64,000 nucleotides of DNA from Parapedobacter luteus (GTDB lineage: Bacteria; Bacteroidota; Bacteroidia; Sphingobacteriales; Sphingobacteriaceae): positions 682,001 to 746,000 of the forward strand of contig NZ_FUYS01000001.1 of assembly GCF_900168055.1 (NCBI RefSeq), in the 5' to 3' direction. Below the pieces are notes generated by a model, which was not told the DNA's origin, did no database searches, and saw only the letters and a list, made by a program, of their open reading frames with translations. Position numbers and translations under genes: made by a program. This document shows, in pieces, positions 1 through 64,000 of this stretch (position 1 is its first letter; each line of letters begins with the position of its first letter).

Positions 1-1617
1 CTGGTGCAACAGGTAAAACGCCCTTATTCTTATCTTGTACCGGTATTTTCCTTCCCGTACCATGTGCTTGTTTGGGACAGCAAGGGCAATGAAATAAAGA
101 AATTGCATGAGGCCCCTTTGGCAGACAACGTCCCTATTGGTTTCGACAACGTGACGCCCGGCCCGCGGGCGTATAGCTGGCGTCCGGACAAAGCGGCTAC
201 CTTGTATTGGGTGGAAGCATTGGATGGTGGCCTGGCCCGCAAAAAAGCGGATAAGCGCGATGCGGTATATCAACTGGAAGCGCCCTTTGCCGGCCAACCA
301 ACCACTTTGATCACGACCTCGTTGCGGTTTGGCGGCATCACCTGGGCGGACAACGGTTATGCGGTATTGAGCGAACGTTGGCGGCAATCGCGCAGCGAAA
401 AGATGACGTTGTTTGACTCCAATAGTGGCGACACGATAAAGACCATCGCGGACCGCTCGTCGGAGGATACCTATACGGACCCGGGACGGTTCGTGTACAC
501 GCCCAATGCCTATGACCGCTCGGTGTTGTTGCTGGATAAAGGCAAGCAACCGACGGTATTTACGATCTCAGAAGGCGCTTCCCCCGAGGGCGATCGTCCA
601 TTTTTGATGCGATGGAATCTGATCTCCGGAAAGACGGATACGCTGTTTCGGTCGCAGGCGCCTTATTATGAGTCGCCGCTGTATTTCGATAATACGGGCA
701 CACTCATCGTTTCACGGGAGTCGGTGGAGGAACCGCCGAATTATTACACCGTCAATCTCAAAAACCGTTCGATGACACCGCTCACTGCATTCCCACACCC
801 ATATCCGTCACTCAAAGGCGTGCAGAAGCAGCAATTGTCATATCCCCGAAACGACGGGTTGACGCTTACCGGTACGCTGTATTTGCCAAAAGATTACAAG
901 AAGGAGGATGGTCCCCTTCCTATGCTGATGTGGGCATACCCAAGGGAGTTTAAGACGGCCGCCGCGGCAAGCCAGGTTAAGGGGTCGCCATACCGTTTCA
1001 CCCGCATAGCATGGGGTTCGCCGATTTACTGGGTTACCAGAGGCTATGCCGTGCTTGACAATGCGGATATGCCCATTGTCGGCGAAGGCGATGAAGAACC
1101 CAATGACACCTTTGTGCCACAGGTACAGGCAAATGCCAAAGCGGCGATTGATTACGTCACTTCGCTGGGTGTCGCTGATCCGAAGCGGATAGGCGTGGGA
1201 GGGCATTCGTACGGTGCGTTTATGACGGCCAATTTGCTCGCACATACCGATTTGTTTGCCGCTGGAATCGCCAGAAGCGGTGCGTACAACCGTACACTGA
1301 CACCATTTGGCTTCCAAGCAGAGCCCCGCACGTATTGGGAAGCCCCGGAGGTATACTACCAAATGTCGCCATTCAGTTTTGCTGATAAGATCAAAACGCC
1401 GATTTTACTTATTCACGGCATGGATGACGACAATTCAGGGACATTCCCTATCAATAGTGAGCGTCTCTACGCTGCGATTAAGGGGCATGGTGGTACCGTG
1501 CGCCTGGTCTTCTTGCCCAAGGAGCTGCATGGCTACCGCGCAAAAGAATCCGTATTCCATACCTTGTGGGAAATGGATCAGTGGTTGGAAAAATATGTCA
1601 AAAATAAGGCCGACTAA
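1..1617 (+). CDS. S9 family (prolyl oligopeptidase-type) serine peptidase, 3' part only
   Basis: The reading frame is open from base 1, so the gene starts outside the window and only about 538 C-terminal residues are seen; S9 enzymes of this glutamyl-endopeptidase-like type usually have about 800. The first two thirds look like propeller blades. The C-terminal alpha/beta hydrolase domain shows the full triad: nucleophile Ser in GGHSYG (codon 403 from base 1), Asp in HGMDDDNSG (codon 475) and His in KELHGYRA (codon 510). Such enzymes are normally exported and cleave peptides in the periplasm. The signal sequence would lie upstream and cannot be checked. Its stop codon overlaps that of the convergent DUF2218 gene. 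The family is clear; the substrate is not. Confidence 0.93.
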   Translation: MVQQVKRPYSYLVPVFSFPYHVLVWDSKGNEIKKLHEAPLADNVPIGFDNVTPGPRAYSWRPDKAATLYWVEALDGGLARKKADKRDAVYQLEAPFAGQPTTLITTSLRFGGITWADNGYAVLSERWRQSRSEKMTLFDSNSGDTIKTIADRSSEDTYTDPGRFVYTPNAYDRSVLLLDKGKQPTVFTISEGASPEGDRPFLMRWNLISGKTDTLFRSQAPYYESPLYFDNTGTLIVSRESVEEPPNYYTVNLKNRSMTPLTAFPHPYPSLKGVQKQQLSYPRNDGLTLTGTLYLPKDYKKEDGPLPMLMWAYPREFKTAAAASQVKGSPYRFTRIAWGSPIYWVTRGYAVLDNADMPIVGEGDEEPNDTFVPQVQANAKAAIDYVTSLGVADPKRIGVGGHSYGAFMTANLLAHTDLFAAGIARSGAYNRTLTPFGFQAEPRTYWEAPEVYYQMSPFSFADKIKTPILLIHGMDDDNSGTFPINSERLYAAIKGHGGTVRLVFLPKELHGYRAKESVFHTLWEMDQWLEKYVKNKAD

Positions 1618-1916
1618 TCCGTGGAAGACGCCATGTCGTCTTGCCATTCGATGATCAGTTCTTCTTTATAGGAAAATTTCAGCAGGTGTCTCACAAGGAC
1701 ACCTTTTATTTTTTCAATGTCTTCAGCGTTTGACGCAGTAATGTCAAAAACGAGCTGGTCGGGCTTAGCTATCATTTCGCATGTCCCGAAGGGGAAAATC
1801 GCCCGGCCTGTCGTTGGCGTGTACGTTGCTTCGGTTTTGTGCCGGAAGTGGCGGCATAGTTTACCGATATAACTGCTGGCAGCTTGTGTTTGTATGATAC
1901 TGATGGATTTTTTCAT
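1614..1916 (-). CDS. DUF2218 family protein
   Basis: A 100-residue cytoplasmic protein without signal peptide or membrane segment. The layout matches DUF2218 as I know it: N-terminal SSYIGKLCRHF segment, a central FPFG segment and a C-terminal region in which LVRHLLKFS and the acidic IEWQDD stand out. The function of the family is not established; members are often found beside siderophore genes. Its ATG overlaps the stop of the AraC-type gene upstream by four bases (ATGA), so the two are translationally coupled and probably serve the adjoining iron locus. It meets the S9 peptidase gene tail to tail. Confidence 0.8.
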   Translation of the reverse strand: MKKSISIIQTQAASSYIGKLCRHFRHKTEATYTPTTGRAIFPFGTCEMIAKPDQLVFDITASNAEDIEKIKGVLVRHLLKFSYKEELIIEWQDDMASSTD

Positions 1917-2944
1917 CGTGTATTTTTTTTTGTGGCTGGTTCATCGCCGAGCCGGTGTACGAGCTGTTTCGGGCGACAGCCATAATATTTTAAAAATGCA
2001 TTAGAAAAGTGCGCGATATCCCGATAACCGACCTGATAGGCAACTTCACCGATGGTATGGTTTCCGTCTTTAAGGAGCGAAAGGGCCAGCCGCATCTTCT
2101 TGTGGATGACATATTGGTGGACGGTTTGCTGGTAATAGGCTTTGAATCCCACTTTGAGCTTGTACTCATTCAGCATGACGGCTTTTGCCAAGGTGGGGAT
2201 AAGGGGCGGGTTGGCAAATTGGTCATCCAGAATGCGTTTTGCTTCGGCGAGTTTAGAGACATCGGCAGCCTGCAACGGCAGGTTACCCGTGCCCGGCGGT
2301 TCCTGATAAAGAAACTGCTCAAGCTGGACCACCAGTATTTCTTTTATCTTCGTCTCCAAGAACAACCGCGGTAACCGGCCTTGTTTATTCGCCGCTACGA
2401 TTTCAGATAGCACGCATTTCACATCGGGCGTTACCTTCAGAGGCCCCGGCGAAAAATAGGCGTGCTCTTTTTTTTGCATCTTATTGACGAAATCCTTGTG
2501 CAATGTCGACTCCTTACTGATCAGATTAAAATAGAAACTTTCCGAAAGGATAATGCAAACATAATGAATTTGCTGGCCCGCTGGCATGAGAAAACGTCCA
2601 TGGAAGTAAGGCGTATACGATATGGTGTGGCTGGTCAAGGTTGCCGGATGGAGGGGGACAAGTTTATCCACCTCGTAGGCAATCGATCCGCTTAAACCGA
2701 AGTTAAGCATGATATTGCTTCCGTCGATCCGAAACAGATCTTCGGTGTCCTCGCGAAAGCTCATGCGGCAATTAGCGATGATAAGGCCCGAGGTGGTCAG
2801 GTAGTGTGCTTCCATATACCTGATGGCGGGGTGGTCAATCGTGTTGACCCCTTCATCCAACGCGCTGTCGGGCATGTAATCATCCCCAACTTCCAAGTTG
2901 TATATCCAACCTGGTATGCTTGTTATGCGTGACGTTAACTTCAT
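1913..2944 (-). CDS. AraC family transcriptional regulator
   Basis: About 343 residues: an N-terminal sensor region without recognisable family and a C-terminal AraC double helix-turn-helix over the last 100 residues or so (SKLAEAKRILDDQF onward; second helix pair in the TIGEVAYQVGYRDIAHFSNAF segment, the typical family signature). The frame can be extended to a TTG at 3010, but the ATG at 2944 (MKLTSRITS) gives a more natural N-terminus and was chosen. It is transcribed divergently from the TonB receptor gene at 3082 and coupled to the DUF2218 gene, an arrangement like PchR-type regulators that sense an imported siderophore. Effector and target are inferred from position only. Confidence 0.85.
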   Translation of the reverse strand: MKLTSRITSIPGWIYNLEVGDDYMPDSALDEGVNTIDHPAIRYMEAHYLTTSGLIIANCRMSFREDTEDLFRIDGSNIMLNFGLSGSIAYEVDKLVPLHPATLTSHTISYTPYFHGRFLMPAGQQIHYVCIILSESFYFNLISKESTLHKDFVNKMQKKEHAYFSPGPLKVTPDVKCVLSEIVAANKQGRLPRLFLETKIKEILVVQLEQFLYQEPPGTGNLPLQAADVSKLAEAKRILDDQFANPPLIPTLAKAVMLNEYKLKVGFKAYYQQTVHQYVIHKKMRLALSLLKDGNHTIGEVAYQVGYRDIAHFSNAFLKYYGCRPKQLVHRLGDEPATKKNTR

Positions 2945-3039
2945 TTTCGCGTTGCTGCTTCGATAACTGGCACCATAGCCGGCCAATTTTTTTGCAAATA
3001 ATAATACCAATGGCGCAAGTACTATGGCGCTACGGCTTC

Positions 3040-3058
3040 TATTTTTGCAGCAAAAATA
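3040..3058. promoter_or_regulatory. Perfect 19-bp palindrome in the divergent regulator/receptor gap
   Basis: TATTTTTGC-A-GCAAAAATA is a perfect 9-1-9 inverted repeat. Each arm also reads TAnnTTTG, the -7 element of the main Bacteroidetes sigma factor, one for each direction (3040-3047 rightward, 3058-3051 leftward). I see no good -33 partner on either side. It may be an operator for the AraC-type protein, two overlapping promoters, or both. Confidence 0.5.
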
Positions 3059-3076
3059 TTTATAATTAGTCTAAAT
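3058..3076. promoter_or_regulatory. Fur-like inverted repeat before the first TonB receptor
   Basis: ATTTATAATTAGTCTAAAT has the outer ATTTAnA...TnTAAAT symmetry of ferric-uptake-regulator-type sites. It abuts the palindrome and ends five bases before the receptor ATG, where binding would block transcription start. A related site lies before the second receptor gene (17891-17909). Assignment to Fur is inference from sequence likeness and the iron-uptake genes. Confidence 0.5.
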
Positions 3077-3081
3077 AGTAA

Positions 3082-5505
3082 ATGATTGTTGGAAATTTTT
3101 ACGTAAACCGTCTGGTGCTGCTGGTATTGATAAGTGGGTTGATGTGGAGCTTTGTCCCGTTTTCCGTTCGTGCTCAGCATACTTCCGTCCGGTTGCACGG
3201 CATGGTAACGACAGAAGAAGGAGCCCCTTTGCAGGACGCCTCTGTATATATCGAAGGCAGTTCGTTTTCGGCCGTAACCGATGCCGGCGGTGTATTTCAA
3301 TTGCAGGTGCCGGGAGGTCGGCACCGGATAGTATGCACGCTCGTGGGCTACAGGCAGCAGGCGGTCAGCCTGGCTATTCAGGTAGGTGGAGACCATAAGC
3401 TCGATTTTGTGATGGTAAAAGATGGCAACTATCACTTGCAGGAAGTGGAGGTGGTCGGTAAATCAGCCATTGCCGAGGTGCGTGAATCCCCGTTCAATGT
3501 GGTAGCGCTTGATGCAAAATCACTTTACAATTCGACCCTGGACCTGGGCCACATGCTGGATAGGGCGTCCGGTGTGAAAATCCGGGAAACCGGTGGTATG
3601 GGTTCGAGCATGTCCATTTCGTTGAATGGCTTTACGGGCAGGCACATCAAGCTATTTATGGACGGTGTGCCGATGGACGGGTTCGGTTCTGCCTTTCAAC
3701 TCAACAACATCCCGGTAAACGTTGCCGACCGCATTGAAGTGTACAAAGGTGTGGTGCCCATTGAATTCGGAGCGGATGCAATGGGTGGGGTCATCAACAT
3801 TGTGACCAACCAACGTGCAAATACGTATCTTGATGCTTCTTATTCCTATGGTTCATTCAACACGCACAAGACCAATATAAGTGTAGGCCATACGACGAAA
3901 GGCGGTTTCACGTTTCAGCTCAATGCATTCCAGAACTATTCAGACAATGATTATAAGGTACGCACGAGCGTACTGGATGTACAAACCGGCAACTTTTCGT
4001 GGGAGGAATACTGGGTGCGGCGCTTCAATGATGCCTACCATAATGAAACGGTCATGGCCAAGGTCGGCTTCGTCAATAAACCGTGGGCCGATCGCCTGCT
4101 GTTTGGCATTACGCTGGGCCGGGAGAAGGCGGAAATCCAGCATTCCAATCTGATGAAGATCGTTTTTGGTATGCGCGAACGGAGCGGCACCACGGTGCTG
4201 CCATCGCTGTCCTATGAGAAAAAGAACCTCTTCATAGCTAATTTGCATGTACGTGTGACCGCCAACTACAACCGGAACTATAACCATAACATCGATACCG
4301 CTGCCCGCCAATACAACTGGTTTGGTGAATACCGCCCTACGCGATATCTTGGCGAATCAAGCTACACGCTGGGTAAATTTTATAACGATAACGCCTCAAC
4401 CACGGCCAATGTGACCTACCGGTTCAATGAAAGGCACGCATTGGCATTCAATAACGTCATTACCGGTTATGAACGTAAAAATGCCGATCGCGTAGCCGCC
4501 ACCGATATCTATTCGTCGATCGACACGATGCGGCGCGCCAACATAAAAAACGTACTGGGCGCTTCGTACCGCTACCAGCACAATAAAAACTGGAATACCA
4601 ACCTCTTTGGCAAATATTACTACCAGCGCGTGACAGGGCCCATCGACACCTCGCAGGTTGCGGGTAGCACCGCTTATAGCGAACGCACAGAATCGTTCAG
4701 CACCACCGGTTACGGGCTGGCTTCTACGTACTTCTTTCGGGATTTCCAACTTAAGGCTTCCATTGAAAAGGCTTTCCGGTTGCCCACGGACAACGAATTG
4801 TTTGGCGATGAGGTGCTGGAGACGGGCAATACATCGTTGCGTGCGGAGCATTCCATCAATTATAATGTGGGCGCTACCTGGAATAGCACGCTGCAAAATG
4901 ATCATTCGGTGTACGTGGATGTCAACGGCTATTACCGCGATATCAAGGATTATATCCAACGGCTGGTCGAGCAACGCTATGGCACGGCTGGATACAGCAA
5001 CCATGGTAAAGTACGAAACATCGGTGTGGATGCAGAATTGCGCTATTATTACAAAAACCGTTTCATGGCTGGCGGTAATGTGACTTATCAGGATATGCGG
5101 AATAAAGAGCGCTATGCATCATCGACGGGCGATCGCCTGAGCGTGACCTACAACAACCGCATGCGCAACGTCCCTTATTTTTTTGGCAATGCCGATGCGG
5201 CTTACTATATACACGATTTATGGGGTGCAGGCAATGTATTGAGTCTGGGCTATACCTTCAACTTCGTGGGTGAGTTTTTCCTGGATTGGGAAAGTTTGGG
5301 CAATCAAAACACCAAAGCTACGCTACCCCGGCAAGTATACCACGATTTCAGCATGTCGTACATGCTGAAAAACGGGCGATACAACATCGCCTTCGAAGCA
5401 CGCAATTTTACCGACGCAATGCTGTACGACAATTTCAGCCTGCAAAAACCGGGAAGGAGCTTCTCACTCAAACTACGCTATTTCTTAATCAAACGAAATG
5501 GATAA
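3082..5505 (+). CDS. TonB-dependent siderophore receptor (rightward arm)
   Basis: An 807-residue outer-membrane receptor. A signal peptide ends near VRAQHTS (about residue 33). A carboxypeptidase-regulatory-like domain follows (about 36-115, HGMVTTEEGAPLQDASVYI), then the plug (about 125-245, with LGHMLDRASGVKIRETGG and VEVYKGVVPIEFGADAMGG-type segments) and a 22-strand-type barrel to the end. There is no STN domain, so it probably does not signal to an anti-sigma factor. It heads an operon with a DUF4374 lipoprotein (8-19 nt downstream) and a CeuE-like binding protein, so the ligand is probably an iron-catecholate. A Fur-like box lies just before the ATG. Confidence 0.93.
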   Translation: MIVGNFYVNRLVLLVLISGLMWSFVPFSVRAQHTSVRLHGMVTTEEGAPLQDASVYIEGSSFSAVTDAGGVFQLQVPGGRHRIVCTLVGYRQQAVSLAIQVGGDHKLDFVMVKDGNYHLQEVEVVGKSAIAEVRESPFNVVALDAKSLYNSTLDLGHMLDRASGVKIRETGGMGSSMSISLNGFTGRHIKLFMDGVPMDGFGSAFQLNNIPVNVADRIEVYKGVVPIEFGADAMGGVINIVTNQRANTYLDASYSYGSFNTHKTNISVGHTTKGGFTFQLNAFQNYSDNDYKVRTSVLDVQTGNFSWEEYWVRRFNDAYHNETVMAKVGFVNKPWADRLLFGITLGREKAEIQHSNLMKIVFGMRERSGTTVLPSLSYEKKNLFIANLHVRVTANYNRNYNHNIDTAARQYNWFGEYRPTRYLGESSYTLGKFYNDNASTTANVTYRFNERHALAFNNVITGYERKNADRVAATDIYSSIDTMRRANIKNVLGASYRYQHNKNWNTNLFGKYYYQRVTGPIDTSQVAGSTAYSERTESFSTTGYGLASTYFFRDFQLKASIEKAFRLPTDNELFGDEVLETGNTSLRAEHSINYNVGATWNSTLQNDHSVYVDVNGYYRDIKDYIQRLVEQRYGTAGYSNHGKVRNIGVDAELRYYYKNRFMAGGNVTYQDMRNKERYASSTGDRLSVTYNNRMRNVPYFFGNADAAYYIHDLWGAGNVLSLGYTFNFVGEFFLDWESLGNQNTKATLPRQVYHDFSMSYMLKNGRYNIAFEARNFTDAMLYDNFSLQKPGRSFSLKLRYFLIKRNG

Positions 5506-5524
5506 ACCGTTAAACAAAAACAAT

Positions 5525-6793
5525 ATGAATATGGAACACGTTAAAACAATGAATGGTAGCGTATGGGGCATAGGCCTGGCGCTTTTAGCAGCCGTGGGCT
5601 GCAGCAAAAATGATGGTCCGGGGCCGGCTGGTGGCAATGGCGGAAACGGCGAAAGGTATTTTATCGCCGCTACCGCGGGTTCGAGTACTTACCTGCTTAC
5701 GGCCGACGATTTGGAATCTGGCACGGCAACTATCGTCGGAAATGGCGTGGAGATACCACGTACCTATTCCATGTGGGTAAACAATGGCACCAAGGCTTCG
5801 GTAGGGCTTATCTATGCACAGGGCGATCCCGGTATCGGCATTTCTTACGGCTTGGACGCCAGCGGCAACCTGGTCCCCGTGGGCAATGAGTTTCAAATCA
5901 CATCCCGCTTTACAACCTATGGGGCATTTGATAAGTATGTCGTCACAAGTGTGAGCGGACAAACACTGACGGATGGCAAGACGGGGGCTGTTTTTAATTT
6001 CATCGACTTGGACAACCACAATACCATGACGCAACGGGACATCGTAACGGAGAATTTCACCGGTAACGGCCAGCTTGCTACCTTTTCCGGCATCGTCGAT
6101 CTGGGCAACGGCGAGTTTCTCACCGGGCTGGTAGTGTCCGAACCGAAAGATCCCGAAGCCGGCGGCGGGGGGAGTACCGGCCCTGTCACGCATCCGGATA
6201 GCGTATGGGTAGCCGCATTGGACGCCAACCTCAATGTAAAGCGGATTTACCGGGATGACCGCATCAGCTATGCTTCGGGCCGTATGCGTTCGCAGTATTA
6301 TTCGCAGATTGCCAGCGACGATGCGGGCAATGTGTACGTGTTTTCCGGTTCGTTTGAAAGCAGTACCACCAAGCCTGCCGGCGCGTTGCGCATCAACAAA
6401 GGGGCTGCGGATTTCGACCAAAGTTATTATTTCAACATTGAGGAGATGTCGGGTGGTTACCGTTTCCGCAAGGTATGGCATATCACCGAAGACTATTTCT
6501 TGTTGGAGGTATACAACGATTTGGAATACGGTTCTACCACCGCTGCCAGTCAATATGCCGTCGTAAAGATGCAAGACAAGACCTTTAGCTGGGTACGGGA
6601 AGGGTTTCCGGCCAAAGATGAGATTTCGGCTACGGGATTGCCGTTTGCCGATAACGGGAAAATGTATTTCCCTGTAACCACTGCGTCTGCGCAGCCTACC
6701 GTATATGTCATCGATCCGGAAACGGCAACAGCAAAGGCAGGGTTAGTGATACAAGCGGAAGGCGTAGCGGCTTTGTCACGGTTTGAATATTAA
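5525..6793 (+). CDS. DUF4374 lipoprotein, probable siderophore-binding partner of the receptor
   Basis: A lipoprotein of about 422 residues; signal peptide with lipobox AAVGC-SKN, then a Gly/Asn linker and a repetitive beta-rich body (FIAATAGSSTYLL, SQIASDDAGNVYVFSG, PTVYVIDPETATAK) as in DUF4374 propellers. To my knowledge the surface lipoprotein XusB of Bacteroides thetaiotaomicron, which binds enterobactin beside a TonB receptor, is of this kind. Here it likewise follows a TonB receptor. The frame opens at an ATG (5498) overlapping the receptor stop; I chose the ATG at 5525 because it leaves a signal peptide of normal length. A shorter choice at 5531 is possible. Siderophore binding is inferred. 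Confidence 0.85.
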   Translation: MNMEHVKTMNGSVWGIGLALLAAVGCSKNDGPGPAGGNGGNGERYFIAATAGSSTYLLTADDLESGTATIVGNGVEIPRTYSMWVNNGTKASVGLIYAQGDPGIGISYGLDASGNLVPVGNEFQITSRFTTYGAFDKYVVTSVSGQTLTDGKTGAVFNFIDLDNHNTMTQRDIVTENFTGNGQLATFSGIVDLGNGEFLTGLVVSEPKDPEAGGGGSTGPVTHPDSVWVAALDANLNVKRIYRDDRISYASGRMRSQYYSQIASDDAGNVYVFSGSFESSTTKPAGALRINKGAADFDQSYYFNIEEMSGGYRFRKVWHITEDYFLLEVYNDLEYGSTTAASQYAVVKMQDKTFSWVREGFPAKDEISATGLPFADNGKMYFPVTTASAQPTVYVIDPETATAKAGLVIQAEGVAALSRFEY

Positions 6794-6806
6794 GGTAAGG
6801 CGGATT

Positions 6807-7754
6807 ATGCAACGACATACCTTTATCCAAAAAGTAGCGGGCATGGTGCTCGCTGCTTTTATTGGCATGGCCAGCCTCGGTATAGCGGATGGTAAGGACG
6901 AACTGGTGACGATTAAACACCAGCTTGGCGAAACGCAAGTCAGGAAAAATCCGGAACGGGTAGTCATCTTTGATATCGGTTCGCTGGAGACGTATCACGA
7001 ACTGGGCATACCGGTTGCTGGTGTGGCCAACAGTGTACCGGCCTACTTGCCGGAATACAGAAGTGACAAATATGCCAAATTAGGTGGTGTCAAAGGCCCG
7101 GATATCCAAGCGATTGCTGCCTTTGCACCGGATCTAATCATCATCTCCGGCAGGCAGTCGAACGCTTATGACTCGCTATCGACGATCGCTCCAACGATAT
7201 TTCTCGGTGTCGATACGAAAGACTACTGGCGTAGTTTTGAGACCAACGTGCGCCATATTGCCAAGCTACATGGCAAAGAAGCACTGGCTGAGCAGAAGCT
7301 GGCTGCATTGCGGCAGAAACGGGATCTCGTTACCACCGAGACGAAAGATGATGGCAATACTGGTTTCGTTGTCTTACATGTGCGGGGTGGCCATACCGCG
7401 TATGGCAGTGGTTCGCGGTTCGGCTTCATCCACGATGTACTGGGGGTTCGCCAGTCGTTGGCCGACTTGGATGACACCAGCCATACCGGCCATCGGTTTA
7501 GCGAAGGTGATGGATTGGTGGAGAAAGCAAATCCGGATTACCTCTTTCTGATCGACCGTGATTCGGCAGTGGGGGGCGACGAGAAACAAACCGATGGGCT
7601 GCTGAGCGATGAATTGAAGCAGACACCGGCCTATCGGAACAACAAAATTGTGGCACTGCCCGGAAATATCTGGTATGTATCCGGTGGGGGACTGATCTCG
7701 GTCGATAAAATGATTACGGATGTGGGCACACAGTTGTACGGGCTGAAGTTCTGA
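6807..7754 (+). CDS. CeuE/FatB-like periplasmic siderophore-binding protein
   Basis: A 315-residue class III binding protein (PF01497 type). The signal peptide ends near ASLGIADGKDE and there is no lipobox, so it is soluble in the periplasm. The frame can be opened at a TTG (6783) inside the previous gene, but ATG 6807 follows an AAGG-rich stretch and gives a normal signal peptide. His226 and His229 (in SHTGHR) and Tyr290 (in IWYVSGGG) sit where Campylobacter CeuE has the His and Tyr that complete iron coordination of tetradentate catecholates. That alignment is from memory. It ends the rightward arm, six bases from the convergent ATPase gene whose permease it probably feeds. Confidence 0.9.
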   Translation: MQRHTFIQKVAGMVLAAFIGMASLGIADGKDELVTIKHQLGETQVRKNPERVVIFDIGSLETYHELGIPVAGVANSVPAYLPEYRSDKYAKLGGVKGPDIQAIAAFAPDLIIISGRQSNAYDSLSTIAPTIFLGVDTKDYWRSFETNVRHIAKLHGKEALAEQKLAALRQKRDLVTTETKDDGNTGFVVLHVRGGHTAYGSGSRFGFIHDVLGVRQSLADLDDTSHTGHRFSEGDGLVEKANPDYLFLIDRDSAVGGDEKQTDGLLSDELKQTPAYRNNKIVALPGNIWYVSGGGLISVDKMITDVGTQLYGLKF

Positions 7755-7760
7755 AAATTC

Positions 7761-8540
7761 TTATAGTTCCCTGTCGACGATAAGATTGGGCAGTCCCAAT
7801 GAACAGATTTCCACACGAATCGCCACGCCATATACTTGGGCGATGATATCGGGTGTAATGGCTGTTGTGGGGCGCCCATGGCTGGCAATGGTGCCTTTAT
7901 CCATGACGATGACCTGGTCGGCCCACTTAAGTGCCAGGTTGAGGTCATGCAATACCATGACCACAATGCGGCCGTCGGCGGCGAAGGATCGGGCCAATCG
8001 CATCACCTTGAGCTGATGTTTGAGGTCAAGGGCGCTGGTTGGCTCGTCCAATAGCAATACCTTCGGCTCGCGCACTACACTGCGTGCTAAGCTGGCCATC
8101 TGCCGTTGGCCTCCCGACAGCTGGTTGAGCGGCTCCAATGCCAAATGCGAGATACCGATGCGTTCCAGGACTGCAATTGCGCGATTATGTAATTGTTCGT
8201 TGCCATCTCCGGCAGCGTCCAGCGGGGAGGCTTTCAGCGCACTGATCACCGCCTCAATGACCGACAGGTTGATATCCGTAGGGACGCTCTGTGGCATGAA
8301 GCTGACCACCCCTGCTCGCTTTTGCGGCGATAGGGGACCCAGGTCCTGACCTTCGTATGTGATGGATCCCTTCGTACGGAGTAAGCCGGCTATCGCGCGC
8401 AATAAGGTGGATTTACCGGCGGCATTCGGCCCGGTAAGTATCGTTACTTCGCCACTGACCAGGGGAGGCAAGGTGAGCCCGCTGATAATGGGTTTGCCCG
8501 GGTAGCCTGTATGAAGGTTGTCGATGCGTAGTGTAGCCAT
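7761..8540 (-). CDS. Iron-siderophore ABC transporter ATPase (FepC/FecE type)
   Basis: A 259-residue cytoplasmic ATPase. Walker A is GPNAAGKST (37-45), the ABC signature LSGGQRQ (141-147), Walker B VLLLDEP (161-167), and the H-loop His lies in VMVLHDLNLAL. Length and motifs fit the FecE/FepC/BtuD group that powers FecCD-type permeases. It is the last gene of the leftward arm, 12 nt after the permease gene, and meets the CeuE-like gene tail to tail. Vitamin B12 transport cannot be excluded from this protein alone; the esterase and CeuE-like neighbours argue for iron-siderophore. Confidence 0.94.
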   Translation of the reverse strand: MATLRIDNLHTGYPGKPIISGLTLPPLVSGEVTILTGPNAAGKSTLLRAIAGLLRTKGSITYEGQDLGPLSPQKRAGVVSFMPQSVPTDINLSVIEAVISALKASPLDAAGDGNEQLHNRAIAVLERIGISHLALEPLNQLSGGQRQMASLARSVVREPKVLLLDEPTSALDLKHQLKVMRLARSFAADGRIVVMVLHDLNLALKWADQVIVMDKGTIASHGRPTTAITPDIIAQVYGVAIRVEICSLGLPNLIVDREL

Positions 8541-8552
8541 ATCTTCCTGCCG

Positions 8553-9599
8553 TTAACGTTTTCGCTTATTTAGGATGAGCGCAATGAATACCGGTACGCC
8601 GATTAGCGAGGTGACGATGCCCACCGGTATGATAGCACCTGCTACGATGGCCTTGCTGGCCAGCGATGCCAGCGACATGATCAGCGCGCCGGAAAGGATG
8701 CTTGCTGGCAGCGAAAAGCGATGATCTTCGCCTATCAGGAGCTTGGCAATGTGCGGCCCAACCAAACCGATAAAGCCGATAGTACCAACGAACGCAACCG
8801 AACCGGCCGTCAGCAGGCTGATGCGCAGCAGGGACAGAAATCGGAGCCGCCGTACGGACACCCCGAAGCTCCGTGCGCTATCCTCACCGAGCCGCAGCGC
8901 GGTGAGTGGCCATGCAGCAGCTAAGGAGAAGGGCACAATGACCACGAATAGTAGGAAAAGCAAAGGAATATTGTCCCAATTTGCCTTTGTCAGGGAGCCG
9001 AGGCTCCAAAAGATAAATTGCTGTAGGGCTTCGGCACTGGCCATATACTGCATGATGCCTGTAAAGGCGTTGAACGTAAAGACCAAAGCGATACCAAACA
9101 GAACCAGTCCTTCCGGACCAGCTCCGCGCGTAGATGAAAGCGCCTGTAGAAGGAGCGTGGCGCCGAACGCAAACACGAAGGCATTGACAATGACCATCCA
9201 ATCGCCAGCCACGCCGGGAAGGCTTACGCCGATGATGATGGCCAGAGCTGCTCCAAAGGACGCAGCGGCCGATACGCCGAGCGTGAAGGGGCTCGCCATG
9301 GCATTGTTCATGATGGTCTGCATCTCACAGCCTGCCAGGGAGAGCGACGCGCCAACCAGTAAGGCCATGATGGAATACGGCATGCGGACCTCCCATACAA
9401 TGACTTTGCTGGACAGCTCGACGGCGCCAGGTGAAAAGATAGCTTGGAAGACCTCACTTACTGAAAGCATCGAAGGTCCCACGACCATATCAAAGAAGAA
9501 GGATAGCGCCGTGGCAAGGGCTAAAGCAACAAGTAAAATGATGCGTCGGGCGAATTGCTTGCGGTACCCTTGTTCGATGGCCGTGGTTGTCGTCGACAA
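8553..9599 (-). CDS. Iron-siderophore ABC transporter permease (FecCD family)
   Basis: A 348-residue inner-membrane protein with about ten hydrophobic segments, starting near residue 18 (IILLVALALATALSFFF). Family segments visible are MPYSIMALLVGASLSLAGCEMQT-like (R-P-R equivalent near 73) and, near the C-terminus, GTIGFIGLVGPHIAKLL and EDHRFSLPAS, typical of FecCD/BtuC. Only one permease gene is present, so the channel should be a homodimer. It lies 13 nt after the gene for the second binding protein and 12 nt before the ATPase gene, all leftward. Confidence 0.93.
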   Translation of the reverse strand: MSTTTTAIEQGYRKQFARRIILLVALALATALSFFFDMVVGPSMLSVSEVFQAIFSPGAVELSSKVIVWEVRMPYSIMALLVGASLSLAGCEMQTIMNNAMASPFTLGVSAAASFGAALAIIIGVSLPGVAGDWMVIVNAFVFAFGATLLLQALSSTRGAGPEGLVLFGIALVFTFNAFTGIMQYMASAEALQQFIFWSLGSLTKANWDNIPLLFLLFVVIVPFSLAAAWPLTALRLGEDSARSFGVSVRRLRFLSLLRISLLTAGSVAFVGTIGFIGLVGPHIAKLLIGEDHRFSLPASILSGALIMSLASLASKAIVAGAIIPVGIVTSLIGVPVFIALILNKRKR

Positions 9600-9612
9600 A
9601 TCTGCTCTCCTG

Positions 9613-10722
9613 TTATTGTTTCAATTCCGCAAAGTAAACACCTTTCAGTGGTACTGCCAAAAATCGCTCGTTTATTTCCTTCAATACGCCGTGTGGCTGT
9701 AGCTTGCCGAACAGTTCGGGATGCGTCCATTTCGCCAGCGCTTCCACAGCCGCAATGTTAAGCGGCGAATCGTAGAATAAGTGCCACATACCGTATACTT
9801 TCCCTTGCTTGATGGCGCTAAGGGGGCTCACGACAGGGCGTGCAGCGAGCTGTGCGAGGCTTTGCTGAGTTTGGTACGTGTATACATTCTGCCCGATGAC
9901 CAATCCGGCCTCACCGGGTATAGCAATGCCTGTGGCAATATATACGTCAGGCTGTTCACTGATCACGTATTCCATGTTGAGCGTGCCTACTTCGCCGGGA
10001 AGGATGGTGCCGATATTGTTGCCGCCGACAAATTCAATAAATTCGCCGAGGTTGCCTTTGCCCGGTGATCCCGGAGGCACATTGCCGCGAATCATTTCCA
10101 TGTATACCTTGGGCCTTTTGAGGTCGCTTTGCCTGGCCAGCGTGCCCTGAATGTGGTTCATCCGGCGCTTGTAAAAAGCTGTAAATTCAGCCGCCTTCTG
10201 CTCTTGGCCAAGCACTTTGCCCAACACTTCGATACTGGGAACCGTGTTTTTAAATGGATGGAGCCTGAAGTCAATGAAGATGATGGGAATGCCTGCTGCT
10301 TCCAGCTGGCGGATGATATCCGTGGATTTGGCATCCGGTCCGTGGGAACCGGCCCCGAAAATGGCCAAGTCGGGCTTCAAGGTGATGATTTGTTCCGTGG
10401 AGACAGTTTCCTTACCCGAGGTGCCAATCAGCGGAATCTTGTCCATCGCCGGAAAGCGTTTGCGGTATTCATCATACAGCAGGCCACCGGATTTGGCGAA
10501 ATCGCCCGTCCAGCCGGCGATGATGGACACAGGATCTTGCACCAAAAGGCTCAAGGTGATTAGCTGCCGTCCCTCACCAAGGATGATTCGTTTGGCCGGG
10601 GAAGGGATGGTTACTTCGCGTCCGACCACGTCTGTCACCGTGATGGGTTGGGCGCATAGTTGCGTGACGCAAAAGATGCCGAAAAAAAGGGCGATCAAGT
10701 TGGTTTTTATTTTTCTGCTCAT
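9613..10722 (-). CDS. Second periplasmic iron-complex binding protein (FepB/BtuF type)
   Basis: A 369-residue class III binding protein with signal peptide ending near VTQLCAQPIT. The fold is recognised from TVTDVVGREVTIPSPAKRII at the N-terminus, the LKPDLAIFGAG segment and the C-terminal QGKVYGMWHLFYDSPLN. It lacks the SHxxH and WYxSGG segments of the CeuE-like protein in the other arm, so it should bind a different ligand or a different form of it. It is directly upstream of the permease and ATPase genes and is the classical partner of that transporter. A 91-nt gap holding heptamer repeats separates it from the propeller genes upstream. Confidence 0.9.
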   Translation of the reverse strand: MSRKIKTNLIALFFGIFCVTQLCAQPITVTDVVGREVTIPSPAKRIILGEGRQLITLSLLVQDPVSIIAGWTGDFAKSGGLLYDEYRKRFPAMDKIPLIGTSGKETVSTEQIITLKPDLAIFGAGSHGPDAKSTDIIRQLEAAGIPIIFIDFRLHPFKNTVPSIEVLGKVLGQEQKAAEFTAFYKRRMNHIQGTLARQSDLKRPKVYMEMIRGNVPPGSPGKGNLGEFIEFVGGNNIGTILPGEVGTLNMEYVISEQPDVYIATGIAIPGEAGLVIGQNVYTYQTQQSLAQLAARPVVSPLSAIKQGKVYGMWHLFYDSPLNIAAVEALAKWTHPELFGKLQPHGVLKEINERFLAVPLKGVYFAELKQ

Positions 10723-10785
10723 GTTTTTTTATAAAATTAAAAAGTGGTCTGCGGGTTCGCTAATCGTAAACTTGTCATTCACTGC

Positions 10786-10813
10786 CGCTGATCACAGACC
10801 ACTGATCACTGAT
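10786..10813. repeat. Degenerate heptamer repeat, intergenic
   Basis: Four heptamers in phase: CGCTGAT, CACAGAC, CACTGAT, CACTGAT, ending at the stop codon of the downstream propeller gene. The preceding 28 bases also fall loosely into sevens. Two other gaps (27725-27759, 30027-30047) carry different repeats with the same period. Confidence 0.6.
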
Positions 10814-11845
10814 TTATGGCTTGATAAGGCTCACGGAGTCCGCATTTGGTGCAGGTACCGGTTCGGGTGCGTTTTCACCACGTTCGCGTACGGCTTCCTT
10901 GTTGGTGATGTATACGTCGCCCGTTTGGTGATTGATGGCCACCGTGTTGGGCAGGGCACCGATCTCAAACGTTTTAATGATCGCCAATGATGTGCCATCA
11001 ATTACATTGACTGTCCGCCCGTGGCGGTTGGCAACAAAGATACGATCGCGCTGTGGGTCGTAATTCACGCCCAGTGCGCCTGCGGCTGTCGGAATGGCTT
11101 TGATAAGTGCACCGGTCTCGGCATCCAGCACCGTGATGTTTTCCGACGTCTGGTTGGCCACGAAGAGGCGGTTGCCTTTGGCATCGTAGTGGACGTTCGT
11201 AGGACGTTCGCCATGGGCGGCGAATTTCTTCAGCACGTTGCCGGTGGCGCCGTCTACCACCACCACTTCGTTGTCGCCCATCGCGGTGGCATAAATGATA
11301 TTGTTTTGCTCATCAACGTAATGGCCGGTAATGGCATTTCCGAGGTCGCCATAAAATTTCAGGAATTTATTGGTTTTGGCATCGATGACCCAAAGGCCCT
11401 TGCCACGCACGCTGCTGGCGTAAACCAAACCGCGGCTCTCGTCCACACGGATTTCACGCGGAGCACGCCCGTCCGCATCAGCCTTGATAATGGTTTTTTT
11501 CCCGGTGGGGATATCGATGGCGACAACAAGTCCCGAACGGCTGTTGGTCGTGTAGAGCGTTTGCGTATTTTGGCTGATACCCAACCCCATCGGGGCGGAT
11601 TCAGGGGTGGATATGCTGTCCACTGCTTTTAATGTTGTCGGATCCAATTTATACACCATGCTGGTGCCGGCTGAAGAGATGAAGACGGCCCCGTCTTTCT
11701 GATTGACGACAGGTTGATAGATGTTGGCACCTATTTTTTCGGTCTTCACGAGCGTCTGGGCAGTGATTGGATTGATGGCGGCTGCCGTTAAGGCAACTGT
11801 TGTGATGGTTAATGCCGCCGCGCGGCGATTGGCTATTGCTTTCAT
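10814..11845 (-). CDS. Periplasmic YVTN-type beta-propeller protein B
   Basis: A 343-residue protein with signal peptide (cleavage near NPITAQTLVK) followed by about seven 40-residue YVTN repeats, for example KAIPTAAGALGVNYDPQRDR, VFISSAGTSMVYKLDPTTL and NTVAINHQTGDVYITNKEA. It has no lipobox, so it is predicted soluble in the periplasm. It is a paralogue of the protein encoded just upstream, with the same order of segments and the same C-terminal EPVPAPNADSVSLIKP-like tail. YVTN propellers serve as binding scaffolds or, in other families, enzymes; no catalytic motif is evident. Its position inside a siderophore operon suggests a binding or chaperone role, which is inference. Confidence 0.85.
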   Translation of the reverse strand: MKAIANRRAAALTITTVALTAAAINPITAQTLVKTEKIGANIYQPVVNQKDGAVFISSAGTSMVYKLDPTTLKAVDSISTPESAPMGLGISQNTQTLYTTNSRSGLVVAIDIPTGKKTIIKADADGRAPREIRVDESRGLVYASSVRGKGLWVIDAKTNKFLKFYGDLGNAITGHYVDEQNNIIYATAMGDNEVVVVDGATGNVLKKFAAHGERPTNVHYDAKGNRLFVANQTSENITVLDAETGALIKAIPTAAGALGVNYDPQRDRIFVANRHGRTVNVIDGTSLAIIKTFEIGALPNTVAINHQTGDVYITNKEAVRERGENAPEPVPAPNADSVSLIKP

Positions 11846-11885
11846 TTTTTTATTTTTAACTGATTAAACGGTTTTTTTACCCAAT

Positions 11886-12938
11886 TTACGGGGTGATTAA
11901 ACTTACCGTGTCACCATTGGGCAGGGGAGTCGGCGGTGTTTGTCCCTCACGTACGCGGGTGCCCACTTGTTTGTTGGTCACATAAACGGTACCGGTTTTG
12001 GGATGTACAGCTACCGTGTTGGATAAGCCTTCCGTGGGGATGGTTTTCATAACGGCGTAGCTACTGCCATCAACCACGGTAAGGGACTTGCCTTGGCGAT
12101 TGGCGGTATAAATGCGGTTTCGCGCTGCGTCGAAGCTGACACCGATGGGGTTTTCGCCGACGGTGATTTTTTGCAGCAGCTCGCCGGATGACGCATTTAA
12201 CACGGTAAGCACGCTGTTTTTTGAGTCGGTCACAAAAAGCCTGTCGCCTTTTTTATCCAATGCGATGTTGATAGGGCTTTCCGAGCCTGAGGGAAATGAC
12301 CTTATCTTTTCGCGGGTTTTGGTATGGTATACCAGCACTTCGTTATCACCCATGGCGGTTACATACAACAATCCTTTGTCGCTATCGACAGCCAGTCCTG
12401 TCGCCGTTTTTCCGGCGCCGTCCAGTGAATACGCATATTGGTTGGTTTTTCCATCAATGACCCAGACGGTACTCGGATCGCCTACGTCAGAGACATAAAT
12501 CTTGTTGGCTTTTTCGTCCACCGCCACCTCGCGCGTATGGCTGCGTTCGGCGCCGTTGGTGATGGTGGCTACTATCTTGCCTGTTTTCAGGTCGATAGCA
12601 TGCACTGAATTTGACCGGGTATTGGTGGTGTAGAGTGTACGGGTCTTTTGGTTGATGCCGAGCCCGAAACCAGGTACCTCGCCAAGCGCGATGCTGTCGG
12701 TCACCGCCAACGTCTGGGGGTCAAGCTTGTAGACGCATGCGCCAGGTTTGCCCTGTTGGCCCACGGAGGCCACGTAAACTGCGCCATCACGGTGATCGAC
12801 GGCTATTTCATACAGCCCCGCACCTACCTTCGCCGATTTGGAGAGGGTCTGGGCATTTGACATTGCGGTAACTGAAGCCATAGCAAGGGCCAGTGTGCCA
12901 ACGCGGAAATACGAACGGCGGAAATTAATAGTAAACAT
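11886..12938 (-). CDS. Periplasmic YVTN-type beta-propeller protein A
   Basis: A 350-residue secreted propeller with signal peptide (cleavage near TAMSNAQTLSK) and about seven repeats, including YEIAVDHRDGAVYVASVG, ATGLAVDSDKGLLYVTAMGD, GVSFDAARNRIYTANRQG and NTVAVHPKTGTVYVTNKQ. The repeat ATAMGDNEVVVVDGATG in protein B matches VTAMGDNEVLVYHTKTR here, showing tandem duplication. The genes are 40 nt apart and share an operon with the esterase (30 nt upstream). The tail TPLPNGDTVSLITP is shared too. No transmembrane segment beyond the signal peptide. Function unknown. Confidence 0.85.
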   Translation of the reverse strand: MFTINFRRSYFRVGTLALAMASVTAMSNAQTLSKSAKVGAGLYEIAVDHRDGAVYVASVGQQGKPGACVYKLDPQTLAVTDSIALGEVPGFGLGINQKTRTLYTTNTRSNSVHAIDLKTGKIVATITNGAERSHTREVAVDEKANKIYVSDVGDPSTVWVIDGKTNQYAYSLDGAGKTATGLAVDSDKGLLYVTAMGDNEVLVYHTKTREKIRSFPSGSESPINIALDKKGDRLFVTDSKNSVLTVLNASSGELLQKITVGENPIGVSFDAARNRIYTANRQGKSLTVVDGSSYAVMKTIPTEGLSNTVAVHPKTGTVYVTNKQVGTRVREGQTPPTPLPNGDTVSLITP

Positions 12939-12968
12939 GTGAATTGAAATTATGGTTAAACATCCTGA

Positions 12969-14165
12969 TTATTGAACATGCTTTCGGGTACCCGTTATGA
13001 ACCAGTCATAGAACGCGGGGAAGGCCTCGCGCCAATACAGTGCGCCATGCCTACCATCTTCGCGTACCGACAGCTTGAGTTGGGGGGCTGCCGCTTTTTT
13101 CAGCAGTCCCATCGCTCGTTGCACATCATCATGCATGTGCACGAAGGTGCTGTCGGGCTTGAGGCGGTTTTCGCTCATGCCGGCATAAAAGTAGTACCGT
13201 TGTGTATGGATGTTTTGTATGTTTGTTAGCGTAGTTAATTCCTGTTCGATATTGCCGTGGTCCAACCAGATGGATGGCGAAAATACACCAAGCGTGCCGA
13301 ATACATCAGGGTAAGCCAACCCTCCGTACAGCGTGATCAATCCGCCCAAAGAACTGCCGGCCAAGCCGGTATGCGCTTTGCTGGGCAAGGTGCGGTAATG
13401 GCTGTCAATGTAGGGTTTCAAGGTCTCCACGATAAATTGGAGGTACCGGGGGCCTTCCACTTCGGGGTATTCCTCGTTGGGCCGGAAGTAAAACTCAGGT
13501 ACGCGGTCTTTGTAATCCGTTTGGTGATTGATGGCTACGACAATGCATTTTTCCGCTGCCGTGTCGATGACTTCATCGACGCCCCATTCAATGGGGCCGA
13601 TGCGGCCTCGGGAAGTAGCTTCATCGAAGAGGTGCTGCCCGTCATGCATGTACAGCACGGGATACCGCTTACCGGAGGTTGCATAATCTTCCGGAAGATA
13701 GATCCAGATTTTGCGATGCCGATCCAACTGGGGGATATACCATGCGGAGTCCAGCAGGTGTACATTGGGGGACGCCGTGGAGGGCGGGAAATCATCGCGC
13801 CACCCTTCGATTTGGCAGACGATGGTCGTATCGCGGTCAAGCATCGCAAGCCGGGGGCCTTCCAGGCGGCCTTCAGCAGTGCATTCCGAAGTATGCCAAT
13901 CGCCGCGAGTGAACTTAAATTCCAGGCGGTCACTGGGTACATCTTCGAGCAGCACACGGATGCCATAGGAACCATCGGTGTGCCGTTGCAATACCATGCT
14001 TTCCTCGGCAGGGTTCCAGCGGTTGAAATTGCCAGTGATGTAGATCGGCTCGCCAGCATGGGTATGGGGGATGTCCGTCACTCGCACAGTGAGCAGTTGC
14101 TGGGCAGCGCTATCGTAAGGCGTGCCCAGCAAAAACAACGCGTATAGCCATGCCTTAAGCCGCAT
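12969..14165 (-). CDS. Periplasmic Fes/Cee/IroE-like siderophore esterase (esterase D family)
   Basis: A 398-residue exported alpha/beta hydrolase. A signal peptide (to about DSAAQQ) is followed by an Ig-like/CBM48-type domain (about 24-118, EPIYITGNFNRWNP) and the catalytic domain (about 130-395). The nucleophile Ser is in GSSLGG, and the C-terminal DGRHGALYW supplies the likely catalytic His. The family includes Fes, IroE and Campylobacter Cee, which open the trilactone of enterobactin-like siderophores, but also acetyl-xylan and feruloyl esterases. The signal peptide and the siderophore operon favour a Cee-like periplasmic role. Its ATG overlaps the previous stop by one base (TAATG). Confidence 0.85.
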   Translation of the reverse strand: MRLKAWLYALFLLGTPYDSAAQQLLTVRVTDIPHTHAGEPIYITGNFNRWNPAEESMVLQRHTDGSYGIRVLLEDVPSDRLEFKFTRGDWHTSECTAEGRLEGPRLAMLDRDTTIVCQIEGWRDDFPPSTASPNVHLLDSAWYIPQLDRHRKIWIYLPEDYATSGKRYPVLYMHDGQHLFDEATSRGRIGPIEWGVDEVIDTAAEKCIVVAINHQTDYKDRVPEFYFRPNEEYPEVEGPRYLQFIVETLKPYIDSHYRTLPSKAHTGLAGSSLGGLITLYGGLAYPDVFGTLGVFSPSIWLDHGNIEQELTTLTNIQNIHTQRYYFYAGMSENRLKPDSTFVHMHDDVQRAMGLLKKAAAPQLKLSVREDGRHGALYWREAFPAFYDWFITGTRKHVQ

Positions 14166-15451
14166 TACTGCACTTCGATTTTGTGGAAGCCCGATACCGC
14201 TCCGCCAACGTTCACATTGAATAACAATTCGGCTGAATGGCTTGCGGGGTCATATTCATAGTAACCGTTTTCGCCGCTGACGGTCGAACCGCGCAACAGG
14301 ATTTTTCCGTCTACTTCGACAGCCGCCATGGCCGCACCCGGATTGGTGCCTACAGGTACCCCGGTGATTTCGGTGAACGCTTTGCTGGCTACATCAACCG
14401 CATAAAATTTCCAGATATTTGCTGAATTGATGTTGCCATTGGGACCGCCGGTTAACGGGCCTGTATTGACGGTGAGGATGAGCTCGCCGCCTTTCGCAAA
14501 CACGCCGACAAATTTGCCATTGTATGCATCGGTAAAATCACCCGCGAAATCGAGTTCCCATGAAGGGTCGATATCGGTTTCGTTCGCCTTAATGCGCACA
14601 ATTTTCGACTGGCCGCCAATAGCACTTCTGCCCTGGCAAACGATGTAGAGATCGCCATTGGTATCGAAGTCATACATGTGGTTTTCATTGATATAGGCGA
14701 TACTCCCTGTATTCTTGATAGCAATGGTCTTTTCATGTGTCTCGGTACCTAAGTCTATCACGGCAATGTATACATCTGGATAGAAGTCGTCGAAAAAGCC
14801 AATCTGGCCCTGGCTGGTGGTATTCTTGGCATAGGTAAGGTTTGCAAAGAGTTTGTTTCCTTTGATAGCGAGAAATTTCTGGCCAATAGCACGGAAATTG
14901 ATCCCTGTTCCGTCCTCGCCGCGTTCATTGATTGCGTCAGCGAAGTCGAGCGATCCGATATTGCTCATTGTACTGGGATTGAATTTCTGGATTTTGGTAG
15001 GTTCTGCAGCATCCCAATAGTAACCCAGGTTGTCATCCTTGATGACGAAATTGCCCGTTCCAAAGTATTTGTCGGCTTCTGTTGGGTTTTTGGAGGCGAT
15101 AAATTGTCCGGCGGTGACCGTTCCGTCGGCGGCGACGTTAATCTTTTCGATGCCCGTGGCGTAATCCGAAGTGCGGAACATTTTGTAGATGTTGTTGCCA
15201 TGCGTCCGCCAGCCGCCCATTCCTTGCCCTTCGAGCGAACCGGCCCCTGAATTGGAAACGGTACCGGTAGGCAATTCATCGAAGGCGCTGATAAAACCGG
15301 CCTTGTTGCCGGAAACCCGGTCACTTAACGTAATCAAGACGTATTTGTCTGTCGTCAATTGGCTTGGAGTCGGGTCATCACTGCTACACGCGCTTGCTAG
15401 CGTACCACCTGCGAGTAGCATGAGAAGCGTGTACTGATTGAATTTTTTCAT
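14165..15451 (-). CDS. DUF4374-like lipoprotein (leftward arm)
   Basis: A 428-residue lipoprotein: lipobox GGTLASAC-SSD (Cys22), an SSDDPTPS linker and a repetitive beta-propeller-like body (YVLITLSDRVSG, HMYDFDTNGDLYIVCQG, GKILLRGSTVSGENGYYEYDP). It is the positional counterpart of the lipoprotein encoded at 5525: same length, same place directly after a TonB receptor (4-nt gap), but clearly diverged. DUF4374 membership is less certain than for the first copy. It is coupled to the esterase gene through TAATG. Expected to sit at the outer membrane and to hand siderophore to its receptor; inferred. Confidence 0.8.
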   Translation of the reverse strand: MKKFNQYTLLMLLAGGTLASACSSDDPTPSQLTTDKYVLITLSDRVSGNKAGFISAFDELPTGTVSNSGAGSLEGQGMGGWRTHGNNIYKMFRTSDYATGIEKINVAADGTVTAGQFIASKNPTEADKYFGTGNFVIKDDNLGYYWDAAEPTKIQKFNPSTMSNIGSLDFADAINERGEDGTGINFRAIGQKFLAIKGNKLFANLTYAKNTTSQGQIGFFDDFYPDVYIAVIDLGTETHEKTIAIKNTGSIAYINENHMYDFDTNGDLYIVCQGRSAIGGQSKIVRIKANETDIDPSWELDFAGDFTDAYNGKFVGVFAKGGELILTVNTGPLTGGPNGNINSANIWKFYAVDVASKAFTEITGVPVGTNPGAAMAAVEVDGKILLRGSTVSGENGYYEYDPASHSAELLFNVNVGGAVSGFHKIEVQ

Positions 15452-15455
15452 TTGA

Positions 15456-17867
15456 TTATGATTTTTTCGTTAAATGGTAATTGATTTTTACATGAAAGCT
15501 CCGGCCTGGCCGTTGGATTTTATAATAGTCGTAGAGTTTGGCATCAGCCAGGTTTTTAATCTCAACGCCTACCGATATCGGTTGGGCAGGCAGAAAATAA
15601 GTGAAACCGGCGTTAAGGAGGTGCTGGTTGGGCACCACGTTAGTGACCGGTACACCGGCCTTCCCGAACAATCCGAGGAATCCGCCTGGTTCTTGGTCGC
15701 GAGGGATGTGGTTGAGATAGAATTCGCGGATAAAATTCCAATGTATGTACGGTTTCAACCGGTCGTCTTGCCAAATGAGCGAAGGGAAAGTGCCTGCAAG
15801 TCCGACATTCGAAAAGAAGTACGGTGTATTGCGCAGGCGCGTACCTTCAATCCATTTGTGCGTGCCTTCGCCAACATCCACCATCCGGTTGTCCTGCCAG
15901 GTCGCATTGCCATTTAATCGCAGGTACTGGCCGATGCGGTAAGAAATGTCGATGTCAAAGCCATACCCGCGGATACTATCAAGATTCTGGTATTGCGCAA
16001 AGGGCGGTTGAACCGGAATCAATAAGATCATGCCGCTTGTTTTACGATAAAAGCCGGTTACCTCCAGGGCAAGCGTAGGCGTTTGGTAGCGATAGCCGAG
16101 GTTTGCGTTGAAGCTTCGTTCCGGCTCCAAATCGAAATTTGGAGCACGGGTATCGTTATCGCCGAACAGTTCGTTTTCGCGCGGGAGCCGGTTGGTCAAC
16201 TCAAATGAAGCCCTGAGCAGGTGGCGGTCGCCCATGGTGTATTTCATCGCATTGCCGATGCCCCAATTGCTGTTGGCTGATGAGGTGTAATGGTCAAGGT
16301 CGGTTGCATTGGCCATGAATCCGTTGATGCCCCGCGTGCGGAAATGGAAAAATTTGCCAACCAGCTGATTGGTTAAGCGGCCATCAAGCCACTTCGATTC
16401 CCAGGTAATTCCCGCAATGGTTTTCGCATAAATTGCCGCTCGGGAGAGAATGTCGATGTCTGTACCGTTAAAACGCATTCCGTAGGGGTCTTCGCCGACG
16501 CGTCTGTTGTGGTTGAACACGACATTGGCTTCGAGTCTATGCGTTTCGCTTATGTCGTACGCTGCGTTCGTACGGCTGATGATGTTATCGAAGTCGATAT
16601 CGGACAGTGAGCGCCTCGGGCTTTCCCCGATTCCGCCGTGAGGTGTAAAGTTTCCAAACCAGTCAAAGGTACCTCCCACGGTATCAACACGTGAACGGTT
16701 AAGGATGCTATACGAAACGAATTGGTCCAGCGCCAGCTTGCCGCCAATATTTTTTTTATAGCGCAGACTGGGTACCCAGCCTTGGTTGTAAACCATTAAT
16801 GCACCATACGGATTGGTCATCAGGGCCGGGTGCTGCGATTCACGATCAATATCATAGCGAGCTAAGGAAATTTTCAGTTCATCCGCCCAGGCCCGATTGC
16901 TGATCCCCGCGTATGCCTCCAGAAAATAGTGCCGGTAGCCATTATGGAATAACGATACCGTGGCAGGGGTGGGGTTCGCGCTTTCGTTGATCACTTCAAC
17001 ATCTGCCTTGTAATTGTTGTCCGAATAATTATAAAACCCGTCAACGCCCACGAACCAGCGGTTTGATGCATTGCTGTGGTAGGCAGCGATGTTGGCAATA
17101 TGCGTGTTAAATGATGCCGCTTCATAAGAGATGTCCAGCATCGTGCCAACATGCCTTCGTGTCACGAGGTTTACCGCACCGCCCAATGCGTCTCCTCCAA
17201 GCGAAACGGGTACGACCCCTTTGTATACTTCTGCACGTTCCAGCAAATTAATTGGGACATTGTTTATACCATATCCGCCGCCCAGGTATTCAAGCGGTAT
17301 GCCATCGCGGAAATATTGAACCGAGTTGCCTTGGAACCCATTGATGGAGACATCTACGATATTGCCCAATCCGCCGCTTTGCCTGATTCGTATGCCCGGT
17401 GATCGGTTCATGAGCTCCGCTAACGTGGTGGGTTGTTCGGCAATAGCCCGGGTATCGACCACGACGGCCCGGATGGCCTGTTCGCGTGCCTGCTGCGTTT
17501 CCGTTTTTCCGGTGACGGTCACATCCTCAAGCATGGTCGATTGAGCAACCAACCGGACGGCAATATCCGTCTTCTGGCGTTCCAACGTGATAGCTTGGGT
17601 GTATTCGAGGTAGCCCACATGTGTTACCCTCAAGGTGTAGCTGCCAGAAGTTAAGCCGCTGAAAGAAAACGTTCCCGATTGGTTGGTGATCTGCGGTGCG
17701 ACCTCTTCGCCGATGTGTACTGACGCTCCGGCCAACGCTTGTCCGCCTTCGTCTTGTACAGTGCCTGTAAATTGCAAGGTTTGCCCGTACGTCGTGCCGA
17801 ACGTGAGCATAACCATTACGATGACATATTTTCTAAAAGTTACAAGTAAGTGAAATCCTCTTCCCAC
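15456..17867 (-). CDS. TonB-dependent siderophore receptor (leftward arm)
   Basis: An 803-residue outer-membrane receptor. A signal peptide (to about TTYGQ) precedes a carboxypeptidase-regulatory-like domain (about 31-115, TGTVQDEGGQALAGASVHI), the plug (about 120-245, LAELMNRSPGIRIRQSGG and VYKGVVPVSLGGDALGG) and the barrel. No STN domain. The start used is GTG 17867; ATG 17816 would also leave a signal peptide. It resembles the receptor at 3082 along its whole length, so the two arms look like diverged duplicates. A Fur-like box lies 24-42 bases upstream of the start, and the preceding anti-sigma operon ends in its own terminator, so this operon has a separate promoter. Confidence 0.92.
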   Translation of the reverse strand: MGRGFHLLVTFRKYVIVMVMLTFGTTYGQTLQFTGTVQDEGGQALAGASVHIGEEVAPQITNQSGTFSFSGLTSGSYTLRVTHVGYLEYTQAITLERQKTDIAVRLVAQSTMLEDVTVTGKTETQQAREQAIRAVVVDTRAIAEQPTTLAELMNRSPGIRIRQSGGLGNIVDVSINGFQGNSVQYFRDGIPLEYLGGGYGINNVPINLLERAEVYKGVVPVSLGGDALGGAVNLVTRRHVGTMLDISYEAASFNTHIANIAAYHSNASNRWFVGVDGFYNYSDNNYKADVEVINESANPTPATVSLFHNGYRHYFLEAYAGISNRAWADELKISLARYDIDRESQHPALMTNPYGALMVYNQGWVPSLRYKKNIGGKLALDQFVSYSILNRSRVDTVGGTFDWFGNFTPHGGIGESPRRSLSDIDFDNIISRTNAAYDISETHRLEANVVFNHNRRVGEDPYGMRFNGTDIDILSRAAIYAKTIAGITWESKWLDGRLTNQLVGKFFHFRTRGINGFMANATDLDHYTSSANSNWGIGNAMKYTMGDRHLLRASFELTNRLPRENELFGDNDTRAPNFDLEPERSFNANLGYRYQTPTLALEVTGFYRKTSGMILLIPVQPPFAQYQNLDSIRGYGFDIDISYRIGQYLRLNGNATWQDNRMVDVGEGTHKWIEGTRLRNTPYFFSNVGLAGTFPSLIWQDDRLKPYIHWNFIREFYLNHIPRDQEPGGFLGLFGKAGVPVTNVVPNQHLLNAGFTYFLPAQPISVGVEIKNLADAKLYDYYKIQRPGRSFHVKINYHLTKKS

Positions 17868-17890
17868 AGCGACGCGTTAAAATGCCGCTA

Positions 17891-17909
17891 ATTTAGATTA
17901 ATTATAGAT
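17891..17909. promoter_or_regulatory. Fur-like inverted repeat before the second TonB receptor
   Basis: ATTTAGATTAATTATAGAT has a consensus-like left half (ATTTAGA) and a diverged right half (TATAGAT). It lies 24 bases before the leftward receptor gene and resembles the site at 3058-3076, so both arms could answer to the same iron regulator. Confidence 0.45.
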
Positions 17910-17928
17910 TAATACCAAATCACACCGC

Positions 17929-17968
17929 AAAAAGTAACACATACGTGTAAGCGTAGCAAGTATGTTAC
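17929..17968 (-). terminator. Rho-independent terminator of the sigma/anti-sigma operon
   Basis: On the leftward strand GTAACATAC pairs with GTATGTGTTAC (one two-base bulge) around a 15-base loop and is followed by TTTTTG. The left arm contains the stop codon of the anti-sigma gene. It insulates that operon from the receptor operon downstream. Confidence 0.65.
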
Positions 17969-19158
17969 GGTTTCCGGCGGCGGGTGAGGTCGATATCTGC
18001 TGAGATGGCTATCCCAGAAGAATAGAGTTTAAGGTTGCCGTTGCCGATACCGGTCAGGGGCACTTTCACGAATGGCTGTACCGTTACTGACAGGGAAGGC
18101 GTAAGTTTGCGCCCGTAGCCCACTGAAAGGTTGCCGATACCGAGCATATGGCGATTTTGGTTGTGCAAGGTGATCTGCTGTGGGTAGCCGTATTCATGGG
18201 GGGGATAGCTATAGTTATACGTTTCACGGAGCATGAGGTAACTTGAGATGCCCGCAGATACAAACCATGATGATTTCGCTGATTGGCTGACATTCACCCC
18301 GATGTTGAACGGAATATCCAGTACGCCGCAGTCAGCTTCCACCAAGGTTGGCGATCCGGCGCTGTTGTTCCAAGTGGCGCTTGGGCGGTATTCGGCGAAA
18401 TCGGCTGCATATCGTTTTCGCGCATAAAGGGCGCCAGTGCTGATGGAGAATCGGTTGCTGAGACGGTATGTGGCTATCAGGCCGATGTTGCCACTGAGTT
18501 TGCCGCCCAGCGGCTGTGTGCCAGACAAATCCGGGGCAGCTAATATGCTGAACGCCCAGCCGCGTTGTGGCGGGCCGGCGACGCGGTAGCGGGGTTGCTG
18601 CATCCGGGCATCGGGAGGGCCAATCATCGTACGGGCCGGCCGTATGATCGATGTGTTGTACAAACTATCCGTACGCGGGGTAAGTGAGGCGGTTGCCGTG
18701 GGGCTGCTAAGCAATGCATAGGTTGTCTTTGCGGCAGACAAGGCAGGGCTTCCCTGGCTGTCGGTTGCCGCAGCTTGCATGCGACCGACCGGCGGTGGTA
18801 TCGCCTTGCTGCGGTTTTCGTCGTCAACCGCCGGCTTATCGGCTAATCCGTTTCCCGGAGACACCGCCGAATGACGTTGCACTCCTGAAGAAGGCGGCGC
18901 TTCTGCTGGAGTTTTCTGGGTATATCCCGGACTTTCCGCTATCGTTGAACGTGTATTACGATTCGTGACAAATAGCATGATGGCCAGTACTATTGCTGCC
19001 GCAGCGGCGCTACCTGCCCAAACCCACAAGGGTATGGTACGCTTCCTATTCCCACGTAGTTTCTTGGACAATCTCCGCCAGTCCTTTTCGTTAAAAGGGA
19101 TATCCGGATCGGTGAGTCCATCCTTGAAAAGTTCGTCTATGGGGTGTTTCTCTTGCAT
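17965..19158 (-). CDS. Dual-membrane-spanning anti-sigma factor: cytoplasmic domain, one helix, periplasmic linker, outer-membrane barrel
   Basis: A 397-residue protein with an unusual layout. Residues 1-44 are a polar, basic cytoplasmic segment resembling short anti-sigma domains. Residues about 45-65 (LWVWAGSAAAAAIVLAIMLFV) form one inner-membrane helix. A Pro/Ser/Ala-rich linker of about 130 residues follows, then a C-terminal beta-barrel of about 200 residues (GWAFSILAAPDLSG, SISTGALYARKRYA, SWFVSAGISSYLMLRETY). The ECF sigma gene lies 38 nt upstream. The layout matches the Dma family of anti-sigma factors described in Bacteroides thetaiotaomicron. Sensing of outer-membrane state is inferred from that family. 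Confidence 0.75.
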   Translation of the reverse strand: MQEKHPIDELFKDGLTDPDIPFNEKDWRRLSKKLRGNRKRTIPLWVWAGSAAAAAIVLAIMLFVTNRNTRSTIAESPGYTQKTPAEAPPSSGVQRHSAVSPGNGLADKPAVDDENRSKAIPPPVGRMQAAATDSQGSPALSAAKTTYALLSSPTATASLTPRTDSLYNTSIIRPARTMIGPPDARMQQPRYRVAGPPQRGWAFSILAAPDLSGTQPLGGKLSGNIGLIATYRLSNRFSISTGALYARKRYAADFAEYRPSATWNNSAGSPTLVEADCGVLDIPFNIGVNVSQSAKSSWFVSAGISSYLMLRETYNYSYPPHEYGYPQQITLHNQNRHMLGIGNLSVGYGRKLTPSLSVTVQPFVKVPLTGIGNGNLKLYSSGIAISADIDLTRRRKP

Positions 19159-19196
19159 TATTCCATACTTTATCGATATTGCGCTGCGCCTGTCAT

Positions 19197-19769
19197 CTAT
19201 TTCGTACGTATCGTGGGCCGTTCCATTTTGGTCGTTTCATCCAATAGTTCCTGAAGCCGTTTGCGTGCCTTATGTAAGTTTGACTTCGAGGTGTTTACGG
19301 TAATGCCCAACAGCTCGGCGATCTCATTGTGGCTGTATCCATCTATTGCGTAAAGATTGAATACGGCCTGATACGCGGGGCTGAGTGACCGGACTAACGC
19401 CAGCAAATCATCGTAAGCCAATTTGCCATAGACACTTGCCTCATCACTGATGTGCTCATGGTCTTCTACGTCCTCTTGCTGACCGAATTTCAAGTTCGCA
19501 CGGTAATAATCAATCGCCGTATTCGTAATGATTTTTCCGAGCCATGATTTAAAAGGTTTGGAGGAATCGTATTGTTCGATATGGCTGAATACTTTCAGGA
19601 AACTATCACTTAAGATGTCCGATGCTTCGTCCGAATTTCGGGCATAGCGCCTGCATATTCCCATAGCATAGCTATAGAATTGCTTGAACAAAGCATATTG
19701 ACTTTCCTTTTTGTGTTTTCGGCAACCCGCAATATACTTTTGTACTATTTCTTCATTGACCGTCGGCAA
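19197..19769 (-). CDS. ECF sigma factor paired with the dual-membrane anti-sigma factor
   Basis: A 190-residue sigma-70 family protein with region 2 (about 24-90; SDEASDILSDSFLKVF and FKSWLGKIITNTAIDYYR) and region 4 (about 120-175; LSPAYQAVFNLYAIDGYSHNEIAELLG). No region 1 or 3, hence ECF class. The variable segment between regions 2 and 4 is acidic. It is first gene of a two-gene operon with its presumed anti-sigma factor. It shows none of the SusC/FecR context of the other ECF gene in the window (55296), so its regulon is probably envelope-related rather than nutrient-related; that is inference. Confidence 0.9.
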   Translation of the reverse strand: MPTVNEEIVQKYIAGCRKHKKESQYALFKQFYSYAMGICRRYARNSDEASDILSDSFLKVFSHIEQYDSSKPFKSWLGKIITNTAIDYYRANLKFGQQEDVEDHEHISDEASVYGKLAYDDLLALVRSLSPAYQAVFNLYAIDGYSHNEIAELLGITVNTSKSNLHKARKRLQELLDETTKMERPTIRTK

Positions 19770-19918
19770 GCGTTTGTCTTATATATACAATATTACGGAG
19801 GATGACCACCAAAGGTTGCCTTGATGCAACTAAATTTTTTATTCCGCTACTTGGGGCAACCTCGTGTCATTTTTTTGCGTACTCCCAGTAAAGAGACAAT
19901 AATAATAAAACAACGATC

Positions 19919-20764
19919 ATGATGGTTCTTTTTTCTCCCCGACTGATTGGATTGGCAGCCGCAGCGGTTTGTCTTTCCTCCCTTTCCTGCAGCGATGACG
20001 ATCCCGAGCCGGAGCCCGAAACAATGGGTATCCGTTTGCAGGTCCACACCACGTTTGGGCAAGTGCTGACGGATGGAGCGGGACGGGCGCTTTACTTTTT
20101 TGCGCTTGACGCTGACGGCAACTCAGCCTGCGCGGGCAATTGCTTGTCGCTATGGCCGCCGTATCATCATGATGCGGCCGCGCCCGGCGAAGGTATCGAC
20201 AGGGAAGATATAGGCACGGTTGCCTTGGCCGACGGCACGATGCAGACGACCTACAAAGGTTGGCCTTTATATTATTATTCCGGCGATGGCAACCCGGGAG
20301 AAATCACCGGAGATGGTGTCGGTGGCAACTGGTTTGTCGCCAAACCGGATTATACGGTCATGTTGGTCAGCCATCAGCTTGTCGGCGGCGATGGGACGGC
20401 ATACACGGCTGATTTGACACCGGGAGAGGGCCTGACCGCATATCTCGTGGATGCGTACGGCCGTACCTTATATGGGTTTCGGAATGACCGGTATAATACC
20501 AACAATTTTACCAATCCGGATTTCAGCAACGATGGCGTATGGCCGATATACGATGCCACGTTGCAAACGGTACCTTCGGCGGTCAATCGCGATGATTTTG
20601 CATCAATAACCGTACATGGCCGTACGCAATTGACGTATAAAGGCTGGCCACTCTACTATTTCGGACAGGATGTCGCCAGGGGCGAGACCAAGGGAATCGA
20701 TTTTCCTGCGGTTGGTGTCTGGCCGGTGTTGGGCCCCGATTCACCGGAAGCGACCGCGCCTTGA
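19919..20764 (+). CDS. Secreted lipoprotein with two PF03640 repeats
   Basis: A 281-residue lipoprotein (lipobox SSLSC-SDDD, then a Pro/Glu linker). The body has two related repeats of the secreted-repeat/Lipoprotein_15 family (COG4315): the first with LTDGAGRALYFFALD, CAGNCLSLWPPY and YKGWPLYYYSGD, the second with LVDAYGRTLYGFRND, DGVWPIYDA and YKGWPLYYFGQD. Only the first keeps the Cys pair. The family has no firm function but is often found with redox proteins. It heads a rightward cluster with a one-haem lipoprotein, a YceI protein and a DUF5777 barrel. No clear promoter was found in the 148-nt gap upstream. Confidence 0.85.
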   Translation: MMVLFSPRLIGLAAAAVCLSSLSCSDDDPEPEPETMGIRLQVHTTFGQVLTDGAGRALYFFALDADGNSACAGNCLSLWPPYHHDAAAPGEGIDREDIGTVALADGTMQTTYKGWPLYYYSGDGNPGEITGDGVGGNWFVAKPDYTVMLVSHQLVGGDGTAYTADLTPGEGLTAYLVDAYGRTLYGFRNDRYNTNNFTNPDFSNDGVWPIYDATLQTVPSAVNRDDFASITVHGRTQLTYKGWPLYYFGQDVARGETKGIDFPAVGVWPVLGPDSPEATAP

Positions 20765-20836
20765 CCGACGGCAGATACATCTGATAGGACTGAATTGATA
20801 TAACTAGCTAAATAACATAATAGAACGTAATAGAAT

Positions 20837-21208
20837 ATGAAACAGTATGTATGGAAGACATCATTATTAACGATAATGGTGCTTAGCCTGGCGGGATGCG
20901 GAAAGGACAACGATGCGCCAACGCCTGAACCGCCGCTATCCGGCGGTGAAAACGTAACGGTAGACAATGTGACCTACGCCAATTTCGTAGGCGGCCTATT
21001 CCAGTCGCGCTGCAGCAGTTGCCACACCGGATCAGGAGCTGGTACCGCTCGCTGGGTCTTTTCGGGATACGCTTCCGTAAACAACAACCTGGAGCGTATC
21101 AATGACGTGGTGGTGGTACGCCGCATCATGCCGCTGAATGGAAGCCTATCCACGCGTGAACTGCAGTTGCTTGAAGCTTGGATCGCTAAAGGGGCACCAC
21201 AGAACTAA
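20837..21208 (+). CDS. Small c-type cytochrome-like lipoprotein
   Basis: A 123-residue lipoprotein (lipobox LSLAGC-GKDN, Cys21). A single haem c attachment motif, CSSCH, lies near residue 60, and a Met in RRIMPLNG is a plausible distal ligand, as in small Bacteroidetes cytochromes that end in LLEAWIAKGAPQN-like sequence. Expected to sit at a periplasmic membrane face and carry single electrons. It follows the PF03640 gene by 72 nt and precedes a YceI gene by 29 nt. The electron donor and acceptor cannot be named. Confidence 0.85.
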   Translation: MKQYVWKTSLLTIMVLSLAGCGKDNDAPTPEPPLSGGENVTVDNVTYANFVGGLFQSRCSSCHTGSGAGTARWVFSGYASVNNNLERINDVVVVRRIMPLNGSLSTRELQLLEAWIAKGAPQN

Positions 21209-21237
21209 GACGATCGACAGCGGATAGAACCATAGCC

Positions 21238-21780
21238 ATGAAGATATACTATGTTTGGTTTTTCGTTATGATCCTGTGCTTCCGGGCGGAAGCACAGGAT
21301 ATTTTGGTCGATCGGGGAAGCCGGATTTCTTTTTTCTCCTCGGCTCCCCTGGAAGATATTGCCGCGGTCACAGAACGGGCAAGTTCAGCCCTTCACGTCA
21401 AAAGCAATGAAATCGCGTTTAAAGTAGCCATAAAATCCTTCGTATTCAATAAACGCTTGATGCAGGAACATTTTAACGAAAACTACATGGAAAGTGACCA
21501 ATTTCCATATGCCACGTTTAGCGGCAAGATAAACGAGCCGATAAACTGGGCCAGTGATGGGCGCTATCCGGTGATCGTTGCAGGCCAGTTGGAAATCCAT
21601 GGGGTAAAGAAATTTTATACAACCAAGGCGATGATTGAAATACGAGGCAATGCCGTGAAGGCCCATGCCAAGTTTGACGTGAAGCTTGCCGATCACGGCA
21701 TTAAGATACCACGGGTCGTGGTTAAAAATATAGCGGAAATTGTAGCGGTAGACGTTTCATCTACTTATCAAAGGCAATAA
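21238..21780 (+). CDS. YceI family periplasmic protein
   Basis: A 180-residue exported protein; the signal peptide ends near FRAEAQD. The YceI lipocalin-like fold is recognised from ISFFSSAPLEDIAA, LMQEHFNENYMESDQFPYA, LEIHGVKKF and the C-terminal FDVKLADHGIKIPRVV. Members bind long isoprenoid or amide lipids. It lies between the cytochrome-like gene and the DUF5777 barrel gene (13 nt downstream), a grouping seen in other Bacteroidetes. A second YceI protein in this window (36952) is encoded alone and is not closely similar. Confidence 0.9.
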   Translation: MKIYYVWFFVMILCFRAEAQDILVDRGSRISFFSSAPLEDIAAVTERASSALHVKSNEIAFKVAIKSFVFNKRLMQEHFNENYMESDQFPYATFSGKINEPINWASDGRYPVIVAGQLEIHGVKKFYTTKAMIEIRGNAVKAHAKFDVKLADHGIKIPRVVVKNIAEIVAVDVSSTYQRQ

Positions 21781-21793
21781 ACTAATCCATTTT

Positions 21794-22774
21794 ATGCGTA
21801 AATCAAAAATAACGAAGAAGTGTAGGCTACTGATGGTTTTGGCCATGCTGGCTACGAGTTTTTCATTGTCGGCGCAGACCGAGCTCGCAGATGTATTGGC
21901 AGGCGACAGTGTAGGGCATGCGCGTGAGGAGGTGGAAGCTACATTCAAAACAACACGGATAATCAATAGCCAATCCATCGAGACCATTCATAAGCACGAG
22001 CTGGATTTTAAGGTTGACCACCGTTTCGGTGATATTGCCGGTGCCAATGGCGGGGGGCGGAATTTTTTTGGATTGGACAATTCAACGGATATCAAAATAG
22101 GCTTTGAATACGGGATAACGGATTACCTGAACGTGGGGATAGCCCGGGCCAAGGGAGCGACCCGGGTCTCGCAATTGTATGAGGCAAACCTAAAATACCG
22201 GGTGCTGCGGCAGACTGTCGATGGGAAAACGCCACTATCCGTGACGCTTTACACGAGTGTAACCATCCCCGGTGTGGAAGCCGACCGGCAGAACGATGGC
22301 GAAGCGGTATCATACCGGCAGTTTTCAGACAGGCTAAACATCGTGGCGCAATTTATCCTGGCACGGAAATTCGGGTCCAACCTGTCCTTGGCGCTCCATC
22401 CGACATACATTCGGCGAAATACCACGGCCTATTATGATGATATGAATGACCTGTTTGCCCTGGGGATTGGCGGTAGGCTAAAGGTGAGCAGGCGTATGGC
22501 GCTTGTGATGGATTATTTTCTGCCTTTCCGATCGGCGGCAAGCAAAGAAAGGTATGCGGATGCCATCACGGCGCTATATAATCCATTGGGCGTGGGACTC
22601 GAAATTGAAACAGGCGGCCACGTATTCAACCTGAACTTTACCAATGCTACTGCTATTCAGGAAATGCAGTACATCCCGGAAACCACCTCGTCATGGAGAA
22701 AGGGGCAATTCAGATGGGGATTCACCATTTCGAGGCGGTTTTCATTAGGTAATAAGGAGGGCGAGCGCCGGTGA
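21794..22774 (+). CDS. DUF5777 family outer-membrane beta-barrel protein
   Basis: A 326-residue protein with signal peptide (to about FSLSAQ). The rest is rich in alternating beta strands (HKHELDFKVDHRFGDIAG, NFFGLDNSTDIKIGFEYGI, LNVGIARAKGATRVSQLYE, FRWGFTISRRFS at the end), as in DUF5777 barrels. A pore or anchoring role in the outer membrane is likely but unproven. It is coupled by a 13-nt gap to the YceI gene. Length and features are normal for the family. Confidence 0.82.
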   Translation: MRKSKITKKCRLLMVLAMLATSFSLSAQTELADVLAGDSVGHAREEVEATFKTTRIINSQSIETIHKHELDFKVDHRFGDIAGANGGGRNFFGLDNSTDIKIGFEYGITDYLNVGIARAKGATRVSQLYEANLKYRVLRQTVDGKTPLSVTLYTSVTIPGVEADRQNDGEAVSYRQFSDRLNIVAQFILARKFGSNLSLALHPTYIRRNTTAYYDDMNDLFALGIGGRLKVSRRMALVMDYFLPFRSAASKERYADAITALYNPLGVGLEIETGGHVFNLNFTNATAIQEMQYIPETTSSWRKGQFRWGFTISRRFSLGNKEGERR

Positions 22775-22807
22775 TGTAAAGGCACACGTTTTGTACGATT
22801 AATAGGT

Positions 22808-23188
22808 ATGATATGGCTGAAAGTGCTCGACAGCTTTTTTACCCTGCTGCATGTGTTGATTATCGGTTTCAACCTGCTGGGTTGGATATGGCCGTCCACC
22901 CGCCGGCTTCATTTATATGCGGTGCTGATCACAGCCGCTTCCTGGCTGTTGCTGGGCATATGGTATGGCATCGGTTATTGCCCCATTACCGATTGGCAAT
23001 GGCAGGTAAAAACTAAGCTGGGCGAAAACAATCTTCCTGATTCATTCATCAAATACCAGGTAGATACGTTCACCGGCACCTCCATCGATGCAGGATTGGT
23101 GGATAGTGTCACCGCCATAAGCTTCGCCGTGGTCAGTGTGTTGTCTGTCTACCTGAATATCCTCGACAGAAAAAAGCAGCGCGGTTAA
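22808..23188 (+). CDS. DUF2784 family inner-membrane protein
   Basis: A 126-residue protein with three hydrophobic segments (about 4-27, 36-54 and 96-118). Family marks are the N-terminal VLIIGFNLLGWIWP and the central LGIWYGIGYCPITDWQW, which includes the conserved CPITDWQW. Function is unknown. It lies 33 nt after the DUF5777 gene in the same direction and may be the end of that cluster. It meets the AtpZ gene tail to tail with a seven-base gap. Confidence 0.85.
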   Translation: MIWLKVLDSFFTLLHVLIIGFNLLGWIWPSTRRLHLYAVLITAASWLLLGIWYGIGYCPITDWQWQVKTKLGENNLPDSFIKYQVDTFTGTSIDAGLVDSVTAISFAVVSVLSVYLNILDRKKQRG

Positions 23189-23195
23189 TGCGGTA

Positions 23196-23429
23196 TTATT
23201 TCCCCCTGCGTGTCACCGACCGTATCACCGTATAGATGCTGATGCACACACCCACCAGCGCAAATAAAGCAGTCCAAAGCGGCTTCTCGCTATGCCGGGA
23301 TTCGTCCAGACGGTATCCGAGATAAGTGAAAATGCCGATAATCGCCAGCATCTGGAAACCGACGCCTGTAAAATAAGCGTATTTGCCTAATGCGTTATTG
23401 GGGGACGACCTGGGCTTTTTCATAGCCAA
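23196..23429 (-). CDS. atpZ: AtpZ/AtpI family protein
   Basis: A 77-residue protein with two transmembrane helices (about 18-38 and 49-68; YFTGVGFQMLAIIGIFTYLG and WTALFALVGVCISIYTVI), as in the AtpZ/AtpI family that assists assembly and Mg2+ or Ca2+ supply of F-type ATP synthase. Its ATG lies 35 bases inside the bactofilin gene, implying coupled translation. In related genomes I would expect ATP synthase genes to follow; here a convergent unrelated cluster does. Confidence 0.82.
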   Translation of the reverse strand: MAMKKPRSSPNNALGKYAYFTGVGFQMLAIIGIFTYLGYRLDESRHSEKPLWTALFALVGVCISIYTVIRSVTRRGK

Positions 23430-23826
23430 TCAGTTTCACTTCGGGCAGGTGGTCAGGCAAGCTTAAATTTTTGCTGGTCGTACATTTCCCATTAATGGAA
23501 GCCCCGTCTTCGACGATAAACCGCGTTGCTTTGATATCACCATGTATCGACGCTGAATGATTGAGCTGGAGTACCTCTTTGGCTACCACCTCTCCCTGAA
23601 CGGTGCCTGAAATTTCGCCGGAGTTGCAGTTTACATTGCCTTTAATGTCTCCGTTTTCGCCAATGACCAGTTTGGCTGTGCAGGTAACATCGCCAATGAT
23701 TTGGCCGTCGATGCGCAGGTCGCCGGATGTATTGATGTCTCCGGTGATTGATGTCCCGCTGGCAATCAGGTTAAAGGTGCTTCCTCGTTGTTCCTGCGGT
23801 TTTTCATTTTTTTTGTTTACAAACAT
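23395..23826 (-). CDS. Bactofilin (polymer-forming cytoskeletal protein)
   Basis: A 143-residue bactofilin. The right-handed beta-helix core (about 20-115) shows the regular DITS-SGDL-RIDGQIIGDV, KGNVNCNSGEISGTV and ASIHGDIKATRFIV repeats. Short polar ends flank it. Bactofilins self-assemble at the cytoplasmic membrane and often guide cell-wall enzymes. The gene follows an M23 peptidase gene by 30 nt, a pairing also known from other bacteria where the peptidase and bactofilin act together on cell shape. It overlaps the AtpZ gene by 35 bases. Confidence 0.9.
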   Translation of the reverse strand: MFVNKKNEKPQEQRGSTFNLIASGTSITGDINTSGDLRIDGQIIGDVTCTAKLVIGENGDIKGNVNCNSGEISGTVQGEVVAKEVLQLNHSASIHGDIKATRFIVEDGASINGKCTTSKNLSLPDHLPEVKLIGYEKAQVVPQ

Positions 23827-23856
23827 GCTGGTTTTGCTTAGGTAATTATGGATTTT

Positions 23857-24741
23857 TCAAAAAGCGATGTAGTCGGTGGGGTTTACCGGGTTGCCGTTGT
23901 GCCATAACTCAAAATGAAGATGTGGGCCTGTACTCAATTCGCCTGTATCACCTGCAAACGCAATAACTTCCCCGCCACGTACAAAGCTACCAACTTTTTT
24001 GATAATCGAAGCACAATGTTTATAAAGTGATAATAAATTATTACTGTGTTGGACAATGACGACGTATCCGGTTTCCGGTGTATAGGAGGCAAACACGACG
24101 TTGCCGCTCAACGTCGTTCTCACGGGTTCGTTCAGCTTCACGGCGATATCCACGGCATAGTGCTGTTCTTTGGCACTGAAATTTGAACTGATAATACCCT
24201 TGATAGGGCTATAAAACGTGTAAGATGAGATACCCGTGTGGGCGGCTTCCGGATTTTCGGGTAGGTCATACGGCGCACCGGATTCCACCAACTGGCGGAG
24301 TGCCAACTCATCTTTGGAAAGGCCAACGTCAGCTACAGCCGGAGGTGCCGGGTTCGTTGTCTTGCCCGCGATATGTTGCCCGCCGGCTTGTTCGAGTGTC
24401 TCGCCGGCCTGGCCTGCAATAACCTGCCGAAGGTTATCCAGGTAGATGGTGTTTGCCGCTGCGACCTGCTCCATGGAATCGATGCGGGTATAAGCCTCGA
24501 TAAGGCGGCTCCGCTCAAAACCGTTTAAAGACATGCCCGCCACATACTCGCGCAATGGTGTGGCCCGGATAAAGGCGATCGTCAACATTACCACGATGAC
24601 AGCCGCGGAACTAACGCCAGTGATCCAGTACCACAATTTTCCGGTAAATGACGCTTTTTCTTCAAAAGTTTCCTCCTGGAGCACGACAACCTTATACCGC
24701 ATATTGAGTGTTTTAGCAAGTTTCGTTTTTTGTTTGCGCAA
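23857..24741 (-). CDS. M23 family (LytM-type) peptidoglycan endopeptidase, membrane-anchored
   Basis: A 294-residue protein: short basic N-terminus, one membrane helix (about 33-55), a coiled-coil-prone stretch, and a C-terminal M23 domain (about 180-290). The zinc site is complete: His and Asp in HYAVDIA and the His pair in GPHLHFELW. It should cut peptide cross-links from the periplasmic face. The start is TTG 24741: a textbook AAGGAGG lies four bases before it, whereas the next ATG (24702) would lose conserved-looking basic residues. Downstream bactofilin probably positions it. Confidence 0.9.
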   Translation of the reverse strand: MRKQKTKLAKTLNMRYKVVVLQEETFEEKASFTGKLWYWITGVSSAAVIVVMLTIAFIRATPLREYVAGMSLNGFERSRLIEAYTRIDSMEQVAAANTIYLDNLRQVIAGQAGETLEQAGGQHIAGKTTNPAPPAVADVGLSKDELALRQLVESGAPYDLPENPEAAHTGISSYTFYSPIKGIISSNFSAKEQHYAVDIAVKLNEPVRTTLSGNVVFASYTPETGYVVIVQHSNNLLSLYKHCASIIKKVGSFVRGGEVIAFAGDTGELSTGPHLHFELWHNGNPVNPTDYIAF

Positions 24742-24745
24742 CGTT

Positions 24746-24752
24746 CCTCCTT
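24746..24752 (-). promoter_or_regulatory. Strong Shine-Dalgarno that fixes a TTG start
   Basis: AAGGAGG on the leftward strand, four bases before the TTG of the M23 gene. Such perfect sites are uncommon in Bacteroidetes, where most leaders are A-rich without one. Confidence 0.6.
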
Positions 24753-24783
24753 TTTATTGTGTAGCTGGTATCAAAATAAATGA

Positions 24784-24791
24784 TATTTTTG
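24784..24791 (+). promoter_or_regulatory. -7 element, rightward
   Basis: TATTTTTG fits TAnnTTTG and lies about 60 bases before the TPR lipoprotein start. A TTG at 24757 is the only -33 candidate, at a rather long spacing. Confidence 0.4.
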
Positions 24792-24806
24792 CATGTGTGT
24801 TCCCAG

Positions 24807-24814
24807 CAAAGATA
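24807..24814 (-). promoter_or_regulatory. -7 element, leftward
   Basis: TATCTTTG on the leftward strand fits TAnnTTTG and would serve the M23/bactofilin/AtpZ operon with a leader of about 60 bases. It overlaps the zone of the rightward promoter, so the two may compete. Confidence 0.4.
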
Positions 24815-24851
24815 TTTATTTTTATGGCACATCCTCTAAGAAATAGCGGCA

Positions 24852-27707
24852 TTGAAACGTAATACATTTTCTTTTTTATTCTCTCGCTTAGCTGCCTTAG
24901 CCTTAATGTCTTATGTGATTGTAGCATGCGCTGTTAATCGGCAGGACGAAGGGGTTAAGTACGACATGATGGAAAACCTTACCGCACGGTATAATATCGT
25001 CTACCATGGCCGTAAAATCATTGCTGACGCCGAACGTGAAAATTTCGCTTCACATCAGGACAACTATCAGCAATTGCTTCCCATCTTCGTGGAGCCTACC
25101 GAGGCTACGGCTGCAGCCAACGGCCAGTTGATGGATTCGGTCATCGGCAAAGCGCTGGATATCATTAATAAGAAAACAAGAAGTAAGTACATTAATGAAG
25201 CCTACCTGCTTACGGGTAAGGCTAACTACTTGAAGGCGAACTACTATAATGCCGTTGAGTTTTTCTCGTATGTAGCACATGCGTTTGCCGACATGCCAGC
25301 GTACCGTCAGGCGGCATTGATAGGAAAGGCCCGTTCGCTGATGCAATTGGGCAATCTCCATGATGCCGGTTTGGTGTTGGATACGGTCTTTTTAGGTTTG
25401 GAGTCGGACAAGCGTTCGCAAGGGCTGGCGTTTGCCACCCAGGCGAAGTATTACCTCCTCACACATGATGAGGAATCGGCGATTACCATGCTGCGTCAGG
25501 CGGTCGAAAATACGCGGCACAAGCCGACCAAGTTGCGTTGGCATTTCCTGTTGGGGCAGTTACTGCAAAAACATGGTTACGCGGATGAAGCGCATCAACA
25601 TTACCGCCGGGTAATAAATAGCAATGCACCTTACGAAATGTCGTTCTATGCGGGGTTGAACAGCGTTTATCTTGCCACCGATGAAAATGCCACCGGTGCT
25701 GACCGTGTAAGGTTGTTGCGGCGCATGCTTCGCGATGACAAAAATGCGGCATTTAAGGATCAAATTTATTATCAGATTGCCGAGGTGTTTTATGCAGACG
25801 GTCACTTAGCAGAAGCCTTGGCCAATTACGAAATGGCGTTGCAGCAGCCGAGCAACAACCGCTATCAAACGGCGCTTACTTACCTGAAGTTGGCTGATCA
25901 TTATTTCAGCGCCGCTGAATACACAACCGCAAAGCACTACTATGACAGCGTGGGTATGTCGTTGCCCGCAGACTTTCCTGATGTAGGCGCGGTTCAGCGT
26001 AAAATCGCCAATCTGGATGATTTGATCACGCAATTGCAAGTGGTGGCACGCCAGGATAGCTTACAGTATCTTGCAGCTTTGGATGACGTAAGGCGCGAAG
26101 CCGTGCTCGATACCATTGTCAGTGACGCATATGCCAGGCAGTTTGCGGCCGAAAGTGAGCCTAAGCATGTCAGCCGCCGGTCGGACCGACGGCCGGCATT
26201 TGATGATATCTTGCCCACGACGATAAGCTACACCGATAATCGGTTTTACTTTAACAACCCGGATGCTATGGGGATGGGGCAGGCGGAATTTAGACGGCGA
26301 TGGGGCATTCGCCAATTGCGTGATAATTGGCGGTTCAGTGATATGCTCGGTCAACCCTCTGCCACTGGAGGCAGTGGCCCTGCGGCTTTCGGTGAAGGCG
26401 CGGCCGCGCTGGCTGACACGGCCGCGCTCGATAGTACCGCATGGGTACAGCAACTCCGTGGGCGTTATATCGAGGCCTTGCCCGATAATGAAGCGAAGCT
26501 GGCGACGTCGCACGGACAAATCCACGATGCATTGCTTCGCATCGGAAACACCTACCGAGACGAACTGCGTGACAATGAGGCGGCAATCAACACCTATGAG
26601 GAGCTGTTAAAACGCTACCCCGACACCGAGGAGGCTGCATTGCTCTACTATAACCTGTATCGGCTTTACACCGATGTCGACGAAGCGCGCGCAGCGTATT
26701 ATAAGGACAGGCTATTGACCGCCTTTCCTGACGCGCTATACAGTCATTTAATCCGGGACCCTTCGTATATGGCCAAGCTTGAGCAACAAAAGCGGGTGCT
26801 GGACCAAGCTTATGAAAACGTATATACCTTATACACGCAACAGCGGTACCCTGACGTCATCGAAGAGGTGACGCGTATACGCCGTCAAAACCCCGAAAGG
26901 CAACAAATTGCAAGTCAATTGGGCTATTTGCAGGCTTTGGCATTGGGACGCACCGCAAGCCTCGATACATTTGAACATGCCTTGCTGCAGCTCGTTGAAG
27001 ATTTTCCGGACGATAGCCTGATCACCCCATTGGTTGCCCAGCATCTTGCTTTTATTGAAGTGAACAGGGATACGCTGGCCGCCCGGCCGTATGCTTTGCA
27101 AGGCGCCGATGAAAACAGGGAGCGGTTTGTAGACGAGCCGACGATGACCTTATGGCCGCAACTGGTCATCAACCACGGTCCCGAGCCGCCAAGGCCACGC
27201 CGGGAGCTGGCCGTGGCTGCCGCCGGGCAAGCAGGGTTAAGCGGACGCAATAGCTTGGGAAACGCGTCCGGTGTTTCCAGGCAACAGCTGGCTAAGACGG
27301 CTGAAGTTGGTGAACTTGGGCCCAATGTCTATCGGGATTTGGAACTGCTTCCGGATTCGGCAACCTACTTTTTTGTTATCAATGTAATGAATGAACGTGT
27401 GAACCTCGCACCATCGAGGTTCGGCATCGGACAGTTTAACCGTACCCGGTATGCGGGCAATGCCATCAGCCACCAGCTTAAGGTTGTAAATGGCGAAAAC
27501 CAATTGGTTTATATCGGTCCGTTTTACCGTTATGACGATGCCAAGCGTTACGAGACCTCGTTATTGCCCTTGTTGCCGGACATTATGAAAATCCCGGCGG
27601 ATATCTATAATACATTTGTCATCACGGAAACATATTTTGGCACGCTATCTGATTTTGATAAGATAGATGATTACCATGCCATTTACCAGGAGCAAATGGA
27701 TAAGTGA
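24852..27707 (+). CDS. Large TPR lipoprotein, PorW/SprE-like (type IX secretion)
   Basis: A 951-residue lipoprotein (signal peptide with IVAC-AVN, Cys26) made of many TPR-like helical pairs, e.g. EAYLLTGKANYLKANYYNAV, AAINTYEELLKRYPDTEEAA and AYENVYTLYTQQRYPDVIEE. A low-complexity stretch lies near 850-890, and the C-terminal 110 residues form a separate domain (YFFVINVMNERVNLAPSRFG onward) typical of PorW/SprE. PorW/SprE supports the type IX secretion system and gliding in Bacteroidetes. The start is TTG 24852, with no nearby ATG that keeps the signal peptide. Assignment is by layout and remembered family features; no other type IX gene is in the window. Confidence 0.75.
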   Translation: MKRNTFSFLFSRLAALALMSYVIVACAVNRQDEGVKYDMMENLTARYNIVYHGRKIIADAERENFASHQDNYQQLLPIFVEPTEATAAANGQLMDSVIGKALDIINKKTRSKYINEAYLLTGKANYLKANYYNAVEFFSYVAHAFADMPAYRQAALIGKARSLMQLGNLHDAGLVLDTVFLGLESDKRSQGLAFATQAKYYLLTHDEESAITMLRQAVENTRHKPTKLRWHFLLGQLLQKHGYADEAHQHYRRVINSNAPYEMSFYAGLNSVYLATDENATGADRVRLLRRMLRDDKNAAFKDQIYYQIAEVFYADGHLAEALANYEMALQQPSNNRYQTALTYLKLADHYFSAAEYTTAKHYYDSVGMSLPADFPDVGAVQRKIANLDDLITQLQVVARQDSLQYLAALDDVRREAVLDTIVSDAYARQFAAESEPKHVSRRSDRRPAFDDILPTTISYTDNRFYFNNPDAMGMGQAEFRRRWGIRQLRDNWRFSDMLGQPSATGGSGPAAFGEGAAALADTAALDSTAWVQQLRGRYIEALPDNEAKLATSHGQIHDALLRIGNTYRDELRDNEAAINTYEELLKRYPDTEEAALLYYNLYRLYTDVDEARAAYYKDRLLTAFPDALYSHLIRDPSYMAKLEQQKRVLDQAYENVYTLYTQQRYPDVIEEVTRIRRQNPERQQIASQLGYLQALALGRTASLDTFEHALLQLVEDFPDDSLITPLVAQHLAFIEVNRDTLAARPYALQGADENRERFVDEPTMTLWPQLVINHGPEPPRPRRELAVAAAGQAGLSGRNSLGNASGVSRQQLAKTAEVGELGPNVYRDLELLPDSATYFFVINVMNERVNLAPSRFGIGQFNRTRYAGNAISHQLKVVNGENQLVYIGPFYRYDDAKRYETSLLPLLPDIMKIPADIYNTFVITETYFGTLSDFDKIDDYHAIYQEQMDK

Positions 27708-27724
27708 ATACGTGAGTAAGTATA

Positions 27725-27759
27725 AACCGCTAACGACTAACTACTCGGTACTTAGTACT
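27725..27759. repeat. Degenerate heptamer repeat, intergenic
   Basis: Five heptamers in phase: AACCGCT, AACGACT, AACTACT, CGGTACT, TAGTACT. They fill most of the gap before the penicillin-binding protein gene. Confidence 0.6.
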
Positions 27760-27767
27760 AAAACATA

Positions 27768-30011
27768 ATGAAGAAACAGACGAAGAAAGCGAATACATTA
27801 ACAAAAGAAGAAATCAGCCGATATACCCGTAATTTCTGGAAAATACTGATAGGTGCTATCTTAATGGGCTTTTTGTTTATTTTCAGTGTGGGCATGGGGC
27901 TTTTTGGAAAGCTGCCAACTTTCCGCGACCTGGAGAATCCGAAAAGCAACCTGGCATCCGAGGTTATTTCGGATGATGGTGTGGTGCTTGGGACTTATTT
28001 TGTGCAAAATCGATCCAATGTACGGTATGACGAATTGTCACCCCACCTGATACAGGCGTTGATAGCAACCGAAGACAAACGTTTCTACCGGCATTCCGGC
28101 ATCGATTACAGGCGTACGTTCACGATTATTTTTTACAATTTGGTAGGCAATCGCCAAGGTGCGAGTACCATCACGCAACAACTGGCGCTTAACTTGTTTT
28201 CGGAAGGCCGTGCACGCAGTACGGGCAAACGCATCATCCAGAAATTTCAAGAATGGATTACAGCCGTGCGCTTGGAGCGTAATTACACCAAGGAAGAAAT
28301 CATTACGATGTATTTCAATACCGTCGATTTCGGCGCTTATAATACGTACGGCATCAAATCGGCAGCACGGACTTATTTTAATACAACCCCGGATAAGCTG
28401 AATGTCCAACAGGCAGCCCTGCTGGTGGGGATGCTCAAGGGACCGGGTATCTATTCGCCCGTGCGGTATCCACAGAATGCCATCAGGCGACGTAATGTGG
28501 TTATCGACAATATGCGGAAAGAAGGCTTCCTCACACGGGAAGAGGCGACGCGCCTCAAAAGTGAACCGCTGATTACCGATATGCGTATATCGAATTACGG
28601 AGAGGGGCTTGCTCCTTATTTCAGGGCTGTCTTGAAGCGTGAAATACAACGGGAATTCAACGAGATGTCAATCACCAAGGCTGACGGTACGCCCTGGGAT
28701 CTGGATCGGGACGGGCTCAAAATCTATACAACCATCAATTCCAAGATGCAGCTTTACGCTGAGGAAGCCCAGCAAGAATGGATGAAAACCATCCAGGCAA
28801 ATTTCGACAGGCAATGGCGGAACCGCGACCCGTTTCAGGGCGACAAAGCTAAATTGCTTGAAACCGGCATGCGGCGTTCAGACCGTTACCGGGTGTTGAA
28901 GCAAGCCGGTAAGTCGGATGAAGAGATAAAAAAGGATTTCAATACGCCAGTGCCGATGACCATCTTTACGTGGGAAGGAAACAGGGATACAACCATGACA
29001 CCCATGGATTCTATCCGCTACAATAAGCTGATCCTTAGAAATGCCTTCATGTCTATGGAGCCGCAGACAGGCTATGTACGCGCCTGGGTGGGGGGGATCA
29101 ATTTCGAACACTACAAATATGACCAGGTCAAGATGGGTACCCGGCAGGTGGGTTCTACGGCCAAACCATTTACCTATGCGGTAGCCATCGATAATGGGTT
29201 CTCGCCGTGCTTCCAGGTACCAAACGTACCGTTGACTATCGGTACCGGGCAATATGCGTGGACGCCGCGTGGCGAATCGGTGGGAAGTCCCATCACATTG
29301 CGCGGGGCATTGGCCCATTCGCAAAACTTTGCTACGGCCTACATGATCAACGAAGTAGGTGCCAGGCCGGTTGCTACACTGACCAAACGGATGGGCATTA
29401 CCTCCGAAGTGCCGGAATACCCGTCCATCGCGCTTGGGGCTTATGAGGCGTCTGTATACGATATGGTGGGTGCCTATTCTTCGTTCGTAAACCAAGGCGT
29501 ATGGGTGGAACCCACCTATATCCTGCGCATTGAAGACAAAAACGGCATGCCGATTTATGAGAAAGCTCCCCGGGTAACCAAGGTGCTCAACAGCGAAAGC
29601 GCTTACATTATGGTGGATATGCTAAAGAGTGTCGTGGATGACGGTTCGGGAAGACGCCTGCGTTTCCGCTATAATTTTACCAACCCTATAGGCGGGAAAA
29701 CCGGTACGACCAATGACAATGCGGACGCCTGGTTTATCGGCATCACGCCGGAACTGGTGAGCGGCGTATGGACAGGAGCCGAAGATCGTGGCATCAGTTT
29801 CTATTCGATGACTGAAGGGCAGGGGGCGCAAGCCGCATTGCCGGTCTTTGCCATTTATATGCAAAAAGTCTATGCCGATACCTCGCTGCATTATTCCAAA
29901 GGTGACTTCCCCTTGCCGGATGGCGGGCTCACGCGCGAACTGGATTGCAGTAAATACCGCCAGTTTTTCGGGGAAGAGGAAGAGAAGCTGGATGATCGAT
30001 TGGGATTCTGA
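27768..30011 (+). CDS. Penicillin-binding protein 1A (bifunctional transglycosylase/transpeptidase)
   Basis: A 747-residue class A PBP that polymerises and cross-links peptidoglycan. One membrane anchor (about 25-46). The GT51 transglycosylase domain (about 60-240) has catalytic Glu102 in ATEDKRFYRH and the GASTITQQLALNLF segment. The transpeptidase domain (about 400-700) has Ser463 in GSTAK, the SQN triad in LAHSQNF and KTG at 644-646. All catalytic motifs are intact and the length is normal. Related genomes carry it among cell-envelope genes, as here (M23, bactofilin, PorW-like). A 60-nt gap with heptamer repeats separates it from the TPR gene. Confidence 0.96.
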   Translation: MKKQTKKANTLTKEEISRYTRNFWKILIGAILMGFLFIFSVGMGLFGKLPTFRDLENPKSNLASEVISDDGVVLGTYFVQNRSNVRYDELSPHLIQALIATEDKRFYRHSGIDYRRTFTIIFYNLVGNRQGASTITQQLALNLFSEGRARSTGKRIIQKFQEWITAVRLERNYTKEEIITMYFNTVDFGAYNTYGIKSAARTYFNTTPDKLNVQQAALLVGMLKGPGIYSPVRYPQNAIRRRNVVIDNMRKEGFLTREEATRLKSEPLITDMRISNYGEGLAPYFRAVLKREIQREFNEMSITKADGTPWDLDRDGLKIYTTINSKMQLYAEEAQQEWMKTIQANFDRQWRNRDPFQGDKAKLLETGMRRSDRYRVLKQAGKSDEEIKKDFNTPVPMTIFTWEGNRDTTMTPMDSIRYNKLILRNAFMSMEPQTGYVRAWVGGINFEHYKYDQVKMGTRQVGSTAKPFTYAVAIDNGFSPCFQVPNVPLTIGTGQYAWTPRGESVGSPITLRGALAHSQNFATAYMINEVGARPVATLTKRMGITSEVPEYPSIALGAYEASVYDMVGAYSSFVNQGVWVEPTYILRIEDKNGMPIYEKAPRVTKVLNSESAYIMVDMLKSVVDDGSGRRLRFRYNFTNPIGGKTGTTNDNADAWFIGITPELVSGVWTGAEDRGISFYSMTEGQGAQAALPVFAIYMQKVYADTSLHYSKGDFPLPDGGLTRELDCSKYRQFFGEEEEKLDDRLGF

Positions 30012-30026
30012 GTTGGTTCAGTTTTA

Positions 30027-30047
30027 GGCTATAAGCTATAAGCTTAC
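30027..30047. repeat. Short heptamer repeat, intergenic
   Basis: Three heptamers in phase: GGCTATA, AGCTATA, AGCTTAC, in the gap between the PBP1A and uvrC genes. Period as in the other two repeats, but with a different unit. Confidence 0.5.
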
Positions 30048-30078
30048 GCTGAGGCCTTCCGCCTGCTGCTTATTCGAT

Positions 30079-31881
30079 ATGACTAAATTTGACTACCGTA
30101 AGGCGCTTGAAGAGATACCGCATCGGCCGGGTGTTTACCAATATTGGGACGCTAACGGCGAACTTATCTATATCGGTAAGGCGAAGGACCTCAAAAACCG
30201 GGTCAGCTCTTATTTTGTAAAGACCAACCTGCTCAACGGCAAAACCCGTGTGCTGGTGCGCAAGATCAATCGCATCACCTTTACCATCGTGGATACCGAA
30301 ATCGATGCATGGCTGCTTGAAAACAGCTTGATAAAAAAGCATCAACCCCGGTACAACGTCATGCTCAAAGATGACAAGACATACCCCTGGATTGTCATAA
30401 AAAATGAACGCTTTCCGCGTGTTTTCCCGACACGGAAATACATCAAGGATGGGTCAAGGTATTTCGGTCCTTATGCGTCGGTGGGCATGATGCACGCTAT
30501 CATGGACACCATCCGCGAGTTGTTTCCACTGCGCACGTGCAACCTCGCCCTTACCGAGGACAACATCAGTAAAGGTAAGTTCAAAGTATGTCTGGAATAT
30601 CAAATCGGCAATTGTAAAGGGCCCTGCGAAGGTTATCAAACAGAGGAAGATTACGAACAAAACCTCAACGATATCCGCGATATCCTGAATGGCAAAATCG
30701 GCGTAGTTATCCGGCGGCTGAAAGACCAACTGGATGGCGCCGTCGCGGAGCTGAATTTTGAGTACGCGCACCAGCTGAAAAGCAAACTTGACCTGCTGGA
30801 TCGTTACCAAAGCAAATCTACGGTGGTCAATTCCTCCATCACCAATGTGGATGTGTTCAGCATTGCGTCCGATCAAAGCCATGCGTTTGTCAATTACCTT
30901 AAGGTAATGAACGGTGTGATTATCCAGACTCAGACGGTGGAACTTAGGAAAAGACTTGACGAAACCGATGCTGAGCTGCTCAGCCTGGCTATCCCTGAAA
31001 TCCGGAGCCGTTTCAACAGTACCTCGAAGGAAATTATCGTCCCCTTTGCGATTGGTATCAAGGCGGAAGATCTTAAATTCACGATACCCAAGTTGGGCGA
31101 AAAGCGAAGCCTGTTGGATCTGTCCTTGAAGAATGCGCTTTATTTCAAAAAGGAACGGTTGGATCAATATGAGAAGCTGAATCCGGAGCTGAAGGTTGAG
31201 CGTATCCTTACCCAAATGCAAAAAGACCTTCGGATGAATGTACTGCCACGGCATATCGAATGCTTCGATAACTCCAATTTCCAGGGTAAGTATCCGGTAT
31301 CGGCCGTCGTGGTATTCAAAGATGCCAAGCCATCAAAAAAGGACTATCGGCATTTTAACGTCAAGACGGTTGAGGGCCCTAATGATTTCGCCACCATGGA
31401 AGAGGCGGTACATCGGCGATACCGCCGGCTGCTGGACGAAGGGCAGACCCTCCCACAGCTTATCGTTATAGACGGCGGCAAGGGCCAGCTTTCCGCTGCA
31501 TTGAAAAGCCTCAAGCTGCTGGGAATCGATAAACAGGTCACCATTATTGGTATCGCCAAACGGCTTGAAGAGCTGTATTATCCCGGCGACCAGTATCCAT
31601 TGTATTTGGACAAAAAGTCAGAAACGTTGAAGGTCATCCAGCACTTGCGGGACGAAGCGCACCGCTTCGGTATCACGTTCCATCGGAAGCAACGCAGCCT
31701 GAAAACCTTCCGTACGGAACTGGAAAATATACCGGGTATCGGCAAGACCTCAGCTGAGAAATTGCTTAAGACGTTTAAGTCGGTCAAGAAAATACGTGAA
31801 GCGGGAGACGACCAACTGCGCGCCGTACTTTCTGAAAAACAAATCCGGGCAGTCCGCGACTATTTTAGTCACGTATCCTAA
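30079..31881 (+). CDS. uvrC: Excinuclease ABC subunit C
   Basis: A 600-residue UvrC, the nuclease that makes both incisions in nucleotide excision repair. Domains in order: GIY-YIG nuclease (about 12-95; PGVYQYWDANGELIYIGKAK), Cys-rich element (TCNLALT...CLEYQIGNCKGPC), UvrB-binding UVR motif (about 205-240), RNase H-like nuclease (about 380-540; ECFDNSNFQGKYPV and VIDGGKGQL) and C-terminal helix-hairpin-helix (IPGIGKTSAEKLL). Complete and of normal length. No uvrA or uvrB in the window. Confidence 0.97.
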   Translation: MTKFDYRKALEEIPHRPGVYQYWDANGELIYIGKAKDLKNRVSSYFVKTNLLNGKTRVLVRKINRITFTIVDTEIDAWLLENSLIKKHQPRYNVMLKDDKTYPWIVIKNERFPRVFPTRKYIKDGSRYFGPYASVGMMHAIMDTIRELFPLRTCNLALTEDNISKGKFKVCLEYQIGNCKGPCEGYQTEEDYEQNLNDIRDILNGKIGVVIRRLKDQLDGAVAELNFEYAHQLKSKLDLLDRYQSKSTVVNSSITNVDVFSIASDQSHAFVNYLKVMNGVIIQTQTVELRKRLDETDAELLSLAIPEIRSRFNSTSKEIIVPFAIGIKAEDLKFTIPKLGEKRSLLDLSLKNALYFKKERLDQYEKLNPELKVERILTQMQKDLRMNVLPRHIECFDNSNFQGKYPVSAVVVFKDAKPSKKDYRHFNVKTVEGPNDFATMEEAVHRRYRRLLDEGQTLPQLIVIDGGKGQLSAALKSLKLLGIDKQVTIIGIAKRLEELYYPGDQYPLYLDKKSETLKVIQHLRDEAHRFGITFHRKQRSLKTFRTELENIPGIGKTSAEKLLKTFKSVKKIREAGDDQLRAVLSEKQIRAVRDYFSHVS

Positions 31882-31972
31882 AGTGGACAATATCCTTTTT
31901 ATTCGTGTTGATTTCGGGTTGTTGCAGGAAAGGTACGTTTTTTGCCTTTAAGATCGATGAACTCAGGGAACT

Positions 31973-32164
31973 ATGAATATGAAAACGATTCGCATCACAT
32001 TGTTAGCGGTTATAATCGCAATGACGACATCATATGTCACACACCGGACAGCGGGCAAGAGCGGTAAGGTGCCGCCAGGCCAGGCCAAGAAAATCACGGG
32101 AAAGAAATCTGCCCGTGACCATGCCCCCGGTCAGCAGAAAAAAGCGCTTTTGTTTACTTTTTGA
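31973..32164 (+). CDS. Small exported PPGQAKK-motif protein
   Basis: A 63-residue protein with an N-terminal hydrophobic segment (about 5-22) and a basic tail whose VPPGQAKKITGKKSARDHAP and PGQQKK segments recur in small Bacteroidetes proteins that I recall only as hypothetical or loosely named quinol-oxidase-like. The motif makes it a real gene despite its size. Whether the hydrophobic part is a signal peptide or an anchor is unclear. Function unknown. Confidence 0.65.
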   Translation: MNMKTIRITLLAVIIAMTTSYVTHRTAGKSGKVPPGQAKKITGKKSARDHAPGQQKKALLFTF

Positions 32165-32219
32165 AGTAAGGGAACGGCTGGGACATCATTTTATTTTGTA
32201 AGCAGGTGAAGCGATGGAA

Positions 32220-33707
32220 TTAGGAAAAGCCTCCCCTGTTCCCGATTGCCAGCGGAATCATCCGGATTAGCTTTCCCGCGGGTACAACCGCCATGCCATT
32301 GGCGGCTAATTGGTCTCCTGCGGTGCCATGCAGGTAACAGGCCAGTATTGCGGCTTCCTGTGGTGGGTAACCCTGCGCCAAGAATGACGTCAGCATACCT
32401 GTAAGTACATCACCCATGCCGCCACTGGCCATTGCCGGGTTACCGGTGGGGTTTATGTATACGCTGCCATCGGGCATCACGATAAACGTATAGCGGTTTT
32501 TCAATACCAGGACAATATGCCGTGCTTCAGCCTGTTCCCTTGCCGTGCGCAGCCGATCCCACCATGAACTGTGTGTGCCAAACAAGCGGTCAAATTCCTT
32601 CATATGTGGCGTGAGGATGCACGGTGTAGGTAATTTCTCCATCAACGACGGTTCTCGTGCCAGTAAGGTAATCGCATCAGCATCGATCACCATCGGTTTT
32701 GCGCTGTAGCCCAGGCATGCCGTAAGGAGTTTCTCCCGCTGCCCCAACCCCGGTCCAATACCTACTGCGTCAAATGTGCCCCATATTTCAGCCAGATCTT
32801 CTTCAGGACAGTACATTACTTCCGGATGACAGGTGTTCAGGGCTGCAAGTCCTGCCGGCGGAATACAAGCCGAGGTAAGGCCGGCACCGCTATATACGCT
32901 TGCTCCGCAGCAGAGCAGGGCGGCGCCCATGGTCCGGGTATTCCCGGCGATCAGCAACGCATGTCCGTATGTGCCTTTGTGGCTGAATGGTAGGCGGTTG
33001 CGGTAGATGCGCTGGATGTCGTCTCTGGTGATCAACCGGAAATCGGTGGGTAAGCGTTCGATGTACGACTCATCAAGGCCGATGTCTACCACGTGGAAAC
33101 GTTCGATGGCCTTGGCTGATTCGGGGAAGAAAAAGCTCAGCTTGGGCCGTTGAAATGAAATAACGTCATGGGCGTACAGGGCATACTCCGTATCGGGGAT
33201 GATGCCATCAGCTCTTAGCCCGGTCGGAACATCTACCGCAACCTTACGGCCCGGTACACCATTGATGTGTTTTACCAATCGCAGCCAATCACCGGTGAGC
33301 GGCTTATTCAGACCAGAGCCCAGCAAGGCGTCGATGATGACCGTTTGGTCAATATCCGGTAGCTTATCGCCGGGAAAAAATTCCGTTATCCGGATGGGCG
33401 TATTATGCAAGCGGGCGAAGTTTGCCGTAAAATCGTCGCGCTCACTATTGGCAAACCGTACGACCCACACGGTGATGGCATCGTATCCATGTGCTTGCAG
33501 GAGACGTGCAATCGCCAACCCGTCGCCACCGTTGTTGCCGGTACCGCAGCAGATCAGTATGCTCGTATTGCTGTCGGGATACAGCGGTATGAATGCCGTT
33601 ACAAAAGCATTTGCAGCTCTTTCCATGAGGTCGACCGAAGCGATGGGCTCCGTTTCAATGGTATGCCGGTCGGCATCCTTTGTTTGCGCGGCGGTAATGA
33701 TGTTCAT
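32220..33707 (-). CDS. nnr: Bifunctional NAD(P)H-hydrate epimerase / ADP-dependent NAD(P)H-hydrate dehydratase
   Basis: About 495 residues. The N-terminal YjeF_N epimerase domain (about 1-215) has CCGTGNNGGDGLAIARLL and DALLGSGLNKPLTG. The C-terminal ribokinase-like dehydratase domain (about 225-490) has GTYGHALLIAGNTRTMGAA and the ATP/catalytic NPTGNPAMASGGMGDVLTGM segment. Together they repair damaged NAD(P)H hydrates in the cytoplasm. The ATG at 33707 (MNIITAAQTK) is chosen over an upstream TTG because it matches usual family starts. Stand-alone gene, divergent from the DUF59 gene. Confidence 0.95.
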   Translation of the reverse strand: MNIITAAQTKDADRHTIETEPIASVDLMERAANAFVTAFIPLYPDSNTSILICCGTGNNGGDGLAIARLLQAHGYDAITVWVVRFANSERDDFTANFARLHNTPIRITEFFPGDKLPDIDQTVIIDALLGSGLNKPLTGDWLRLVKHINGVPGRKVAVDVPTGLRADGIIPDTEYALYAHDVISFQRPKLSFFFPESAKAIERFHVVDIGLDESYIERLPTDFRLITRDDIQRIYRNRLPFSHKGTYGHALLIAGNTRTMGAALLCCGASVYSGAGLTSACIPPAGLAALNTCHPEVMYCPEEDLAEIWGTFDAVGIGPGLGQREKLLTACLGYSAKPMVIDADAITLLAREPSLMEKLPTPCILTPHMKEFDRLFGTHSSWWDRLRTAREQAEARHIVLVLKNRYTFIVMPDGSVYINPTGNPAMASGGMGDVLTGMLTSFLAQGYPPQEAAILACYLHGTAGDQLAANGMAVVPAGKLIRMIPLAIGNRGGFS

Positions 33708-33776
33708 TTTTCTCAATATCGTTAGCTAAAGGTACGGCTTTGTGAATGCAATGTCAAGATGTAGGATCAACTGGTC

Positions 33777-33804
33777 TTGGTGCCAGAAAAATACATTACC
33801 TTTG
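33777..33804 (+). promoter_or_regulatory. Promoter of the DUF59 gene
   Basis: TTG (33777-33779), 17 bases, then TACCTTTG (33797-33804), a full match to TAnnTTTG. Predicted start of transcription near 33811, which fits translation from ATG 33829 and excludes the longer reading frame that opens at 33742. Confidence 0.65.
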
Positions 33805-33828
33805 TATGGTACCCGTGAAGTAAAAACG

Positions 33829-34149
33829 ATGATTATCAATGATCCATTGAATCTTGCACCGGCCATTACGGCGGAGTTGGAGACTGTATTCGATCCAGAA
33901 ATACCGGTTAATATTGTCGAATTGGGCTTGGTATACGAAATCATCACGAAAGAAGATGGTTCGGCTAAAGTGATTATGACGCTTACGGCACCGGGCTGCC
34001 CTGTCGCAGGCAACATTATCGATGAAGTTCAGCGCAAAGTGGAAGGGGTGGAAGGGGTAAGCAGGGCGTTGGTAGAACTCACCTTTGACCCGCCGTGGGA
34101 CAAAAGCATGATGAGCGAGGTCGCCCGGTTGGAACTCGGCTTCATGTAG
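33829..34149 (+). CDS. DUF59/MIP18 family Fe-S cluster assembly protein (SufT/PaaD-like)
   Basis: A 106-residue cytoplasmic DUF59 protein: VFDPEIPVNIVELGLVYEI, the conserved reactive Cys in TLTAPGCPVAG, and the C-terminal FDPPWDKSMMSEVARLELG. Such proteins help load Fe-S clusters into target proteins. The open frame extends upstream to 33742, but the promoter elements at 33777-33804 and the family start argue for ATG 33829. Bacteroidetes usually keep this gene near suf genes; none is visible here. Confidence 0.9.
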   Translation: MIINDPLNLAPAITAELETVFDPEIPVNIVELGLVYEIITKEDGSAKVIMTLTAPGCPVAGNIIDEVQRKVEGVEGVSRALVELTFDPPWDKSMMSEVARLELGFM

Positions 34150-34165
34150 CCGGTTTCACCGCCCT

Positions 34166-34190
34166 AATAGCCACCTCCGCTGCGGTTATT
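34166..34190. terminator. Weak hairpin between convergent genes
   Basis: AATAGCC pairs with GGTTATT (one G-T) around an 11-base loop in the 36-nt gap between the DUF59 gene and the lipoprotein gene, including the stop codon of the latter. No T-tract. Confidence 0.3.
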
Positions 34191-34791
34191 CTGCAAAAGC
34201 ATGCACGATTTGAGACCGGTATTGCGGTCCTTTCTCTTGAAATTCGACAAGGTGTTGATACGTATCTAACGTAAAAAACAGCTCCCCCGGGACACGGGCG
34301 TCTTCATCGAAGAACAGTTTGAAATTGTTTGTCGTAGGTTTCGCGTCATCAAAAGCCGCTTTGTTCGAAGAGAATACCAGCGGCTGGACAGCACGCTTCA
34401 TGCTGCTCACTTCGCTAACTTGCCACAGTTGGCCCAACGCCGCAACAAAGCGATCGCTCTCCGGCCCAGATTTTATAAATTTGATTGATCCCTTTTTGAA
34501 ACCGAGCTCCTCATTCACCGAGCCATCCGGGTTGATCCCCGCGGGAATGCCTTTATCAACCTCAATCCGTATGCCTACCGTATCATCTTGATAAACACCC
34601 TTTGCTAAATAAGATACGGTGGTGGCATCTTCCGTTTTGTCCAGCAAGGTAAGAAAAATCGATGTAGGGTTCTCGGGGTTGTTGGTGATTGCCGACAGCT
34701 TTTTCATGCCCGAATCGCTTGATTTTGGCGTGTTGTTGCACGAGGCTGCTAAACCTATCAAAGCCAGCAAAATTATCGTAAAACGGTTCAT
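34186..34791 (-). CDS. Lipoprotein of unknown function
   Basis: A 201-residue lipoprotein: signal peptide and lipobox GLAASC-NNT (Cys18), then a body without a domain I recognise. It looks like one alpha/beta or beta-sandwich domain (ENPTSIFLTLLDKTEDATTV, VGIRIEVDKGIPAGINPDGS, PTTNNFKLFFDEDARVPGEL). The segments suggest a conserved family in Sphingobacteria rather than a chance frame, since the lipobox is intact and the codon use normal. Stand-alone gene. No function proposed. Confidence 0.75.
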   Translation of the reverse strand: MNRFTIILLALIGLAASCNNTPKSSDSGMKKLSAITNNPENPTSIFLTLLDKTEDATTVSYLAKGVYQDDTVGIRIEVDKGIPAGINPDGSVNEELGFKKGSIKFIKSGPESDRFVAALGQLWQVSEVSSMKRAVQPLVFSSNKAAFDDAKPTTNNFKLFFDEDARVPGELFFTLDTYQHLVEFQEKGPQYRSQIVHAFAE

Positions 34792-34960
34792 CGCTTCAGT
34801 TTTTAGTGTATGTTATATTTGCTACCAACAAGCTCAACCGACCGCTTGTTTCCCAAAAATCCGGAATATTTTTCAAGCACACAACAAAACGTACGAGAAT
34901 CATAGCAAAAAGTGATCATCCGCACATCATTTAGCTGATAGGACCATCAGGCCTGTTTGA

Positions 34961-36205
34961 CTACGATTTTGGAGGCGGGTTTTCCAGGTCGCTAAGCGTT
35001 TTTAAGGGCTTATTTTCTACGTTATCTTTGCCGAACAGCGCATTCCAGATGTTGCGCGATTCTTTGGTGAGCAAGGGGGCTACGATGGATAAAATCAAAA
35101 CATATACCACCACAAACGACTGGATGACAGGTAACAGCTTACCGGCCTTACCAATATTGGCCATGATGATCGAAAATTCACCCCGGGCAGCGAGCGTAAA
35201 GCCGATATCTACCGACTTTCGCTTTTTTAGTGCAGCGAAATGCGATGCAAAATAGCCGGAAGCCACATTGCATAATACCGTTACCAACGCCGCGATGGCG
35301 GCCCACATGACCGCTCCGCCCAAAGACATGGGATCGATAGACAGCCCAAAGCTAAAGAAAAACATTGCTCCGAAGAAGTCCTTGAAGGGCAGCACCATTT
35401 GTTCGATGCGCTTGATGTATTGGGATTCAGCCAACACCAGTCCGGCCATCAGGGCGCCGATGGCTTCGGCGACGTGGATGGTTTCGGAGAAACCGGCGAC
35501 AATAAATAAGAGGGCGAATATCACCAATATAAACAGCTCAGAAGACTTATCCTGAAGTACCTTGTCAATGGCCGGAACCAGTTTCCGGCCCAGGATGAGA
35601 AAGGCCAATATGAATCCCAAGGCAAGCAATGATGTGCCTGCTACCGTCCAAAAAGAACTGCTTCCGGTAAGAATAAGTCCCGAAAGGAACGAAATATGCA
35701 TGGCGATAAACAGGTCATCAAACATAATCATGCCCATAATGACCTCCGTTTCGGGGTTGGCCGTCCGTTTGAGATCGGTAAGCACCTTCGCTACGATAGC
35801 CGTGGAAGAGCTTGTCATGATGCCGCAAAGGACCATGGTTTCCTTAAACGGAAGCCCCATCAGCCAGCCAACCAGGAGACCGGAGCAAAAGTTGAGGACA
35901 ACATAGAAAGTTCCCCCTGTAAGAATGGACTTCCCCGATTTGATAAGCCTACTCACGGAAAACTCCAGCCCCAGGTAAAACAGTAGGAACAGTACGCCCA
36001 GGCGCCCCATGAAATCGATGAACGGTTTGCTTTCCGTAAAGGTAAGGTCGATGTTGCCAAATTTTGGAGCATGTTGGCCAAGTACCATTCCAATCAGGAT
36101 GAAAAAGGGGATGACAGAAAACCGAAGCCTATTCGATATCAATCCAACAAGGGCTACCAATCCAACGGCAATGCCTACTTCCAATATCAGGGTATGTGAT
36201 AGCAT
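34961..36205 (-). CDS. Cation:proton antiporter (CPA2/Kef-type)
   Basis: A 414-residue inner-membrane protein with about 12-13 hydrophobic helices. Family segments: FFILIGMVLGQHAPKFG, LGLEFSVSRLIKSGKSI, the GIMTSSSTAIVAKVLTDL exchange region and FTLAARGEFSIIMANIG. It ends soon after the last helix with a short polar tail and lacks the RCK domains of KefB/C. The regulatory RCK_C part is instead encoded 25 nt upstream, as in KhtTU-type K+/H+ antiporters. Probably exports K+ (or Na+) in exchange for H+; cation inferred. Confidence 0.92.
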   Translation of the reverse strand: MLSHTLILEVGIAVGLVALVGLISNRLRFSVIPFFILIGMVLGQHAPKFGNIDLTFTESKPFIDFMGRLGVLFLLFYLGLEFSVSRLIKSGKSILTGGTFYVVLNFCSGLLVGWLMGLPFKETMVLCGIMTSSSTAIVAKVLTDLKRTANPETEVIMGMIMFDDLFIAMHISFLSGLILTGSSSFWTVAGTSLLALGFILAFLILGRKLVPAIDKVLQDKSSELFILVIFALLFIVAGFSETIHVAEAIGALMAGLVLAESQYIKRIEQMVLPFKDFFGAMFFFSFGLSIDPMSLGGAVMWAAIAALVTVLCNVASGYFASHFAALKKRKSVDIGFTLAARGEFSIIMANIGKAGKLLPVIQSFVVVYVLILSIVAPLLTKESRNIWNALFGKDNVENKPLKTLSDLENPPPKS

Positions 36206-36230
36206 GCTGTTCGCTCCAGTACCTTGGTTT

Positions 36231-36707
36231 TTATAAAATCTCCTTCAATAATTTGATATGGCTTCTTTTGCCGGCCACTACCAATGTAGTTTCGGCGGCA
36301 ATGACGTAGTCGGGCCCAGGATTGATGATGCTGTCGCCATCCTTGATGGCAGCTATGATGGACGCTCCGGTGCGCTTGCGCACTTCCAGGTCGCCGATGG
36401 ACTTGCCGATGCTTGGAGCACCGCCCTCCACTTTGTACCATTCAATGATTAAGTCGTCAAGTGCGACTTCAATTGTTTCAAGGGCCTTTGGCTTGTAGGA
36501 TAATCCACCGATGATGCCGGCCACTTGGCGTGATTCTTCATCAGACAAGGTCATCACGCATTTGGATTCATTTTCTTCTTGGTCATAGCGGTAGAGCTCC
36601 CGGCGGCCGTCGTCGTGGATGACCACGACCATATAATCCCCGGCTTCGGTCTCAATTTGATATTTTTTACCGATACCAATTAAGTCTGATTCTCTAACAA
36701 TTGACAT
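36231..36707 (-). CDS. Antiporter regulatory subunit with RCK_C/TrkA_C domain (KhtT-like)
   Basis: A 158-residue cytoplasmic protein. The first 65 residues or so are a separate small domain ([20 protein letters not shown]); residues about 75-157 form a TrkA_C domain ([40 protein letters not shown]) that binds small ligands such as nucleotides. This matches KhtT of Bacillus, the regulator of the KhtU antiporter. A clear AGGGAG site precedes the ATG and a TATCTTTG -7 element lies 31 bases upstream. First gene of the antiporter operon. Confidence 0.9.
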
Positions 36708-36737
36708 AGTTGTCTCTCCCTATAGTTAAAAGTCATG

Positions 36738-36745
36738 CAAAGATA
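36738..36745 (-). promoter_or_regulatory. -7 element of the antiporter operon
   Basis: TATCTTTG on the leftward strand, full match to TAnnTTTG, giving a leader of about 25 bases with an AGGGAGAG ribosome site. No clear -33 TTG at the usual distance. Confidence 0.5.
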
Positions 36746-36881
36746 CGACTTTATTCATGATTGCTGTCACCTACTCGGTACCATGCGTTGCCACATAGAA
36801 AACGTGAACTTATCCAGTTGGTCGCCATCATATACCGAAATAAATTATTAATGAAAAAATTACAACAACAACCGGCATAAA

Positions 36882-36913
36882 CCCGGGTCCCAACGCCTAT
36901 CTTTGGATCCGGG
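36882..36913 (+). promoter_or_regulatory. Promoter with inverted repeat across its -7 element (YceI gene)
   Basis: TATCTTTG (36898-36905) fits TAnnTTTG, 46 bases before the ATG. It lies between the arms of CCCGGGTCC and GGATCCGGG (one mismatch in nine, 14 bases apart). A protein bound to this repeat would cover the promoter. I see no known regulator motif. Confidence 0.5.
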
Positions 36914-36951
36914 CAAAAATCCATTGACAGTTATTCATTAACGGAATTATT

Positions 36952-37551
36952 ATGAAAAGAACCATCTCATCAACACTTTTTTCGGTAGCATTATTATTGA
37001 CGTTTTACGCATTTACGCTGCCAGCGGCCGATGTTTTCAAAGTTGATACAACCAAATCCAAGATAGCTTGGACAGGACGTAATGTGGCCGGCGGAAAGCA
37101 TACCGGCGAAATCGGTATCAGCCAGGGGGATCTGACGTTTGATGGCGATAAGCTAACGGGAGGCACCTTTACCATAGACATCAATGCTATCACGGTGACC
37201 GACTTGACGGGCGATCGCGCAGCCAGGCTTGCTAACCACCTGAAGAGCGAAGATTTTTTTGATGCACCCAAATTTGGCACAGCCGTGTTTAAGGTGACGA
37301 AGGTCAGTGGCTCGGGAAGCGATCTGTCGATTACCGGCGACCTGACGATCAAAGGAATTACGAAACCTATCACCTTCCCGGCGACGGTTCATCAATCTGG
37401 CAATATGGTACACGCCATCGCGAAGGAGGTTAAGATTGACCGTACGCAATTTGACATCAAATACCGGTCTGGCAACTTTTTCAGCGGATTGGGCGATAGG
37501 GCAATTTCTGATGAATTCCAGTTGGATATTGAAATCGTTGCTGTCAAATAA
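36952..37551 (+). CDS. YceI family periplasmic protein
   Basis: A 199-residue exported lipocalin-like protein; signal peptide to about TLPAADV. All typical segments are present: VDTTKSKIAWTGRNVAGGKH, GTFTIDINAITVTDL, LANHLKSEDFFDAPKFGTA, GDLTIKGITKPITFPA and the C-terminal DRTQFDIKYRSGNFF. Members bind polyisoprenoid-type lipids and rise under acid, osmotic or oxidative stress in some species. It is a single-gene unit with its own promoter (36898) and a strong terminator (37582-37619). Confidence 0.95.
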   Translation: MKRTISSTLFSVALLLTFYAFTLPAADVFKVDTTKSKIAWTGRNVAGGKHTGEIGISQGDLTFDGDKLTGGTFTIDINAITVTDLTGDRAARLANHLKSEDFFDAPKFGTAVFKVTKVSGSGSDLSITGDLTIKGITKPITFPATVHQSGNMVHAIAKEVKIDRTQFDIKYRSGNFFSGLGDRAISDEFQLDIEIVAVK

Positions 37552-37581
37552 GTACACCTAACCATTGAGGATATTAGCATG

Positions 37582-37619
37582 GAGCTCCGTTTCATAGAAA
37601 GGAACGGAACTCATTTTTT
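37582..37619 (+). terminator. Rho-independent terminator after the YceI gene
   Basis: GAGCTCCGTTTC pairs with GAACGGAACTC (one mismatch, one bulged base) around an eight-base loop, followed by ATTTTTTG. It lies 30 bases after the stop. The rest of the 250-base gap up to 37801 is AT-rich and holds no gene I can support. Confidence 0.75.
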
Positions 37620-37800
37620 GGATGTGCGTTGGATTTTAAAAAATACCCATTTTGGTGTATTTAGATCACTGATTTGGATTCCGACATTTGTTTCTTTGAA
37701 AAACATAAGCCAATACATGCTTGACCCTATTATCTACTACTTGAAAAAAAAATTAATGTCCTCCAGCACGTGAGATTGCTTTACATTCAAGCCCTTTATT

Positions 37801-38586
37801 ATGATGACCGAAATTCAACAACCTTATTATGCGTTGACCAGCGAAGAGAAACAATACACCCGGGAGATGGTGGCGGATGTTGTCGCCCCGTATCATACTG
37901 AAAATTTCGATACATTTATGCAAAGTTGCCAAAAAGCCGCTGCGCTTTTGCCCGAGCGCTTGCTCGACTGGCGGAGTGAAACGGCGGAATCTGATGTCGG
38001 GCTATTGCGCAACCTCCCCACAGAAGACCTCTTCGCAGATACGCCCGAAGAACCGTTTGTAGCCGATCATATCCCCCTGCTTTCTGATAGCATGATGGGT
38101 GTTATCGCAGCGCTGTTCGGCGATACCTTTTTTTTCGATAAGGCGGTATGCAGGGGGGCTGCGCTGCGCCCGCACGGCACTGGCGCTACCACACAAGCGG
38201 TTTGGACGGGATTGCTTTGTGTACATGGTGATGAGCAAGCGGTCGTTAAAATCGCACGCTACGATGATATACAGTGGTATCATGAACAGCTGTCTTCGCT
38301 GATTGGGTCGATTTGCAGCCAAGGAGTCGATTGCCTGTTCCACAAGGAATATGCCGCGTCTGTGAAACTGGCGATGCTGGCCGAAAGTGAGGAAAAGCCA
38401 GCTGCCATGATTTCATCCAACAGGGCGTCCGCCGAGCAGGTGTATACGCGTGTCGTGCTCGAAAAAGGGGATTTGTTGATGTTTAATAGCCGGAATACGA
38501 TCCATGCGCACTCGGCGTCCAACGCCCGGATGCACGGCAAGGATCGATGGATTAAGCGGGTCCTGGTGGCCGACGATATCATGTAA
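37801..38586 (+). CDS. TauD/VioC-like oxygenase homologue with an altered iron site
   Basis: A 261-residue cytoplasmic protein. The C-terminal part resembles clavaminate synthase/VioC/AsnO-type 2-oxoglutarate oxygenases: EKGDLLMFNSRNTIHAHS with distal His235 and DRWIKRVLVADD with Arg249/Arg253, and the central GLLCVHGDEQ also fits. Where active members have HxE (first two iron ligands), this protein has His125-Gly-Thr in LRPHGTGATT, so the acidic ligand seems missing. It is also about 100 residues shorter than VioC. It may be inactive, bind iron differently, or serve another role. Single gene; no pathway neighbours. Confidence 0.65.
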   Translation: MMTEIQQPYYALTSEEKQYTREMVADVVAPYHTENFDTFMQSCQKAAALLPERLLDWRSETAESDVGLLRNLPTEDLFADTPEEPFVADHIPLLSDSMMGVIAALFGDTFFFDKAVCRGAALRPHGTGATTQAVWTGLLCVHGDEQAVVKIARYDDIQWYHEQLSSLIGSICSQGVDCLFHKEYAASVKLAMLAESEEKPAAMISSNRASAEQVYTRVVLEKGDLLMFNSRNTIHAHSASNARMHGKDRWIKRVLVADDIM

Positions 38587-38698
38587 TCAACAAGTTAAGC
38601 TTCTGGGGGCGGTCTATCAGGCCGGCATGACTAAAACTTGTCTCAAAACCCCACTGAATATGTCACATCCCACACCGCTATTTCACGTCAGGATAAAT

Positions 38699-38706
38699 TA
38701 AATTTG
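38699..38706 (+). promoter_or_regulatory. -7 element before the DinB-like gene
   Basis: TAAATTTG fits TAnnTTTG and lies 58 bases before the ATG. No matching -33 seen. Confidence 0.35.
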
Positions 38707-38764
38707 TCTACATCGCCGTTCATACGGCAACGAATTTTTCTGTTAGTCATTAAATTATCCTGAT

Positions 38765-39400
38765 ATGAAACGATTATTCATCTTATTCATCACGGTATGC
38801 GCCGCTTGTGCGGCGGCTGCCGATGCGACTGGCCAAACCACCAAGCAGGCAGCCCGGCACGATAAGTCGTTCTTGCTTGATTATTATCAGCAGACCTATG
38901 ACGATTTGGAGAAAGCGGTGGCAGGGCTTAGTGAAGCGCAGCTTCGATTCAAGCCCGCGCCGGACCGTTGGTCGATAAGCGAGTGCCTTGAGCACATTAT
39001 CCTGACGGAGAAAATGTTGTTCGGCTTTGCCCAGGAGGTATTCGCTCAATCGCCGAATGCGGAGCGCAGGGGCGAGATCAAGATGACGGACGAAGAGATT
39101 ATCAATGGCATCAAGGACAGGAGTTTCAAGGTACAGGCTTCGAAAGAACTAACACCAGCGACACCCGGCAAATACACGGATGCGGAGGTGGCCCTTGAAG
39201 AGCTGCGCAACCAGCGTAGGACGTTGCTGGACTATATCGATACGCTCAGTGAAGACGATATGCGCAATCGCGTTTCCGACTCACCCTTCGGTCCGGTAGA
39301 CGGCTACCATTCGCTGCTTTACATCCCTGGGCATACCGCCAGGCATACGCTGCAGATAGCAGAGGTAAAAGCAGACAGTCGCTTTCCCAAAGGAGAATGA
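38765..39400 (+). CDS. Exported DinB-like four-helix protein
   Basis: A 211-residue DinB/YfiT-like protein. The four-helix bundle (about 35-205) has the three metal His of the family: one in SISECLEHIILTEKML and two in IPGHTARHTLQIAEV. The PDRWSISECLEHI segment is typical. An N-terminal signal peptide (to about ADATGQ) places it outside the cytoplasm, which is common in Bacteroidetes but unlike classical DinB or thiol-transferase members. Substrate unknown. Single gene. Confidence 0.88.
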   Translation: MKRLFILFITVCAACAAAADATGQTTKQAARHDKSFLLDYYQQTYDDLEKAVAGLSEAQLRFKPAPDRWSISECLEHIILTEKMLFGFAQEVFAQSPNAERRGEIKMTDEEIINGIKDRSFKVQASKELTPATPGKYTDAEVALEELRNQRRTLLDYIDTLSEDDMRNRVSDSPFGPVDGYHSLLYIPGHTARHTLQIAEVKADSRFPKGE

Positions 39401-39415
39401 TGGGCGTGGGGTTTC

Positions 39416-39448
39416 TTGTTGCATTTGCCGATTAATTGACTACCTTTA
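39416..39448 (+). promoter_or_regulatory. Possible promoter of the sigma factor gene
   Basis: TTG (39416-39418) and TACCTTTA (39441-39448, one mismatch to TAnnTTTG), 22 bases apart; start of transcription would lie near 39455 with a 20-base leader. Confidence 0.35.
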
Positions 39449-39476
39449 CCGGATACCCGTCAGGCGCAAATAGTAC

Positions 39477-40337
39477 ATGAGACAATTGAAAATATCTGAG
39501 TCGATTACCGATCGCAGTAATCGATCCTTGAATACCTACTTATTGGAAGTTAGCAAATACGATGTACTTACTGCGGAAGAAGAAGTAGCTTTAGCCATCC
39601 GGATACGGACGGGCGATAGTCTGGCCCTAAACCGGTTGATCAAGGGCAATCTACGGTTTGTTGTGTCTGTTGCCAAACAATACCAACACCAGGGTTTGGT
39701 ACTTGAAGACCTGATTAACGAAGGGAATCTCGGGCTTGTCACTGCCGCAAAGCGGTTTGATGAGACCCGGGGATTCAAGTTTATATCTTACGCTGTTTGG
39801 TGGATACGACAAAGCATTATATCGGCCATTTCTACCCAGTCGCGCATCGTACGGTTGCCAAGCAACCAGATTTCGGACTTGATCAAGGTGAAGAAATCCC
39901 AATCCACGTTGGCGCAACTGTTGGAACGCGAGCCTACCGCTGAAGAATTGGCCGAAGCGCTTGATGTTTCAGTTGAGAAAATACGCCGTTCGTTGAAAAA
40001 CGGCGAAAAACAGGTTTCCGTAGATGCACCGTCACTGGTGTCGCCGGAGATAAGCCTGCTTGACGCGATACCGGACGGCGGCGAACCGACAGATCAAAGC
40101 ACGATCAAAGAATCACTGAAAATAGTTGTTCAAGATGCACTACGACAACTTCCTTACCGCGAAAAGCTGGTGCTTACTCTTTTTTACGGGCTTGAAGATT
40201 CCGAACCAAAGACGCTGGAGGAAATCGGCCGACAACTCCGGCTGACCACCGAACGGGTCAGGCAGATCAAAGCTCGTGCACTGATTTGGTTGCAGCATTC
40301 GCGTTGGGGGAAAAGTTTGTCGGCTTACCTCGGGTAG
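39477..40337 (+). CDS. RpoD-type sigma factor paralogue (group 2-like)
   Basis: A 286-residue sigma-70 factor with regions 1.2 (LNTYLLEVSKYDVLTAEEEV), 2 (GNLRFVVSVAKQYQHQGLVL and ISYAVWWIRQSII), 3 and 4 (LPYREKLVLTLFYGLEDSEPKTLEEIG; ERVRQIKARAL). The start MRQLKISESIT matches the short Bacteroidetes housekeeping RpoD. But region 4 departs from it (TTERVRQIKARALIWLQHSRWG in place of TRERVRQIKEKAIRRLRQ), and region 3 is poorly conserved. It is therefore more likely a second, conditional RpoD-like factor than the primary one. It meets the NYN gene tail to tail. Confidence 0.88.
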   Translation: MRQLKISESITDRSNRSLNTYLLEVSKYDVLTAEEEVALAIRIRTGDSLALNRLIKGNLRFVVSVAKQYQHQGLVLEDLINEGNLGLVTAAKRFDETRGFKFISYAVWWIRQSIISAISTQSRIVRLPSNQISDLIKVKKSQSTLAQLLEREPTAEELAEALDVSVEKIRRSLKNGEKQVSVDAPSLVSPEISLLDAIPDGGEPTDQSTIKESLKIVVQDALRQLPYREKLVLTLFYGLEDSEPKTLEEIGRQLRLTTERVRQIKARALIWLQHSRWGKSLSAYLG

Positions 40338-40356
40338 TGAACCTGGGTAATTATTT

Positions 40357-41181
40357 TCAACGGGTCACCTTTCTCCTGCCTGTTTTTTGTGGTTCCTTGA
40401 TTTTGATATATACGTGCTTGATTTTCGTTTTTTCTGTGCTTTTTTCCTCCACCTCGAAATGATCGCTTAGTGATTTGAACAACGGCGTAAGTTTGGAAAA
40501 TCCATAAATCCGGGGATCAAAGTCAGGCTTCCGCTTATTAAGCAACCCGCCTATAGCGGCCAAAGGCGCCCAGCCACCTTCATCGGCTACATCGTTTACC
40601 GACGCTTTGAGTAGGTCAATTGTTTCAGTGCCAATCGGGTCATGTGGCTGTACACCTTGGGCTGTCTGCTTTACAACCTTGACTGCCGAAGTCGCCGTTT
40701 CCGTGGGCGTTTTTCCATTGGGCGTTGTCGTTGTCGCATCCTTATCCAATATTTCGATGTATATAAATTTATCACAAGCAGCGATGAAAGGTTTAGGCGT
40801 TTTTTTTTCGCCTACGCCTATTACCATTTTTCCCGACTCCCTTAACCGAATGGCCAGCCTTGTAAAGTCACTATCACTCGAAACGATGGTAAACCCATCC
40901 ACCTGCTGACTATGGAGAATATCCATGGCATCGATGATGAGGGCCGAGTCAGAAGAGTTCTTGCCACTCGTATAGCTGTATTGTTGTATCGGCGTGATGG
41001 CGTGAGTAAGGAGCGGTTCTTTCCATCCGGTCACATGTGATTTCGTCCAGTCCGCGTAAATCCGCTTGATGGATGGGATGCCGTATCGTTTTACTTCATC
41101 CAGAATGCTCGCTATCTTGGTGTTTGATACATTGTCTGCGTCAATTAGCACAGCTATCTTTAAGTCCATCCCTTGCGCCAT
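40357..41181 (-). CDS. NYN-domain ribonuclease-like protein with LOTUS/OST-HTH domain
   Basis: A 274-residue cytoplasmic protein. The NYN (PIN-like) domain (about 5-145) carries the acidic metal residues in VLIDADN, DSALIIDAMD and VSSDSDF. A variable Thr/Lys-rich linker (about 150-180) leads to a C-terminal OST-HTH/LOTUS domain (about 185-262; AALGGLLNKRKPDFDPRIYG-like) that binds RNA, in part G-quadruplex RNA in other organisms. The layout suggests RNA cleavage or quality control; target unknown. A second ATG at 41169 is an equally possible start. Confidence 0.88.
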   Translation of the reverse strand: MAQGMDLKIAVLIDADNVSNTKIASILDEVKRYGIPSIKRIYADWTKSHVTGWKEPLLTHAITPIQQYSYTSGKNSSDSALIIDAMDILHSQQVDGFTIVSSDSDFTRLAIRLRESGKMVIGVGEKKTPKPFIAACDKFIYIEILDKDATTTTPNGKTPTETATSAVKVVKQTAQGVQPHDPIGTETIDLLKASVNDVADEGGWAPLAAIGGLLNKRKPDFDPRIYGFSKLTPLFKSLSDHFEVEEKSTEKTKIKHVYIKIKEPQKTGRRKVTR

Positions 41182-41320
41182 AAATCTGTTTTTATTTTCC
41201 TATATGCGTGCAAGGTAATCAATTTCATTGGCAATATGGACATAGGCTTTTCTTTCCGAACCCTTCCGTTTTCGAATCCATGTTGTTATAACCTGGCAAA
41301 ATACCTCACCAATAAGCGGC

Positions 41321-41437
41321 TTAATCTTTCCTGCGTTTCTCTGCCTGTTTTATTTTTTTATCCGCTCTTTTTTCCTTTAAACTCTTTACGGCGGTTTTTT
41401 TGCCGTTTTCCTTCTTCGCTCCTTTTTCTTTTGACAT
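41321..41437 (-). CDS. Small lysine-rich protein
   Basis: A 38-residue, very basic protein beginning MSKEKGAKKENGKK and ending KIKQAEKRRKD. Similar tiny Lys-rich proteins are common in Sphingobacteriaceae and often annotated as hypothetical. The frame is open further upstream (to 41557), but that part has no protein character. No function known; RNA or DNA binding would fit the charge only. Confidence 0.5.
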   Translation of the reverse strand: MSKEKGAKKENGKKTAVKSLKEKRADKKIKQAEKRRKD

Positions 41438-41592
41438 GACCCTAAAGTTTAATTCTTGGTAAGGTAAGAAAATTAAATTAAAGTAGTGCATGTTTCGGGC
41501 AGTTTTGCCGGTTGCATAGCGAACGTTTTCTGTGGTGTGGCATAGGGTGGATATCAATACCGCTACGTTTGTGTTTTTGAGTGTAACACCCT

Positions 41593-41616
41593 ATAAAATA
41601 CCTAATTATAGGTATT
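41593..41616 (-). terminator. Hairpin after the nucleoside hydrolase gene
   Basis: AATACCTA-ATTA-TAGGTATT, a perfect eight-base stem with a four-base loop; on the leftward strand it is followed by TTTTATAGG. It lies 58 bases after the last gene of the polysaccharide locus and probably ends its transcript. Confidence 0.5.
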
Positions 41617-41674
41617 GATATTGCTGATTTTTCCGGTAACTTTGTTGTTATACAACGGTGATTCAAGCATGATC

Positions 41675-42769
41675 TCATGTTCCGGATTTATCGTTCGTCG
41701 GCCCTCGTGTCTCCATCGGACGTGTGTTGTGATGATTGCTGACGCCCCTGAAATTGTTGCGAGGGACATGCAACATCAGGGTTTCGATGACCGCTTCAAG
41801 ATATGCATACGGATATTTGTGAGCTAAAAAATAGTGTTCCCGATTAGTCAGTGGATTCCACGTATTGTACCCCTGTTCGTCTACCATCAATGTTCCCGGC
41901 CCATTGACGTAGAAATAATCTTCCGGATTGCGCACAGCGGCCAATACGGTGGTTTGATCCCAGGATGGCCGGTTCGTTTTCTCCTCTTCTTCGTAGGTTT
42001 TCAAGTTATAGGCGTAGGCAGCTGCCACCGGACCATCTTTGTCGCCCTGCTCATTTAGCTTACCGCCGGTGAAGATTTTTGATCCGATTTCAAAGCCGCT
42101 AATCAATAAGGGTTTGGGCCATTGGCTGATGGCGTCATAAGCAGCTTGTGCGTCTTCGACGACGTTAAATTCCTTGCCTTCAGGTAAGTTTCCTGCCATG
42201 GCAACCCATTTTTTTACTTTCGCTTTTACCAAGGCTATCCCGTTCATTTTTGAATGTTCGTCAGGGGCAGACGCCAGCAGGTCGGCAATGTTGGATAAGA
42301 AACCAACGGTGACGATGACGACACTATTGTCCGGCTGTGCGGCAAGCACTTTACGATATACACTGACAGCGCTGGGATAGGTGTGGTTAATGCGATCAGG
42401 AGCATACTGTTTTAAAAGCAACGTATTCCAATCATTTTTTGCCGTATAACCCGGAGCATCGTCGGCAGGTATGCCTACAGGCAGATCAGCACGCCCGAAA
42501 TACCGGTTGAACAGTTCTATGGTCGGCGCGATGGTCGGGTGCCCGGCGCTGGCCACGGTAGCCAGTATTTCGCATTCGCCGCTATCTGCCAGCGCATGCA
42601 GCACCGCAATCGCCCCTACGTCATCGTAGTCGGGTCCCATATCCGTATCAAAGATAATCTTCGGAATTTCTTTGTTCATTTTGACTTGGGATATCCCATA
42701 CCGCGGGATACCGATCGCCAGTGCAAACGCGAGATGAAATAGCAACCTACAAACCGTCTTATTTTTCAT
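41675..42769 (-). CDS. Exported nucleoside hydrolase (IUNH family)
   Basis: About 364 residues: signal peptide (to about RYGISQVK) and a nucleoside-hydrolase domain. The calcium-binding Asp cluster is intact: IIFDTDMGPDYDDVGAI. Other family segments are VIVTVGFLSNIADLL and RPSWDQTTVLAAVRNPEDYF, whose Asp completes the site. It cleaves N-ribosides or related N-glycosides to free sugar and base. ATG 42769 (MKNKTVCRLL) is preferred over the upstream start at 42796. Last gene of the polysaccharide locus, 39 nt after the GH140-like gene; exported members in such loci may act on plant or fungal ribosides rather than salvage. Confidence 0.9.
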   Translation of the reverse strand: MKNKTVCRLLFHLAFALAIGIPRYGISQVKMNKEIPKIIFDTDMGPDYDDVGAIAVLHALADSGECEILATVASAGHPTIAPTIELFNRYFGRADLPVGIPADDAPGYTAKNDWNTLLLKQYAPDRINHTYPSAVSVYRKVLAAQPDNSVVIVTVGFLSNIADLLASAPDEHSKMNGIALVKAKVKKWVAMAGNLPEGKEFNVVEDAQAAYDAISQWPKPLLISGFEIGSKIFTGGKLNEQGDKDGPVAAAYAYNLKTYEEEEKTNRPSWDQTTVLAAVRNPEDYFYVNGPGTLMVDEQGYNTWNPLTNREHYFLAHKYPYAYLEAVIETLMLHVPRNNFRGVSNHHNTRPMETRGPTNDKSGT

Positions 42770-42808
42770 GTCTAAAAACCAAATTAGTAATGACAAACGT
42801 TCTATTGA

Positions 42809-44188
42809 TTAGTACGCCAACACCAGCACCCAGTCGTTTCCACGGCCCCGCGTTGGCGGGGAAAATTTGACCACTCCGTTGGCTGCCACATGTCCGGCAT
42901 GTTCCTGATCGCCGGTGCGGGGATTATACCACGATGCATCGACCGCTTTGGTGCCACACAGACTGAGATCCAGCAGGGCGTCTAATCCGGTAGGGATATA
43001 CACCAGTGCAAAATCGGTTCCTCGTGCAGCGACAATCCAATCCGTTTCCGGCATATATTCATTTTTGATGAATTCAGGAAATGGGCGCATCTGGCTTGCT
43101 GGTCGCGATGACAGCAGCTTGCGGGCATGGATGATGTCCCATGCGCCGGCTAAGTCCAAATCGTCATGCCAAAAACTCCTTGCCAACCCTATGGGCTCTT
43201 TGGTCTGGTCCCGCATCTGCCAGATGGAATGGCATCCATAGGTGTAGCCGAAGCCCCCCGATAGCATCGACCAATAGAGCGTTTGCCGGACATCAGCGTC
43301 GTCAAACCAACCGAAGACGTCGGGCGCCCAGCTCACGGGATGGTTTTCGTACCGGGGTTCGCCGTCCATGATGGGTTTAGTGGGGGTACGATGGTAGCCC
43401 GGTAAAAAGAGCCGTTTATAAATGGCAAATGACCGTTGCCCATGCCCGGTTTGGACCATGTTGAAGTCGAGCCAATCGCGCTCGTGAAACCATTCGGCAG
43501 AGCTCCGTTCGCCCTGCGGGTGAAAAGTCATCAGGTGCGCATCATCCACCGACTTGATGCCGCGAGCCATAGCGTCCCAAATCTCGAAATTTTTTCCGCC
43601 ACCGGATCGGTCGCCACCGATGATCCAGATGATATTGGGATACGTCTTGTAACGTTCGCCAAGGAATTTCCCATATGCAAAAGCGTTTTCCTTCGTAAAA
43701 ATCTCCGGGCCTACACCCCATTGTTTATCCACTTTATCGCCCCATGTAGGTAGCATGCCGATAAATAGGCCCTTTTCCTGAGCTTTTTGAACCACCCAGT
43801 CCACATGAGCAAAATAAGGTTCATTGGGAAGCAGCGGGTTGTTGTCCTTGAGTGGTGTATCGCCCGCCGGCGTGGGTTTGCCGAGGCCATCCAATTCGGC
43901 CAATACGACAGCCTGGATCACGGTAAACCCCTTTTCCCTTCGATTTTCAAGGTATTTTTCTGTGTTTTTTTGATCCAACCGGTGGAATAGCTCCCATGCC
44001 GTATCTCCGAAATACAAGAAGGGTGTACCATCTTCAAAGGCAATATGCCGTTTTGACGTATCCACGATGAGCTTTCCATGACTGAAATCGACGGAAGGCC
44101 CCGTCCATGTGACTTCCTGCGCACACAAGTGCTGTTTAGATAAGCAGCACAGCAATAGCGAAACAAAAAATAAACAGTTGGTCTTCAT
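42809..44188 (-). CDS. DUF4038 glycoside hydrolase (apiosidase-like, GH140-type)
   Basis: A 459-residue exported protein; signal peptide to about KQHLCAQEV. A DUF4038 TIM-barrel domain (about 30-360) includes GTPFLYFGDTAWELFHRLDQ, YPNIIWIIGGDRSGGGKNFE and DGEPRYENHPVSW, with candidate acids Asp in IIGGDRSGG and Glu in MDGEPRYE. A C-terminal beta-sandwich follows (about 375-459). The DUF4038 family includes GH140 apiosidases, acting on apiose in rhamnogalacturonan II. Other specificities occur. Its start overlaps the stop of the PQQ enzyme gene downstream by four bases (ATGA). Confidence 0.85.
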   Translation of the reverse strand: MKTNCLFFVSLLLCCLSKQHLCAQEVTWTGPSVDFSHGKLIVDTSKRHIAFEDGTPFLYFGDTAWELFHRLDQKNTEKYLENRREKGFTVIQAVVLAELDGLGKPTPAGDTPLKDNNPLLPNEPYFAHVDWVVQKAQEKGLFIGMLPTWGDKVDKQWGVGPEIFTKENAFAYGKFLGERYKTYPNIIWIIGGDRSGGGKNFEIWDAMARGIKSVDDAHLMTFHPQGERSSAEWFHERDWLDFNMVQTGHGQRSFAIYKRLFLPGYHRTPTKPIMDGEPRYENHPVSWAPDVFGWFDDADVRQTLYWSMLSGGFGYTYGCHSIWQMRDQTKEPIGLARSFWHDDLDLAGAWDIIHARKLLSSRPASQMRPFPEFIKNEYMPETDWIVAARGTDFALVYIPTGLDALLDLSLCGTKAVDASWYNPRTGDQEHAGHVAANGVVKFSPPTRGRGNDWVLVLAY

Positions 44189-46329
44189 TTTTTTAGCGTT
44201 TGATAATCAGGTAATGTATAAGCGACGTAAGCATCGCCCTTCGGTGTCCCCAGTTTCGTTCCACCGGCCGCAATGACGATGTATTGCTTTCCGTTTACGG
44301 TATACGTGCTGGGCGTTGCAAAGCCCGCAGCGGGAAGGCTATCTTCCCAGAGCAGTTTTCCGTTCGTTTTATTAAATGCCCTGAACATACCATCCTTCGT
44401 GGCGGCGATAAACAACAATCCGCCAGCAGTGACCACCGGCCCGCCGTAGTTTTCGGTTCCCGTTGGTGAGTGGCCTTGGGCGGTGAGTTCCTTGAATTCG
44501 CCCAACGGCTGCTGCCACAACTGTTCGCCCGTATTCAGGTCAATGGCCGTCAGCGTCCCCCAAGGTGGGGCTATCGCAGGATAACCACGGTTGTCCAAAA
44601 ACTTATGATATCCGTCAAACCGGTAGGGCGATTTCGTCTGCAACGTGTTGGCGACGGTTGCAGTCTCCTGTGCTTCCGTTTTCTCGGTGCCAAGCAAAAA
44701 ATCAATGATCGCTTGTTTATCCGCCGTATTCAGATGGCCAAATCCCGGCATCATGCCCTTCCCATTCGTCACGATTCTTTCAAGTTCCGGGCGCCGAAAG
44801 GATTTCCGTACCTCCACCAATGCCGGGTATCCGCTGGTCGGATGGCCTTTTAAATCCACGCCGTGGCAGCTTGCACAATGTTTATTAAACAGCATGTTTC
44901 CTGCTGTGAGTCCCGCCGATTCGTTGTCCGTCCCTTGGGGCGACAAGCTGAATAGCCAGGCCATTTCATTCGCATTGACATACATGATGCCCTTGTCGTC
45001 TACTGCCGCGCCACCCCATTCCGCCCCCCCATCAGCGCCTGGAAACAAAATCGTTTGCTTGCCCACCGCCAAAGGCTGAAACACGCCCTTGCTGGCCGCA
45101 TGATAGGCGGTCAGCAGTTCCGTACGATTTTCAGCCAGCTCGCTGATGTCCTTTTCAGTGAGTTGTTGCCGGGCAAAAGGCTTGGGCAGGGTAGGGATGG
45201 GCTGGGTGGGCCAGGCCGCCTCGCCGGGCACATCAGAAGCAGGAAAAGCTTGCTCTTCAATCGGGAATAAGGGCGTCCCGGATACGCGATCAAACACAAA
45301 CACGTGGCCGGACTTCGTCACTTGTGCTACGGCATCGATTTTTTTGCCCTGCCGGTTCAGAGTCACGAGGTTCGGCGGAGCAGGCAGGTCCCTGTCCCAG
45401 ATGTCGTGGTGGACAAACTGGTAATGCCAGATGAGCTTGCCTGTACGTACATCGAGCGCCAGCAGGCAGTTGGCATACAGGTTTTGGCCGTGCCGCCTGC
45501 CGCCATAAAAATCGAATGCCGGTGATCCGGTAGGTGCATAAAGGATACCGCGTTTGCGATCTATCGCCATGCCCGCCCAACTGTTTGCTCCGCCGATGAT
45601 TTCGTGCGCCGCACCGTCGTGCCAAGTCTCATACCCCGGTTCACCCGGTTGGGGAATCGTGTGGAACACCCACACCAATTTGCCGGTTTTTACGTTAAAG
45701 GCCTGGATGTGCCCCGGTGCGGCGCCGTCTCCTTCGCCCACCCGTATAGGCATCACGATCAAGTCTTCGTACAGTGTCCCCGGTGTGGTGGAGCCCACAA
45801 ATTTATCTTTTGCCGTCGGTCCGAGGCCAGCCTTCAGGCTTACACGTCCGGCTTCGCCAAATGTCTCGATGACTGTACCAGTACGTGCATCCAGCGCCGT
45901 CAGCCACTCGCCATACGAAAACAGAATCCGTTTATCGTTGCCCGATTCCCAATAGGTGACACCCCGGTTCACGTTACCGGAAAAACGGGCACTGGATGTA
46001 TCGGTCCATAGTTCGCGTCCCGTGGCCGCATCGAGCGCAAAAACGAAGTTTGATGCGGTCACACCGTATAGCACATCGTCTACAATGATGGGATTACATT
46101 GCACTTGCCCTGAATCGCGCGTATGGTATACCCATGCCACCTGCAAGTTGGCTACGTTTGACGTGTCGATTTGGCTGAGCGTGGAATAATGATTTCGGTC
46201 TGGGCCACCAAGGTATTCGCGCCATGTCGTTTCGGTGGCAGGCGAATGCCCGCATCCCATCACAAACAGCTGGCAGATGCCCACTATCGGAGCCAGGAAA
46301 GGAACTGCAAGTTTTCCAAATTTTAACAT
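44185..46329 (-). CDS. PQQ-dependent dehydrogenase with inserted cytochrome c domain (lipoprotein)
   Basis: A 714-residue quinoprotein. Signal peptide with LFVMGC (likely lipobox), then PQQ propeller blades (GGPDRNHYSTLSQIDTSNVA, VNRGVTYWESGNDKR, AGMAIDRKRGILYAPTGSPA, WHYQFVHHDIWDRDLPAPP). A single haem c domain is inserted near 475-560 (CASCH at about 485, MMPGFGHL with a Met ligand), followed by last blades (LWQQPLGEF, GGPVVTAGGLLFIAATKDGM). It oxidises an aldose or alcohol in the periplasm and passes electrons through the haem. ATG 46329 overlaps the previous stop as TAATG and is preferred over 46353. Confidence 0.92.
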   Translation of the reverse strand: MLKFGKLAVPFLAPIVGICQLFVMGCGHSPATETTWREYLGGPDRNHYSTLSQIDTSNVANLQVAWVYHTRDSGQVQCNPIIVDDVLYGVTASNFVFALDAATGRELWTDTSSARFSGNVNRGVTYWESGNDKRILFSYGEWLTALDARTGTVIETFGEAGRVSLKAGLGPTAKDKFVGSTTPGTLYEDLIVMPIRVGEGDGAAPGHIQAFNVKTGKLVWVFHTIPQPGEPGYETWHDGAAHEIIGGANSWAGMAIDRKRGILYAPTGSPAFDFYGGRRHGQNLYANCLLALDVRTGKLIWHYQFVHHDIWDRDLPAPPNLVTLNRQGKKIDAVAQVTKSGHVFVFDRVSGTPLFPIEEQAFPASDVPGEAAWPTQPIPTLPKPFARQQLTEKDISELAENRTELLTAYHAASKGVFQPLAVGKQTILFPGADGGAEWGGAAVDDKGIMYVNANEMAWLFSLSPQGTDNESAGLTAGNMLFNKHCASCHGVDLKGHPTSGYPALVEVRKSFRRPELERIVTNGKGMMPGFGHLNTADKQAIIDFLLGTEKTEAQETATVANTLQTKSPYRFDGYHKFLDNRGYPAIAPPWGTLTAIDLNTGEQLWQQPLGEFKELTAQGHSPTGTENYGGPVVTAGGLLFIAATKDGMFRAFNKTNGKLLWEDSLPAAGFATPSTYTVNGKQYIVIAAGGTKLGTPKGDAYVAYTLPDYQTLKK

Positions 46330-48548
46330 TACATTTCGGGTTGTATATTCCAAATGGTTAACGAATCGACATTAATCGGCCCTACCTCGCAGAATGGCCT
46401 GAAGGTGATTGCCCGGCAATCGCCGCTAAGCACGCCCGTGCAAGACTGTCCATTGACAAATACCTCTATCAATGAACCATCAATGAGCACGCGCATGGAT
46501 ACCGAACGGCCATCCTGAGGCAAAAACGCGGGGGCACTCCCCAGTTCGGGATAGTCTATCGGCATTTTTATGCCTCCTTTCACGCCAAAGCGGTTTGACG
46601 TCAGATTCAAAAAAACCGACGCTGTGTCTCCCGGACGTGTACCTGAGGTCACGTAAAATCCGAAAATCCCCCGTTGACCGCCCGGCACCTCGATCAAGAT
46701 ATCGGCCCTTCCGTCTTTCAATGTTACGAATTTTTGTTGGACAGCCGAATCCAGCTGAAAATTAACTGTTTTGCTGTGGAGTTTCCGTAATTTTTCAAGC
46801 TCAGGGATCGGCGTTTGTGTCAATCGCCGTTCGGTGAATTCCAGTACCCGTGGGGTGACATGAGTGCCTGACCAACGGATGCCATCTACCTCACCCGAGG
46901 CATAAAGCTGCAGTGCGTGGATGATGCGGCGTTCGCCTCCTTGCGGTCCGCAGGAGTCTACCATCAATGGGTTAAAACAGTGAAACGGATTGAGGTAATC
47001 GAGCAACATGCCTTCGGGATCGTCGGGTATAAACGCCGCCGAATCCTTATCAAACTCGCCCACCCAATAACGTGCCGGCCGGGTACCCAACATCAATACG
47101 TATTTGTCGCCGAAAGGCAATAGATAGGGATATTCGGCGAAGCCCCATTGTTGTTGGTTGTCTTTCGGGTTGCGGTGTTTATGCGCGCTGAACAGCGTTC
47201 CGCGGGTCTCCCACTGCATGAGGTCTTTTGACATAAGCAGGACGATATCATCGCCTAAGCTATCGGCTGAACGTCCCCAATGTTGGCGCGTGGTGAGCGC
47301 GTAATAGCGATCGCCGTCTTTCCACACGTGGCCATCGTGATGTTCCATATCATCCATCACGAGCCTCTTATTGCCGAAAGACGTCAGGCCGTCATCGCTT
47401 TCCGCCATCACGCCATATTTCCCCGACTGGCCCAGGGCCGTATAGAACATTTTGGGTTGCCGGTGGTCCTCCAGCCACAGGTTGCCCAGCCAGATTCCAT
47501 ATGTATCCAACGGACTGTCCGGCCAAAGTGCTATCGGATAATCTTCCCAATGCAGCAGGTCATCACTTACGTAATGTGCCAGTGGCGTATATGCCAATAG
47601 CGATATCATATTCCGATAGCTGAATAGGTGGTATTTGCCACCATGATACACCGCCCCCGCGGGGTCCAGGATGGCATCCATGGGTGCCGTGAGATGAAAC
47701 GACGGCCTTCGCGGATCACGGGCCATATAGTGCCGCATCGCTTTTCCGATCGCGCGCACCCCTTCCACATCACCTGCGCGGGATTGGTCAAAAAACGCAT
47801 CGTATTGCTCGTACATCACGCTGGCCGGGTCTTGCACGTCTTTGATGCCCCGGGTATGGCAAAGGCCGGCTACAGCCTGATCATCCAGTAGGTAATCCCA
47901 ATATGCCATATAGCGTATATGGCCGGTAAACCGCCTTTCGAAGAGAAAGTCCTGCACACCCTTCGGGAAATTTCCGACCGGTGGGTCCGTCGCCTTCCAT
48001 GCCCCGATAAGTACCGCCCCGGGCGCCTGCGGATGAATCGATCCATGTAGTTGCTTGGCCAGCAAGCGCGCGCCATCGACCACTACCTCCAGCTGCCGGT
48101 CCGCATAGTTGATCACCAGCTGATGCCATTGCCCCAGCGCCAACTTTCCAACGGGTATTTCGCGGAATAAGCTGCCTTTTTCGTCCACCGTACTTACCAT
48201 CACTACCAAGGTACGGTCGTCGGTGATGGCCATGGATAGGCTGGGGGTCCAAAAAATCCCCCCCGCCTGTGTGGGTTTTACTTCCAGGGCAATTGTGCCA
48301 GCTACTGGCAGGCGGCTGCCGAACCGGCGATGTGCTACCTCCAGGTAACCCTGGCCGGTAAATGATGCACCTTCGTGGTCGTCAAAGCTGATGCCATTGC
48401 CGACCAACCTGTCCCATGCCCGCTCTTCCGTATGCAGGTGGGTCAATACACACCGGTAAGTAGCTCCGGCCAGTATGTCGGCTGTGGTGTTGCCTGCCAG
48501 CACGCACGCAGGACAACACACCAACCAAAAAATAAGCCACGCCCTCAC
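46329..48548 (-). CDS. GH32-like glycoside hydrolase with N-terminal LamG-type domain
   Basis: A 739-residue exported protein; short signal peptide (to about VLAGN). A laminin-G/concanavalin-like domain (about 45-240) precedes a five-bladed GH32/GH-J propeller (about 275-560) and a C-terminal beta-sandwich (about 590-735; IDGSLIEVFVNGQ). The catalytic triad is recognisable in changed motifs: Asp295 in LDPAG (for NDPNG), Asp405 in HHDGHVW (for RDP) and Glu472 in AEYPYL (for ECPDL). It may cleave beta-fructofuranosides or another furanoside. The start is GTG 48548, one base after the SusD stop. Confidence 0.85.
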   Translation of the reverse strand: MRAWLIFWLVCCPACVLAGNTTADILAGATYRCVLTHLHTEERAWDRLVGNGISFDDHEGASFTGQGYLEVAHRRFGSRLPVAGTIALEVKPTQAGGIFWTPSLSMAITDDRTLVVMVSTVDEKGSLFREIPVGKLALGQWHQLVINYADRQLEVVVDGARLLAKQLHGSIHPQAPGAVLIGAWKATDPPVGNFPKGVQDFLFERRFTGHIRYMAYWDYLLDDQAVAGLCHTRGIKDVQDPASVMYEQYDAFFDQSRAGDVEGVRAIGKAMRHYMARDPRRPSFHLTAPMDAILDPAGAVYHGGKYHLFSYRNMISLLAYTPLAHYVSDDLLHWEDYPIALWPDSPLDTYGIWLGNLWLEDHRQPKMFYTALGQSGKYGVMAESDDGLTSFGNKRLVMDDMEHHDGHVWKDGDRYYALTTRQHWGRSADSLGDDIVLLMSKDLMQWETRGTLFSAHKHRNPKDNQQQWGFAEYPYLLPFGDKYVLMLGTRPARYWVGEFDKDSAAFIPDDPEGMLLDYLNPFHCFNPLMVDSCGPQGGERRIIHALQLYASGEVDGIRWSGTHVTPRVLEFTERRLTQTPIPELEKLRKLHSKTVNFQLDSAVQQKFVTLKDGRADILIEVPGGQRGIFGFYVTSGTRPGDTASVFLNLTSNRFGVKGGIKMPIDYPELGSAPAFLPQDGRSVSMRVLIDGSLIEVFVNGQSCTGVLSGDCRAITFRPFCEVGPINVDSLTIWNIQPEM

Positions 48549-48549
48549 C

Positions 48550-50322
48550 TTAATATCCCGGATTTTGGGTCAGCGTCGGTATTCCACCGATCGAACTATT
48601 GATGATTTCCGTCTGTGGCACCGGGAGATATTCACTCTTTCCCCGTGTAAACGAGGCACCATTAAGATACGTCCGCTTTTCTTTTTCCGTTAGGAAATAG
48701 CTGTTCAACACCTGATCGGCGACCTCCCAACGGACGAGGTCGTAAAACCGGTGGCCTTCCATGGCCAATTCCAGCCGCCGTTCAAACCGGATGGCTTGCA
48801 TGGCGTAATCTTTCGAAGGCCAGGAAGCCGTATAAGGTTCAATATGATAGTTGGCCGCTGGAGCGTCCGTGTCCGCGCCATTGTCATCTAATTTTTTGAC
48901 GTAGCAACCATTCTTGGCGCGGTTCCGAACCTGGTTTACGTAGGCGCGCGCCTTTTCCAAATCGCCCAGCTCCGCTTCGCACTCCGCGGCCCACAGCAAT
49001 ACATCAGCAAAGCGGATGACCGTATAGTTGTTGGCATTCGGACCACCAGCCCATCCCGTGGTGGTAGATTGCGTACCTTGTTCTTCTTTCCGGTAGACAC
49101 GTTTTTTAGGCGAATACGGCCCGCCATCGCCAGCAGGGTTTACCCAGGTCTCACCGCCATGAGGACCCCAGTCGAGGTAGGCGATACCCCTTCTTCCCAC
49201 GGTATGATCCAGCCGTGGGTCCAGAGGCGTCTCTCCATCAGGTTCGAAGGGTTCGGAAGACCGGATGCCCTCGTCGTTCTTCAGGTCGCTGTCGTTAAAC
49301 GAATCAAACAAGGGAAGGCCGTCAGCTGAAGTTTTAAAGGCATTTACCAAGTTTTGCGATGGTTGGAAGAACCCGCAGCATTGACCTGGCCCCACCAACG
49401 GAAAATTCAGGTGTTCGCCGTAGTTCGCGTTCAACGGCCCACCGCTGCCATCGTTTACCGACATCTGTACAGCAAATACAGACTCTTTGGAGTTTTTGGT
49501 TGCGATGTTGAAATTATCGTAATAACAGTCATTCAGGCCATATTTCAAGCCTCCGGAGGTGACACCGTTGGCAATGATGTCGTCAAGTAGCGTTTTTGCT
49601 TCCACAAACTTCTGCTGAAAAAGGTAGCACTTGGCCAGGAAAGCCTTAGCTGCCCAGGCGTTTGCCCGGCCTACCTCCGCTTGCGTCACCGGCAGGTTGT
49701 CCGCCGCAAACTGCAGGTCGGCTTCAATGAATGGCCATGCTTCCTGATCATTTGGCACGCGCGTATCAAACACCGTTTCGTCGATAATCGGGACACGGTA
49801 GTAGATTTTCCGCAGTTCAAACAAGTAGTATCCCCGCAGGAAACGAGCCTCCGCCGTCTTGCTGCTTACAAAATCAGGGTCAAGACCTTCCGTGTTTGCG
49901 ATTGTTCGCAAGACCTCGTTGGATCTGGAAATGCCGTCATAGAGTGCAATCCACTTATCCGGCACAAAATTATTGGTAGGCAGAATGCTATTACGCTCGA
50001 ATGCGTTCATCTCCGGTAGATCGGATTGCGTAGATCCTTTATATGCATCGTCCGACGCAACATCGCCGATCAACCAGTTGGTCACTGCCGAGGCCCGACC
50101 CTCATTCCGACCTGTCCATCCATCGGTACTGGCACCCACGCCGTCGAGCAACGAGTATGCACCAATGAGCAGTTTGTCAATGCCTTCGGGATTTTGCATC
50201 TGCACCTGGCTTGCTGTTCCCAACGGCGGTGTGCTGAAAAATTTTTCCGAACAAGCTGTGAATAATACCGCGATGATAATTCCCTTTCCGACGCGGCCGA
50301 TAATGTTTATGCTGTGTTTCAT
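48550..50322 (-). CDS. SusD/RagB family glycan-binding lipoprotein (locus A)
   Basis: A 590-residue surface lipoprotein: lipobox VLFTAC-SEK (Cys24), then a SusD_N-like region (about 25-250; NEVLRTIANTEGL, FLRGYYLFELRKIY) and the SusD C-terminal domain (about 300-590; NNYTVIRFADVLLWAAECEAELGD, FERRLELAMEGHRFYDLVRW). TPR-like helices are visible. It caps the SusC channel and binds sugar at the cell surface. It follows SusC by 20 nt and ends in the usual LTQNPGY. Ligand inferred from the hydrolases downstream. Confidence 0.94.
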   Translation of the reverse strand: MKHSINIIGRVGKGIIIAVLFTACSEKFFSTPPLGTASQVQMQNPEGIDKLLIGAYSLLDGVGASTDGWTGRNEGRASAVTNWLIGDVASDDAYKGSTQSDLPEMNAFERNSILPTNNFVPDKWIALYDGISRSNEVLRTIANTEGLDPDFVSSKTAEARFLRGYYLFELRKIYYRVPIIDETVFDTRVPNDQEAWPFIEADLQFAADNLPVTQAEVGRANAWAAKAFLAKCYLFQQKFVEAKTLLDDIIANGVTSGGLKYGLNDCYYDNFNIATKNSKESVFAVQMSVNDGSGGPLNANYGEHLNFPLVGPGQCCGFFQPSQNLVNAFKTSADGLPLFDSFNDSDLKNDEGIRSSEPFEPDGETPLDPRLDHTVGRRGIAYLDWGPHGGETWVNPAGDGGPYSPKKRVYRKEEQGTQSTTTGWAGGPNANNYTVIRFADVLLWAAECEAELGDLEKARAYVNQVRNRAKNGCYVKKLDDNGADTDAPAANYHIEPYTASWPSKDYAMQAIRFERRLELAMEGHRFYDLVRWEVADQVLNSYFLTEKEKRTYLNGASFTRGKSEYLPVPQTEIINSSIGGIPTLTQNPGY

Positions 50323-50342
50323 CGTTTCGTAGAATCTTGTGT

Positions 50343-53300
50343 TTAAAAACCGACAGTTAGCCCTAGGTTAAAGGATTGAGCGAGTGGATATATCCCCCTG
50401 TCCACGCCAATATCACGGTCCGCACCGGCACCGTATTGCGACAGGTTGACTTCCGGATCCAAGCCGTTATAATTCGTCAATGTGAAGAAGTTGGTGGCCT
50501 GTACGTAGACGCGCAATTGCTGCATATTCAACCGGCTAGACCACCGAGAAGGAAATGTATAGCCTATCATCACATTTTTCCCACGCAGGTATGACCCATC
50601 TTCTATGAAGTAGGTAGATGCCTGTGACTCAAAACCCGTAGCAATTGAGTTTGTCTTCGGTAGGGTTGCATTGGGGTTTTCAGGACTCCAGCTGTCCAAC
50701 ATCCGGACACTCCGGTTGCCGGTAAGGTTCTGAAAATCTGTCCACCACTTTTGGTAATTGTAAATGTCATTGCCTTGTACACCCTGTATAAACACGGATA
50801 AGTCAAATGATTTGTAGCTCACACTGAGGTTCAAGCCATAGGTAAAGTCGGGATGCGGGTTGCCAATAAACGATTCATCGTTTGCATCGATGACACCGTT
50901 TTGATCGATATCACGAAACTTGAACCGTCCTGGTTGGTTGTACAGTGCCCGGTCGCCGCCCTGCGTCGCATGCGCGTCAGCCTCCTCTTGTGTCTGGAAG
51001 ATGCCATCAATGGTATACCCATAGAAGGCTGAAATGGGTTGGCCTACTGCGGTACGGGTGAAAGGAGCTTGCCTAGTGGAAAATCCCGGAATGAAGGTTT
51101 CCGAGCCCCCATATAGTTCAGTGACCCGGTTGCGGTATACCGACCAGTTGAGTCCCACGTCATATCGCCAGTTGCTGTTTTGTGATCTGTTGCGGTAGTT
51201 GAGGGCGATATCCAGGCCTTTGTTTTGAATACCGCCAATATTTACGGCAGGCCTGCGATTCTGGCCGTCGGTAGCCGGGCTCGGTATCACCAGCAGCAGA
51301 TCGGAAGATTTCCGGTTATAGGCGTCCACCGTTACGGCAAATTTACCGTTAAAAACGCTCAGGTCTACACCCAGGTTGGTCATGGTTTGTGCCTCCCAAC
51401 GTGCATCGGGGTTGCCCTGTGCGCCAATATAGAAGCCGGGCACCAGTGCATTGTTCTGGCCATCGATGGAATAGGATGACGTATGCAGGTTTGTCGCATA
51501 GGTAGTAAACTGATTGTAGCTATCAATCTCTTGGTTGCCGGTTTGTCCCCAGCCACCCCTAAGTTTCAGCTCATCGATAAATGTTACCCTTTCCAGGAAT
51601 GGTTCTTCACTGAGTCTCCAGCCGACACTGAAAGCGGGGAACGTACCCCATCGGTTGGCCGTCGAAAAGCGGGAGGATGCATCCCGCCGGATGGTCGCCG
51701 ATACCAGGTATTTTTCATCAAGGTTATAATCCGCTTTGCCAAAGTAGGAGAACAGGCGGGAGTCCGACCCGCCACCCGTGGCATTTAGCAGGGTTGTTCC
51801 CGCGTTGAGGTAGCGGTAGTTGATATCTTCAAAGGCAAAGTCTGCTTTTTCTGTGATGGTATTTCTGAATCTGCTCTTCACGGCCTCTGTGCCGGCCAGT
51901 ACGTCCAGGCGATGCCGATTGCCGAACGTCTTCTGATAACCCACGGTATTGGTCCACACCACATTCGTCGTGTAGCTGTTGGTCACACTCAACTGGGCCT
52001 GTTGTGGTAGCAGGAAAGATTCAGGCGCGGCGGGCGAAAAGTTGGAGAAATTAAAGTTCGCGTAGTCGATGCCCAAACTGGTTTTTAGCGTCAGTCCATA
52101 GCCCAACTTCGCCTCAGCAAACGCATTCCCGAATAACCGGGCATTGTATGCGTGATTATCCTTATTGCGGTATTGCCTGGTATAAGGATGATCTGCCCAG
52201 GCCCGGCCGCCCGCAAAATTACCCCCTACGTCGTACACCGGCATGAATGGTGCCATTTGGTAAGCCAATGCCGGACTGTTTTCCGCGCGGATGATGGTAG
52301 ACACATTGTCGGTATACGCAAACTGCAGGTTTTCGCCTATGGTGAGGACGTCCATGATGTTGAACGTCGTGTTTGCCCTTACTGAATAGCGTTTAAAATT
52401 GGTATGCTTGAAAATCCCCTCTTGGTCATAGTATCCGCCCGTAATGGCGTAGGTGTTTTTATTGCTGCCGCCAGACACGCTGAGGTTGTGGCTTTGTATG
52501 TGTCCGAGCTGGGTGACCACGTCCCACCAATCGGTTCCCGCTTTGTTTGTTTTAGCAAACATAAATTTCGTGGTACCGAATCCCGGTGCGGTTGGGTCAT
52601 TTGTGTAGTTTTCAAGCGCAACACGGGGATCTCCCTCCATGGCACCACCCTGCAGCAGGAGGTAATCCGGTATGACTGGGTTGGGGCCGCTGCCAAATGT
52701 AGCGTCGGCCGGGTTTCCGGTCGTTGGATCCACATTGCCGATATTGCGGTAGTTTTCCCACGTCAAATCGGCAAATTGTTGTGGTGAAAGCATTTCTGGG
52801 CCGCTTGATGGCCGCTGGACGCCGTAGAAGGACTCGACAGTCAGCCTGGACCTGCCTTCCTTTCCTTTTTTAGTCGTGATAATGACCACGCCATTGCTCG
52901 CCCGAGCCCCATAAATGGACGCCGACGATGCATCTTTCAAGATTTGCATGGATTCGATATCGTTCGGGTTGATTTGGTTCAATCCACCTTGTGTAGGCAC
53001 GCCATCGATGATATACAACGGATCGTTACCACCGGTAATCGAACCCACGCCCCGGATGCGTACCATCACATTGCCACCGGGGGTACCATCATTTCCTACC
53101 GTCACGCCGGCTACCCGGCCCTGCAATTGTTGGGCAAAATTGTTAGCGGGAACTTGCTTCAGTTCATCTACCGCCACTACGGCGACAGCGCCGGTGATGC
53201 TCGCCTTCTTTTGGGTGGTGTATCCTACCACCACCACCTCATCCAGATCGCTCACCGTGGCTTCCATCGTTACATTTACGACCCGTTGATTGGTTAAGGT

Positions 53301-53831
53301 GCGCTCCACGGTTTCATATCCCAATATGGTAAACACCAATGTTGAAGCCTGATCCGGTACGGTGATTCGGTAATTCCCGCCCGCGTCGGTCGTTGTTGCG
53401 GCCGTTGTACCCCTTGCTGCTACGGTCACGCCCGCTAGCGCCGTTCCGGACTGATCGGTCACCTTTCCGGAAATCTCTAAGTTTTGTTGCGTGGATTCAC
53501 GTTGAGGTTTTGTGGGCGACTTATGCGCGATAACAATAGTCTCTTCTTCGATGGACCAGACCAGGTCACGGTCGGCCAAGATTTGGTCCATCACATGGCG
53601 TAGGTCGGCCTGCTTGACGATCGCATTGATACGCGTGGCGGCGATATCATCGCCACGGAAGAAAAACGAGTAGCCCTGCTGCCGTTGGATTTCTTTCATC
53701 ACCTCGCGCAGCGTGGTATTTTTGACGTTGAGCGTGATCTTTTGTGCCTTGCTTTCCGCAATAGTATTGAAAGTAAACGCAATACTCAAGAAAATCACTA
53801 ATTTCATAATCAGCAATGATCGATAAATCAT
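50343..53831 (-). CDS. SusC/RagA family TonB-dependent transporter with STN domain (locus A)
   Basis: A 1162-residue outer-membrane transporter. Signal peptide (to about ESKAQ), STN domain (about 31-105; KITLNVKNTTLREVMKEIQ), a carboxypeptidase-regulatory-like domain (about 120-200), plug with the SusC motifs (QLQGRVAGVTV, SIYGARASNGVVIITTKKG) and a barrel to the end. The STN domain is the part that contacts FecR-type anti-sigma factors in the periplasm, and the fecR gene lies just upstream. Import is of oligosaccharides trimmed at the surface. Confidence 0.95.
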   Translation of the reverse strand: MIYRSLLIMKLVIFLSIAFTFNTIAESKAQKITLNVKNTTLREVMKEIQRQQGYSFFFRGDDIAATRINAIVKQADLRHVMDQILADRDLVWSIEEETIVIAHKSPTKPQRESTQQNLEISGKVTDQSGTALAGVTVAARGTTAATTTDAGGNYRITVPDQASTLVFTILGYETVERTLTNQRVVNVTMEATVSDLDEVVVVGYTTQKKASITGAVAVVAVDELKQVPANNFAQQLQGRVAGVTVGNDGTPGGNVMVRIRGVGSITGGNDPLYIIDGVPTQGGLNQINPNDIESMQILKDASSASIYGARASNGVVIITTKKGKEGRSRLTVESFYGVQRPSSGPEMLSPQQFADLTWENYRNIGNVDPTTGNPADATFGSGPNPVIPDYLLLQGGAMEGDPRVALENYTNDPTAPGFGTTKFMFAKTNKAGTDWWDVVTQLGHIQSHNLSVSGGSNKNTYAITGGYYDQEGIFKHTNFKRYSVRANTTFNIMDVLTIGENLQFAYTDNVSTIIRAENSPALAYQMAPFMPVYDVGGNFAGGRAWADHPYTRQYRNKDNHAYNARLFGNAFAEAKLGYGLTLKTSLGIDYANFNFSNFSPAAPESFLLPQQAQLSVTNSYTTNVVWTNTVGYQKTFGNRHRLDVLAGTEAVKSRFRNTITEKADFAFEDINYRYLNAGTTLLNATGGGSDSRLFSYFGKADYNLDEKYLVSATIRRDASSRFSTANRWGTFPAFSVGWRLSEEPFLERVTFIDELKLRGGWGQTGNQEIDSYNQFTTYATNLHTSSYSIDGQNNALVPGFYIGAQGNPDARWEAQTMTNLGVDLSVFNGKFAVTVDAYNRKSSDLLLVIPSPATDGQNRRPAVNIGGIQNKGLDIALNYRNRSQNSNWRYDVGLNWSVYRNRVTELYGGSETFIPGFSTRQAPFTRTAVGQPISAFYGYTIDGIFQTQEEADAHATQGGDRALYNQPGRFKFRDIDQNGVIDANDESFIGNPHPDFTYGLNLSVSYKSFDLSVFIQGVQGNDIYNYQKWWTDFQNLTGNRSVRMLDSWSPENPNATLPKTNSIATGFESQASTYFIEDGSYLRGKNVMIGYTFPSRWSSRLNMQQLRVYVQATNFFTLTNYNGLDPEVNLSQYGAGADRDIGVDRGIYPLAQSFNLGLTVGF

Positions 53832-53838
53832 ATATTTG
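53831..53838 (+). promoter_or_regulatory. Possible promoter of an antisense RNA
   Basis: TATATTTG on the rightward strand fits TAnnTTTG and points away from the leftward susC gene, overlapping its start codon by one base. No clear -33 element upstream within susC. Confidence 0.35.
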
Positions 53839-53844
53839 TCTTGT

Positions 53845-53946
53845 TTGGATGGTGAATAAATGGGTTAAAGGGAGTGTTTATAACGCTCCGCAACACTTAT
53901 CCAGACAGCATTATCGGATGGTGTCGCGAGCATCATCCGTTTTTTG
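53845..53946 (+). ncRNA. Candidate small RNA antisense to the susC leader
   Basis: Proposed from two signals: the TATATTTG element (start of transcription near 53845) and a strong rightward terminator (53915-53945). Every gene nearby is leftward, so the terminator has no other evident use. Length would be about 100 bases, complementary to the leader of susC. Antisense RNAs at this position, such as DonS, are known from Bacteroides polysaccharide loci. No coding frame of note. Confidence 0.4.
53915..53945 (+). terminator. Rightward rho-independent terminator between fecR and susC
   Basis: CGGATGGTG pairs with CATCATCCG (one G-T) around TCGCGAG and is followed by six T. The T-tract lies only on the rightward side, opposite to the surrounding genes. 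Confidence 0.65.
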
Positions 53947-54021
53947 TTGATCTGGAATAGAAGCTGTCTTTTAGTTTGTCATGTTGTCATTTTTCATTTA
54001 TTAAGGTTAGTTATTAATTGG

Positions 54022-55227
54022 TTATTCACTTAATACGATTAATTGGTTTCTACCGTTGATTTGGGTTATTTCAAACCGGACGCCGCTTTTTTCCAGGATT
54101 TTCAAAATGGAGGCTAGGGATTTATCCCGTCCGATCATGCCGAAAAAACGCACTATGGGCATTCGTCCCCGATATACCACGTCGATATCATACCATCGGC
54201 CCAGTTGCGCAAATGCCGCCTGCGGCGACAGGCCGTCAAAATAGAACAAGCCGTCTTTCCAAGCGGTAAAGAGCTCGGTGTCTACTTTTTCAATAGCGGT
54301 AGTCGTTCCGCGTGTCGTGCTCTGTTCGCCTGGTGCGAGCTGGTAAATGGCATTGCGGACCGTCCTGCTGTTTGCGGCGAGGTTGACGATTTGCACGGCC
54401 CCCTCCACGAGCGTAGTTTTGGTTTCCGGGTCATCCGGATAGGCGGAGATGTTGAACTCCGTGCCCAGCACCTCGATTTCCTGCCCGCCGCTGATCACCT
54501 TAAACGGCTTGTCGGCGTCTTTCATCACGGAGAAATACGCTTCGCCGGTGATATCTACCACGCGCTCGTTGCCGGTAAATTTGCTGGGATATTTCAGCGC
54601 GCTATTGGCGTTGAGCCATACGGTGGAACCATCGGGAAGGGTCACGTGATACGTACCTCCTTTGGGCGTCGACAAGGTCAGTATCTCGGCGGGTGCCGAC
54701 GTCCAGTTACCATCGACGATATGCGGCACAATCATTGTGGCACCGTCGGCGTAGGTGATGTTGTCTTCGCCTACGATGATTCCTTTTTGAGACACACTTA
54801 AGTCAATTTTCCTACCATCAGCCAACGTCAGGGTAGCCCGATTCCCGCCGGGGGGGATTGCTTCCGGTGTGATTTTCACGATAGCATCCGTTTCCGGGTG
54901 CTGCCCTCCGTCCGGCATTAGCCGATCGCCGAAAAAGAGCCACGTGCCCAGGAGTACGACAATCACGGCGGCGGCGTAAGGGAGCCATAGCTGCCACAAT
55001 GAATGGGTACGGGGATGACTATCCGCACCGACGGCGTCCAGGATTCGTGCCAGCATGCGCTGCCTTAGCTCCTCCGGTGTGTTGGCAAAAGACGTTTCTA
55101 TTTCATAGGAATCTTTAGCCATTTGCGCATTGAGCCACTGGTTGAGCTGTTCCTGCTCCGTGGGGGTGATACGACCATCGATCAGTTTTGCCGCCAATGT
55201 TTCTATTTCAGCACGAGACAATGCCAT
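54022..55227 (-). CDS. FecR family anti-sigma factor (locus A)
   Basis: A 401-residue inner-membrane regulator. N-terminal cytoplasmic sigma-binding part (about 1-85), one membrane helix (about 89-107; LPYAAAVIVVLLGTWLFFG), a FecR periplasmic domain (about 180-290; TLSTPKGGTYHVTLPDGSTV, VDITGEAYFSVMKDADKPF) and the C-terminal STN-contacting domain (about 325-400; ILKILEKSGVRFEITQING). It holds the ECF factor until the STN domain of SusC reports substrate. The gene lies between the ECF gene (68 nt) and susC (190 nt). Confidence 0.94.
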   Translation of the reverse strand: MALSRAEIETLAAKLIDGRITPTEQEQLNQWLNAQMAKDSYEIETSFANTPEELRQRMLARILDAVGADSHPRTHSLWQLWLPYAAAVIVVLLGTWLFFGDRLMPDGGQHPETDAIVKITPEAIPPGGNRATLTLADGRKIDLSVSQKGIIVGEDNITYADGATMIVPHIVDGNWTSAPAEILTLSTPKGGTYHVTLPDGSTVWLNANSALKYPSKFTGNERVVDITGEAYFSVMKDADKPFKVISGGQEIEVLGTEFNISAYPDDPETKTTLVEGAVQIVNLAANSRTVRNAIYQLAPGEQSTTRGTTTAIEKVDTELFTAWKDGLFYFDGLSPQAAFAQLGRWYDIDVVYRGRMPIVRFFGMIGRDKSLASILKILEKSGVRFEITQINGRNQLIVLSE

Positions 55228-55255
55228 TTATAACCGGTTTTGGTTATATAGTCTA

Positions 55256-55293
55256 TTTTTTTTACCGGAAGGGTGTATCCGGCGAAAAAAAAA
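55256..55293. other. Stem-loop in the ECF-fecR gap
   Basis: CCGGA and TCCGG form a five-base core around an eight-base loop, flanked by eight T on one side and nine A on the other, which can extend the stem. The order is opposite to that of terminators. It lies within the 68-base gap upstream of the fecR start and may be an RNA processing or translation control element. Confidence 0.35.
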
Positions 55294-55295
55294 TG

Positions 55296-55895
55296 TCACA
55301 ACCCACGCCCTGCTATCAACGCGAGCATCAGGGGTAAAAAAGCCAATAAGTCATTCCGGAGTTTTTTGTTGGCGTTTTTAAGGTGCATTTTCACGGTATT
55401 TTCAGATAAGTTTAGGGCTTCGGCTATGGCCTTCACGCTCATGTCCTGTTCCCGGCTCATTCGGAATACAAGTTGGCACTGCGGAGGCAGTCGGTTGATA
55501 CTCTGTTCGATACGTTGCCGCAATTCCTTCGCGATAAATGCACTCTCCGGCGATACGGCTTCCATCGGATCCGTCCATTCTTCTTGGTGCACTACTTCCT
55601 GGCGCCGTTGGTTGCGTGCCATCGCGCTCAGCGACTGATATTTGACTGCGACCGAAAGGTAGGTATTCAACGTGTGGCTAAGTTGGATGGTTTCCCGACG
55701 GTTCCATAGGCCAACGAATACGTTCTGCACGCATTCCTCCGCTTCCTCTGCGCTGCCCAACAAGTTAGCTGCCACTACAAACAACTTATCCCAATATCGG
55801 TTATAGATGGCCACCAAAGCCTTCTGTTTGCTTTGCTTCAGCAGCATCACCAGCTCATCATCGTTATAATCGGTATAGTTATAATCCGTGCTCAC
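55296..55895 (-). CDS. ECF sigma factor (SusC/FecR-associated, locus A)
   Basis: About 199 residues: region 2 (about 25-95; LLKQSKQKALVAIYNRYWDK, AEECVQNVFVGLWNRRETI) and region 4 (about 130-180; LPPQCQLVFRMSREQDMSVKAIAEALNLSENTVKMH). The C-terminal LLAFLPLMLALI is hydrophobic, common in this Bacteroidetes group. The frame opens at 55970, but the first 25 residues there look non-coding, so GTG 55895, preceded by AGGGG, was chosen. The start is uncertain. It should activate susC and the genes behind it when FecR releases it. Confidence 0.88.
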   Translation of the reverse strand: MSTDYNYTDYNDDELVMLLKQSKQKALVAIYNRYWDKLFVVAANLLGSAEEAEECVQNVFVGLWNRRETIQLSHTLNTYLSVAVKYQSLSAMARNQRRQEVVHQEEWTDPMEAVSPESAFIAKELRQRIEQSINRLPPQCQLVFRMSREQDMSVKAIAEALNLSENTVKMHLKNANKKLRNDLLAFLPLMLALIAGRGL

Positions 55896-56061
55896 ACCCC
55901 TGCAATTTGCAGCCCAAGTTAAGCATATTTTAGGGATGTACAATTCCTTTCCGCGTAGGCATTTTTCCAAAACTGAATCCGGCCCAATGGTGTTATTCAG
56001 ATTGATAGGCCATCAAGCGGGCAACCGGCTCGAATGATTGCAAAGAAATAAGGTTGTTATT

Positions 56062-58782
56062 ATGGCGCTTGAACAATACCGTAAAAAGAGGGATTTTAAA
56101 AAAACCAATGAGCCGAAGGCTGGCAAAAGCCCCGACAAAAAGCAGCTCACCTTCGTGATACAGAAGCACGACGCTTCACGCTTGCATTATGATTTTCGCT
56201 TGGAGTTGGGGGGCGTACTAAAAAGCTGGGCTGTGCCGAAAGGCCCCTCTACCGATCCGGAGACCAAGCGGCTGGCCATGATGGTTGAAGATCACCCGAT
56301 GGATTACCGGTTGTTTGAAGGCATTATCCCCAAAGGTGAATACGGCGGTGGTACAGTCATCGTTTGGGACGAGGGTACTTATGAGCCGGTAGAGCCGCTG
56401 AAAACCAAGAAGGCGCAAGAGAAGCATCTGCTCGAGCAGCTCCACAACGGATCGTTAAAAATCCGGTTGCATGGCCAGAAGCTGCAGGGTGAATACGCGT
56501 TGGTCCGGACGCGTGGCATGGGAGAAAACGGTTGGCTACTTATCAAACACAAAGACGAGTTTGCCAAAAAGTCCGATATCACCAAGAAGGATAAATCCGT
56601 GCTTTCGGGAAAGACCATTGCTGCCGTGGCGAAAACGAGCGATAAGGTTTGGCAGAACGGGCGCGAAACGGACGTTAAGGTATCCGGGTCTAGCCGGAAA
56701 AAAACACCGAAAAAACCTAAGGAGGCGGAAGACCACCTTGCAGAAGAAGCGGAGGAAAACACCGAACCACAAAAACTGGACGTGGCGGCACTGCTCAAGA
56801 AAGCGCCAAAATCACCGATCCCTGACAAAGTTAAGCCGATGAAAGCTACCCTTATTGATGAGCCTTTTGACGATCCGGACTGGGTATACGAAGTGAAATG
56901 GGACGGTTACCGGGCCGTTGCCCATGTCAGTAAGAGGGGGGTAAGCCTGGCTTCCCGCAACAGCATCCCTTTTGATAAATATTACCCCCTGATAGACGTG
57001 TTAAAAGGGTGGCGTATCAATGCGCTGATTGACGGTGAAATTGTCGTGTTAAATGACAAGGGGCTTTCTGATTTTGGTGCTTTACAGAATTGGCGGAGTG
57101 AAGCGGATGGCAATCTGGTGTATTATGTCTTCGATATCCTGTGGTATGAAGGCAAAAACTTAATGGGCTTACCGCTGTTGGAGCGACAGGCCATCCTGCA
57201 TGACATCCTGCCGACGGACGATGATCGCATCCGGCTGAGCAAGGTCTTTGCTGCGCGTGGAATCGATTTTTTTGATGCGGCTGAGCAGGTAGGGCTGGAA
57301 GGCATCATGGCTAAGAAGATGGACAGCAAGTACACGTCGGACCTACGCTCAAAAGAATGGCTGAAAATCAAGGTGCAGCGCCGGCAGGAAGTCGTCATTG
57401 CTGGATTTACCCGCAACGCCGGCACCTCCAAGGTATTCAGCGCCCTCGTATTGGGGGTGTACGACGGCAAGAAGCTACGCTATGCAGGTAAAGTCGGAAC
57501 GGGTTTTTCCGACAAGACGCAAAAGGAAATGATGAAAAGGTTCAAGCCGCTGATCACCGACCATAGCCCTTTCGACAGTGAACCAGACGTCGATAAACCC
57601 TCGCGTTTTCGCCCGCAACGCCTCGGGGCCAAGCCGACTTGGTTGAAACCTAAATTGGTATGTGAAGTCAATTACGCGGAGGTGACCAGCGAGGGAATAT
57701 TCCGCCAGGCCTCGTTTAAAGGCATGCGGGAAGACAAAGACGCCAATGAGGTGGTGCTTGAAAAGCCCGCGGACGCCGAAGCCACGGTAGCTGAAGCCGA
57801 GAACGAAGCATTGGATACCACGGTGAAGCCTGCCAAAAGTGAGCGGCGTACCCTGCTGAATCCGCGCGAGGAGACACAAGTTCGCAAGATAAACGGCAAA
57901 GCGGTCAAATTTACCCATCTCAGTAAGGTGTATTGGCCGGATGATGGCATTACGAAGCGGGATATGTTTAACTACTACTACCGTATGGCCGAGTACATCC
58001 TTCCATACCTAAAGGACCGCCCGATGTCGCTAAATCGCTTCCCCAACGGCATTAAAGGCCCCAGCTTCTATCAGAAAGACGTCAAGGGCAAGGCTCCCGA
58101 ATGGGTCACGAAAACTTATCCCTATGTGACCAGTGAAGGCGAGCATAAAGAATACTTGGTAGGTGATGATGAGGCTACGCTTCTGTGGATGGCCTCATTG
58201 GGATGCATCGAGATGAACCCCTGGTTCAGCCGTGTCCAGTCGCCCGACAATCCCGACTATTGCGTAATCGACCTTGACCCCGATAAAAATACCTTTGAGC
58301 AGGTTATCCAAGCGGCGCAGGCGATCAAAAAAGTGCTGGATGCCATTGAAGTGCCGGGTTATGCAAAGACATCAGGATCTACGGGAATCCATATCTATAT
58401 CCCGCTTGGGGCAAAATATACCTACGATCAGTCACAGCTGTTTGCCAAGTTAATTGTCAGTCTGGTACACGAGCAGTTACCCGATTTCACAAGCCTGGAG
58501 CGGAAAGTAAGCAGCCGGAAGGGAAAGATGTACCTGGATTTTTTGCAGAACAGGCCTGGGGCTACGATAGCCGGGCCTTATTCCCTGCGGCCAAAGCCTG
58601 GTGCTACCGTGTCGATGCCGTTGGCTTGGGATGAAATGAAGCCTGGCTTAAAAATGAGCGATTTCACAATCCACAATGCGTATGACCGATTGAAGGAAAC
58701 AGGCGATCTGTTCAAGGACGTGTTGGGCAAAGGCATTGATCTCGATAAGACGATCAAAAAAACGCAGTCTATCTTCGGCTGA
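56062..58782 (+). CDS. ligD: DNA ligase D (phosphoesterase-ligase-polymerase)
   Basis: A 906-residue non-homologous end-joining enzyme. Order of domains: 3'-phosphoesterase (about 1-190; FVIQKHDASRLHYDFRLELG, PKGEYGGGTVIVWD), ATP-dependent ligase (about 265-560; adenylated Lys279 in EVKWDGYR, and the C-terminal RPQRLGAKPTWLKPKLV segment), an acidic linker, and an archaeo-eukaryotic primase-type polymerase (about 610-900; metal Asp pair in VIDLDPD). ATG 56062 (MALEQYRKKRDF) is the usual family start; a TTG at 56038 is unlikely. No ku gene is visible nearby. Confidence 0.96.
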   Translation: MALEQYRKKRDFKKTNEPKAGKSPDKKQLTFVIQKHDASRLHYDFRLELGGVLKSWAVPKGPSTDPETKRLAMMVEDHPMDYRLFEGIIPKGEYGGGTVIVWDEGTYEPVEPLKTKKAQEKHLLEQLHNGSLKIRLHGQKLQGEYALVRTRGMGENGWLLIKHKDEFAKKSDITKKDKSVLSGKTIAAVAKTSDKVWQNGRETDVKVSGSSRKKTPKKPKEAEDHLAEEAEENTEPQKLDVAALLKKAPKSPIPDKVKPMKATLIDEPFDDPDWVYEVKWDGYRAVAHVSKRGVSLASRNSIPFDKYYPLIDVLKGWRINALIDGEIVVLNDKGLSDFGALQNWRSEADGNLVYYVFDILWYEGKNLMGLPLLERQAILHDILPTDDDRIRLSKVFAARGIDFFDAAEQVGLEGIMAKKMDSKYTSDLRSKEWLKIKVQRRQEVVIAGFTRNAGTSKVFSALVLGVYDGKKLRYAGKVGTGFSDKTQKEMMKRFKPLITDHSPFDSEPDVDKPSRFRPQRLGAKPTWLKPKLVCEVNYAEVTSEGIFRQASFKGMREDKDANEVVLEKPADAEATVAEAENEALDTTVKPAKSERRTLLNPREETQVRKINGKAVKFTHLSKVYWPDDGITKRDMFNYYYRMAEYILPYLKDRPMSLNRFPNGIKGPSFYQKDVKGKAPEWVTKTYPYVTSEGEHKEYLVGDDEATLLWMASLGCIEMNPWFSRVQSPDNPDYCVIDLDPDKNTFEQVIQAAQAIKKVLDAIEVPGYAKTSGSTGIHIYIPLGAKYTYDQSQLFAKLIVSLVHEQLPDFTSLERKVSSRKGKMYLDFLQNRPGATIAGPYSLRPKPGATVSMPLAWDEMKPGLKMSDFTIHNAYDRLKETGDLFKDVLGKGIDLDKTIKKTQSIFG

Positions 58783-58817
58783 TGTGCTACGGTGTAAGGG
58801 TCATGGTGCCAATAGTT

Positions 58818-58847
58818 GCCCCGTTGCCCATCTGGAGGCAACGGGGC
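58818..58847. terminator. Hairpin between convergent ligD and susD
   Basis: GCCCCGTTGCC and GGCAACGGGGC form a perfect 11-base stem around an eight-base loop. It lacks a T-tract on either side but sits midway between two convergent stops, so it probably ends both transcripts. Confidence 0.65.
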
Positions 58848-58867
58848 GGCATGCGTATACTTAGCCA

Positions 58868-60466
58868 TCAGTACCCCGGGTTTTGCACCAAATCGGGCTC
58901 TACGCGCAGTACGGTTTGGTGAAATGGCCACAGGTAATTATGCGGTGCAAATGAACGGTCTTCAATTTTCAGCGAAACGAGCTGTCCGTTGATCAGGCGT
59001 GTGTGTCCCAATGCGGGTTTGTTAAGTACATCTTCAGCTATATGCCACCGCAGGATATCGTCATACCGGAGGCCTTCGCCAGCGAACTCAATGCGCCGTT
59101 CATTGCGCAGGAGATCTACCCATTGGTCATGCGAGTAACCACTAAACCGGGGTAGTGTTACATCGGCAATCGTCATATCCAACCCAGCGCGTCTACGGAC
59201 CTGATTGATACAGTCCTTGGCCAACTCGTCAAAATCATTTAGCATAAGCTTCGCTTCGGCATAAGTCAGCAATACCTCGGCATATCGAATAAGACCGAAG
59301 GTCAGTGTGCCATCACGGAAGGCATCGGCATCAGAGACGAATTTGCGAAACCAGAAGCCGGATTTACTGGCGCGTTGATTTTCGTAATACATCGGATTAC
59401 CGGGGTTGTAAACGTCTATCGGCTCACCATAGAAGATGTCTCCGGGTCCCATGATGCTGGCGGCATAGCGTGGGTCTCGGTTGAGGCCGGGATTCAGTTC
59501 ATAGTCCTCCTTCGTGTACAGCGGGCATTCGTCTATTGGCCGGCCTTGGAGCGTCCAATAGGCATCTACGAGCGACTTCAGTGGCACGGCGTAGGACTGG
59601 CCGTTTCCGGTGCGAAAATGGGGCCCTAGATCCCTGAATGAATAAGTAGCGCCATTGCCTACGCTTTCCCGCTCCATGTGGATGATAAATTCGCGGTTCC
59701 GGGTATCCCCTTCATATTGGAACAAGTCGCCATAGTTTGCGTAAAGTTCATATTGTCCGCTGTCCATGATCTCTCGCGCCAGCTGTGCCGCCAGTTCATA
59801 GCGTTCATTGAACAACGCATACCGCATGATCAATGCTTTAAACGAATTGCGGTTGAACATGTATTTGTTAGTGGTGTATTCTCCTTCCGGCAAGCGGGTG
59901 GTGACTTCCGCCGCCATGGCGAACAAATTGTCCAGCACTTGCTCCTTGGGCATTGGCTCGGCTTTTGCCTCCTCTACGGATGCTGGCTCCAGTACAAACG
60001 GAATATTTCCCCATCGCATCACCGCCTCGAAATAATGCCAGATGCGCAGGCCCTCAAGGATCGCTTTATAGCGTTGGCGTACCGCTTCATCTTCCACATA
60101 GGGCACGTCTATGTTGGCAATGTAGGTGTTTAGCCGCCCGATGTGTTTCATGTGAATGGTCCAATAGAATTCAAACGCGCGGGTGTTGCTGTTCATGGTA
60201 CCATTCGCAATCCGCTGGTGGTGGTCATCCTCATTGCGCGCGTAGGCATTGTCTGACCGCGCATCCTTCATGTAGAAGAGCAATTTACGGTCGTCCCTAT
60301 TGGTAAATACGTCCAGGTAAGTGCTGTAGACGACCCGCCGGAGGTCATCCTCGTCAACGAAGAATTCCTCGAAGGTGGTTGCCGTGGGGTCTGTTTTATC
60401 CAAGAATTTCTCGCAGCCTGTTAATCCAAAACAAACTATAACGATGCTAATCAGTTGCTTTTTCAT
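58868..60466 (-). CDS. SusD/RagB family lipoprotein (locus B)
   Basis: A 532-residue surface lipoprotein: lipobox CFGLTGC-EKF (Cys18). SusD_N-like region (about 20-210; MKHIGRLNTYIANIDVPYVE, ILEGLRIWHYFEAVMRWGNI) and SusD C-terminal part (about 270-532; IRYAEVLLTYAEAKLMLNDF, LRNERRIEFAGEGLRYDDIL). It follows its SusC by 20 nt. No enzyme gene follows: it is the last gene of the unit, so the substrate cannot be predicted from neighbours. Confidence 0.94.
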   Translation of the reverse strand: MKKQLISIVIVCFGLTGCEKFLDKTDPTATTFEEFFVDEDDLRRVVYSTYLDVFTNRDDRKLLFYMKDARSDNAYARNEDDHHQRIANGTMNSNTRAFEFYWTIHMKHIGRLNTYIANIDVPYVEDEAVRQRYKAILEGLRIWHYFEAVMRWGNIPFVLEPASVEEAKAEPMPKEQVLDNLFAMAAEVTTRLPEGEYTTNKYMFNRNSFKALIMRYALFNERYELAAQLAREIMDSGQYELYANYGDLFQYEGDTRNREFIIHMERESVGNGATYSFRDLGPHFRTGNGQSYAVPLKSLVDAYWTLQGRPIDECPLYTKEDYELNPGLNRDPRYAASIMGPGDIFYGEPIDVYNPGNPMYYENQRASKSGFWFRKFVSDADAFRDGTLTFGLIRYAEVLLTYAEAKLMLNDFDELAKDCINQVRRRAGLDMTIADVTLPRFSGYSHDQWVDLLRNERRIEFAGEGLRYDDILRWHIAEDVLNKPALGHTRLINGQLVSLKIEDRSFAPHNYLWPFHQTVLRVEPDLVQNPGY

Positions 60467-60486
60467 TGTGAATTTCTCATTTCGTT

Positions 60487-63400
60487 CTATAAAATGCCTG
60501 CCCGTATGCCAATGCTGTAAATAGCCATTCTGGGATAGGCTCCGTTACCCCCGTCGCGCTCCGGATCCAATCCTTCCCACCTCGTGAAAGTAAACGCATC
60601 CTGCGCATTGACATAGATGCGCACATTTTCTATCCCCTTGGTGACTCGTGGGATGGTATAGCCAAGCTGGAGTGTCTTGATGCGCAAGAACGCGGCGTTG
60701 CTAAGCCACACGTCGCTGAGCACGGCATTTGCGCTGGCACCGGTCCACACCCGGGGAAAGCGGCTATTGGGATTGTCTGGTGTCCATCGGTTGTCCATGT
60801 ACTCCTGCCGTGGCGTTCCCAAGCTATTGTTTGAGCCATCCATCAGTACGGGGTAACCTTCCATGCCCGACACCCAACCGGTCCGTTTACCTACTCCCTG
60901 TGCCAGTAAGCTGAAGTCCCACCGTCTGAAGCGCAGATCAACCGTAAATGCGTAGTTCATGTGGGGAAACGGGTCGCCCAGATTCACTCGGTCCATTTCG
61001 TTGATCACGCCGTCGCCGTTTTGGTCAATATAACGAATGTCGCCAGGGAGCGTGTTGGGTAATTTGGCCGTCGTACTATTCACTTCCTCCTGCGTCTGGA
61101 AATAGCCATTGCTTTGATAACCATAATAGTTGTCCAGAGCGATCCCACGATACCAGATTCTATTTTCGTTGTCTTTAAAAATCAACGTATCGCTGGCACC
61201 GTATCCGGCTTTGAGTACCTGATTCCGGTTGTCAAACAGCATCCCGCTTACCGCATAGCCAAAGTCACCGAGTTGGTCCGACCAGCGTGCACTCAATTCC
61301 CAACCCTTGTTTTCCACCTCACCGATGTTGACGGCAGACTCCAGACCGTTGGATCCGGTAAGCGGCGGTACCGGGAACCGACCATAAATCAAGTCGTAGG
61401 AAAATTTGTGATAGATTTCTGCCGTCAGGCTCAGCCGATCGTTCAGGGTCGCAACGTCCAACCCGACATTCCATTGCCGTTGTTTCTCCCAGCTAAATTC
61501 AGGATTCGGTACACGCTGCGCCCAGCCCCAGTCGTCTACATCCTCCTGCCAGAGGTAAGGATCCACATTTTCATTACCTATCAATCCATATGAAAAGCGC
61601 AATTTTAAATTTGTAATCGCACCCGATTCCCGCAAGCTGCTAAAAAAAGATTCGTTCTGAACGTTCCACGCTACGGCCGCCGATGGGAAAAAACCCCACC
61701 TATGCCCCGGAGCAAACTTGCTGCTGCCATCGGCACGGGCGGTGATTTCCAACAAATACCGGTTGTCAAAAGCATAATTGGCCTTACCGAAGAAAGAAGC
61801 CTTGCTCACTTCACGGTAGTCCGTATAGTTGTAGGTCATGATTTCCGAGCCGGCAATCAGGTAGAGCTTGTCTTTTTGCTGACGCAGTTCCTGCTCATAG
61901 TTCAGGTTGGCTCGGGCGGTCAGCTGGCTTACGCTTACCCCTTGTTCGGCGCCGACGTCATTGGTCCAGATGTCAGCGGGCTTTCCGTCACCATCGCGAA
62001 ACATGAATGTGCTCCGTTTCCATTTGGCCGATGATTTTTCAATTTTGTATGAAACGTTTCCTTCCAACGATAGGCCGGGGTTGATAAAATACCGTGGACG
62101 GAGGTTGATGGTGCTCACGTCATACATGTTGTTGCGTTCGCCGCCATACTTTATGGAAGCCAGCGGATTGAGGTTATTATGCAGAATATAGTGATCTGGA
62201 AGTTCGGAATCATAGAATATCGGTTGTGTAGGATTCATCCGCCAAGCATTTGCATAGAGGCCGTTACCATCGCTATTGGCCATCAAGCGATTCACTTGAA
62301 GACGATGGGCATAAAAATCAGCCAATAAAACAAATTTATCTGCAACATTGACGTTAGTGTTGAACCGGGCACTGAATTTTTCAGAGCCTTCATAGTCGTT
62401 AAGACCATGTTCATTGATATAACCCAGCATAAGGTTGAATGTGCCCACGCCGCCGCCGCCAGACACGCTTGCGGTGGTATTATGTGAGCCCGCCCGCCGT
62501 TCCATGACTTCGCCCAGCCAATCGGTCTGCGTATATTGGCCTTGGTCGGCCCGGGCAATGTCTTCCGTAGAGAACAGCGGCGTTTGCCCCTGTATGGTGC
62601 GCGCTTCATTGTTTAGCCGCATATAATCGGCCGCGTTTACCCAATTTGGTAAATCGATAGCACTGTTTATTGCTGTCCAGGAGTGGAGATCTACCCTGAA
62701 CTGGCCGGTGGAACCTCGTTTCGTTTCAATGATGATTACCCCATTTGCTCCTCGCGACCCGTATAACGATGCCGAAGCAGCGTCCTTGAGTACGCTGATG
62801 CTTTTGATCTGGTTGGGATCCAGATCGGTAAGGTTTTGCTCCATTCCGTCTACAATCACCAATGGATCTGCGTTTTGCAGCGTGCTGGTACCTCGGATAG
62901 CGATGGGCCCCGGTACACTACCAGGTAGGTTTGTGCCCTGCATCATCGTCACGCCTGGCAATGTACCGCTGAAAGCCTCCTGAAGTTTAAATATCGGCCT
63001 ATTTGTTGCCCTGTCCATGTTCAGTTCGGCAACTGAAGAGGCCACATGGCGGCGCTCGATGGTGCTATAGCCCGTTACGACCACCTCTTCTATCTGTTGG
63101 CTTGCCTCTTGGAGTACTACGTCCACCTTAGACCGTTCTCCAATGCTAATTTCTGTGTCTGCAAAGCCAATAAGGCTATAGATCAGCGTAACGGCACCCG
63201 TCGCTTGAATGCGATACCGGCCGTCTTCGTCTGTTTGGGCTCCAATATTGGTTCCCTTTACCAATACGCTCACGCCGGCCAGCGGTACACCTTTGTTGTC
63301 GCGGACGATTCCTTCGACTGCGCGTTGCTGGTTGACACCCTTGGCCTTCACAGTCACCTGATGGCCCGAAATCGTGAAATCCAGTTGTTGTTCGCCAAGT

Positions 63401-63702
63401 ACCGATTTGAGCAACTGGCGCATGTCGGTATTAGTCGCGGACACACTGATGGTTTTGCCTTTGACCAATCCATCGTTATAGAAAAAAACATAGTCTGTTT
63501 GTTGTTGGAGCTCAGCGAATAACTGGTTCAGCGTACCCCGTTCGATGGTGACGGTGACGGTTTGCGAATAGGTATTGGCATGCGCAGCAACGAGTCCTGC
63601 AAAAAATAGCATGGCGACTGTTTTGGTCATGGTCCATATTGTTTTAAACTTTCCGCCATGAAGACCCATGAGCCTCCAATGGCAAGGATTTTTTCGTATC
63701 AT
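60487..63702 (-). CDS. SusC/RagA family TonB-dependent transporter with STN domain (locus B)
   Basis: A 1071-residue outer-membrane transporter: long N-terminus and signal peptide (to about AHANTYSQ; a second Met at residue 12 is an alternative start), STN domain (about 47-118; RGTLNQLFAELQQQTDYVFF), carboxypeptidase-regulatory-like domain (about 125-205), EEVVVTGY before the plug, plug motifs (FSGTLPGVTMMQG, ASLYGSRGANGVIIIETKRG) and barrel. The STN domain and the fecR gene upstream indicate trans-envelope regulation. Similar in layout to the locus A SusC but clearly different in sequence. Confidence 0.95.
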   Translation of the reverse strand: MIRKNPCHWRLMGLHGGKFKTIWTMTKTVAMLFFAGLVAAHANTYSQTVTVTIERGTLNQLFAELQQQTDYVFFYNDGLVKGKTISVSATNTDMRQLLKSVLGEQQLDFTISGHQVTVKAKGVNQQRAVEGIVRDNKGVPLAGVSVLVKGTNIGAQTDEDGRYRIQATGAVTLIYSLIGFADTEISIGERSKVDVVLQEASQQIEEVVVTGYSTIERRHVASSVAELNMDRATNRPIFKLQEAFSGTLPGVTMMQGTNLPGSVPGPIAIRGTSTLQNADPLVIVDGMEQNLTDLDPNQIKSISVLKDAASASLYGSRGANGVIIIETKRGSTGQFRVDLHSWTAINSAIDLPNWVNAADYMRLNNEARTIQGQTPLFSTEDIARADQGQYTQTDWLGEVMERRAGSHNTTASVSGGGGVGTFNLMLGYINEHGLNDYEGSEKFSARFNTNVNVADKFVLLADFYAHRLQVNRLMANSDGNGLYANAWRMNPTQPIFYDSELPDHYILHNNLNPLASIKYGGERNNMYDVSTINLRPRYFINPGLSLEGNVSYKIEKSSAKWKRSTFMFRDGDGKPADIWTNDVGAEQGVSVSQLTARANLNYEQELRQQKDKLYLIAGSEIMTYNYTDYREVSKASFFGKANYAFDNRYLLEITARADGSSKFAPGHRWGFFPSAAVAWNVQNESFFSSLRESGAITNLKLRFSYGLIGNENVDPYLWQEDVDDWGWAQRVPNPEFSWEKQRQWNVGLDVATLNDRLSLTAEIYHKFSYDLIYGRFPVPPLTGSNGLESAVNIGEVENKGWELSARWSDQLGDFGYAVSGMLFDNRNQVLKAGYGASDTLIFKDNENRIWYRGIALDNYYGYQSNGYFQTQEEVNSTTAKLPNTLPGDIRYIDQNGDGVINEMDRVNLGDPFPHMNYAFTVDLRFRRWDFSLLAQGVGKRTGWVSGMEGYPVLMDGSNNSLGTPRQEYMDNRWTPDNPNSRFPRVWTGASANAVLSDVWLSNAAFLRIKTLQLGYTIPRVTKGIENVRIYVNAQDAFTFTRWEGLDPERDGGNGAYPRMAIYSIGIRAGIL

Positions 63703-63747
63703 TGCATATAGGTTATTTAATTAAATGATTGCGTTAAGTGATCTTAG

Positions 63748-63773
63748 CGGGTGGGTGCTGGAACACCTACCCG
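63748..63773. other. Hairpin between fecR and susC (locus B)
   Basis: CGGGTGGGTG pairs with CACCTACCCG (one G-T) around CTGGAA. The rightward side continues TTCTCGTTT, a weak T-rich tail. It holds the same position as the terminator at 53915-53945 of locus A, though the sequence differs. No TAnnTTTG element was found on its rightward-strand upstream side. Confidence 0.5.
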
Positions 63774-63798
63774 TTCTCGTTTATAACTGGTCGTATGC

Positions 63799-64000
63799 TT
63801 ATTTGATCGTAATCCTCCTTCCTTTTTGTTTAATTTCACTGGCCTCGACGTTCAATATATCACGTAATATAGCTTGCAAGGGCCGTTGTAGGTCCAATAC
63901 GCCCGAAAACCGATCTGCTCCTAATGCCCGATGTTGAGCCAATGTAATCTCCACATTGTAAAAACGTTCCAGTTTCCGCAGGATGCTCGCTAGCGTTGCG
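63799..64000 (-). CDS. FecR family anti-sigma factor, C-terminal part (locus B)
   Basis: The leftward frame from the window end to the stop at 63799 encodes 66 residues that match the C-terminal domain of FecR proteins (SILRKLERFYNVEITL, LQAILRDILNVEASEI, KGRRITIK at the end). The rest lies beyond base 64000, probably with an ECF sigma gene behind it. It is followed after 96 bases by the locus B susC gene, the same order as in locus A. This is the domain that contacts the STN domain of SusC. Confidence 0.85.
   Translation of the reverse strand, partial: ATLASILRKLERFYNVEITLAQHRALGADRFSGVLDLQRPLQAILRDILNVEASEIKQKGRRITIK

Follow-up and report, generated by a model that had tools for sequence, protein, structure and literature searches.

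A candidate cis-antisense RNA of the DonS type over a fecR-linked susC leader in Parapedobacter luteus, with a matching anatomy at fecR-susC junctions across the Bacteroidota

Analysis of a 64,000-nucleotide stretch (the window) of the 4.83 Mb Parapedobacter luteus genome revealed a candidate cis-antisense repressor of the DonS type over the leader of a susC gene, a reading to which a probability of roughly 0.8 was assigned from the DNA sequence. A housekeeping-type promoter, with its -7 element over the susC start codon, would make a structured RNA of ~100 nt directed away from susC. This RNA would stop at an intrinsic terminator short of fecR and be complementary over its whole length to the susC leader immediately before the start codon. 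Through pairing with this leader, transcriptional interference, or both, the predicted RNA would most likely hold susC, and hence susD, low until FecI/FecR/STN signalling drives strong sense transcription. An antisense RNA at the susC leader, transcribed from a promoter over the susC start codon, is also probably an ancient and standard part of FecI-FecR-SusC signalling across the Bacteroidota (Bacteroidales, Sphingobacteriales, Chitinophagales, Cytophagales, and Flavobacteriales) and not a Bacteroides speciality.

Gene Context and Anatomy of the Junction

The presumed target susC (50343-53831, - strand) codes for a TonB-dependent receptor with an STN signalling domain, as expected for a receptor talking to FecR. 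Upstream on the same strand are the anti-sigma gene fecR (54022-55227) and a FecI-type ECF sigma factor gene (55296-55970), and downstream is susD (48550-50322), followed by a row of genes for a GH32-like protein, a PQQ dehydrogenase, and an apiosidase-like protein. The + strand gene closest to the junction is ligD, starting at 56038, whereas fecR, susC, and susD share the - strand.

The candidate -7 promoter element TATATTTG (TAnnTTTG; 53831-53838, + strand) shares one base with the susC start codon, its first T being the complement of the A in the ATG (53831, - strand). At a spacing of 76 nt lies an intrinsic terminator (53915-53945, + strand) composed of a 10-bp stem-loop, CGGATGGTGT-CGCGA-GCATCATCCG (53915-53939), and the tract TTTTTT (53940-53945). 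The original prediction had placed such an element and a T-tailed terminator at these sites, opposite to the nearby genes, and both were confirmed as the sole pair of their kind: among 58 TAnnTTTG sites on the two strands of the window, a strong terminator 45-100 nt on was found for TATATTTG only, and 800 kb of the same genome taken as control sequence gave 10 terminators at that distance for 661 TAnnTTTG sites. A generic sigma-70 scan left the TATATTTG promoter unscored, as would be anticipated for Bacteroidota, where that consensus is not in use.

The predicted antisense RNA spans 53844-53945 (+ strand), with the 5' end taken from the usual spacing after TAnnTTTG and the 3' end from the T-tract, and thus covers about -13 to -114 relative to susC and ends 76 nt before reaching the fecR stop; its overlap with the real susC mRNA could be short. 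Folding of this RNA (101 nt) gave -33.2 kcal/mol (z -3.67), beating 200 of 200 shuffles, and included a 5' hairpin GGAGTG-TTTATAA-CGCTCC (53871-53889, + strand). Rfam searches with the window and 18 related loci gave nothing reaching the gathering threshold, and the best matches near the site were weak (E 0.13 or worse).

A further antisense-oriented hairpin, AGCGGGTGGGTG-CTGGAA-CACCTACCCGTT (63746-63775, + strand), lies at the window's second fecR-susC junction (63703-63798; susC 60487-63702). Its T tail was weak and no TAnnTTTG was seen, so that this copy is perhaps degenerate or differently promoted. Near-identical terminator stems of the CATCATCC type were observed at three junctions of the genome (L023, L024, and 53915-53939 of the window), and each of the RNAs predicted for these junctions might pair in trans with the leaders of the others.

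Relationship to Known Antisense RNAs

DonS is one of a Bacteroides family of cis-antisense RNAs of 78-128 nt that are divergent to and repress susC (PMC7366714), and 32 antisense RNAs associated with polysaccharide utilization loci (PULs) have been described in B. thetaiotaomicron, with both negative and positive correlations with susC (PMC10994844). The mechanism of DonS was called unknown (PMC11697453). No report of such RNAs outside Bacteroides was found in the open-access literature, and the best reading of what is new here is this DonS-type member together with the wider taxonomic reach.

The window RNA was likened to the DonS type by anatomy rather than by DonS sequence and was itself predicted from DNA. 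It would share with this type the divergent orientation on the opposite strand over the susC 5' region, a predicted length of ~102 nt that falls in the published range (PMC7366714), a locus under ECF sigma/anti-sigma genes, an intrinsic terminator, and a promoter of the sigma-ABfr type (a type that often has TTTG at -33), here with a conserved TAnnTTTG and a weak -33 box. The likeness claimed in the original prediction was supported by Bacteroides xylanisolvens, from the genus of the measured DonS-type RNAs, where junctions displayed the same layout and promoter register as the window. The window differs in that its host belongs to the Sphingobacteriales and not the Bacteroidales, and in the -7 element over the susC start codon, a feature not found in the published DonS-type accounts searched. 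From this anatomy the window RNA would work like DonS, and its transcription, the repression of susC, and the pairing step are what we infer from it; the positive correlation of some B. thetaiotaomicron RNAs of this type with their susC (PMC10994844) counts against the repressor reading.

If the proposed function is true, many fecR-linked susC loci per genome would be held back by a further brake at the RNA level, beneath the sigma/anti-sigma switch, and this would hold in environmental as well as gut Bacteroidota. The signature of CAAANNT-ATG (the sense view of the 8-mer over the start codon) together with a strand-asymmetric hairpin lying 80-120 nt upstream would predict these RNAs from sequence and could open the unsolved DonS mechanism to comparative genetics. 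It would also be a caution that a regulator is taken away whenever a susC leader is cloned or replaced. The classical two-hairpin cis-antisense RNAs CopA, RNAI, and Sok control plasmid copy number or toxins; compared by description, they are like the predicted window RNA short, structured, fully leader-complementary, and ended by an intrinsic terminator, but differ from it in targeting copy number or toxins instead of a nutrient receptor.

Conservation Among Parapedobacter Orthologs

The nearest named relative of the window was Parapedobacter koreensis (locus L070; 90% susC identity). Its terminator hairpin and T-tract, whose conservation in relatives had been proposed as a check, and TATATTTG were all unchanged, and the 3' arm of the 5' hairpin was CACTCC with pairing retained. 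Near-identity began ~50 nt before the start codon and extended 60 nt into susC, with divergence in the fecR-proximal part and variation in later susC codons. In six Parapedobacter loci forming another ortholog group (L063 and L035-L039), the 24-nt hairpin was invariant and the promoter region well kept; nothing else in the gap could be aligned, the sequence toward fecR included. A SusC 61% identical to that of the window was identified in another order, in Larkinella arboricola (L071), placing it above most relatives from outside Parapedobacter and making horizontal transfer possible; the fecR-to-susC gap of this locus was called at just 21 nt.

Distribution in the Genome and Across the Phylum

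FecR_C was present at 42 places in the P. luteus genome, and 27 fecR-to-receptor junctions whose genes lie 80 nt or more apart were compared with 106 other codirectional gene pairs. Antisense-oriented terminators, called at a heuristic score of at least 28, occurred at 19 of the 27 junctions versus three control pairs (Fisher p 6e-14), an antisense TAnnTTTG no more than 40 nt from the start codon at 16 versus three (p 5e-11), and the two together at 12 versus none (p 5e-10), these p-values being overstated since paralogous loci are non-independent. The opposite trend was displayed by sense TAnnTTTG (2/27 junctions versus 44/106 control pairs), and these fecR-linked susC genes are therefore mostly without a housekeeping sense promoter.

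Among 165 distinct fecR-susC junctions of the phylum whose gap reached 60 nt or more, terminators were antisense-oriented in 114 and sense-oriented in four. The link to fecR was visible on comparing susC genes with an upstream fecR (antisense terminator in 18/23) and without it (0/78, after removal of the fecR-linked L070 from the latter). Named genomes in which the anatomy was found include those of Bacteroides xylanisolvens, Parabacteroides gordonii, Draconibacterium, and Sunxiuqinia, of the Bacteroidales; Spirosoma, Larkinella, Dyadobacter, and Adhaeribacter, of the Cytophagales; and Sediminibacterium and Maribacter, of the Chitinophagales and Flavobacteriales, respectively. Among the junctions surveyed, the anatomy was missing from those with very short gaps and from a minority of those with long gaps. 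The occurrence in an order other than that of Bacteroides, put forward in the original prediction, held up, but not as a lone case, as the anatomy recurs throughout the genome and the five orders sampled.

Strand of Selection and Alternative Readings

The 8-mer might be a translation-start context of susC or a sense ECF promoter element instead of an antisense promoter, as would fit its overlap with the start codon and the sense motif TTAACC that is common 10-35 nt upstream of susC. This reading was considered unlikely. With start codons called by a simple rule, CAAANNT-ATG was present at 61/165 fecR-linked junctions but rare in other susC genes (2/80) and in other genes (2/375), and the start codon of fecR-susC junctions took varied registers against the fixed 8-mer (offsets 3, 7, 8, and 12), so that the 8-mer and not the start context seems to be kept. 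TTAACC was equally common in susC genes without fecR and is therefore a general feature of susC leaders; moreover, it had no second box at a fixed distance, and the antisense terminator would be left unexplained. As an antisense promoter, the 8-mer is accompanied by a -33 box that was weak or absent, with slight enrichment at ordinary-promoter spacing, and a -33 box reportedly could not be found in promoters of Flavobacterium johnsoniae either (PMC7366714). In 61 of the 68 junctions with the element, the reading frame from the ATG of CAAANNT-ATG ran open into the signal peptide; sense transcription must therefore begin upstream, and the susC leader would overlap the predicted antisense RNA.

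Because either strand of an inverted repeat can fold, the hairpin could in principle act as an attenuator of the fecR-susC mRNA or as a protein-binding palindrome. A strand-neutral test, free of terminator scores, took the best inverted repeat per junction with G.U and A.C mismatches treated equally and T-tracts ignored. Across 117 repeats, 123 G.U pairs fell on the antisense strand and nine on the sense strand (A.C on the antisense), and a run with at least five T among the eight bases following the stem was found for 98 antisense and four sense orientations. This asymmetry, obtained with no strand assumed, argues that the hairpin is maintained as antisense RNA by selection on an antisense transcript, and makes a sense-strand or DNA-level element very improbable. 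Covariation inside the stems was left out of the evidence for the reason that stems were found by pairing. The meeting of an AT-rich 8-mer and an unrelated inverted repeat by chance, for which the abundance of TAnnTTTG in the window might speak, is hardly credible, being contradicted by all the genome-wide, phylum-wide, and orthology tests.

A more serious alternative, possible although doubtful, is that antisense transcription over the susC leader itself, by collision or promoter occlusion, represses susC, with the RNA as a by-product and the terminator merely protecting fecR. At every locus the promoter faces against sense transcription, and the stretch from promoter to stem differs widely between loci, being not conserved, as such interference would allow; the terminator is needed under either reading. 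The RNA body at the window locus folds well, however, and the ~60 nt from terminator to start codon were largely kept in orthologs, features that interference by itself would not require; this is a weak argument, given that the same stretch is the susC leader. An antisense RNA of ~100 bases complementary to the susC leader, with the boundaries originally predicted, remains the favoured candidate from the G.U and T-tract asymmetry of the 117 hairpins, the ortholog conservation, the dependence on an upstream fecR, and the matching anatomy in Bacteroides.

Several further features of these junctions were recorded. The 5' arm of the 117 hairpins was purine-rich, and CCGG was commoner in it than in the ordinary terminators of this genome; a conserved loop motif TTGNC/GNCAA (31/117 versus 4/30 ordinary terminators) was unconvincing. 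The fecR-linked SusC proteins, including that of the window (53807-53831), carried an extension of ~5-40 residues before the signal peptide, open and in frame in the 61/68 junctions above, and this N-terminal extension coincides with the region holding the antisense promoter. A sense ECF promoter was rejected as a candidate, TTAACC being enriched 10-35 nt before susC but without a partner box at fixed spacing. The motif TAACC(A) within 45 nt of the start codon was found for 27% of fecR-linked susC genes, 26% of those without fecR, and 6% of other genes, with a window example at 53864-53870, and is perhaps a translation or leader signal.
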